Shown here piece by piece: positions 1 to 42,917 of a stretch of DNA of 42,917 nucleotides (its first letter is position 1; every line of letters begins with the position of its first letter). Under the pieces are notes generated by a model. The model was given only the letters and a program-made list of their open reading frames with translations, was not told where the DNA came from and did not search any database. The position numbers and the translations under genes were made by a program. The DNA is from Candidatus Omnitrophota bacterium (GTDB taxonomy: Bacteria; Omnitrophota; Gorgyraeia; Pluralincolimonadales; Pluralincolimonadaceae), in the NCBI GenBank assembly GCA_003141835.1, contig PLNR01000011.1, forward strand, positions 171,804 through 214,720. Direction: 5' to 3'.

Positions 1-768
1 AAGCTCTACCTTTGCTTTCTCCGCGGCTTCGCGCAGCCTCTGGACAGCCATCTTGTCGTTCTTTAAGTCGATGCCTGTCTCGCGCTTGAATGCGCCGACA
101 AGATAATCTATAAGGGCGTTGTCCATATCGGTGCCGCCCAGCTGCGTGTCGCCGTTGGTGGACAATACCTCGAAACCGCTCGCCTTCTGTTCTTTGTCAT
201 ACCACATCTCCATGATGGTGACGTCGAGCGTGCCGCCGCCGAGGTCGAAGACCATTATCTTCATCTCTTTTTCGGCCTTGTCGATGCCGTATGCCAAACA
301 CGCGGCCGTCGGTTCGTTTATTATGCGTAATACTTTAAGGCCCGCTATCTCGCCGGCATCTTTCGTAGCCTGGCGCTGGTTATCGTTGAAATACGCGGGG
401 CATGTGATGACCGCTTCGACCACACTGTCGCCCAGGTATGCCTCTGCATCCTGTTTGATCTTCTGCAGTATGAACGCGGATATCTGCTGGGGCGTATAAT
501 CCTTGCCGTATACGCTGAATTTATAATCGGTGCCCATCTTGCGTTTCGCGGCCTGTATCGTCCCTTCCGGGTTTATCGCCGCCTGCCTGCGCGCCGGCTC
601 GCCGACCAGGCGGGTTCCGTCCTTCGTGAAGGCCACATAAGACGGGAACGCTTTTCCGCTCGCCACTCCCGCGCCTTCTGCCGACGGTATTATCGCCGGG
701 CGGTCGCCTTCCATCACAGCTGCCGCCGAGTTCGACGTGCCCAGATCTATACCTATCGCCCTTGCCAT
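1..768 (-). CDS. dnaK: Molecular chaperone DnaK (N-terminal part; runs off window start)
   Basis: Minus-strand translation from ATG at 768: [32 protein letters not shown]...[45 protein letters not shown]...[13 protein letters not shown]; classic Hsp70 ATPase motifs. Not in the ORF track because truncated. Confidence 0.98.
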
Positions 769-769
769 T

Positions 770-1303
770 TTATATTTCCTCCTTATTATTATTTTCTTCT
801 ATTTGTCCGTCTTTTTTCTTTGAGACCTTTACCGCAGCCGGCCTCAATACCTTGCCGTTCAGTTCATATCCTTTTCTCATTACTTCCAAAACCGTGTTCT
901 CGGGATGCCCGTCATCTTCGGCATGCTCGACCGCCTCATGCTTCTCCGGGTCGAAAGGCTGGCCCTTGGGATCTATCGTCTTCAATCCGCTGTCCTTTAA
1001 TATATCCTCGAAATCGCGCCTGACCATCTCGATGCCCTGTAGCAATACCTTCGCGTCATTGGTATTCTTTGCCGAATCTATCGCGCGCTCGAAATCGTCC
1101 ATCACCCTCAGGAGTTCGGTAATAAGGCCTTCGTTCGCGAACTTCAGGAAATCCGTCTTTTCCTTATCATGCCGCTTCTTCCGGTTCTCGAAATCCGCCT
1201 GTATGCGAAGCATCTTATCGAGGCACTCGTCAGCTTTCGACGCCTTTTCCTTCAGGGCATTCAATTCGCTTTCAGGGATATGTACTTTCTTCTCTTCCGC
1301 CAA
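770..1303 (-). CDS. grpE: Nucleotide exchange factor GrpE
   Basis: Central '[16 protein letters not shown]...[12 protein letters not shown]' and C-terminal '[25 protein letters not shown]' GrpE motifs; 1 bp from dnaK. Confidence 0.96.
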
Positions 1304-1316
1304 AATTCTCTCCTTA

Positions 1317-2363
1317 TTATTCGCTTAATCTCGCCAGAAGGCGACTGAAGGAATTACTGACATATTCTACGGCCGGGAGGGCCCTAGAATAATCCATCCG
1401 GGTTGGTCCTATCAAGCCTATGCTTCCGATGTTCTGGTTGCCGATCCTGTAATTCGACATCACTATACTGCAATCTTTAATGTCATCAAAAATATTTTCC
1501 GTCCCTATGTGGACGCTCGACTTCTCTTCGTTTAGGTCCTGCTCCATGATATCCAGGATCTCTTCCTCCCCTTCAAGGGCTTTTAGTAACCCCATCACCT
1601 TCTCGGCCTCCCTGAACTCGGGCTGCTCAATGATGTGATGCGCGCCCTCAAGCAGGAACCTCTCCTCACTCTCGTCCAATATATGCGACAAATTCAAAAG
1701 TTCGGACGCTTCCCTGAAGAGATACCGGAACGGGTCGCTCTCACCCAGGACCTTCCTCAACATATGGCCGGCGATATCATTCAACTGCAGGCCGTACAAT
1801 TCCTCGTTGAGGAACTTCGAAACCTTGGAAAGTTCCGATTCTCCCACGGCTTCGTGCATTTCGAATATGGAATGTTTCACCAGGCCCTGGGCCGTGAACA
1901 GGAGAGCGTATATCTTTGTCTTCGTGGCCGGGATGAGCTCTATCCTCTTGAATGTCCTCCTCTTGGCGCACGGGAAACTCACCAGCGAGGCTTGGCCGGT
2001 CAACTGCGATATTATCTTGGCTGCCCTCTTTATCAAGTCCTCGAGCTCGTCCGCCTCCTGGCTAAATACGCCTTCGACGAATTCCTTCTCGCCGGGGGTC
2101 AATTGCTTCTGCTCCATGATAGAATCGACGTAATACCTGTACCCCTTGTCAGTGGGCATCCTTCCGGCAGAGGTATGAGGATGGCTGATGTAACCGATAT
2201 CCTCGAGCTCGGCCATGATATTCCTGATGGTCGCCGGGCTCAAGCGTTCCCTGATCTTCTTGGAAACGGCTAAAGAACCGACCGGAATAGCGGTAGAAAC
2301 GTATGAATCTACCACTACCTCCAGGATCTTGTTTCTCCTTGAAATTGCGTCACTTACGGCCAT
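1317..2363 (-). CDS. hrcA: Heat-inducible transcription repressor HrcA
   Basis: 'SRRNKILEVVVDSYVSTAIPVGSLAVSKKI...LSPATIRNIMAELEDIGYISHPHTSAGRMPTDKGYRYYVD' is the HrcA winged-helix signature; C-terminal 'IGSIGLIGPTRMDYSRALPAVEYVS'. Confidence 0.97.
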   Translation of the reverse strand: MAVSDAISRRNKILEVVVDSYVSTAIPVGSLAVSKKIRERLSPATIRNIMAELEDIGYISHPHTSAGRMPTDKGYRYYVDSIMEQKQLTPGEKEFVEGVFSQEADELEDLIKRAAKIISQLTGQASLVSFPCAKRRTFKRIELIPATKTKIYALLFTAQGLVKHSIFEMHEAVGESELSKVSKFLNEELYGLQLNDIAGHMLRKVLGESDPFRYLFREASELLNLSHILDESEERFLLEGAHHIIEQPEFREAEKVMGLLKALEGEEEILDIMEQDLNEEKSSVHIGTENIFDDIKDCSIVMSNYRIGNQNIGSIGLIGPTRMDYSRALPAVEYVSNSFSRLLARLSE

Positions 2364-2376
2364 CTATAACTCCTGA

Positions 2377-2403
2377 TTAGCACTCTTTTGGGATGAGTGC
2401 TAA
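2377..2403 (-). promoter_or_regulatory. CIRCE operator (HrcA binding site)
   Basis: TTAGCACTC-TTTTGGGAT-GAGTGCTAA: perfect 9-bp inverted repeat with 9-nt spacer, 13 nt upstream of the hrcA start. Confidence 0.97.
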
Positions 2404-3666
2404 CTAAAGTTTATCACAATAACCTTTTTTGTCAAGCAAATTTTTTAGCCTGGCAGGCATGTCGGCTTCGAGGTAGACCCGGTCGCCCTTGAATTCCCTC
2501 TTTATTATGCCCGCCTCCCGGTAGACCTGGTTAAGGAGCTTGGCCTCGGATTGCGGGATCGAGACCCTGACATAGACGAGCGAGGCAAAAAGTATCATCG
2601 ATATCCTGCGGACAAGTTCGTCCAGGTTCTCTTTATGCAAGGCCGAGACCGCGATGGAATTCTCGAATTCTTTCTTGAGCCGGTCCACTGCTTCTTTCTC
2701 CGGGACCTTGTCTATCTTATTAAGTAATGTCACGATGGGCTTGTCGTGTATGCCCAGCTCTTCGAGGACCTCATAAACGGCCTGGCTCAGTTCACCGGCT
2801 ATCGGGCTGGACGCGTCAAGGACGTGGACGAGCAGGTCAGCCTCGACGACCTCTTCGAGCGTCGCCTTGAACGCCTCGATAAGATGGTGCGGCAGGTCAT
2901 GCAGGAACCCGACCGTATCGACAAAGACGACCTTCTGGTTGTTCGGCAATATGAACCTCCGCGCAGTCGGGTCCAGGGTCGAGAATAGCCTGTCCTGCGC
3001 CACGACGTCGGAATCGGTGAGTGCGTTCAACAATGTCGATTTGCCTGCGTTCGTGTAGCCGATCAGCGAGACTATGGCGAGGTCGCTCTCATGGCGTTTA
3101 CGCCTTAGCTCCTCCCTCCGTAAATGTATCTTCTTAAGCTCATCCTTGAGCTTTACGATCTTCTCCCTTATCTTGCGGCGGTCCATCTCCAGTTTCTGCT
3201 CGCCCGGGCCCCTTGTCCCGATCCCACCTCCGAGGCGCGAGAGCATTATGCCTTTGCCTTTAAGGCGCGGCAGCAGGTACTGTAATTGGGCGAGCTCGAC
3301 CTGGACCTTTCCCTCGATAGAGTGCGCCCTGCGCGCGAATATGTCGAGGATGAGCTGGGTCCTGTCGATGACCTTCACGTTCATTATATCTTCGAGGTTC
3401 TGCTGCTGGGTCGATGATAGGTCGTCGCCGAATATGACGACGTCCGCGCCTTTATCCTTGCAGATGAGGCCGATCTCCTCGGCCTTGCCCTTGCCGATGA
3501 ACTGCCCCGCCATCGGGGCTTCCTTAAAACACTCTATGAGATCGACGACCTCGAGGCCCGCGGACCTGACCAGTTCCTTGAGCTCGAAGTTGACATCATC
3601 GAGTTTCCAGGTGTTCTTGTACCTCCTATCGAAAAATTCGACGGTAATTAAGAGAGCTTTTTCCAT
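2404..3666 (-). CDS. hflX: GTPase HflX
   Basis: 'RLGGGIGTRGPGEQKLEMDRRKIREKI' HflX signature, 'GYTNAGKSTLLNAL' P-loop, 'DTVGFLHDLPHHLIEAFKATLEE' G3 region, 'NKID' G4. Confidence 0.97.
   Translation of the reverse strand: MEKALLITVEFFDRRYKNTWKLDDVNFELKELVRSAGLEVVDLIECFKEAPMAGQFIGKGKAEEIGLICKDKGADVVIFGDDLSSTQQQNLEDIMNVKVIDRTQLILDIFARRAHSIEGKVQVELAQLQYLLPRLKGKGIMLSRLGGGIGTRGPGEQKLEMDRRKIREKIVKLKDELKKIHLRREELRRKRHESDLAIVSLIGYTNAGKSTLLNALTDSDVVAQDRLFSTLDPTARRFILPNNQKVVFVDTVGFLHDLPHHLIEAFKATLEEVVEADLLVHVLDASSPIAGELSQAVYEVLEELGIHDKPIVTLLNKIDKVPEKEAVDRLKKEFENSIAVSALHKENLDELVRRISMILFASLVYVRVSIPQSEAKLLNQVYREAGIIKREFKGDRVYLEADMPARLKNLLDKKGYCDKL
2408..2435 (-). promoter_or_regulatory. Sigma70-like promoter of hrcA-grpE-dnaK, inside the 3' end of hflX
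   Basis: Minus strand: TTGACA (2435-2430), 16-nt spacer, TAAACT (2413-2408); expected TSS falls in the CIRCE. Confidence 0.7.
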
Positions 3667-4565
3667 AACCCGCGAGCGGTCTCCTCTGTATCAAAATCCT
3701 CGTCCAGCATTATCCATTCGACCCTCTTGTCGCGCCTGAACCACGTGAGCTGGCGTTTCGCGAAATGCCGCGTGTTCCTCTTCACTAACCTTTTCGCCTC
3801 TTCCAGGTCGTATTCCCCGTTAAGATATCCCAATACTTCCTTATACCCAAGCGCCTGCGAGGCGGTAAGGCTCAACTTCCCTTCGAGCAGGCCCCTCGTC
3901 TCGTTCACCAGGCCTTCGGCGAACATAAGTTCGACTCGTTCGTCTATCTTCCCGTATAACGCCGGGCGTTCCATATTAAGGCCGAAGATCCTGACTTCAT
4001 ACTTATCTCCTAATCCGGCCGTATTTTTCCTTAATTGCGATATCGGCGCCTTGGCTTTCTGGTATACCTCCAACGCCCTTATTATCCTGCGCAGGTCGTT
4101 CGGATGTATCTTGGCGGCCCCCTCTTTGTCCGTCTCCTGCAGCCTGCGGTATAAAGCCCCGACACCGAACTCGGCCGCCTCCTCTTCAAGGCATCTCCGT
4201 AATTCCCTGTCGGTCTCCGGCGCCTCGAAAATTCCGTCTATCAGTACTTTGACATAAAGTCCGCTTCCCCCGACCAATAGCGGCGTCCTTCGCCTTGATA
4301 TTATCTCTTCGATAGCTTTGACTGCGAGTCCGCGGAATTGGGCGACAGAGAATTCCTCAGACGGCTCGATGATGTCTATCAGGTGGTGGGGTATCGAATT
4401 AAGGAGGCGCCTCGCCGGCTTTGAGGTCCCGACGTTCATCCGCCTGTAGACCTGCATCGAATCGCAGGAAACTATCTCGCATTCGATGAGCTTCGCGAGC
4501 TCAAAGGATATGCCGGTCTTGCCTATCGCGGTCGGGCCGACCAGGAATACGAGCCTGTTCGCCAT
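3648..4565 (-). CDS. miaA: tRNA dimethylallyltransferase MiaA
   Basis: 'VGPTAIGKTGISFELAKLIECEIVSCDSMQVYRRMNVGTSKP', 'HHLIDIIEPSEEFSVAQF', 'GGSGLYVKVLIDGIF', 'RNTRHFAKRQLTWFRRD'. Confidence 0.97.
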   Translation of the reverse strand: MANRLVFLVGPTAIGKTGISFELAKLIECEIVSCDSMQVYRRMNVGTSKPARRLLNSIPHHLIDIIEPSEEFSVAQFRGLAVKAIEEIISRRRTPLLVGGSGLYVKVLIDGIFEAPETDRELRRCLEEEAAEFGVGALYRRLQETDKEGAAKIHPNDLRRIIRALEVYQKAKAPISQLRKNTAGLGDKYEVRIFGLNMERPALYGKIDERVELMFAEGLVNETRGLLEGKLSLTASQALGYKEVLGYLNGEYDLEEAKRLVKRNTRHFAKRQLTWFRRDKRVEWIMLDEDFDTEETARGLWKKLS

Positions 4566-4568
4566 ATG

Positions 4569-6746
4569 CTACGGGAGGACCTTTGTCGGGAGGCCTTCCG
4601 CGCGAAGTTTTTTCGCGAGTTCTTCCGCCTCTTCCCTGGTGTTAAGCTTTCCGACCCTGACTTTGTTGGATTCCTCGCCCTGCAGCTTCGCTATCGAGGC
4701 ATCATAACCCTTCCTTACAAGTTCGTCGCAGAGTTTGAGCGCGTTCGCCTTATTATTGAACGAGCCGACCTGCACCGTAAAATACAGGGTCTCCTCGCGC
4801 AGGGCCTGCGCGGACATCTCGGACTCAAAACTTGACGGGAAATCCGACCTCACCTTCTGGTAATGGTCCCTGGCGTCCTGCCATTTGCCTTCTTTCTGCT
4901 CGCATTTCGCGATCCTGAAATAGGCCGTGGCCGCGCCCTGCGACCTGGGATACTTGGCGAGGTACTTCCCGTATTCGGCCATGGCGCCCTTGAAATCTCC
5001 GGCAAGGTAATAGCTGTCGGCTGTCCCCAGCTGCGCGAGCGGAGCCAGCCCGCTCCCCGGGAACGTCTCTATAAGCGTATTGAAATTCTTCCTGGCGAGG
5101 TCATACCTGCCCAACTTGTTCAGGCTCGTGCCCATCATATAGAAGACCTTGTCTTTCTCCCTGGATGTCCCGAGCGCCTTCACGCCTTCGCGCACCGTAT
5201 TCTCGTAATCGCCGCTGACAAAATATCCTTCGATGGTCCCTGTTATCTCAGCCTTAACGGCATTACAAAATATCCCGCCGGCCAAAACAATAAATAACAC
5301 GGCTGCGCCGACCAGTGTATGCGCCAAAACCGACTCGACCATGACCGTCTTTAATTTGCCTATAAGGTCGGACGTCCCGACCGTAACTACCTTTATATTC
5401 TGCCTGTTCCTTCCTGTCACTTTATGTTTTTCCTTTCTGCATATGTTTTCAACGAGGACTTCAGCCTGGCCGCCTATGAACTCCTTATCCTTCAGGCCTG
5501 ATATCTTATCCCGCAGCTCCAGCAGCACCTGGTTGCGCTCTTCCTTTACGCCTTTCGGCACGTCATCTTCGAGCCCGCTCGCCTTTGCCGGCGGCCGCGG
5601 GGAATACTTGAATATGAACGCGGAATTGAACTCTACGTCCTCCATGAGCTTTTTTGTCATCATAAAATCTTCGTCCGATTCCCCGGGATAGCCCACTATG
5701 ACATCTGTGGTTATCGCGCAATCGGGGACGTGCTTGCGGAGCATCTCGACCTTTTTCAGGTATTCGGCCGCCGTATATCCCCTGTTCATGGACTTCAATA
5801 TTCTATCAGAACCGGACTGCAAGGGCAAATGGAGATGCTCGCAGACTTTCGGAAGGTCGCGCATAGCCTTAAATAAATCCTCTCCCGCGTCTTTAGGATG
5901 GCTCGTCAGGAAGCGGATGCGCTCGATTCCGTTGATCTTATTTATATCCTCTAACAATCTGGCAAAATTACATGATCCAGGGGTCAGGGATCGGGATTCA
6001 GGCTCTTGGCGGGTGACTGCCGACGGAGCCCTTGTCCCTGCTGCTTCGCAAAGCTGCGGGGACGAGGTGCTCGGCAGGCAGGACCCGCTGATTTCGCGAT
6101 CCCTGAACCCTGAATATGAATTTACATTCTGCCCCAGCAAAGTGACTTCTTTGTATCCGTTATCCGCCAGCGCTTTTATCTCGTCAATTATGCTTTCCGC
6201 CGGCCTGCTGACCTCCCGCCCCCTTACATACGGCACGATGCAATAAGAACAGTAATTATTACAGCCCTCCATTATGGTCACGAGGGCCGATATGCCTTTC
6301 GTATGGTACGCGATATTTCCGATATACGGGCGCGCCTCTTTATCGGTCGCAATTACCGCGTCCCTGCGGTTTACAAGGATGCTTTCGACGGTAGCGGGAA
6401 TATCGTAAATATTGGCAGGGCCGACGATGAAATCGACTATAGGCAGCGTCTCTATGATCTTCCTGCCCTGCGCCTTGGCCATGCAGCCGACTACGCCGAT
6501 GACGAGGCCGGGCCTCTTCTTCTTCAGGGCCTTAAGTTCGCCGATATTGCTTATCGCGCGGTCCTCGGCATGCTTCCTGACCGAGCATGTATTGAATACG
6601 GCTACATCCGCGTCTTCGGCCGAATCCGCGAGCGCCCAGCCCTTCTGCATGAATATGCCGACGATCTCTTCCGAATCCCGGAAGTTCATCTGGCATCCGA
6701 AAGTGCGAAGGTAAACCTTCTTTTTTTGTATCTCTTTATTCATCAT
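4569..6746 (-). CDS. miaB: tRNA methylthiotransferase MiaB with an internal in-frame insertion, fused at the C-terminus to TM-TPR-SPOR domains (single 725-aa ORF)
   Basis: N-terminal UPF0004 cysteines (TFGCQMN, NTCSVRKHAEDR, GVVGCMAKA), radical-SAM CNNYCSYC, TRAM tail 'GRNRQNIKVVTVG...AHTLVG'; then TM 'AAVLFIVLAGGIFC', TPR-like repeats, and SPOR-like 'LYFTVQVGSFNNKANALKLCDELVRKGYDASI...VRVGKLNTREEAEELAKKL'. Confidence 0.93.
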   Translation of the reverse strand: MMNKEIQKKKVYLRTFGCQMNFRDSEEIVGIFMQKGWALADSAEDADVAVFNTCSVRKHAEDRAISNIGELKALKKKRPGLVIGVVGCMAKAQGRKIIETLPIVDFIVGPANIYDIPATVESILVNRRDAVIATDKEARPYIGNIAYHTKGISALVTIMEGCNNYCSYCIVPYVRGREVSRPAESIIDEIKALADNGYKEVTLLGQNVNSYSGFRDREISGSCLPSTSSPQLCEAAGTRAPSAVTRQEPESRSLTPGSCNFARLLEDINKINGIERIRFLTSHPKDAGEDLFKAMRDLPKVCEHLHLPLQSGSDRILKSMNRGYTAAEYLKKVEMLRKHVPDCAITTDVIVGYPGESDEDFMMTKKLMEDVEFNSAFIFKYSPRPPAKASGLEDDVPKGVKEERNQVLLELRDKISGLKDKEFIGGQAEVLVENICRKEKHKVTGRNRQNIKVVTVGTSDLIGKLKTVMVESVLAHTLVGAAVLFIVLAGGIFCNAVKAEITGTIEGYFVSGDYENTVREGVKALGTSREKDKVFYMMGTSLNKLGRYDLARKNFNTLIETFPGSGLAPLAQLGTADSYYLAGDFKGAMAEYGKYLAKYPRSQGAATAYFRIAKCEQKEGKWQDARDHYQKVRSDFPSSFESEMSAQALREETLYFTVQVGSFNNKANALKLCDELVRKGYDASIAKLQGEESNKVRVGKLNTREEAEELAKKLRAEGLPTKVLP
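5981..6110. repeat. Large palindromic element inserted in frame within miaB
   Basis: Nested complementary arms: GGGTCAGGGATCG (5981-5993) / CGATCCCTGAACCC (6097-6110); GCGGGT (6009-6014) / ACCCGC (6083-6088); TGCCGA (6018-6023) / TCGGCA (6071-6076); GTCCC (6034-6038) / GGGAC (6059-6063). Confidence 0.85.
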
Positions 6747-6790
6747 ATCGTTATAAATATTTTTAGCGTCTGGGATTTTGCAAAATATGG

Positions 6791-6928
6791 CTACCTTTGA
6801 CCTAAAATGTCACGTACATTCATCGGTCCGTAATTGAAATAGAACCGTCCCCATTTTCTTACAACTTTACCAGAAGGTAATATCTCTAAAAACTCTTGTG
6901 GTATTGCTGGAATTAATGGAATTGGCAT
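6791..6928 (-). CDS. Possible 45-aa small ORF upstream of miaB (unknown)
   Basis: Own translation: MPIPLIPAIPQEFLEILPSGKVVRKWGRFYFNYGPMNVRDILGQR*. No clear Shine-Dalgarno; overlaps a repeat-like motif. Confidence 0.3.
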   Translation of the reverse strand: MPIPLIPAIPQEFLEILPSGKVVRKWGRFYFNYGPMNVRDILGQR

Positions 6929-6996
6929 AATAAGTTATATGAAATCGGAAATAGCCCTGTTTTAAACCTAATCCTAGGCTTCTGATTTACTATATT

Positions 6997-7020
6997 GCCC
7001 CTTGGGGGAACGTCCCTAGG
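6997..7020. repeat. GGGACGTTCC-core partial palindrome overlapping the stop codon of the DUF4238-like gene
   Basis: Minus strand CCTAGGGACGTTCCCCCAAGGGGC; similar to CCTAGGGGACGTTCCAAAAAGGG at 27545. Confidence 0.55.
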
Positions 7021-7945
7021 TTTTCAGGTTCTTTGAAATCGCACTTAAATCTTCTTTTCTATTCGCGAATAAGCTTTCCTCGCAATTATCTACAATTAAA
7101 TTATTTAAATATCTTACTTCTTCTACACCAACTATATCTCCATACCCCAAACTAAACTTTGCATTATGACTTATAAAAATTCCCAATTTAGGTGAAATAG
7201 GATAATACAACTCTACATCTTTTGGAAACGGCTCCCCTTCATTTTTATCCTGTATTATATTTATTACAGGTTGATCTCCGGTTATAAAATTAAGATTAGA
7301 ATTATTTTTAATCAATTTTATAGAAGTGGCTTCTTTCGAAAAGGCATATACCATATTTGAAGAGAAAAAGACTGAAAGAATTGCATATCCTGTAGAAGAA
7401 ATCCTAGATAGACTATCATTATCGCTTTTTTTCATACCGGCATTAACGACATTTAAACAAGCATTTCTCATCTTTTTAGTTCTAAAATATTGGAAAAATA
7501 GATAAAATAAAAAATCAATTCTCTTGTTCTCATCTTGCCAAAAATCGACATTTTTATCTAGTAAATCCCTTAAATAAACCCCCCGACTTTCTATCTCGCA
7601 ATGAAAATCTTCCATAGCTTGTAAAGCTACTGTCTTTTCTGTACACAAATCATTGGCAGCTTTTGATGATTTCAATAAAATAAATACGCTATCAAAAAAA
7701 CTAAGCCATTCGTCATTGATTCCTTTTAGAAAAGGTATTTGCTTTTTAGGAATCCCTAAGACCTTAATGAGCTCATATTCTCGTGTATCAATTAAATCAA
7801 TTTTGTAGAAATAACCCTCAACTGCTAAATTTACAGGATTAGCTTTATAAATGGAGCCATTTCTTAGGCAATACACTTGGTCGTTTTCCGCCCAAGACAC
7901 TAAATATTCTCGCCAAACATAATGTTGACGTTTTTTAATATTCAC
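7016..7945 (-). CDS. DUF4238-like protein
   Basis: N-terminal 'KKRQHYVWREYLVSWAENDQVYCLRNGSIYKANPVNLAVEGYFYKI' and 'LNFITGDQPVINI' resemble DUF4238; markedly AT-rich relative to flanks. Confidence 0.65.
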   Translation of the reverse strand: MNIKKRQHYVWREYLVSWAENDQVYCLRNGSIYKANPVNLAVEGYFYKIDLIDTREYELIKVLGIPKKQIPFLKGINDEWLSFFDSVFILLKSSKAANDLCTEKTVALQAMEDFHCEIESRGVYLRDLLDKNVDFWQDENKRIDFLFYLFFQYFRTKKMRNACLNVVNAGMKKSDNDSLSRISSTGYAILSVFFSSNMVYAFSKEATSIKLIKNNSNLNFITGDQPVINIIQDKNEGEPFPKDVELYYPISPKLGIFISHNAKFSLGYGDIVGVEEVRYLNNLIVDNCEESLFANRKEDLSAISKNLKT

Positions 7946-8017
7946 GACTCACCTTCACCAACGCTGTACAGAAAAATAATAATAAAGAAGGTTCTATTTT
8001 TCGCCCTAATCATTTTT

Positions 8018-8038
8018 ATCACAATCACTTAGCATCTT
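8018..8038 (+). repeat. Direct repeat copy 1 (ATCACAATCACTTAGCATCTT)
   Basis: 19/21 identical to 9008-9028; the two copies bracket the alpha/beta-hydrolase gene. Confidence 0.6.
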
Positions 8039-8066
8039 AAGTATCCCCGAAATCATCCCGCGCTAC

Positions 8067-8948
8067 TTACTTCCCTTTTGTCTCAACAAGAATGTGGTTA
8101 ATCATCCGCTCAAGCAACATATTAAACTCATCCGGGTCTTCCAGCATGATGAAATGACCGCGTCCTTTCATCAGCACCATCTCATATGACGGCACAAGCT
8201 TTTTGTTGCCGTCAACATTGGTCGGCCAGAGATCGGCATTAACACTTTTTAGCGGCACGGCAAGGCCTTTGATCAGTTCCGGATCAGACACCTTAAAATA
8301 TTCTTTCATTGAGCTCAATGCCACCTCCTGCGGAGCAGATGACATATCCAGGGCAATGGCATCGACCAATTCCTTGTCGGCGTTGGCCGGGAACATAGTG
8401 CGCACAAACTTCTGTACTTCCGGCACAAAATTCGCGGCAATAGGCTCATATATCTTGTTCTTCACGTCATCCGGATAAACCATCCCCAGATCTTCAAGAT
8501 CATCGACAGCAACCAGCCCGATCACCCTTTCAGGTGCAATCTTAGCCGCATATAGAATGATCTCTCCTCCCATGGAATGCCCAACCAGGATCGCTTTTTT
8601 CACATTCAGCTTCCGCAATACCGCTGCAACATCTTGGCCGAACGCTTCCGTAGTATAAACTTTCCTGCCGAAACCGGAATTACCGTGTCCTGCCAGATCA
8701 ATAGTAATTACTCGGTATTTCTTCGAAAAATATGGAATTTGATTATGCCAGTACCGGCTGTCACAGCACCACCCATGCACAAAAACCACGGCCGGATCAG
8801 TTGCCGGGCCATACGCCGCGTAGGCAATAGGCACATTGTCCGATGAAAGAGTATTGGCAAACGGCAGCGAACGCACAGAAGGTTCACAACCGTATGCGCA
8901 CAAAGCAATGACAAAAACCAGAATAATATAACTTATCAACCTAACCAT
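8067..8948 (-). CDS. Alpha/beta-hydrolase, probable lipoprotein
   Basis: Signal peptide with lipobox-like 'ALCAYGC'; 'VVFVHGWCCDSRYW', 'DLAGHGNSG', nucleophile elbow 'GHSMGG', C-terminal 'GRGHFIMLEDPDEF'. RBS AGGAG upstream. Confidence 0.88.
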   Translation of the reverse strand: MVRLISYIILVFVIALCAYGCEPSVRSLPFANTLSSDNVPIAYAAYGPATDPAVVFVHGWCCDSRYWHNQIPYFSKKYRVITIDLAGHGNSGFGRKVYTTEAFGQDVAAVLRKLNVKKAILVGHSMGGEIILYAAKIAPERVIGLVAVDDLEDLGMVYPDDVKNKIYEPIAANFVPEVQKFVRTMFPANADKELVDAIALDMSSAPQEVALSSMKEYFKVSDPELIKGLAVPLKSVNADLWPTNVDGNKKLVPSYEMVLMKGRGHFIMLEDPDEFNMLLERMINHILVETKGK

Positions 8949-9007
8949 ATGCGTTAACTCCTTTTTTAAAAATTTGGACGCCCCTATTTATCAACTCAAA
9001 TTTTTGG

Positions 9008-9028
9008 ATCACAATCACTCAGCTTCTT
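9008..9028 (+). repeat. Direct repeat copy 2 (ATCACAATCACTCAGCTTCTT)
   Basis: See copy 1. Confidence 0.6.
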
Positions 9029-9050
9029 CATTAAAGCCATCCGTAAATGT

Positions 9051-10274
9051 TCATAATTTCTTGATTTGATTTACTATATAAGAGAGATCTTCTTCTCCCA
9101 GGAACATGCTCGTTGACAGCGTGATCGAATTCTTTGCCAGGGAACGGCCGCCTGCCGGGTCTCCGCCCGGGACTATATCCTTAAGATAATCAAAATCCGT
9201 TATGGCAAAAGAATAAACGCCGGAGACGCCAAGTCCGGAATCCTTAAGGGCATTCCAAGCCCTTTCCCGCCTTTCGGGTTCATCATAAATTAACGTTACA
9301 TACGGATAAACCGCTTCCGTCCCGGGCATTTCCGTGACCAGCCTGAGGCCGTTAACACCCTTAAGATTGTTAATATAATACGCCGCCTTCTGCTTTTGTT
9401 TATTTATTTCTGTTTCCAAATTGTGAAAACCGGCATGCCCCGCGTATTTTCTGATAAACGATACCCTGTGGACCGGAAAATCTATTTCGAAATAATCCGT
9501 GTACGCTTTTAATTTATCGCCCTGCATGAGCCAAAAAACCTGCGGCAGCTTAAATACGGACCAGAATAATTGCGGCCTATAAAAAATCCAATATCCTAAT
9601 AGTTCTAATATTTTTACGCTTTCGGCCAAGAAATCGTTTTTTACTAATTGGGCGATTTTGTTTTCCAGCAGAAGCGCGTGTCCTCTTTTATTGGCAACGG
9701 CTATTCCGCCCTGGTAAATGGTGAGCCCCTTCCCGCGGCCAAGGCTAAACATGGAAAAATCCCCCATCGTTCCTACGAGCCTGTTTTTATACCTTGCGCC
9801 TAAGGCCTGGGCGCAGTCCTCGATAACGAATGCGCCGCATTTTTCGGACATTCTTATTATCGGGTCAAGGTCTACCGGAATTCCGCCTATATGCGCGGCT
9901 ATGACAGCCAGGATATCATTATCACGCGAACAGGTATTCTCTAATGCGTTTAAGTCATAATTGAAATCTGTTCCCGTAACATCGCATACCTCAATATTCA
10001 ATCCGGCCTTCTTCACGGCTAACGGCACAAGAGGGCAGATAAACGAAGGTATGATAACTGTCTTTTTCCCGGAGATGTCTTTAAGCGTCTCTAAGATCAG
10101 GTATAACGCAGCGGTAGCGGTATTAAGCACTTTCACATATTCTACATCCAGATAATTCTTGAAATCGAGCTCTAACGATCCTTCATGGCTGTTTTCATTG
10201 AACAACAGGATGTCTTTTGCGTGAAGCGGCCAACCTGCCGTAGGCGGGATCTCTCGTAACACACTCATGCGCAA
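9051..10274 (-). CDS. DegT/DnrJ/EryC1/StrS-family PLP aminotransferase
   Basis: 'VEYVKVLNTATAALYLIL', 'IIPSFICPLVPLAVKKAGLNIEVCDV', 'AFVIEDCAQALGARYKNRLVGTMGDFSMFSLGRGKGLTIYQGGIAV' (PLP-lysine region). Confidence 0.88.
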   Translation of the reverse strand: MRMSVLREIPPTAGWPLHAKDILLFNENSHEGSLELDFKNYLDVEYVKVLNTATAALYLILETLKDISGKKTVIIPSFICPLVPLAVKKAGLNIEVCDVTGTDFNYDLNALENTCSRDNDILAVIAAHIGGIPVDLDPIIRMSEKCGAFVIEDCAQALGARYKNRLVGTMGDFSMFSLGRGKGLTIYQGGIAVANKRGHALLLENKIAQLVKNDFLAESVKILELLGYWIFYRPQLFWSVFKLPQVFWLMQGDKLKAYTDYFEIDFPVHRVSFIRKYAGHAGFHNLETEINKQKQKAAYYINNLKGVNGLRLVTEMPGTEAVYPYVTLIYDEPERRERAWNALKDSGLGVSGVYSFAITDFDYLKDIVPGGDPAGGRSLAKNSITLSTSMFLGEEDLSYIVNQIKKL

Positions 10275-10291
10275 ACCGTTTCGATAATTGG

Positions 10292-10663
10292 CTAACTCAA
10301 TGTAATAAACACGATGCCGAGCACTACCAAAAATGTGCCCAGGAGCTTCATTCTGTCTATCTTTTCATCCAGGAACATATGCGCCGAGAAGAGGATGAGT
10401 ACGAACTGCACGCTGCCGAGAGGATATACCAGGCTAAGGTCGCCCTGCGCCAAAGCCATAAGCCATATGATAAGGCCGGCGGCGCATGCGGCCAATCCCA
10501 GCCATATCGACGGTTTCGCGAAAACATCCCTTAAAAAACGGAGATGGTTACCGGCCTTCTTCAGGTCATACGCCTCGACCATATTGGTTGTTTTTTTAAA
10601 GAGCAGGTGGCCGATCGTACTGAGTATCTCAGCCGCCAGCACCAGCAGTATTATTTTAACCAC
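10292..10663 (-). CDS. EamA/SMR-like 4-TM transporter subunit
   Basis: Four hydrophobic segments; 'QGDLSLVYPLGSVQFVLILFSAHMFLDEKIDRMKLLGTFLVVLGIVFI'. Confidence 0.85.
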   Translation of the reverse strand: MVKIILLVLAAEILSTIGHLLFKKTTNMVEAYDLKKAGNHLRFLRDVFAKPSIWLGLAACAAGLIIWLMALAQGDLSLVYPLGSVQFVLILFSAHMFLDEKIDRMKLLGTFLVVLGIVFITLS

Positions 10664-11015
10664 GGCTTACAGGCCTCCCCGCAGGCTTCTTGCTCTGCGC
10701 CACAAAATAGATCCCCAGGACTATGCAGCAGATCCCGGCCCACCTTAACAGGTCTACGCGTTCGTTTAAAAATATGATCGCCGCTACAGGCACAAGGATG
10801 TAGGAAAAGCTACCGACCGGCATGGCTATGCTCAGGTCGACTTTATACAATATGACGATCCAGATGAAAAAATTCAGGACATAAATAAGCACGCCTATCC
10901 CGACCAATAACGGGGAGCCGGCCAGGCCTTTCTTCATGATCAACTGGGCGGCCGTATCCACGACATCGCTCAATATGATCATCAGGAATATCTTTAGTGT
11001 GAGGTGGCTCTTCAT
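10656..11015 (-). CDS. EamA/SMR-like 4-TM transporter subunit
   Basis: Four TM; 'VDLSIAMPVGSFSYILVPVAAIIFLNERVDLLRWAGICCIVLGIYFVAQS'; overlaps the neighbouring SMR gene by 8 nt. Confidence 0.85.
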   Translation of the reverse strand: MKSHLTLKIFLMIILSDVVDTAAQLIMKKGLAGSPLLVGIGVLIYVLNFFIWIVILYKVDLSIAMPVGSFSYILVPVAAIIFLNERVDLLRWAGICCIVLGIYFVAQSKKPAGRPVSRG

Positions 11016-12142
11016 GGGGATATCTTTTCCTTTGCCTTCTTCAGGTCCGGGTCGAAGTTCTCAAAACTCAGGAAACGGCACGCCATGTTGAATACCGGCC
11101 TTATCATCCTGTTGCGGAACTTCGCGTAAATATAAAGGGGCCTGAAATCGAAATCAAGCCTCCTCTTCGGTTCATACCCGGTCGCGCCTATCTCGTATTT
11201 CTTTATCCCATGTCCTATGCACCAGTTCAGCGAATCGCGGAACCTTATGAAATAAAGGTGGTATTCGTGCGCGATCGCATAGTCGAAACCGACGTAATAA
11301 TCGATCATCACGTCCTTCGACACCAGGCAGAGCTGGAACGCGGCGAGCTTTCCCTTTATCCTCCATAGGAAAAATTTCACCCGGCCCGGCATGTTCGCGG
11401 ATATGTTCCTGAAGAAATCCTCGGTCAGCAGCTCGAATCCCATATCGTGCCTGGCGACGGTATCGAGATAGAGCTTGTAGGCATCCTGCAGCGCGCCCTC
11501 TTCGAGCCTCTCGGATATCTCCAGGTCGAGCTTGGCGAGGTTATCCGCTTTTTTGAACTTCCTCCTCAAGTCATACCTGGTGGCGGCGCTTAGGCTCTTC
11601 AGGTACTCCTCAAAATCATTGAAACGGACTTCGAGCTCGGCAAAAGGAAGGCTGTCGAGTTTGGAAAAACCGTGCCTGCGCAAGGGGTCCAGCACGGCGG
11701 CATAACTTTTATCAAAATCTTTAAACGCCAGTATCGGGGCCTTCTCCTTCGCGGCTATCCCTTCCATGCCCTGGAGTACCGCCTCCATTACGGCACCTGT
11801 ATCCCCGGCTATCCCCATCCTCCCCAGCCCGAGCGGCATGCCGCAAATAAGCGCCTTGACGTCTAACATACCGGGCAGCCTTTTCCTTACGGAGCTTGTA
11901 ATGCGTTTTAGCGGCCCGACTATGCTTGTATCCAACGGGTATTTCATCAAAAAGCAAGTCACGGCCCCGACCGGCGTTCCGCCGTCATAGGCCATTATAT
12001 AGTAAAAGGTAAATTGCCCCAGGCCTGAGTCATCCAGGGTCCTGTAGAAATCATAGCTTTCAAGGACGTCCGGAAAGACCCTGTTCCAGTCTCCGGCGGG
12101 TATATCCGATATCTTTTTAAAGATCTCCGTCTTGAGCGGCAT
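11012..12142 (-). CDS. FemAB/BioF2-like GNAT acyltransferase
   Basis: 'YLKSLSAATRYDLRRKFKKADN', 'VKFFLWRIKGKLAAFQLCLVSKDVMIDYYVGFDYAIAHEYHLYFIRFRDSLNWCIGHGIKKYEIGATGYEPKRRLDF' GNAT_6/FemAB-type core. Confidence 0.78.
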   Translation of the reverse strand: MPLKTEIFKKISDIPAGDWNRVFPDVLESYDFYRTLDDSGLGQFTFYYIMAYDGGTPVGAVTCFLMKYPLDTSIVGPLKRITSSVRKRLPGMLDVKALICGMPLGLGRMGIAGDTGAVMEAVLQGMEGIAAKEKAPILAFKDFDKSYAAVLDPLRRHGFSKLDSLPFAELEVRFNDFEEYLKSLSAATRYDLRRKFKKADNLAKLDLEISERLEEGALQDAYKLYLDTVARHDMGFELLTEDFFRNISANMPGRVKFFLWRIKGKLAAFQLCLVSKDVMIDYYVGFDYAIAHEYHLYFIRFRDSLNWCIGHGIKKYEIGATGYEPKRRLDFDFRPLYIYAKFRNRMIRPVFNMACRFLSFENFDPDLKKAKEKISP

Positions 12143-12885
12143 CAGACCGGTTTGATGCCTCCAAAAATAGCCAGTTCGAATACTTTAAGATAACAATCGA
12201 CCTCTTTGAATCCTATCTTCCTCAGCCAGGCGCACTGGATATCGACCGGCGCCAGGATATTCGCTTCCAAGAGAGGATTATTATAATAGGTACTCGCGAT
12301 CTCCTTGCGCGTCTTCTTTGAACCCGAAGCGCGATGATATTTGTATATGGAATCAATAAAATACTCATTCCAGATATGCCCTAACCGCGGCGTAGCTGAT
12401 GAGACGTGCTCGAGGTTAAGGAATATTCCGCCCGGTTTCAACAGGCCAAAGATCTCTTTATATAACCCTTTCTTTCTCCCGTCAGTCTGGTGGTGGATAG
12501 ACAGGCCCGAGATTATCACGTCGTATTTCCCGTATTTACCGGCAGGAGCGGTCCACGACGGTTTTCCGTAATCCTCAGTGAGGAATACCGCGTTCTTGCC
12601 GCGGCCTGAAAACTTTTTCATGGCCGCTTTTATCATAGTATCGGAAATATCAAGGAACACGACGCTTGCCTTGGGATACTTTGCCAGCACCGCACTCCCG
12701 AGGATACCGTCTCCGCAGCCCAGGTCGAGTATCTTCCGGGGATCATCCCTCATCTTTTCGATCAGCATCAGCATGATCCTTATCTGGTAATCTGCGAGCG
12801 GGATCGCGCCCCTGACCCCTTCCAAATATCGCTTGCTGAGGTCTTCTCTTTTCCATATCTTATCTTTTCCCGAGGACTGCGCCAT
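12142..12885 (-). CDS. Class I SAM-dependent methyltransferase
   Basis: Motif I 'KILDLGCGDGILGSAVL', 'VVFLDISDTMIKAA', 'YDVIISGLSIHH', 'LLKPGGIFLNLEHV'. Confidence 0.9.
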   Translation of the reverse strand: MAQSSGKDKIWKREDLSKRYLEGVRGAIPLADYQIRIMLMLIEKMRDDPRKILDLGCGDGILGSAVLAKYPKASVVFLDISDTMIKAAMKKFSGRGKNAVFLTEDYGKPSWTAPAGKYGKYDVIISGLSIHHQTDGRKKGLYKEIFGLLKPGGIFLNLEHVSSATPRLGHIWNEYFIDSIYKYHRASGSKKTRKEIASTYYNNPLLEANILAPVDIQCAWLRKIGFKEVDCYLKVFELAIFGGIKPV

Positions 12886-13556
12886 TATTCCCCTCTCTTA
12901 TGCCGCCTCTTAAACCATTTTACGATCTCGCCGGTGATGTCCGCTGTTATCAGGAGCGCGGCGACGGCCATCAGCCGTATCTTCCCGGCATCGAGCGGTT
13001 CTTTATCCACAAGGAACTTTCCCTTCAGGTAGAACCCAATGATGATGACGCCGATCCACAGCACGGGCTTGTATTCCTGGCTGCGGAAAAAACGCTCTAA
13101 ACTGAAACCCCATTTCTCCCCTTCCTTGTACGGGAAGATAGCCGGGAACAATGCCGGGACCCTTTTCTTGTATGCGGCGTATTCCTTGAACTTCCCTCCC
13201 AGCAAAGCTTCTTCTTTTTTTATCGTGCCCGAATATACTATCGCCATGACCGCCAGGAGCGCCGCCCCGATGTAATAAGCCCTCAAGAAGACGATAAAAC
13301 CCGCGACGAGAAGCAGCGTCCCCAGGTAGAGCGGATGCCGCACGAACGCGTACGGGCCGGAAGTCGTAAGCTTCTCCGTCTTTATCGCGTAACCGTTCGC
13401 CCACATCCGGATAAGCTCGCCGGCGGCGATCAACCAGATGCCGTACCTCAGCGACCTGTCGTCGCAATTCGCGAAAATGATCATGAATACCGCGAACGGG
13501 TATAAGACCGCGAAGCGCAGCTTAAACCAGCGCTTGAGCCTTTCCTTTATGTCCAT
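12885..13556 (-). CDS. Isoprenylcysteine carboxyl methyltransferase/PEMT-like integral-membrane methyltransferase
   Basis: 'GPYAFVRHPLYLGTLLL' and 'EEALLGGKFKEYAAYKKRVPALFP' ICMT-family signatures, multiple TM segments. Confidence 0.87.
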   Translation of the reverse strand: MDIKERLKRWFKLRFAVLYPFAVFMIIFANCDDRSLRYGIWLIAAGELIRMWANGYAIKTEKLTTSGPYAFVRHPLYLGTLLLVAGFIVFLRAYYIGAALLAVMAIVYSGTIKKEEALLGGKFKEYAAYKKRVPALFPAIFPYKEGEKWGFSLERFFRSQEYKPVLWIGVIIIGFYLKGKFLVDKEPLDAGKIRLMAVAALLITADITGEIVKWFKRRHKRGE

Positions 13557-13615
13557 ATTTACCTTTCCCTAAAAATATCGGGGCGCGTTTTGGGGGAGAA
13601 CCGAGGCCGCCAGGA

Positions 13616-15034
13616 TCAGGCAGCCGTACCGGCGATGCCTTTCTTCAGGGCCTCCTCGAACAGGTCCACGGCCAGGTCGATCTCGCTCTCCTTGATGTAG
13701 AAAGAAGGTGCGATAGTGAAGACGTTCTTGTAATAACCGCCCACATCGAGGATAAGCCCCCTCTTCTTGGAGCCGGCCCTCAGGTTCCCGCTCAAACCGA
13801 TGTTCTCTATGGCGTCGGTCAGCTGCCTGTTCGGCGTAAAGCCGTCCTTTTGGCAGATCTCGACCCTTAACGCGAGGCCGAGACCGGATACATCGCCTAT
13901 CTGCGGATACTTTCTCATCAAATTCTTAAGGCGGGATACAAAGTATTCCCCTTTCTTCGGCACTGAGACGGCAAAGTTCTCCTCTTCCATTATCTTGAGC
14001 GTCTCAAGGGCAACAGCCGTCCCGAGGGTATTCGAGGAAAAAGTCGAGTGTGTCATGCCGGCGGGAAAAACGGCCGGAGAGATCAATTCCTCTTTCGCCC
14101 ATATGCCTGAGAGCGGGTTAAGCCCGTTCGTCAACGCCTTGCCGAATACGACTATGTCCGGCGTCACGTTGAAATGCTCGAGCGCCCAGAATTTACCTGT
14201 CCTGAAGAAGCCCATCTGGACCTCGTCATCGACCAGCAATATCTTATACCTGTCGAGTATCTCTTTCAGGCCCGAAAAATAATCGGTCGGCGGGATTATG
14301 TATCCGCCTGTACCCTGGACCGCCTCAATATAGAACGCGGCGAATTCGCAGTTGTTGGTCTTGTTGTTGACGACCGAATAATATTCGGACTCGAAGAGCC
14401 GTTCGAACTGTTTCAGGCAGTAGAGGTCGCAATGGTCGCGCTTCTTGTCATAGGGGCACCTGAAACAGTAAGGATAAGGTATGAAACAGGCCCTGTCCGA
14501 GAAATGGCCGAATTTTTCCCTGTACCGGTAACTCGATGTGATAGACGAGGCGGCCAGCGTGCGGCCGTGATAACCCCCCATGAAGGCGAATACCAGCGAC
14601 TTGCCGCCGGTGGAGTTCCTTACAACTTTAAGGGAATCTTCTATGGCAGCCGAACCGCCGACGTTAAAATGGACCCTTCCTTTGGTCTCGTAGGTCCGCT
14701 CCATCTTCTGCGCCAGTTTAGTTGCCACGAGTATCTTCTCTTCATGCAGGTACTGGCAGGCGAGTTGGGGCAGCTTATCGAGCTGTTTTTTAAGGGCCCT
14801 GTTCAAGCGTTTGTTCTTGTAACCGAAGTTGGCGGCCGAATACCACATCTGCAGGTCGAGATACTCGGTTCCCTTCTTATCGTAGAGGTAAACGCCCTCG
14901 GAACGGTCGAAGATATTCAGCTTGTCCGTATAATGGACCGTATCCCCCCATGAGCAATATTTCGCTTCCAGGTCGAGGAGCTTATTTTCTCTTGATCGCG
15001 ACGAGTTCTTGCTCTGCTTCTGCCTTGTAAACAT
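13616..15034 (-). CDS. Class-III PLP aminotransferase (GABA/acetylornithine-type) with Cys-rich insert
   Basis: 'FHVNVGGSAAIEDSLK'-type region (HFNVGGSAAIEDSLKVVRNSTG), 'FMGGYHGRTLAASS', 'LLVDDEVQMGFFRTG', 'PDIVVFGKALTNGLNPLSG' (PLP Lys). Start revised from 15064 to ATG at 15034 to reduce overlap with the upstream gene. Confidence 0.9.
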   Translation of the reverse strand: MFTRQKQSKNSSRSRENKLLDLEAKYCSWGDTVHYTDKLNIFDRSEGVYLYDKKGTEYLDLQMWYSAANFGYKNKRLNRALKKQLDKLPQLACQYLHEEKILVATKLAQKMERTYETKGRVHFNVGGSAAIEDSLKVVRNSTGGKSLVFAFMGGYHGRTLAASSITSSYRYREKFGHFSDRACFIPYPYCFRCPYDKKRDHCDLYCLKQFERLFESEYYSVVNNKTNNCEFAAFYIEAVQGTGGYIIPPTDYFSGLKEILDRYKILLVDDEVQMGFFRTGKFWALEHFNVTPDIVVFGKALTNGLNPLSGIWAKEELISPAVFPAGMTHSTFSSNTLGTAVALETLKIMEEENFAVSVPKKGEYFVSRLKNLMRKYPQIGDVSGLGLALRVEICQKDGFTPNRQLTDAIENIGLSGNLRAGSKKRGLILDVGGYYKNVFTIAPSFYIKESEIDLAVDLFEEALKKGIAGTAA

Positions 15035-15698
15035 TACCCGCCTCCAAAAACCAGCGATATACATCGCTTAGATTATCGAACGGTATGAATTCTTTCTTGG
15101 TTTTAGCGAAATGCGCCTGAAGGCTTCCTTTAGCGAAGACGATATCGGAATGTTCGGCCGGGCAGATATCTGAAAGCCCGTCCCCGATATAGATGTTGGT
15201 CCTGCCGCGCCCGCCCAATTTAAAGATGTGCAATTTTTTACAGTTCGCGCAATGGGAGCAGGATTTATACGTATGCGGAAAGGTCGGGATGACTTTATTC
15301 TTCGAGAACCGCAGGCTGTTGGAATACAGTTTTATGCCGTGTACGCCGTTCTTGCGCAGGATGCGCTCTATGAAAAAAGAAAAACTGTCGCTTAATATCG
15401 CTGTCTCTGCGCCTCTGCGCTTCAGGAACCCGAGCAGGTCGGCGAAATTGGGGTCAAGCTGTACCTTATCGAGATAGCGGGAGAGCTTCGGTTTCGTCGC
15501 CCTGACCGAACGCATCTGCCACTTCAGGCATTCCCTCGAGCCGATCTCCCCTTTTTGCCACGCGTTCTCAAAAACCACCCAATCCCTGTTGATCGAGAAT
15601 TTCTCGATGATATCGTCCAGGACGTCGAAAGGGGTCATGGTGTTGTCGAAATCGAAGTAGACGTTGCATTTTGAAAAATCGAGCGTCGCTTTTGCCAT
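14982..15698 (-). CDS. HAD-superfamily phosphatase, MtnX/PHOSPHO1/SerB-like
   Basis: 'VYFDFDNTMTPFDVLDDII' (HAD motif I), 'ETAILSDSFSFFIERIL' (motif II), 'NIYIGDGLSDICPAEHSDIVFAK' (motif IV), 'CSHCANCKK'. Start revised to ATG at 15698 (MAKATLDFSKCNVYFDFDN). Confidence 0.85.
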   Translation of the reverse strand: MAKATLDFSKCNVYFDFDNTMTPFDVLDDIIEKFSINRDWVVFENAWQKGEIGSRECLKWQMRSVRATKPKLSRYLDKVQLDPNFADLLGFLKRRGAETAILSDSFSFFIERILRKNGVHGIKLYSNSLRFSKNKVIPTFPHTYKSCSHCANCKKLHIFKLGGRGRTNIYIGDGLSDICPAEHSDIVFAKGSLQAHFAKTKKEFIPFDNLSDVYRWFLEAGNVYKAEAEQELVAIKRK

Positions 15699-16585
15699 TA
15701 TTTCGCGTCTCCGTTGTGGATCTTTTCGAAGAACTCCTCCATCCTTGCGGTCACGGTCTTGCGCTCCTGGTCCGCCGTTATGCAATGGTAGGAATCATAT
15801 AACATCACCATCTCCTTTGTCCTCGAACCGACCCCGTCATAAATGAACTGGGAATTTTTCACGCTCGACATATCGTCGTCCTTGGCCTGGATGAGCTGGA
15901 CCGGCACGGTTATGCCCTTAAGCCTCCGGGTCAAATACCTGACGAGTCCTTTAAGCTGGCACAGCAGGACGACCGGGAAGAAGGGATAGCCGTATTCGGC
16001 GATCTTCTCGGTGTCATCGATGGTCGCTGACGAATAATAATTATGAAGTCGCTCCTGCATCTGTTTGTTCTTTATCCCGTACGGCGGGTCTTCCTTATGA
16101 TAGAAGAAATTCCTCAACGGAGTATACGTGGCCAGCGGGAAAAGGAAATTATACCACGGCGTGTTCCAGCCGTCGTAGAATAGCGTCGGGGAGAGGCATG
16201 ATACGCCTTTTATCTTTTCGGGAAATTCATCGGCGAGCAGGAGGGCCAGCAGCGCCCCCATGGATAACCCTGAAGCGACTATGAAATCGTGGTCGTCCTT
16301 GACCTTCAAATAAGCTTCTCTCACCGACCCGTAGAAATCCTCCCATCTCGTGTCCTTAAGGACATCGAGCGGGGCGCCATGGTTTTTCAGGCGCGGGCAT
16401 ATTACGGTATATCCCTTCTTATTCAGGGCTAAGCCCAGGCATTTCATCTCGTTCGGTGTGCCTGTCAACCCATGGATAAGGATAGCCGCCCGGCCGTTCT
16501 GCCCTTTCAAAAATATCCCATCCCCTAAGTCGGGAGCCTCGGCCTTAGCCGACCTTCCCGAATTAAGAGAAAATATCAATGCCAT
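15698..16585 (-). CDS. Alpha/beta hydrolase (carboxylesterase / serine aminopeptidase S33-like)
   Basis: 'AAILIHGLTGTPNEM', 'VASGLSMGALLALLLA' nucleophile elbow, 'PVQLIQAKDDDMSS', C-terminal catalytic His 'YDSYHCITADQE'. Confidence 0.88.
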   Translation of the reverse strand: MALIFSLNSGRSAKAEAPDLGDGIFLKGQNGRAAILIHGLTGTPNEMKCLGLALNKKGYTVICPRLKNHGAPLDVLKDTRWEDFYGSVREAYLKVKDDHDFIVASGLSMGALLALLLADEFPEKIKGVSCLSPTLFYDGWNTPWYNFLFPLATYTPLRNFFYHKEDPPYGIKNKQMQERLHNYYSSATIDDTEKIAEYGYPFFPVVLLCQLKGLVRYLTRRLKGITVPVQLIQAKDDDMSSVKNSQFIYDGVGSRTKEMVMLYDSYHCITADQERKTVTARMEEFFEKIHNGDAK

Positions 16586-16598
16586 GTCGGTGATTATA

Positions 16599-17540
16599 CT
16601 ATATTTTTTTAAACTTTACCAGAAAAAAACCTTCCATATACTCATTCGGGAGTATCCGCAGGGCCAGGCCCAGGTCGCCGGAAAACCTCTTTCCCTCCCA
16701 TGACGTAAGGCCGCGGACCCTGTTCGGCAATGGTATCTCCACAGGCACGGCATGCAAGCCCTCGAATTTATTCAAGGCCCAATCGACCACCTCCTCATTC
16801 TCCTCAGGGGAGAAAGTACAGGTCGAATAGACCAATTCGCCGCCCGGTTTTAACGCGGAGATCCCGGAATATATCAGGACTTTCTGGGTATGCGAGAGGT
16901 CCGCCACCCTCTTCCGGTTCCACGGCTTGAATGTCTTCGGATCGCGCAAATAGAAGAGCGCCTCCCCCGAGCACGGGGCGTCGACCAGGACTTTGTCGAA
17001 ATATCCGGGATATTCCTTGCCTATCCCCATCCCGTCCGCAAAAAGGGTCTTGACGTTATCGACGCCTTGTATCTTCAGCGTGGCCAGGAGCTTCTGGTAC
17101 CTTATCTCCAGCCTCTCGACGGCGACGAGCTCCGCTTCCCCGCCGCTAAGCGAGGCTATCTGGCTCGTCTTCGCTCCGGGCGCGGCGCACAGGTCGAGTA
17201 TCTTTTCACCTTTGCGGGGATCGAGGAGCAGCGGCGGTATCATGCTAGATACGTTCTGCATATATACCTTGCCGCCCGTGTACAAAGAGCTCTTCTGCAG
17301 GTCTTTCGGTTCGGACCGCAGGATAAAACTCCCCTTCGGCCAGTGGAGCTCGCGGTATCTTATGCCTTCCCTGTCCAGGTCCTCTTTAAGCTGCGGAAGG
17401 CCGGTCTTGAGGTAATTTATCCTGAAAGTCTGTTCTTTTTTATGCAGGAAGGATTCGAATATTTTCGGGAAGACCCCGGGATATACCTTCTTGACCTTCT
17501 CGATGAATTCCGCCGGCAATTCATAGAAGACGGCTTTCAC
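16599..17540 (-). CDS. NOL1/NOP2/Sun (RsmB/RsmF-like) RNA m5C methyltransferase
   Basis: 'KILDLCAAPGAKTSQIASL', 'VLVDAPCSGEALF', 'GGELVYSTCTFSPEENEEVVDW'. GTG start at 17540 gives a GTGA overlap with the rlmB-like stop, preferred over the track start at 17585. Confidence 0.92.
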   Translation of the reverse strand: MKAVFYELPAEFIEKVKKVYPGVFPKIFESFLHKKEQTFRINYLKTGLPQLKEDLDREGIRYRELHWPKGSFILRSEPKDLQKSSLYTGGKVYMQNVSSMIPPLLLDPRKGEKILDLCAAPGAKTSQIASLSGGEAELVAVERLEIRYQKLLATLKIQGVDNVKTLFADGMGIGKEYPGYFDKVLVDAPCSGEALFYLRDPKTFKPWNRKRVADLSHTQKVLIYSGISALKPGGELVYSTCTFSPEENEEVVDWALNKFEGLHAVPVEIPLPNRVRGLTSWEGKRFSGDLGLALRILPNEYMEGFFLVKFKKI

Positions 17541-18286
17541 TTCTGCTTCTTCCCCGCCTCTCTCTGCCTGGCTATCTCGTAACAAAATATGGCCGACGCC
17601 ATCGCGACATTAAAAGATAACGCCGCGCCGCGCATCGGCAAAGTGACCTTGAGCTCGATATGTTTCGAGACGCCGTGGTGTATGCCCTTCCCTTCGGACC
17701 CTAGGACGATGCAAAGCGGGAACGGGAAGGATACCTTATTGAGGCTCTCGCCGCCCTCGACGACCGCCCCTGCCGCCCAATATCCCGCTTCCTTGGCGTG
17801 TATCAGGGCGTTCGAAAGGTTGTTTATCTTGCAGACGCGTATATAATTTTCCCCGCCCGAGGCGATATTAAGGACCGTCTCGTTCACCTCGCACGAATCC
17901 CGCTCCGGGATCACTATCGCGAAATCCCCGAGGCAGGCGGCCGTCCTTATTATCGCGCCCAGGTTCTGCGGGTCGGTTATGCCGTCGAGCATGACGAAAG
18001 TGGGCTTCACGCCGTCTTCCCTTTTGAGGAGCCCTTCGAAAGATGAGTATTCGAAAGGGTCGGCCTCGGCTATTATCCCCTGGAGGCGCTCGCTGTGTTT
18101 CATCTTGAATAATTCCTTCTCTGCCACCCTTTTTATCGGCGTCCGGCGGACCTTCGCTTCCGCGAATATCTCGGCGTCGTCGAAAGTTTCGGATATCATT
18201 ATCATCCTCAAGCTTTTCGGGTTAGCTTTCAGGCGCTCCAGTATGGAGTTCCTCCCGTAAAGCAGCACCGGGTTATTTCTTCCCAT
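17537..18286 (-). CDS. rlmB: TrmH/SpoU-family 23S rRNA 2'-O-methyltransferase (RlmB-like)
   Basis: 'GRNSILERLKANPKSLRMIM', 'LDGITDPQNLGAIIRTAACLGDFAIVIPE', 'CIVLGSEGKGIHHGVSKHIELKVTLPMRGAALSFNVAMASAIFCYE' SPOUT knot motifs. Confidence 0.93.
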   Translation of the reverse strand: MGRNNPVLLYGRNSILERLKANPKSLRMIMISETFDDAEIFAEAKVRRTPIKRVAEKELFKMKHSERLQGIIAEADPFEYSSFEGLLKREDGVKPTFVMLDGITDPQNLGAIIRTAACLGDFAIVIPERDSCEVNETVLNIASGGENYIRVCKINNLSNALIHAKEAGYWAAGAVVEGGESLNKVSFPFPLCIVLGSEGKGIHHGVSKHIELKVTLPMRGAALSFNVAMASAIFCYEIARQREAGKKQK

Positions 18287-18770
18287 CTTTTTCCTCCTCG
18301 TCCTTATCCTCGACCTTCGCCTCGACGTCTATCACATCGCTGTCACGGGGCGTATTCGCGCGGCCCCGTGGTAGAGGACCCCCTCTACCATCACTATTCC
18401 GATCATAGCGATAGACCTTAAATCTCCCCTGCGGGCTGATGAAGAGGTTAAGGAAAAAACTTATCACGCTGAAGCAAAGGGCTCCCCAGAAGGCCGCCCA
18501 GAAATCGTCTATGACGAAACCCTCGACTATCTTCGAGACGAGGTAAAAGAAGAACCCATTCAGGAAAAGCGTGAATATCCCCATAGAGAGGATGGTCAAC
18601 GGCAGGGTGAGCGCGAAGACGATCGGCCTCAGGGTGGCGTTTATGAGGCCCAGGACAAGCGCCGCCACCACCGTGGTCATCCTGCCCTCGGGATGTATCC
18701 CTGGCACGACGCTTATGACCAGTATCATCGCCGCTATATTTATCAGCCATCTTAAAAGGAAACCCTTCAC
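18273..18770 (-). CDS. Phage-holin-IV/YvlD-like membrane protein with structured C-terminal insertion
   Basis: 'MKGFLLRWLINIAAMILVISVVPGIH...VVAALVLGLINATLRPIVFALTLPLTILSMGIFTLFLNGFFFYLVS' typical of the YvlD/4-TM holin family. Confidence 0.88.
   Translation of the reverse strand: MKGFLLRWLINIAAMILVISVVPGIHPEGRMTTVVAALVLGLINATLRPIVFALTLPLTILSMGIFTLFLNGFFFYLVSKIVEGFVIDDFWAAFWGALCFSVISFFLNLFISPQGRFKVYRYDRNSDGRGGPLPRGRANTPRDSDVIDVEAKVEDKDEEEKDGKK
18336..18412. repeat. Cruciform-capable palindromic element inside the yvlD-like CDS
   Basis: Outer stem ATCGCT (18336-18341)/AGCGAT (18407-18412) enclosing two hairpins: CACGGGGC (18344-18351)/GCCCCGTG (18363-18370) and TGGTAGAGG (18369-18377)/CCTCTACCA (18382-18390). 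Confidence 0.8.
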
Positions 18771-18781
18771 CGGTGCGCCTC

Positions 18782-20134
18782 CTATTTTATCTGTATCGAG
18801 AGCAGGAAGATGTCGTCCGCCTGGGCGCCTTCCTGGTATTTCTTCACCGAGGCCAGCAACTCCTCGTTAAAACCGGCCACGTCGAGGGGACCCTTCTCCC
18901 TGACGAACCGCTCGAAGCGGTCATAGCCGAACTCGTCCCCGGCCTTGTTCTTCGCCTCGATCAGCCCGTCGGTGAAAAGGAATATCCTGTCGCCTCTCTC
19001 AAAATTTATCTTTACCTGGTATATGTCGCTCGTTTCCATCCCGATGCCCATCAAAAACGTCTGCGATTCCATGAGGACTATCTTCTTATCGGCTTTCTGG
19101 AACAATATCTGGGGCGGATGGCCGTAATTCGAATATACCAGTTTCTTGTCCGAAAAATCGATGACGCCGCAGAACGCGCTTAGGAATATACCTATCTTCC
19201 CGAAATCGGCCTTTATGAAATTATCGAGCTTCTTCAGTATCTCCCCGGGCATAAGGTTCTCGCGGACGAGCCCCTCGATCTCGGTGTGTATCCTGTTCAC
19301 GAGCAGGGCGGCCGAGACGCCGTGGCCCGTCATGTCCGCTATCATGAAGAGGAGCCGGTTCTTGTCGAGGAAATGGAATTTGGCGTAGTCGCCGCCCATA
19401 TAAAGCATGGGCCTGTAATCGACCGCGACGTCCACCAGGTCTGTCTTTATGGATTTCGGCATGAGGCCGCTGTGTATCCTGTTGGCGAGCTCCAGCTCCT
19501 CTACCATTATCTTGCTCTTCTCCTCGATCTCCTTCTTGAGGACGAAATCCTTCTGGCTCATTACGCCCTCGTTCCTCTTGACGACCATGCATATGAACGC
19601 CGCGACGATGAGCAGCGTAACGTTTATGCCGAAAATGTCCGTATGCACGTAATTGACGTAATTGATGCGTATATTGCTCATGCTGTATACGCCGGTAAAA
19701 ATTATCAGCGTATAAGCGCCGAGCATTCCCGTCTCAAGCATGTTCCACGGAAGGAGCAGCGCGCTTACGAAGAACGCTATCAGCACGAGGGTTATCCCCA
19801 GGTTAGTGATCACGTCCGGGTGCGCCGCGGCGGCCAGGATGGAGATAGAGATTATTATTACGCTGAAAAAGAAACCCCTTATCTTTTGCGCGGTGAGCTT
19901 TTTGGCGAACTTGCCCGTAGTCAACAGGAGCAAGGACAAGAACGCGCCGCCCAGGATCCCGGGCATGTCCTTGGTGCCGAGAAGCCTCCTGAAGAAGAGC
20001 CAGGCGACGATCACCTCTATTGAGAAGGCGCTCAACGCTATATAACAAAAGAGGTTCACGCGCTGGGCGAATATGTTCTTCAGTTCGCCCCTATACTCTT
20101 GCCTGAACCTCTCGGGTATGATCGCGCTCGCCAT
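18782..20134 (-). CDS. Membrane-anchored SpoIIE/RsbU-type PP2C serine phosphatase
   Basis: Multiple N-terminal TM segments; 'MYMGGDYAKFHFLDKNRLLFMIADMTGHGVSAALL', 'YSNYGHPPQILF', 'GDRIFLFTDGLIEAKN'. Confidence 0.92.
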   Translation of the reverse strand: MASAIIPERFRQEYRGELKNIFAQRVNLFCYIALSAFSIEVIVAWLFFRRLLGTKDMPGILGGAFLSLLLLTTGKFAKKLTAQKIRGFFFSVIIISISILAAAAHPDVITNLGITLVLIAFFVSALLLPWNMLETGMLGAYTLIIFTGVYSMSNIRINYVNYVHTDIFGINVTLLIVAAFICMVVKRNEGVMSQKDFVLKKEIEEKSKIMVEELELANRIHSGLMPKSIKTDLVDVAVDYRPMLYMGGDYAKFHFLDKNRLLFMIADMTGHGVSAALLVNRIHTEIEGLVRENLMPGEILKKLDNFIKADFGKIGIFLSAFCGVIDFSDKKLVYSNYGHPPQILFQKADKKIVLMESQTFLMGIGMETSDIYQVKINFERGDRIFLFTDGLIEAKNKAGDEFGYDRFERFVREKGPLDVAGFNEELLASVKKYQEGAQADDIFLLSIQIK

Positions 20135-20138
20135 TTAT

Positions 20139-20897
20139 TTAATTACCTACCGGGACCATTTCCACTATCTCTGAATCCAGCGAACTCTCGAGCCCCTTGA
20201 ATTTAAGCCACTCATAAGGCGGTTCGCATGAATACCATTCGTAATTCTTGGTTATGAACACCTTCACGGGATTAAAGATGCCTATCTCCGGGTCAACGGC
20301 TATCTTATATGCCTCGCGCGTCTTGCCGTTAACCGTCACTTGCTCTTTCGCTACCACCCTGAGCGTCACGCGGTAAAAGTCATCATCGCTGAGGAGATAG
20401 ACGGTCCTCCTCTTTTCCCCGGCCGCCAGGAACCTCTCTATATAATCATCCATGATCTTGCCGTTTATTATATCGCCTTCGTATTTGAGAGTTTTACTCT
20501 TCTCTTCGCCTTTGGCCAGGTCCTTCACCGTGCACTCGACCTTTTTCCGGTCCGGGTAAAATTTCTGCGTCGTTTCGAGGACCGGCTTCCCGGACCCGGA
20601 GAAGACCGTTTCTTTCATAATGATAGGGATAAGGACTTCTTTGTTCTCCATATAACGCATCTCGCTCTTGCGGGATGTTATGCCGTCAAAACCGTAATAC
20701 CGCCCTTTCCCCTCTTCGGTCAGGTTAAAATTGTCCTTCTCCCCTGATACAGGGGTTATCGTTACCGTAGATTCCCAGAGCGTTTCGCCCTTCATGTCCA
20801 CGCACTTGTAACGGCTGATCTCCGGCTTCCCCTCCTCCACCGCGTGCAGCGACGCGGCGGCCGCCAGCATGAAAATTACCGCCATGGCCTTTTTCAT
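20139..20897 (-). CDS. Exported DUF3108-like protein of unknown function
   Basis: Signal peptide 'MKKAMAVIFMLAAAASLHA'; beta-rich architecture. Family assignment tentative. Confidence 0.6.
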   Translation of the reverse strand: MKKAMAVIFMLAAAASLHAVEEGKPEISRYKCVDMKGETLWESTVTITPVSGEKDNFNLTEEGKGRYYGFDGITSRKSEMRYMENKEVLIPIIMKETVFSGSGKPVLETTQKFYPDRKKVECTVKDLAKGEEKSKTLKYEGDIINGKIMDDYIERFLAAGEKRRTVYLLSDDDFYRVTLRVVAKEQVTVNGKTREAYKIAVDPEIGIFNPVKVFITKNYEWYSCEPPYEWLKFKGLESSLDSEIVEMVPVGN

Positions 20898-21547
20898 ACG
20901 GTTATCTCCTCTTCGAGTTTTTCTATCAGGTCCTTGATATCCTTGATCGTCCCGGCCGGCAGGAGTTTCGATATCTCGATGTCGTTCTTCAGGGCCTTGA
21001 GCGTGGCCACGACCCTTTTTACGGCGGACTCTTTCCTTATCTTCCTGGCTTCCTGCGGATCGGCCTCCTCACGCTGCCTTATGAGCGCGGTCAGGTCCTT
21101 CCTTACGTCGCGGACATCCCTGCCCTTTTCGAAGACGTTCTTCTTTAACGACTCATAGTCCGATTCGCCTATCTCTTTCTTGTTCTTCGCGAGCCGCAGC
21201 AGGTTCACCGATTCATAGCTCGGCATGCTCGCGGCCCCGGACGGGTCGGCCGCCCCTTTATTCCGGAGGTATTGGGGCTCTTCTTTCTCGAGGAAATAAT
21301 ACGACTTTAAAAGTTTCATCGCCGTATCTTTCCTGACGCCTATCTCCTTCGACGCGTATGCCTCGAAGGTCAGGTATCCCCAGTCCCTGTAAAGCTTGTC
21401 TTTCCAGACTGAGTATAACGACTGGCCGAGCTCTATCCACGATGTCTTGAAATTTACGACGTTCTGCAGGACCTTGTACCTTACGGAATTCCCGTCAAGC
21501 CCTTCCATCTGCCGCTCGATCTTCTGTATCGCTTTTGTTTTTTCCAT
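20894..21547 (-). CDS. Hypothetical helical protein, possible HTH DNA-binding
   Basis: 'WGYLTFEAYASKEIGVRKDTAMKLLKSYYFL' resembles an HTH; rest charged/helical. Overlaps neighbours by 1-4 nt. Confidence 0.6.
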   Translation of the reverse strand: MEKTKAIQKIERQMEGLDGNSVRYKVLQNVVNFKTSWIELGQSLYSVWKDKLYRDWGYLTFEAYASKEIGVRKDTAMKLLKSYYFLEKEEPQYLRNKGAADPSGAASMPSYESVNLLRLAKNKKEIGESDYESLKKNVFEKGRDVRDVRKDLTALIRQREEADPQEARKIRKESAVKRVVATLKALKNDIEISKLLPAGTIKDIKDLIEKLEEEITV

Positions 21548-22488
21548 TATTTTTTCCTTGAAACGGCCCTTTTGACCGCATTAATGATATCGACGTCTTT
21601 CAACCCGTATTTTTCCAGCAATTCTTCTCCCGTGCCCGACTCGCCGAACGTGTCTCGCACCGCGACCATTTCCATGGGCGCAGGATATCCGCAAGCCAGC
21701 ACCTCCGCGATAGCGCCGCCGAGACCGCCGTTGGCCTGGTGGTCTTCGGCCGTCACTATGGCTCCTGTCTCCTTCGCTGCCTTTATTATTATTTCCTTAT
21801 CGACCGGCTTGATAGTATGCATGTTTATTACGCGCGCTTTTATCCCTTCCCGCGAAAGTTTTTCTGCCGCTTTCACGGACTCGGATACCATGTCACCGCA
21901 GGCAATAATTGCGGCATCGCTGCCTTCCCTTAAGACGTCGGCTTTACCGAAGACGAACGGCCTGTCCCTATCGGTCACGAACGGGACCGCTTCCCTGCCC
22001 AACCTCAGATATACCGGCCCGTCGATGGCGGCAATGGCTTTTGTCGCTTTTGCCGCTTCATACGCGTCGGCCGGCCATACGACCGACATATTCGGCAGGA
22101 CCCGCATCGCGGCAATATCCTCGAGAGCCTGCGCCGTTGCGCCGTCCGGGCCCACTGATATCCCGCTGTGCGTGCCGACGATCTTTACGTTGCATTTATT
22201 ATAGCAGACCGACACCCTGAATACGCCGAAGGCGTTGGCCCAAAAGGCGGCGAACGAGCAGATGAAAGGTATGAGGCCTGTTTTGCTCAACCCGGCCGCG
22301 GTGCCGGCTATATCCTGCTCGGCTATGCCGAGATTAAAAAATCTCTCCGGGAATTCCTTCTTGAAGTATTCGGCGCGCGTGGAATCCTCGAGGTCGCCGG
22401 ACAATACGACGATATCTTTATTATCCCGCCCCAGTTGGAGCAGGGCTTCGCCGAACCCGTCGCGCGTCGCCTTCATCTCTTCGCTCAT
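21547..22488 (-). CDS. Transketolase C-terminal subunit (pyrimidine-binding + C-terminal domain)
   Basis: 'DIVVLSGDLEDSTRAEYFKKEFPERFFNLGIAEQDIAGTAAGLSKTGLIPF', 'VGTHSGISVGPDGATAQALEDIAAMRVLPNM', 'VTAEDHQANGGLGGAIAEVLA'. Confidence 0.95.
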   Translation of the reverse strand: MSEEMKATRDGFGEALLQLGRDNKDIVVLSGDLEDSTRAEYFKKEFPERFFNLGIAEQDIAGTAAGLSKTGLIPFICSFAAFWANAFGVFRVSVCYNKCNVKIVGTHSGISVGPDGATAQALEDIAAMRVLPNMSVVWPADAYEAAKATKAIAAIDGPVYLRLGREAVPFVTDRDRPFVFGKADVLREGSDAAIIACGDMVSESVKAAEKLSREGIKARVINMHTIKPVDKEIIIKAAKETGAIVTAEDHQANGGLGGAIAEVLACGYPAPMEMVAVRDTFGESGTGEELLEKYGLKDVDIINAVKRAVSRKK

Positions 22489-23306
22489 ATCTTCGCCCCC
22501 GAGATCTCTTCCAGCGCCCTGGAAAGCTCTTCCTTATCCGGCGCCTTGCCGTGCCATTTAGGGTTACCCTCCATGAAAGAGACGCCTTTGCCTTTTATCG
22601 TTCGGGCTACTATGAAGGCGGGCTTGCCCTTTACGCTGCCAAACGAATCCAAGGCTTTTATGACGCTTGCGATATCATGGCCGTCTATGTCGAGGACGTT
22701 CCAGCCGAAATCCTTCATCTTCGCGGCGATCGGCTCTTCATTTTTCACTTTCGAGACCGGTCCATTCTGCTGGACGCCGTTAAAATCGACAATGGCGCAG
22801 AGGTTATCGAGTTTATGCTGCGCTGCGGTCATGGCCGCCTCCCAGACCTGCCCTTCCTGCATCTCGCCGTCGCCGAGCAGGCAGTATACCTTAAAATCCT
22901 TTTTCTTTATCTTCGCGCCGAGCGCCATGCCGTTGGCTACGGATAATCCTTCTCCGAGCGAGCCGGTAGAGAACTCCACTCCCGGCACGCCGGAATAAAC
23001 ATGCCCTTGTAGCATACCGCCGAATTTCCTGTAATTCTTCAGTTCTTCTTTCGGGAAATATCCGCAGGCGGCCAATGTCGCATAAAGAGCCGCGCTGGCA
23101 TGCCCCTTCGACATTACGAACCTGTCCCTTCCGTCCCATGAAGGGTCCTTTGGGTCGTGCTTCAATTTATAAAAATACAGCCCTATGAGGATCTCCACGC
23201 ACGAGAGCGAACCGCCGGGGTGGCCGCTTCCGGCACCGGCGATGGTCTCCAGGATATCCATCCTGAGCTTGCGCGCTTTCTCTTTGAGGTCTTTTATTTC
23301 CGGCAT
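22485..23306 (-). CDS. Transketolase N-terminal subunit (TPP-binding)
   Basis: 'AGSGHPGGSLSCVEILIGLYF', 'RFVMSKGHASAALYATLA', 'CLLGDGEMQEGQVWEAAMTAAQHKLDNLCAIVDFNGVQQ'. Confidence 0.95.
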   Translation of the reverse strand: MPEIKDLKEKARKLRMDILETIAGAGSGHPGGSLSCVEILIGLYFYKLKHDPKDPSWDGRDRFVMSKGHASAALYATLAACGYFPKEELKNYRKFGGMLQGHVYSGVPGVEFSTGSLGEGLSVANGMALGAKIKKKDFKVYCLLGDGEMQEGQVWEAAMTAAQHKLDNLCAIVDFNGVQQNGPVSKVKNEEPIAAKMKDFGWNVLDIDGHDIASVIKALDSFGSVKGKPAFIVARTIKGKGVSFMEGNPKWHGKAPDKEELSRALEEISGAKI

Positions 23307-23307
23307 T

Positions 23308-24072
23308 TTACTTTCTTAAGAATAGTACTAAAAAGATCACCATGCTGAATATTATCCTGTATACCACGAATGCCGTAAATGAATGCTTCCTAAGGTATCT
23401 TAAAAGGAATCCTATCGATATAAAACCCGTTACAGCCGAGACTATAAAGCCGATGAAGAGCGACAGGCCGTTCTGCCCTGAAGCGAGCGTCCCGATATCC
23501 TTGAACTTCAGGACCGTCGCGCCGAGGATTATGGGCGCCGAAAGCAGGAATGAGAACCTGGCCGCGGCTTCCCTGTCGAACTTCAACCCTATGCCCGTTG
23601 CCATGGTCACGCCTGACCGCGATACGCCCGGGATTATTGCGAGCGCCTGCGAGATCCCGATCAAGACCGAATCGAGGAAGTTCAGGGATTTCAGCGTCCT
23701 CGTCTTCCGGCTGGACATGTCGATGAAATAAAATACCACAGCAAAGGCGCTCATCGCGCACGCGATGAGCAGAGGCGACCTGAAGACGGTCTCGGCCTTC
23801 TCCTCGAGCAGTTTTCCTATCACCGCTCCCGGGACGCTGGCGACTATGATATACCAGAGGAGCCGCCCCTTGATTATGCCGAGCCAATCCTTCCAGAAAT
23901 ACGCGAGCACCGCAACAAGCGTGCCTGCGTGCAGCGCGACGTCGAAGGCGAGGCTGTGCGCCTGCCAGCCCAAAAGCCACGGCACGGCTATTAGGTGCGC
24001 GGAACTGCTGATGGGCAAAAATTCGCCCACGCCCTGGACTATTCCAAGAATGACAGATTGTATTATGTCCAT
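23308..24072 (-). CDS. uppP: Undecaprenyl-diphosphatase UppP (BacA)
   Basis: 'ILGIVQGVGEFLPISSSAHLIAVPWLLG' and 'IPGVSRSGVTMATGIGLKFDREAAARFSFLLSAPIILGA'. Confidence 0.97.
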   Translation of the reverse strand: MDIIQSVILGIVQGVGEFLPISSSAHLIAVPWLLGWQAHSLAFDVALHAGTLVAVLAYFWKDWLGIIKGRLLWYIIVASVPGAVIGKLLEEKAETVFRSPLLIACAMSAFAVVFYFIDMSSRKTRTLKSLNFLDSVLIGISQALAIIPGVSRSGVTMATGIGLKFDREAAARFSFLLSAPIILGATVLKFKDIGTLASGQNGLSLFIGFIVSAVTGFISIGFLLRYLRKHSFTAFVVYRIIFSMVIFLVLFLRK

Positions 24073-24077
24073 ATTTA

Positions 24078-25298
24078 TTATTGCTCTTTTTTAGGGAACG
24101 CCTCGGCCAACGCAGCTTCTCCGCCCAACAGCGCGTCCTTATTTCCGGAGACCGCTATCCCGTCCTTTATTATCCGCGTTAGCCCGGCGACGCCGTCCTT
24201 CTCGCCCAACAGTATCGCTCCTGCGAGCTTCCCGTCCTTGATCACGCATTTCCTGTAGATGCCTTTGGACGCGTCTTTCCTGCAGAGCGTCTCGTATCCC
24301 TCTCCCTCGGGATTGACCACGCCTATCGAAGTGAGATCGATGCCCATCACCTTGAGCGTCGCCTGGAAAGTCGTCCCTTTGTATTCGAACGGCCTGTCTA
24401 TGATGTTCGATGCAGCGGCAAGCCCCTGGTCTATCGCCGCGGGGATTATGCCGTATACCATGCCGTTGAATTCTGCGCAGTCTCCGGCCGCGTATACATT
24501 ATCGCAGCTAGTCCCCATGAACTTATCGACCAATATCCCTTTTTCGGTGCCTATGCCGCAATTTTTCGCCAATCCGGTATTCGAGCGTACGCCTGCCGAG
24601 ACGATGAAGATGTCGGCCTCAAGCTTGCCTGTCTCCTTGGAGAGAAGGCAGGTCTTTGCGCCTTCGGTCACGATGCGGTCGCACGTCACCTGCAACATTA
24701 CCTCGATATTGAATTTTTCGATCCTGGATTTGAGTATCGCGCCGGCCTCTTCATCCAGCTGCCTCGGGAGGAGCCTTGAGCCGTGTTCGACGACCGTCAC
24801 CTTGAGGCCGCGGTCTGTCAATGCCTTTGCCGTCTCAAGCCCGAGCAGGCCGCCGCCTATGACTATCGCCCTCTTCTTCCCGCGGGCGAACGAGCGTATC
24901 CTTAGGACATCGGCGATATTCCTGTACGTGAAGACATCCCCGGATTTTATCCCTTCTATCGGCGGGACGAAAGGCGAAGCGCCGGTCGTCAACAGTACCT
25001 TGTCGAAATCCTGCCATCCGTCCTTCTCGGTCTTTAACTTTTTCGAGGGAAGGTCTATGTCGAGGACTTTATTCTTGAGGGAGACATCTATGCCGCGCTT
25101 CTTGTACCATTCGTCGTTATACGGGAAGAGCTGGTTTAAGTCCATCGTCTCAGCGAGGAGCCTGTCGAGGAGCGGGCGGGGATAATAATTGTATTCTTCG
25201 TCGGTGAAGATGAATATTTTTGCGCCGGGGGAATTTTCGGAGATATATTTAGCGGCAGTGGTCCCGCATATCCCATTTCCTACAATGGCTATTTTCAT
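24078..25298 (-). CDS. FAD/NAD(P)-dependent oxidoreductase (NADH:rubredoxin reductase / NirB-N-like)
   Basis: 'MKIAIVGNGICGTTAAKYISENSP', 'RAIVIGGGLLGLETAKALTDRGLKVTVVEHG', 'VYAAGDCAEFNGMVYGIIPAAIDQG'. Confidence 0.9.
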   Translation of the reverse strand: MKIAIVGNGICGTTAAKYISENSPGAKIFIFTDEEYNYYPRPLLDRLLAETMDLNQLFPYNDEWYKKRGIDVSLKNKVLDIDLPSKKLKTEKDGWQDFDKVLLTTGASPFVPPIEGIKSGDVFTYRNIADVLRIRSFARGKKRAIVIGGGLLGLETAKALTDRGLKVTVVEHGSRLLPRQLDEEAGAILKSRIEKFNIEVMLQVTCDRIVTEGAKTCLLSKETGKLEADIFIVSAGVRSNTGLAKNCGIGTEKGILVDKFMGTSCDNVYAAGDCAEFNGMVYGIIPAAIDQGLAAASNIIDRPFEYKGTTFQATLKVMGIDLTSIGVVNPEGEGYETLCRKDASKGIYRKCVIKDGKLAGAILLGEKDGVAGLTRIIKDGIAVSGNKDALLGGEAALAEAFPKKEQ

Positions 25299-25310
25299 AG
25301 TCTGGGGCGG

Positions 25311-25469
25311 TTATGCTTTCTCGAACATTTCCTTCGGGGCGCCGCACTCGGGGCATACCCAAGCCGCGGGAAGCTTGTCAAAAGGCGTGCCGGCCGGGAT
25401 GCTGGCTGTCGGATCGCCTGCCGCAGGGTCATAGATGTAGCCGCATACCGTGCAACGATATTTGTCCAT
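25311..25469 (-). CDS. Rubredoxin (52 aa, absent from ORF track)
   Basis: Own translation: [52 protein letters not shown]; two CxxC(G/x) knuckles. Confidence 0.97.
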
Positions 25470-25473
25470 GGTC

Positions 25474-26670
25474 TTATGCCTTTCCGGTTATCTTCTTCGC
25501 CAGTTCGATACCCATTTCGTAGCATCTCTTCAATTCATTTTCATCCGGCGCGTATTTGACCGCGATGGACGGAAGGGCCTGTTCTATCCCCGCTTCTTTA
25601 AGGAACTTTTCCAGGGCCGGGACCGCGCCTCCGGCCCAACCGTACGAGCCGAACGCCGCGCCTATCCTGCCTTTCGGCTTCAGGCCGCCCAGGAACTCGA
25701 GGAACCCGGCCAAGTTCGAGAGCATGCCGTTATCGTGGGTGGATGAGCCGAAGATGAAACATTTCGCGTCGAGCATCTGGTAATTCACCTCGGTCCTGTC
25801 GTAACGCGTAATATCGAACAGCTTCGTTTCGACGCCGCCATCGGTGAGGCCTTCTGTTATCTTCCTGGCCATCATATCGGTCGAGCCCCACATAGTTTCG
25901 AAAACTACTACCGCCTTGGGCTTCGTCTCATTCTTCGTCCACGAAATATAAGAATTGATTATCTTCATCGGGTCGCGGCGCCAGATTATCCCGTGGCTCG
26001 GCGCTATCATCTTTATGGATATGTTCATCTTGAGGATCTCGTTTATCTTCATGGCGATCATGCCGCCGAGCGGCCAGAGGATGTTCGCGTAATACTTCGC
26101 CGCCTCGTCCATAAGCGCGCACTGGTCCGTCTCGTCGTCAAACCTCTCGGAAGTCGCGTAGTGCTGGCCGAAGGCGTCGTTAGGAAATAAAAGCTCCTCC
26201 TCGGCGCAATAGGTGAACATGCTATCCGGCCAGTGGATCATCGGCGCCTCTATGAACGTAAGGTTCCTCTTTCCGATATTCAATTTATCCCGTGTCTTTA
26301 CGATCTGTATGCCCAAGTCCACGGGATACATCCTCCCAAGCCCTTCCTTACATTTCGAGGTCCCGAAGAATTTCGCGTTAGGGCAAAGTTTCTTAAGCCC
26401 GGGCAGTGAGCCGGAATGGTCGTTCTCTATATGGTTTACTATGATGTAGTCTATCTTTTCGACGGGGACTATCTCGCGTATCCGCTCGACCTGTTCGCCG
26501 GCGAAAGAGCCGAGGACGCCGTCGATAAGCGTAACCTTCTCATCGATGATAAGATAAGAGTTATAGGTCGTCCCCCTTTTCGTCGAATAGGTATTCCCGT
26601 GGAATGTCCTTATGTCCCAGTCGACTGCGCCTACCCAGTAAATGCCTTTTTTTATCTCGACCGGCATCAT
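25474..26670 (-). CDS. A-type flavodiiron protein (FprA / rubredoxin:oxygen oxidoreductase)
   Basis: Diiron ligands '[13 protein letters not shown]', '[13 protein letters not shown]', '[12 protein letters not shown]', 'APSHGIIWR'; flavodoxin domain '[19 protein letters not shown]', '[10 protein letters not shown]', '[12 protein letters not shown]'. Confidence 0.96.
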
Positions 26671-26671
26671 C

Positions 26672-27199
26672 TTAGCCGCCCTCCATTACCCTTCCTTCCT
26701 GTTTCACGAACCAGCTTGCCGAATCAGAAAGCATCGAGTAAGCTTCTTCGAGGAGCTCAAAGTGGTGCTCCTCTTCTTTCTTCAACCTGTCGTAAAAGAG
26801 CTTGGCTATGCGTGTATCCGTCGCCTTCGATTGTTTGTCATAATAATCGTAGCTCTTCGTCTCTTTCTCCATCGCGATCGTTATCGCCTCGAGGTTCGAC
26901 GGGTCGGCTTTCAGCTTCTTCTTCTCCGCCGCGGAAAGCGGCTTGAAGACAAGGACCAATTTCTTCTTCGCGTCGCGGGATATCGTCTTCTCGAAATCGG
27001 ACCAGTCCTTCTCCCCTTTCAGGCCGTGCGATATCACCTTGATGCGTTCGATATGGGTAAGTTCCTGGTCGGCGAGCGAGACGAGGAGTTTCTTCGCGAC
27101 GGCATTCTTCGCGGCCTTGCTTGACTTAAGGTAGAATTTGCGGCCGTCCTCTTCCATCTTTATCGCGGCCTGCAGGATCTTGAGGTCTTTTTTCGGCAT
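26672..27199 (-). CDS. Rubrerythrin/ferritin-like protein lacking its own rubredoxin domain
   Basis: 'AIKMEEDGRKFYLKSSKAAKNAVAKKLLVSLADQELTHIERI' and 'AITIAMEKETKSYDYYDKQ...LFYDRLKKEEEHHFELLEEAYSML' ferritin-like diiron half-motifs. Confidence 0.88.
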   Translation of the reverse strand: MPKKDLKILQAAIKMEEDGRKFYLKSSKAAKNAVAKKLLVSLADQELTHIERIKVISHGLKGEKDWSDFEKTISRDAKKKLVLVFKPLSAAEKKKLKADPSNLEAITIAMEKETKSYDYYDKQSKATDTRIAKLFYDRLKKEEEHHFELLEEAYSMLSDSASWFVKQEGRVMEGG

Positions 27200-27250
27200 G
27201 ATAGTCTCCTTTTGCGGGGTTTTACGGTTTTACTATTGGGACAATTTGGA

Positions 27251-27532
27251 TCAACCGAGCCTGTAAAGTATCCCGAAACCGCCCTGCGGGTAGTTCCAGT
27301 CGACGTTGGTGAACTCGTCGCAGATGACGCGGCAGGTGCCGCATTCGAGGCAGCCGTCGACATTGACTTCGGCTATGCCCTTGTCATTTATCTTCCAGCA
27401 GTCCGACGGGCATCCTATCGAGCATTGCTTCCTGGTGCACTTAAGGCACAGGTCCTTGTCCTTGACCTTTATATGCGGTTCCGGCCCGAGTTTGAACCTG
27501 TTCACGAACAATTTATCTTCGATACGAGTCAA
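27251..27532 (-). CDS. FixX-like 4Fe-4S ferredoxin
   Basis: 'KDLCLKCTRKQCSIGCPSDCWKINDKGIAEVNVDGCLECGTCRVICDEFTNVDWNYPQGGFGILYRLG' matches the FixX/ETF-QO ferredoxin-domain pattern. Confidence 0.88.
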   Translation of the reverse strand: MTRIEDKLFVNRFKLGPEPHIKVKDKDLCLKCTRKQCSIGCPSDCWKINDKGIAEVNVDGCLECGTCRVICDEFTNVDWNYPQGGFGILYRLG

Positions 27533-27547
27533 TTATCTGTTCTCCTA

Positions 27548-27627
27548 GGGGACGTTCCAAAAAGGGTACACTCCACTTAAAACTATCAACACAACAGAAG
27601 TGGGGTGTCCCTTTTTGGGACGTCCCC
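27548..27627. repeat. Long intergenic inverted-repeat hairpin (REP/MITE-like)
   Basis: GGGGACGTTCCAAAAAGGGTACACTCCACTT ... AAGTGGGGTGTCCCTTTTTGGGACGTCCCC; arms of about 30 nt with few mismatches. Confidence 0.85.
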
Positions 27628-27668
27628 ACAGCAAAAATATTATCCCATAATCAGGGAGCTGCTTCAAG

Positions 27669-28952
27669 TCATTTGTTTCTGAGTTTGCAGAGCTGGATCC
27701 AGGCCTTGACGCAGTCATTCCGCATGAAATAATCCCACACCATGCCGGTCCTGTAGTCCTCGATCATGAGCACCGAGACGCCCTGGTCTATCCCGATGCA
27801 GATCTTGCTCCACCAATTCCTGTTCACGTTAAAACCCGCCTTGAAACCGTATTGCCCGTATACTTTGTCGCCGTATTTTTCGTAAAGTCCCTTTATCGAC
27901 TTCAGCGCTATATCCGGGACCAAAGGCATGGAAGCGACCATTCCGTAAGGGTTGACCGTCCCGTCCTGCACCAGGACCTCCGCGGGCATCGCGCCGTACC
28001 CTTTGTAACCGTCCGGCCCGTCCCCGGCCGTCAGCCCCCAGCCCGTCTCGCCGTATCCCGTATATTTCCCGGAATTGTCTATGCAGAATTGCTTGCTTGC
28101 CTGGGCGGCGTTTATCGAGTTCTGCCAGTAATTCAGGTCGCCTTCGTAAATGTTCCTGAAATCTATCCACGCGTGCGCGAATTGGTAAGTAAAGACGCTG
28201 CCGAAGAAAGAATATACGACTTTGTGGCCGCCGTATTCCCCTTTAGCCCTCCTCCAGTTGTACCACGATTCCGGCGGGATGGGATGGGTCGGCGAGCCGA
28301 TAGCCAGCACGTACGCTATCAGCCCCTCGTTATACCAGTCCCAGTAGGCGTTTAGGAAACCTTTCTCCGGGTTCCAGCCCATACACATGATCTTCTTGCC
28401 GTTCATCATCCACTGCCAGTCCGTGCGGTTATAAAGGTAGTGGACGATGCGTTCAACCTCGGTGCCCTTGAAATATTGCGCCGCGAACAAAGCGCCGGCA
28501 AGGAAAAGGGCCGTATCTATGGACGAGACCTCGGAATTCCACATGCGCTGGCCGGTCTTCATGTTGACAAAATGGTAATAGAACCCGTGCTCGCTTTTCA
28601 GCTTGTTCTTGAAGGTCCTGAGCGTCCTGAACGTGCGCTTGTAGGCATCGTCGTATGTTATCCAGCCCCTGCTCTGCCCGATGCAGATAGCGGTAAGGCC
28701 GAACCCGGTTGCGGCTATGCTGGACGGGGCGCCGGGCTGGGAAGTATCGGCCACGAGCCCTGTCTCGGGATCGGCATTTTCCCAGAAATACAGGAAAGTA
28801 TCGTGCTCGACCTTATCCAGGAATTTTTCGTCATCGGCCGGGATCGCGGGTTGTTCAGGCGCGTCGGCAAAAGTCAAGGGCGGGACCATAGCCGCGATGA
28901 TGAAAAATACCAGGATCCTCAACAATGCCCGGATTATCCCGAATTTATGCAT
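27669..28952 (-). CDS. Exported glucoamylase-domain protein (COG5368 / GH144-like)
   Basis: Signal peptide; 'FLDKVEHDTFLYFWENADPETGLVADTSQPG...SSIAATGFGLTAICIG', 'MWNSEVSSIDTALFLAGALFAAQYF', 'WGLTAGDGPDGYKGYGAMP', 'GFKAGFNVNRNWWSKICIGIDQGVSVLMIEDYRTGMVWDYFM'. Confidence 0.87.
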   Translation of the reverse strand: MHKFGIIRALLRILVFFIIAAMVPPLTFADAPEQPAIPADDEKFLDKVEHDTFLYFWENADPETGLVADTSQPGAPSSIAATGFGLTAICIGQSRGWITYDDAYKRTFRTLRTFKNKLKSEHGFYYHFVNMKTGQRMWNSEVSSIDTALFLAGALFAAQYFKGTEVERIVHYLYNRTDWQWMMNGKKIMCMGWNPEKGFLNAYWDWYNEGLIAYVLAIGSPTHPIPPESWYNWRRAKGEYGGHKVVYSFFGSVFTYQFAHAWIDFRNIYEGDLNYWQNSINAAQASKQFCIDNSGKYTGYGETGWGLTAGDGPDGYKGYGAMPAEVLVQDGTVNPYGMVASMPLVPDIALKSIKGLYEKYGDKVYGQYGFKAGFNVNRNWWSKICIGIDQGVSVLMIEDYRTGMVWDYFMRNDCVKAWIQLCKLRNK

Positions 28953-28964
28953 AAAGTCCCCGTG

Positions 28965-29657
28965 TCAGGCCTTTAATTTGAATGCCGAAAGTTCTTTTTC
29001 AAGCGCGGTCAGGCCTGCCTTAAGCTCCGGTATGAGGCGCTTGTCTTCCGCCGTGCCCTGCAGCTTATCCAGCCCCCGCGATATCTCATTTGCGGATGAT
29101 AAAACACCGCCGATCCTTTTCCTCAGCGAACCGGCCATTTTTTCCAGGCTCTCGGCGACATCCTTGAACTCGTCTTCCTTCCTCAGGTTAAATTTAGTCG
29201 TCAGGTCGCCTTCGGCGATAGAGATGGCCGATCTCTTGAAACGGTAAGCAGGACCGGCTATCTTGTGGGAGATAAATATGCTTGCCACGGCCATCACCAG
29301 GATCACGGCCAGGAGCCTCGGTATCAATTTCAAGTTCGCCGACGCCAGGATACCCGCCACGACCCCTTGTTCATGGTCACTCAAGAGTTTCGCCTCTTTA
29401 AAAACGCTGAGTTCCTTGTTTTCCGGCATGCGCATCCGGACCTGTTCGTAATCCCTCAGGCGCGAGGCGGTCTCCAGTTTGCTCGCCAGCGACTCCGTCG
29501 AGAATTCCGGGATCACCGCTCCCCAGATCCCGAAATAAAGGACGAAACCCGTGATGAATGAAGCGACCAACATGCTGGCCACGATGACCGACATATACCT
29601 CAGCTGGATCCCTGCGTTTATGAAATACAGGCGTCTCTTGTGATTTGTTTTTTTCAT
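28965..29657 (-). CDS. HAMP-domain membrane protein (MCP-like N-terminus, no recognised output domain)
   Basis: Two TMs, 'SHKIAGPAYRFKRSAISIAEGDLTTKFNLRKEDEFKDVAESLEKM' HAMP; start revised to ATG 29657, 8 nt from AGGGAGGT. Confidence 0.8.
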   Translation of the reverse strand: MKKTNHKRRLYFINAGIQLRYMSVIVASMLVASFITGFVLYFGIWGAVIPEFSTESLASKLETASRLRDYEQVRMRMPENKELSVFKEAKLLSDHEQGVVAGILASANLKLIPRLLAVILVMAVASIFISHKIAGPAYRFKRSAISIAEGDLTTKFNLRKEDEFKDVAESLEKMAGSLRKRIGGVLSSANEISRGLDKLQGTAEDKRLIPELKAGLTALEKELSAFKLKA

Positions 29658-29683
29658 TTTGGCCAACCTCCCTGTTGTTTAAC

Positions 29684-29712
29684 ATTATAGGTATTCGCGT
29701 TTCATAAGTCAA
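29684..29712 (-). promoter_or_regulatory. Sigma70-like promoter for the HAMP gene
   Basis: Minus strand TTGACT (29712-29707) - 17 nt - TATAAT (29689-29684). Confidence 0.8.
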
Positions 29713-29741
29713 TTGACACCCTCACGATATTATGTTATTTT
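29713..29741 (+). promoter_or_regulatory. Sigma70-like promoter for comF-lptF-lptG
   Basis: TTGACA (29713-29718) - 17 nt - TATTTT (29736-29741). Confidence 0.75.
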
Positions 29742-29748
29742 ATAACAA

Positions 29749-30444
29749 ATGTTAAAGACGATTTTGTCATCGACAGGCGATTTCTGCATGACGTTCCTGA
29801 ACCTGATTTACCCGCAGGATTGCCTAGTCTGCAGCGGCAGGGCGCACGAGTTGAAACCCACCCCGCTTTGCGAGCCGTGCAACGACAGGATAATGGCTTA
29901 CGTAGGGACGCCCCACTGGGCCACGGCCGAAAGGGAGCTGGCTTTCGACGCGGCCTACCATGTCGCCTCTTACGAAGATATCGTCAAGAAATGCATCTGC
30001 CTCTTCAAATACGAGGGTAAGACCCGCCTCTCGAAGGTCCTCGGCTCGGTCATGGTCGAATACGCCGCCAGGAACCTGAATTTCGGGTCGATAGACATGA
30101 TAGTGCCGGTGCCGCTCCATCCGGTCAAATTACGCGAGAGGCAATTCAACCAGTCCGAGCTGATCGCCGAGCACCTGGCGAAAAAATTCAACAAAAAAAT
30201 AGAGAAAAACTGGCTGAAGAGGATCAGGTATACCTCGCCGCAGGCCGGCCTTTCCAGGGAGCAGCGCCTCAGGAACCTAAAGGGCGCCTTCCTCGTCAAA
30301 AGGGACGCGGATTTCGCGGACAAGACCATCCTCCTCATCGACGACGTCATGACGACCGGCGCCACCCTGCACGAATGCGCCAAGACCATAAAATCCGCCG
30401 GCGCCAAGAAAGTGCTTGCCTATACCCTCGCGTGTGGGAACTAA
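29749..30444 (+). CDS. ComF-family phosphoribosyltransferase
   Basis: Zn-finger 'DCLVCSGRAHELKPTPLCEPCNDRI', 'IVPVPLHPVKLRERQFNQSELIA', PRTase motif 'ILLIDDVMTTGATLHECA'. Start could be ATG 29749 or 29788. Confidence 0.93.
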   Translation: MLKTILSSTGDFCMTFLNLIYPQDCLVCSGRAHELKPTPLCEPCNDRIMAYVGTPHWATAERELAFDAAYHVASYEDIVKKCICLFKYEGKTRLSKVLGSVMVEYAARNLNFGSIDMIVPVPLHPVKLRERQFNQSELIAEHLAKKFNKKIEKNWLKRIRYTSPQAGLSREQRLRNLKGAFLVKRDADFADKTILLIDDVMTTGATLHECAKTIKSAGAKKVLAYTLACGN

Positions 30445-31532
30445 ATGAAGATAATAAGAAAGTACATCCTAAAAGAGATCATCGGCCCTTTCCTGGCGGC
30501 CTTCGTAGTCCTGAGTTTTTTCTTCATGGTCTTCAACATGATAAAACTGGCCGACATGGTCATAAACAAGGGCGTAAACTTCTTTTCGATCATGCAGCTT
30601 TTGCTCTACATGCTGCCGTCGGTCTCGACCTGGACCACGCCTATCTCGATCCTGGTGGCCACGCTCCTCGCCTTCGGCAGGCTCTCGGCCGATAACGAGA
30701 TAACCGCGATGCGGGCGAGCGGCATAAGCCTCTACCGCCTCGTATTCCCCCTGGTGATACTCGGCCTGGTGATAAGCCTCATATCCTATGAATTCAACGA
30801 TTGGGTCATCCCGTCGCTCCGTTATAAGATGAGGAGGCTGACCGCCCGGATAGGCACAAAGAACCCGGCCGCTTACCTGGACGCCGGCACTTTCATCAAG
30901 GACTTCAAGGGCTATATCGTCTTCATCTACGGGATCGACAAGAATAAGCTCACCAATATCAGGATATACCAGCCGCAGGAAGGCAAGCCGACCAGGACGA
31001 TAATCGCCCAGAAAGGCGAGATAGATTACATCGAAGCGAAGGACGCGGTCCGGCTGAAGCTGATAAACGGGACGGTCGACGAACCCAATCCCCAGGACCC
31101 AAATAGTTTTTATAAACTGAACTTCAAGACGTACTATATGACCCTCGACCTCAACCAGGCCAGGAACCTGAACGTGGCAAAGAAAAAGGTAGACATGTCG
31201 ATAGATGAGCTGAACCAGGAGATAAACAAGCTCGGCGCGGACTCGGTGGATACGACCCCACTGCGCATCGAGATACATAAAAAAATTTGCTACTCCTTCG
31301 CCTCCCTTATCCTGATACTCATAGGCGTGCCGCTCGGGCTCATGGCGCGGCGCGGGGAAAAAATGATAGGTTTCGCTTTAAGCCTCGGGGTGATCCTGGT
31401 CTACTATACCCTGCTCATCTTCGGGGAGGTCCTGGCTAAAAAAGGCATACTACCCCCGGGCCTGGGTATCTGGCTGCCGAATATCATATTCGGCGCGATC
31501 GGCCCGGCGCTCATATTCTGGATGGCAGAACA

Positions 31533-31536
<4 letters not shown>
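30445..31536 (+). CDS. lptF: LptF/LptG family LPS export permease
   Basis: 'RKYILKEIIGPFLAAFVVLSFFFMVFNMI', 'LSADNEITAMRASGISLYRL', C-terminal TM 'YSFASLILILIGVPLGLMARRGEK'. Confidence 0.9.
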
Positions 31537-33547
<2,011 letters not shown>

Positions 33548-33563
33548 TTATCTCTCCTTTCGT

Positions 33564-33590
33564 AGGGTGTCCCCCAATGGGACGTCCCCT
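33564..33590. repeat. GGGACGTCCC-core hairpin in the ahcY-fba spacer
   Basis: AGGGTGTCCCCCAATGGGACGTCCCCT; same core as the 27548-27627 element. Confidence 0.7.
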
Positions 33591-33591
33591 G

Positions 33592-35999
<2,408 letters not shown>

Positions 36000-36016
36000 T
36001 CTCTGCTGTTTCTCCT

Positions 36017-36757
36017 TTATTTTTCCTGGAAACTTAAATTAGCCCTGCGGTACGACTCCAGGTCCCCGATATCGTACCAGACCCCTTTGAATATATAACA
36101 CCTTACTTCCTGTCTCTTGCTCAGCCACTGTACGAAATGGCCGGGCGCGTCCTTTTCATCGCCTGCTTTAAGGAATTCCTCTATCAGGCCCAGCTTGCCC
36201 TTAGGGAAATAATAGATGCCGGTAGCTATCAGGGAGGTCGGCGGGTCCTGCGGTTTCTCAAGGAAGTTGGTCATGTCGCCTTTTTCGTCCACCTCAACGA
36301 CGCCGTAGATGTTCGCCTTCTTCTTGTCCCCTATATCGTACGCGCCGATAGAGAAACTCTCGGGGACTTTTTTCGCGAAACCCCCGAAACCTTTCAATCC
36401 CCAGTCGAACATATTATCCCCGGCAAGCACGATCATGTCGTCGTCTATCTTCTGCCTGTTTATGGCGAGCCTTATATCTCCTATCGCGCCGAGCCTGTCG
36501 TCGTTCGTCGTGCTGCCGTCGTTCTCGAGGATTATCTTCTTCGTGGACTTGACCGTTTTCAGCCAATCGCCGATCACGCCGTAGAACTTCTGGTTGGTCA
36601 CTATATATATCGTGTCTATCTCTTTTATGTCGCCGAGCTTCTGGACCAGGTGATCGGCTATCGTCTTCCTGCCCACGGTCAAAAGCGGTTTCGGCTTGTT
36701 TTTTGTCAGGGGATATAACCGCGTGGCATATCCGGCTGCGAGGATAACGGCTTTCAT
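36017..36757 (-). CDS. Sugar-1-phosphate nucleotidyltransferase
   Basis: '[33 protein letters not shown]', '[12 protein letters not shown]', '[16 protein letters not shown]', '[13 protein letters not shown]'. Confidence 0.92.
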
Positions 36758-37827
36758 CTGATCTTGCTTAGCTCCTTTTTAAGGTTGGAGATCCTCTCGA
36801 CAGGCGTCGGGTCTACGCCGTTTTGTATCGCGAGGTAACAGCTCACGAAATCCCCGGTATTTATCAGGTTGAACATCCTCGAAAGGAGGTTCCTGCCTTT
36901 CGACCTCACCTCGATGACCTTCGATTCTTTCTCGATCATGGCCTTGGTTATCTCTATCCTCTTGGCGACGCGCGGATGCTCGCTCTCGTCCCTCAATATC
37001 ACGACCGTGAAATCTTTAAGGAGTTTTTTCGGGCCTTCCCATCCGACGGTCTCGTTATGGTTCAATTCCGGGAAGACGTGCGTCGACGCAAGGGTCTTCG
37101 CGTTCTCGGCGAGCTGGCCCCTCCATCTCACGACGATCGAATCGATATGCTTGTTGGCGCCGTAGATTATCACGTATTTCCCGCTCAATTCAGCCGCGAG
37201 ATTTTTGGCGATATTTTTCGGCGAGGGGACTTCCGGGCCTATGACGTTGTCGCGGAATTCCCTCATATCGGCTATAGTCTCCCCGACATCCCCGGCCTTG
37301 TCATCGATGAAACCGAATTTATGCAGCACGTCCAGCCAGCTGAAGAAAGAATATCCGAGCGCCGACCTTGGCGGATTGCCTCCCGGTATATAAATGACGG
37401 GCACCTTGTCCTCTTTCGCGAGGACCTCGAGCTTGCCGCCGGAAGTTATAGCGATTATCTTCGCGCCCTTCATCCTCGCTTCAGCGTATGAGGAGAGCGT
37501 CTCTTCGGTGTCGCCCGAATAGCTGCAGGCGAGGAACAGCGTATCTTTTCCCACGAATTTCGGCAGCGTATAATCGCGGCTTACGTATATGGGTATCTTT
37601 ATCTCATCGACCAGGTAAGAACGCAGCAGGTCGGCGCCGATCGCCGAGCCTCCCAGCCCCGAGAATACTATATTTTTGTAGCCGGCCCCGATATACGACT
37701 GGGGCACGAAGAAATCCTTCCCTATGGCAAAGGCCTTCTCGCACTGGTCCGGGAATTTCACTATCAGGTCGAGCATCCCTGACTTGTCCGTCTTTTTTAT
37801 CTCATCGGTATTATCCAGGCCGCTCAA
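36754..37827 (-). CDS. Bifunctional phosphoglucose/phosphomannose isomerase (SIS domain)
   Basis: 'KNIVFSGLGGSAIGADLLRSYL', 'FLACSYSGDTEETLSSYAEA', 'PELNHNETVGWEGP', 'LARMFNLINTGDFVSCYLAIQNGVDPTPVERISNLKKEL'-type C-terminus. Confidence 0.92.
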   Translation of the reverse strand: MSGLDNTDEIKKTDKSGMLDLIVKFPDQCEKAFAIGKDFFVPQSYIGAGYKNIVFSGLGGSAIGADLLRSYLVDEIKIPIYVSRDYTLPKFVGKDTLFLACSYSGDTEETLSSYAEARMKGAKIIAITSGGKLEVLAKEDKVPVIYIPGGNPPRSALGYSFFSWLDVLHKFGFIDDKAGDVGETIADMREFRDNVIGPEVPSPKNIAKNLAAELSGKYVIIYGANKHIDSIVVRWRGQLAENAKTLASTHVFPELNHNETVGWEGPKKLLKDFTVVILRDESEHPRVAKRIEITKAMIEKESKVIEVRSKGRNLLSRMFNLINTGDFVSCYLAIQNGVDPTPVERISNLKKELSKIR

Positions 37828-37838
37828 TCTGTTCTCCT

Positions 37839-39575
37839 TTATTGAAGGTCAGGGACGAGTTCCCTGAGTTTCCTGGCCGCGAACTCCTCTATTTCGGTGC
37901 CGGTCGAGAGGGTAAGGGCCTCATTCGCTATCTGTTGGGCGGTCTTATAGTCGACCGACCTGATTATCTGTTTTATCACCGGGATATTGACCGGGCTGGT
38001 CGAGAACTCATCGAGTCCGAAACCGAGCAGGAGCAGCGTGAAAACCGGGTCACCGGCCATCTCGCCGCACATCCCGACCCAGATATTCGTCTTGTGGCCG
38101 ATATCTATTACGCTCTTTATCAACCGTAGTACGGCCGGATGCGCCGGCTCGTAAAGATACGCGATCTTTTCGTTGACCCTGTCGACGGCCAGTGAATACT
38201 GTATAAGGTCATTCGTACCGATCGAGAAGAAATCCACTTCCCTGGCGAGGATGTCCGCGGTCATCGCCGCCGAAGGCACCTCTATCATCGCGCCGGTCTC
38301 GACGTTCTGGTCGAACGGGACATTTTCCCTCCTGAGCTCGTCTTTCATCTCACCCAGCAGTTTGTTCGCTTCGCGGAGCTCTTCCACCCCTGAGATCATC
38401 GGATACATTATCTTGAGCTTGCCGTGCGCCGAGGCCCTGAGTATCGCCCTCAGTTGCACTTTAAAAATATCCGGGCGAGCCAGGCAAAACCTTATCGCCC
38501 GCCATCCCATGAACGGGTTCATCTCTTTAGGTATCTTCAACTGGGACATGAACTTGTCGCCGCCGAGGTCAAACGTCCTTATTACGACGTAATCCGGCGC
38601 CGTCTTTTCCGCGACATTCTTATAGGCCTCGTATTGCTCCTCTTCGGTGGGAAAGTCAACGCGGTCAAGGTAAAAAAATTCGGTCCGGTAAAGCCCGATG
38701 CCGTTCGCGCCGTGCGATTTTACCGACGGCATCTCATCGGGTATTTCGATATTTGCCGAAAGGTGCACCTGGTGCCCGTCGCGCGTCACGCAGGGAAGGT
38801 CGCGCAGGTGGGTCAGTGACGCGTCGAATTCGGCGATCTTGGTCTTCGCCTGCTCGTATTTCGCGAGCGTCTCCTGGTCCGGATCGGTGATCACCAGCCC
38901 GTTTGAACCGTCGACGATAATAGTAGCGCCGCTCTTGACGCTTTTGGTCACGGACTTCAGGCCGACGACCGCCGGTATCTCGAGCGCTTTCGCCATGATG
39001 GCGGTATGCGATGTCTTGCCGCCTATATCCGTAGCAAAAGCTATGACATTCTTCTTATGCAGGGAAGCCGTATCTGACGGCGAGAGGTCATAAGCTATCA
39101 CGATGACCTTCTCGCCTATATCCGCGAGCGTCTCGCGTTTTTTGCCGAGAAGGTGGAGCAGTATCCTCTTGCCGATATCGCGGATGTCCGCGACGCGCTC
39201 CCTGAGGTATTCGTCCTCAACTTTTTGGAACGCGCTCATATAATTCTTGAGCACATCGTCGAACACATACTCGACGCAGACGAGCTCTTTCTTTAACCTG
39301 GCTATGACATCCTCGATGAGCGTGCGGTCCTCGAGGACGAGGAGGTGGGCGTTGAATATCTCGGCGTGCTTTATGCCCAGCTGTTCGGAGATGCGCTCCT
39401 GGATGCCCAGTATCTCCTGTCTAGTCTGGATAAGGGCGTCCTCAAAGCGCGCGATCTCGCGGGGAAGGTCCCTTTCCGAGATCTCCCTCCTTATTATGGT
39501 ATAGGCCTCGCTGTCTAATATGAAGACCTTGCCTATAGCGACACCCGGCGAGGCCGGTATGCCTTTAAGCAGCAT
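37839..39575 (-). CDS. ptsI: Phosphoenolpyruvate-protein phosphotransferase (PTS enzyme I)
   Basis: 'LKGIPASPGVAIGKVF', active-site His 'DIGGKTSHTAIMAKALEIPAVVG', 'GIGLYRTEFFYLDR', 'GAMIEVPSAAMTADILAREVDFFSIGTNDLIQYSLAVDR'. Confidence 0.98.
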   Translation of the reverse strand: MLLKGIPASPGVAIGKVFILDSEAYTIIRREISERDLPREIARFEDALIQTRQEILGIQERISEQLGIKHAEIFNAHLLVLEDRTLIEDVIARLKKELVCVEYVFDDVLKNYMSAFQKVEDEYLRERVADIRDIGKRILLHLLGKKRETLADIGEKVIVIAYDLSPSDTASLHKKNVIAFATDIGGKTSHTAIMAKALEIPAVVGLKSVTKSVKSGATIIVDGSNGLVITDPDQETLAKYEQAKTKIAEFDASLTHLRDLPCVTRDGHQVHLSANIEIPDEMPSVKSHGANGIGLYRTEFFYLDRVDFPTEEEQYEAYKNVAEKTAPDYVVIRTFDLGGDKFMSQLKIPKEMNPFMGWRAIRFCLARPDIFKVQLRAILRASAHGKLKIMYPMISGVEELREANKLLGEMKDELRRENVPFDQNVETGAMIEVPSAAMTADILAREVDFFSIGTNDLIQYSLAVDRVNEKIAYLYEPAHPAVLRLIKSVIDIGHKTNIWVGMCGEMAGDPVFTLLLLGFGLDEFSTSPVNIPVIKQIIRSVDYKTAQQIANEALTLSTGTEIEEFAARKLRELVPDLQ

Positions 39576-39834
39576 CTATCTCTCCTGCTAAAACCTGTTC
39601 GAGCTCAAGCATGGCTTTTTCGGCGTCCTCCCCGTCGACCTTCAGGGTGACCTGGGCGCCTTTACCGGCCGCGAGCATGAGTATGCCCATGATGGACTTG
39701 CCGTTGACCTCGAGCTTGCCCTTTTTCACGATGACTTCCGAGTCATACTTATTGGCGATCTGCACGAAGATGGCGGCAGGCCGCGCGTGGAGCCCCGACT
39801 TGTTCTTTATGGTTATCTTCTTTTCCGTTATCAT
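39565..39834 (-). CDS. ptsH: Phosphocarrier protein HPr
   Basis: 'IKNKSGLHARPAAIFVQIANKY' (His15) and 'VNGKSIMGILMLAAGKG' (Ser46). Confidence 0.97.
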   Translation of the reverse strand: MITEKKITIKNKSGLHARPAAIFVQIANKYDSEVIVKKGKLEVNGKSIMGILMLAAGKGAQVTLKVDGEDAEKAMLELEQVLAGEIDAA

Positions 39835-39835
39835 C

Positions 39836-41836
39836 TCATTCCTCTATTTTGATATTTTTCCTGATCTTCACGCCCCATACCTCGCGCGGCGCGAGCTTGA
39901 ACTTCCAATGGAACAAAAGCGAAAGCTCCTGGTAAGTCCTTTCCAGCCCCTGATCGGAATCCGATACCGTCTCTATCGGGAAGTACCAGAGATCCGCGGC
40001 CTTTGAAAGCTCGAAATCTATTTTCACCCCGTACCACTGGTCGTTGACGTTTATGTTCGTCAGGCCGTGCGCCTCGCCCACTTTATTAAGATGCGGGTCC
40101 TTCAGCGAATAATTGAATTCCACGCCGAACCAGGGCTCAAACTCCCTCGTATCGATGTTCGTTACCTTGTATTCTATTTCCATCTCCTGGCTGTCAGGCT
40201 TGATGCTTACCGTCTTAGCCACTTTTAATTTATAGGCCTCGCCGGGCGCCACGTAATAATTGCCCTCGCGGCTGAGCTCGACCCCGATGCCCTTAGGCCT
40301 CGCCTCTTTCCTGATATCGTATTTATACTCGCCGCCCAAAAAATCCCCGGCCTCGCCGTATTTGCATGCCGCGAAATCCTTGACCGTCGTGCCTTCCTTC
40401 AAAAAATGGTCCAAAAGCGATACGCGCCTGTAAGAATCGTAGCTTAAGTCGGCGACAAGCTCGGCGTCCTTCTGCCTCGAGACGTTATGTATCGAGTCTA
40501 TCCCGTCGCCTTTCTTTCCCGTATCGCGGGCCTTCGCCTTCTCCAGCGCCTTGTCGTGGTACGGCTCCCTGCGCCTCGCCAGCGTATTCGTCATGTTCAG
40601 CGCGAGCGGCTTGAAATCCAGTTCAAAGAGCGTCCCCCCGTTCCGCGGGGAAAAATCGAGCTCCAGCTTCGAGTTCGATACCAGCACTTCATCATACGAG
40701 TCGCAATCGAGATCCGTCTCTACCGACTCGACCCAGTTCGCGTCTTTATGCGCGGCCTTATCGAGTTCTTTCTGCGCCTTTACCAGGTTCGAATAAACCG
40801 CCGAGCGCAGGTGGTTCAGGTAGAGCCCGCCGAATACCCCGTGCCAGTAGGCGCAATTGCACTGGCCTTTATATAAATATTCCAAAGCTTTCTTCGACTT
40901 CGCTTCCGCAACCAGCCCGCTGATGAACTGCATCTTCTTCTGCATGCTGTTCGCTTCGGGATATTTCACCAAAAAATTCTTGAAATAACCGCCGCTCCAC
41001 TCCATCATCTCGCGGTAACTGGCGCACGTCAGGTATATCCTGCCGGTCGGTTCGTTCTCTTTTATATATTCGGTCAGCGTCGTCGTCCTGATCCACGCCG
41101 ATTCCCTCTCGAGGGCGCCGAAGAAATTTTCGAGCCACTTCTCCTCAAAAACCCACTTGTGTGTCCCGGGCCAGACGCCGAATTTCTCGCCGTCGTCCGC
41201 GTATAAACTTGCCGGGAACCCCTTCTCCTTCTGCTGCCCCAAATAATCTATCGTCTCCTGGGGCATCCGAAACGGTATCGTATACCTTAATCTCTCGGAG
41301 CCGGGGAATATGAATAATTTCTCCCCGTCATCCTCGGTCACGTAATACCCGGAAAGGTCGTCCGGCTTCCGCCCTACATACGAAAAATGCCAGTCATCGA
41401 CTATCGCGAATTTTATGCCGGCCTTCGCCAGCGGCTTGATCAGCGTCGGCTCCCATACCCTCTCGGTCAGCCATACGCCGCTCGCCTTGTAGCCGGTGAA
41501 ACTCTTTATCTTCTCGTTCATCAGCTTTACCTGGCCGAGGATATCGCGCTCCGGTATGAGCGTCAGTATCGGCTCATAATAACCGCCGGATAGCATCTCG
41601 ACCTGCCCGCGCCCGACCATCTCTTTCAGCATCTTGATGAATTCGGGATGCTTCGCGTCTATCCAGTCGAGCAGGCAGCCCGAATAATGCAAGGCCGCCT
41701 TGAGCCGCGGATACCTGTAAAGCGATCCCAAAAAAGGCAGATACGACTTTTCGTACGACTCGGCGAACACCCACTCGAAATTACCGTCAGGCTGGTGGGA
41801 ATGTATCGCCAGCAACAGATCTATCTTCTGCGGCAT
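39836..41836 (-). CDS. GH57 family 4-alpha-glucanotransferase/amylase with DUF1925/DUF1926-like C-terminus
   Basis: 'LLLAIHSHQPDGNFEWVFAESYEKSYLPFL', 'VEMLSGGYYEPILTLIPERD', 'GVWLTERVWEPTLIKPLAKAGIKFAIVDDWHF'. Confidence 0.94.
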   Translation of the reverse strand: MPQKIDLLLAIHSHQPDGNFEWVFAESYEKSYLPFLGSLYRYPRLKAALHYSGCLLDWIDAKHPEFIKMLKEMVGRGQVEMLSGGYYEPILTLIPERDILGQVKLMNEKIKSFTGYKASGVWLTERVWEPTLIKPLAKAGIKFAIVDDWHFSYVGRKPDDLSGYYVTEDDGEKLFIFPGSERLRYTIPFRMPQETIDYLGQQKEKGFPASLYADDGEKFGVWPGTHKWVFEEKWLENFFGALERESAWIRTTTLTEYIKENEPTGRIYLTCASYREMMEWSGGYFKNFLVKYPEANSMQKKMQFISGLVAEAKSKKALEYLYKGQCNCAYWHGVFGGLYLNHLRSAVYSNLVKAQKELDKAAHKDANWVESVETDLDCDSYDEVLVSNSKLELDFSPRNGGTLFELDFKPLALNMTNTLARRREPYHDKALEKAKARDTGKKGDGIDSIHNVSRQKDAELVADLSYDSYRRVSLLDHFLKEGTTVKDFAACKYGEAGDFLGGEYKYDIRKEARPKGIGVELSREGNYYVAPGEAYKLKVAKTVSIKPDSQEMEIEYKVTNIDTREFEPWFGVEFNYSLKDPHLNKVGEAHGLTNINVNDQWYGVKIDFELSKAADLWYFPIETVSDSDQGLERTYQELSLLFHWKFKLAPREVWGVKIRKNIKIEE

Positions 41837-42915
41837 CAGAAGCTTGTCCCCTTTACTTCGTATATCAGTTCAAGTATCCTCTTGGATATCTTCTCGGCAT
41901 TGTGCCTGATATAATCGTCGACGGTTATCATGTCGCCCTCGACCACTCCCAGGCCCATCTCGCGTATATTTTTTATATCCGCCTCAACCGGGTAAGCGTC
42001 CTCGGTCTTGTATTTTTCCAAAAAGCGCTGGGGTATCTTGGAGGTATTCACAAATATGTAATCCACGAAATCGCTGCTTGTATGCTTCAAGAGCGCATGG
42101 ACATGGTCTGAGGCGGTATACCCGTCGGTCTCGCCGTGCTGGGTCATCACATTGCACAGGTAGATCTTGACGCCCCTGGACTTCAGTATCGCGTCGACCA
42201 CGCCTCCCACCAAAAGGTTGGGCAGGATGCTCGTATAAAGGCTGCCCGGGCCGATGACGATCGCGTCGGCCTCTTTTAAGGCAACAAGCGCCTCGGGCGT
42301 CGCTTTAACGGTCGCGGGATTAAGATATAACCTTTTTATCCGGCTTACGGAACCGGTAACTTTCGGGATGGTGCTTTCGCCGGATGTCTCCGTCCCATCC
42401 TCTCGTTTCGCGACCAGTGTCACCTTTTCAAGCGTGGACGGCACCACACTCCCGCGTATCGCGAGGACCTTGCTCGATTCCTTTATGGCTTTCTCGAAAT
42501 CCCCTGTGATCTTGGAAAGGGCCGTAATAAAAAGGTTGCCGAAACTGTGACCCTTCAGTCCCTCTCCCTCGGTAAAACGGTATTGGAAAAGTTCCCTCAT
42601 AAGCCCTTCGGCATCAGAGAGCGCGATCAGGCAGTTGCGTATATCGCCGGGCGGAAGGACGTCGAATTCATTCCTCAACCTCCCCGAGCTGCCGCCGTCG
42701 TCGGCCACCGTGACGATCGCCGTAATATTAGATGTGTCTTCCTTAAGGCCGTGCAAAAGGACAGCCAGGCCGGTGCCGCCTCCTATCACCACTATCTTCG
42801 GGCCCTTGGAAAGCGCCCTCTGCCTGAACATGATGTCGAGCAGGTCTTTCTCGCGGCGCGGCAAAAAGACGGTAACGAACGATTTGACCATCTTGCGCAT
42901 GCCGATTATCATCAT
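41836..42915 (-). CDS. YvcK/CofD-like gluconeogenesis factor (may extend past window edge)
   Basis: 'KIVVIGGGTGLAVLLHGLKEDTSNITAIVTVADDGGSSGRLRNEFDVLPPGDIRNCLIALS', 'VIGPGSLYTSILPNLLV', 'VMTQHGETDGYTASDHVHAL'. Confidence 0.95.
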   Translation of the reverse strand: MMIIGMRKMVKSFVTVFLPRREKDLLDIMFRQRALSKGPKIVVIGGGTGLAVLLHGLKEDTSNITAIVTVADDGGSSGRLRNEFDVLPPGDIRNCLIALSDAEGLMRELFQYRFTEGEGLKGHSFGNLFITALSKITGDFEKAIKESSKVLAIRGSVVPSTLEKVTLVAKREDGTETSGESTIPKVTGSVSRIKRLYLNPATVKATPEALVALKEADAIVIGPGSLYTSILPNLLVGGVVDAILKSRGVKIYLCNVMTQHGETDGYTASDHVHALLKHTSSDFVDYIFVNTSKIPQRFLEKYKTEDAYPVEADIKNIREMGLGVVEGDMITVDDYIRHNAEKISKRILELIYEVKGTSF

Positions 42916-42917
42916 CA

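Follow-up and report, generated by a model that had tools for sequence, protein, structure and literature searches.

The window, the whole 42,917-nucleotide stretch of a Candidatus Omnitrophota contig analysed here (genome G000, 1.57 Mb), carries miaA and miaB (Table 1), with the miaA product acting as the partner enzyme in the step directly before MiaB. The miaB product matches the Radical_SAM, UPF0004, TPR and SPOR domains and scores 469 bits against TIGR01574 (cut-off 355); judged by these profile matches, it is a genuine MiaB. Its reading frame remains uninterrupted by stops despite an insert in the loop that follows the NVNSY strand. The C-terminal part of the frame (window 4569–5330) encodes a signal-peptide-like hydrophobic stretch followed by TPR and SPOR regions with no stop between, an odd fusion of a cytoplasmic tRNA enzyme to an envelope-type SPOR protein that is conserved across six genomes belonging to three genera (G000, G002, G004, G005, G007 and G008). 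An internal start is possible. Throughout, G002, G003 and G004 are congeners of G000, while G005, G007 and G008 belong to sister genera.

Table 1. Features of the miaB locus (window coordinates)
Feature	Position	Strand	Remarks
miaA (IPP transferase)	3648..4565	minus	PF01715, E 1.8e-85; context only
miaB ORF	4569..6746	minus	725 aa; MiaB methylthiotransferase with in-frame hydrophobic-TPR-SPOR C-terminal extension
In-frame insert, 141 nt / 47 codons	5970..6110	minus	Reference is the empty allele of G002
Outer inverted-repeat arm, left	5975..5996	.	TCAGGG units inside; outside the repeat family
80-bp copy of the dispersed ~77-bp palindromic element	6009..6088	minus	Coding sense GCGGGTCCTGCC...AGTCACCCGC
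Outer inverted-repeat arm, right	6094..6115	.	Final five bases in the flanking TAT-TCA codons

The insert was delimited against the empty-allele loop of congener G002, which reads NVNSYRDFIGLL, and contains the stretch EISGSCLPSTSSPQLCEAAGTR. An earlier sequence-only reading had placed a nested palindrome of about 40 residues at 5981–6110; the insert is real and in frame, with its extent revised to 5970–6110 and 47 codons. The long nested hairpin proposed by that reading is borne out by folding, since the RNA forms a nested hairpin of −83 kcal/mol (z −7.6) and the DNA folds with a z of −9.1, none of 200 shuffles doing as well. What had been regarded as one element is a composite, in which a dispersed, mobile 80-bp core sits within an unrelated outer inverted repeat whose 22-nt arms are imperfect (86% complementary). 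The outer ~60 nt have no relative among 39 genomes, with up to 3 mismatches allowed, and may represent a separate event; being unique among these genomes, the outer arms were rejected as a repeat family. A comparison of 5900–6200 with Rfam gave no family match at E values up to 1.

The central 80 bp recur in six further copies in the same genome (E 8e-10 to 9e-19), which upholds the expectation of additional genomic copies, although these lie in spacers and not, as had been proposed, in other coding sequences. The congeners G002, G003 and G004 hold 8, 5 and 4 copies, respectively, and 34 further genomes from this class have none; altogether, the ~77-bp sequence is present at more than 20 loci besides miaB. 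Aligned copies span 74–80 bp, typically 77; their arms hardly vary and their bulges are conserved, while the apical stem is variable, and the ends are the imperfect terminal inverted repeats GCGGGT...ACCCGC with their long conserved arms. Specifically, the apical stem shows changes on both sides with pairing kept at 4 pairs, giving a covariation score of 0.084; shuffles score 0.050, and none of 500 reaches the observed value. Because pairing survives these two-sided changes, the hairpin itself matters to the family, whether in DNA or in RNA. The element is also stop-free in five of six frames and can therefore be read in frame, a degree of openness that is unremarkable by itself for a short GC-rich sequence.

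When 84,980 species genomes were scanned with a pattern of 20 specified bases from the 5' arm, complete elements were confined to Omnitrophota MAGs; matches in actinobacteria and other GC-rich genomes were discarded as chance half-matches with an unconvincing second arm. Phage carriage was rejected, as IMG/VR contains no exact match to the same pattern. As far as these searches reach, the ~77-bp repeat forms a family of its own that is restricted to one genus, and no copy was detected beyond the Omnitrophota. Sharing an orthologous site does not make two copies clearly more similar than sharing a genome, and three G003 copies group together, a clustering that suggests homogenisation or renewed insertion. 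One G002 copy (L085 ~453–560, minus strand) carries ~30 extra bases within one arm, possibly a nested insertion.

Apart from the miaB copies, every copy whose context was read lies in a spacer, nearly always between co-directional genes. The spacer sites comprise tpiA-pgk, groES-guaB, glnB-glnA, an ABC-transporter pair, gpmA-uvrD, murG-murC, pfkA-dus and the region upstream of mfd; some are common to two or three species (tpiA-pgk, groES-guaB, glnB-glnA), while others differ. Coding copies are limited to the two in miaB (about 2 of 24 copies), and the family overall is consequently not especially protein-coding. Two further candidates for coding copies were rejected: the copy at mfd (L003) is placed upstream of the gene because the Mfd matches of relatives start at about the same place, and the L022 copy, crossed by a long ORF, precedes a probable signal peptide and was counted as a spacer copy. 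A second palindromic repeat of ~235 bp (GCAAATTC...GAATTTGCGGCC) follows the 77-bp element at L003 1579–1810, L005 1578–1800 and L032 1177–1400, as if the two travelled together. At murG-murC, the element is found in G002 only, where it supplies the murG stop codon; in G005 the two genes have no spacer between them. The same spacer in G003, G004 and G000 (L187, L188 and L189) holds a different repeat-like sequence of ~130 nt, GACGTTGCGACCAGGC...GCGAGACTTAAATTTCAA. In G001 (L190), a CCCCTC..GAGGGG hairpin lies between murG and murC, and an apparent DUF559/VSR-like endonuclease-type protein is encoded upstream of murC.

Comparison of miaB alleles reveals that the gene is free of the element in G002, G005, G007 and G008, in agreement with the prediction of empty-site orthologues, and occupied in G000 and G004. 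In both filled alleles the element occupies the same loop and is in frame, but its orientation in one is the reverse of that in the other. These copies could descend from one insertion in the common ancestor of G000 and G004 followed by inversion in place, or from two insertions; the single-insertion history, which is compatible with the explanation preferred below, is given slightly less than an even chance. It is favoured by the sister relationship of G000 and G004 (support 100 in a tree of 666 codons) together with the empty G002 allele, and recombination between the outer 22-nt inverted arms could flip the core. Against it, the flanks of the two miaB copies show no clear alignment, and in the gpmA-uvrD spacer the element is reversed in G000 relative to G003 and lies at a different distance, which indicates independent insertions there. 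Any target duplication at the filled versus empty miaB and murG-murC sites is unreadable, the flanks being too diverged.

At the protein level, miaB is under purifying selection, with a dN/dS of about 0.13 between G000 and G004 when the insert is excluded, and the cluster-binding cysteines (Cys18/54/88 and 162/166/169, ORF numbering) are invariant. An AlphaFold model computed from the window's MiaB and 22 of its relatives reaches a pTM of 0.77, and its best PDB match is MiaB 7mjy (TM 0.83/0.90). Within this model, residues 215–258 have pLDDT values below 50 and are flanked by a strand (200–204) and a helix (261–269), so that the insert is predicted to give a disordered loop some 47 residues long, in keeping with the surface loop that had been suggested from the sequence. 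The NVNSY loop is short in the 22 other MiaBs and usually comprises 12–20 residues in Omnitrophota MiaBs; relative to G002, the B. uniformis MiaB structure has a natural 9-residue loop at the same place. Since the insert lengthens a naturally variable loop, the predicted fold is probably intact. The open frame and the selection on the gene point to a translated insert, and the MiaB that carries it is presumably active.

Collectively, these features are very probably explained by the insert being a copy of a non-autonomous, hairpin-forming ~77-bp repeat that is tolerated as a translated surface loop of MiaB. The repeat would have spread through a single Omnitrophota genus with few copies per genome, chiefly into spacers of co-directional genes, and one copy would have landed in the miaB loop that follows the NVNSY strand. 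The frame would have been kept through the openness of the element in five of six frames and a net insert that is a multiple of three. Because this loop varies naturally in length, the protein would still fold and presumably function as MiaB, with a disordered segment about 47 residues long, and would have escaped removal by selection. More generally, selection would purge insertions unless they fall in spacers or permissive loops. The spread itself would be non-autonomous and enzyme-driven, by a mechanism acting at the DNA level. A search of the Y1 family yielded no mobilising enzyme: RAYT-type transposases (PF01797) are absent from G000, G002 and G003, with one in G004, and Y1/RAYT mobilisation was rejected because the host genome G000 has no Y1 match. 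Counting against this explanation are the outer inverted repeat, which the ~77-bp family does not account for, the restriction of coding copies to miaB, the unreadable target duplication and the negative result of the enzyme search.

Length variation of this loop in all MiaBs would also accommodate natural expansion of a fast-evolving loop that became palindromic by chance. The probability of such an origin is practically negligible, as it is refuted by the dispersed copies of the same 77-bp sequence, and the hairpin that beats every shuffle and the reversed copy of the same sequence in sister G004 speak against it as well. Mobile bypassing elements occur in some yeast mitochondria, and with so stable a hairpin the insert might be left untranslated, being cut from the RNA or bypassed by the ribosome. 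Bypassing would require neither frame nor openness, yet the two miaB copies, though oppositely oriented, each keep the frame and lack stops, and other long MiaB-loop inserts examined elsewhere in the phylum are likewise stop-free; this reading is very improbable.

The almost invariant arms and covarying apical stem, together with the spacer copies between co-directional genes, some at the same site in two or three species, could instead reflect a hairpin kept for regulation, with an mRNA fold or cruciform tuning miaB translation, or with the spacer copies affecting operon mRNA stability or attenuation. Neutral spread would, however, account equally well for copies that face either way with respect to the genes, for their presence or absence among congeners, and for the unrelated repeats that take the place of the element in these spacers and loops. 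In miaB, moreover, no conserved role is apparent, as relatives manage without the element. A regulatory role is considered quite improbable, and tolerated insertion of a mobile repeat is retained as the preferred reading.

The likeness to Rickettsia palindromic elements (RPEs) noted from the sequence alone holds in functional terms, as this is a dispersed palindrome with intergenic copies and stop-free in-frame copies in a conserved enzyme gene that is empty in relatives, the pattern of a protein-coding palindromic element. RPEs are palindromes of ~100–150 bp found in spacers and, stop-free, in frame in conserved genes (PMC2229807, PMC10969869, PMC3767692, PMC4224334); Gmk with an RPE insert, the one tested enzyme, is still active (PMC2229807, PMC10969869), and WPE-like inserts, the Wolbachia palindromic elements, behave likewise (PMC4224334). 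Different RPE families share insertion sites, and orthologues may carry different elements nearby (PMC3767692). Whereas nearly half of the R. conorii RPEs were coding as first reported (PMC10969869), the GC-rich Omnitrophota core of 77 bp is confined to a single genus, with about 2 of 24 copies coding. With the 5'-arm pattern as the basis of comparison, complete elements were found only in Omnitrophota MAGs; because no copy was detected outside Omnitrophota, the family resembles RPEs in its working and not by descent.

The MITE-like enterobacterial repeats ERIC/RU-1, RU-2 and RU-3 are imperfect intergenic palindromes of ~100–170 bp with open frames and occasional in-frame fusions (PMC2229807). 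The Omnitrophota element is likewise an imperfect intergenic palindrome with open frames and has the imperfect terminal inverted repeats typical of MITEs, but it lacks TA ends and a readable target duplication and differs in sequence and host. REPs measure 20–40 bp and bear a GTAG or CGTC tag (PMC3733652). Although hairpins are dispersed in spacers in both systems, the unit here is 77 bp long and begins GCGGGT, without a GTAG/CGTC tag on a 20–40 bp palindrome, and neither the host nor G002 or G003 encodes a PF01797 protein. A limited literature search found no description of such elements in Omnitrophota or in MiaB. Protein-coding palindromes have so far come chiefly from Rickettsia and Wolbachia, in addition to ERIC-like enterobacterial cases; a separate family with empty, filled and reversed alleles in congeners indicates that genes have captured repeats in frame independently in bacteria other than the host-associated Rickettsiales. 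MiaB also offers a single enzyme for measuring directly, across a phylum, how well a fold tolerates captured repeats.

Among 89 Omnitrophota MiaB sequences, the NVNSY loop holds many unrelated in-frame repeats. For example, the loop of G085 contains the palindrome CTTCGACAGGCTCAG, present in 71 copies in that genome; that of G022 is composite, with parts matching about 48 other places in its own genome; and that of G019 combines a hairpin with dispersed heptamers. Heptamer arrays occupy the loop in roughly ten genomes from other genera (lag-7 identity p 0.002). Two further loops, which follow G002 MiaB residues 75 and 123, also carry palindromes and heptamers. Loop frequencies within the 89 are biased because 11 sequences belong to the two focal species or were picked for long or split loops; without these 11, inserts of at least 12 residues number 8 at site 208 (the NVNSY loop), 7 at site 75 and 5 at site 123. 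An uncaveated hot-spot count for site 208 was therefore rejected, the three loops being about equally often hit, and this site appears distinct by its insert size, the largest of the three, and not clearly by frequency. A bolder proposal, that Omnitrophota MiaB surface loops are a recurrent site of in-frame domestication of many unrelated dispersed repeats, in which selection keeps altered MiaB output or tRNA handling through the loop or the mRNA hairpin, is unlikely; if true, repeat invasion would tune tRNA A37 modification. A second insertion place lies directly before RIRFTTSHP, where the MiaB of G027 (L141) carries the perfect hairpin CCTGTCAGGTGAGCCGGCTGGCTCACCTGACAGG and that of G017 (L057) a 65-residue insert.
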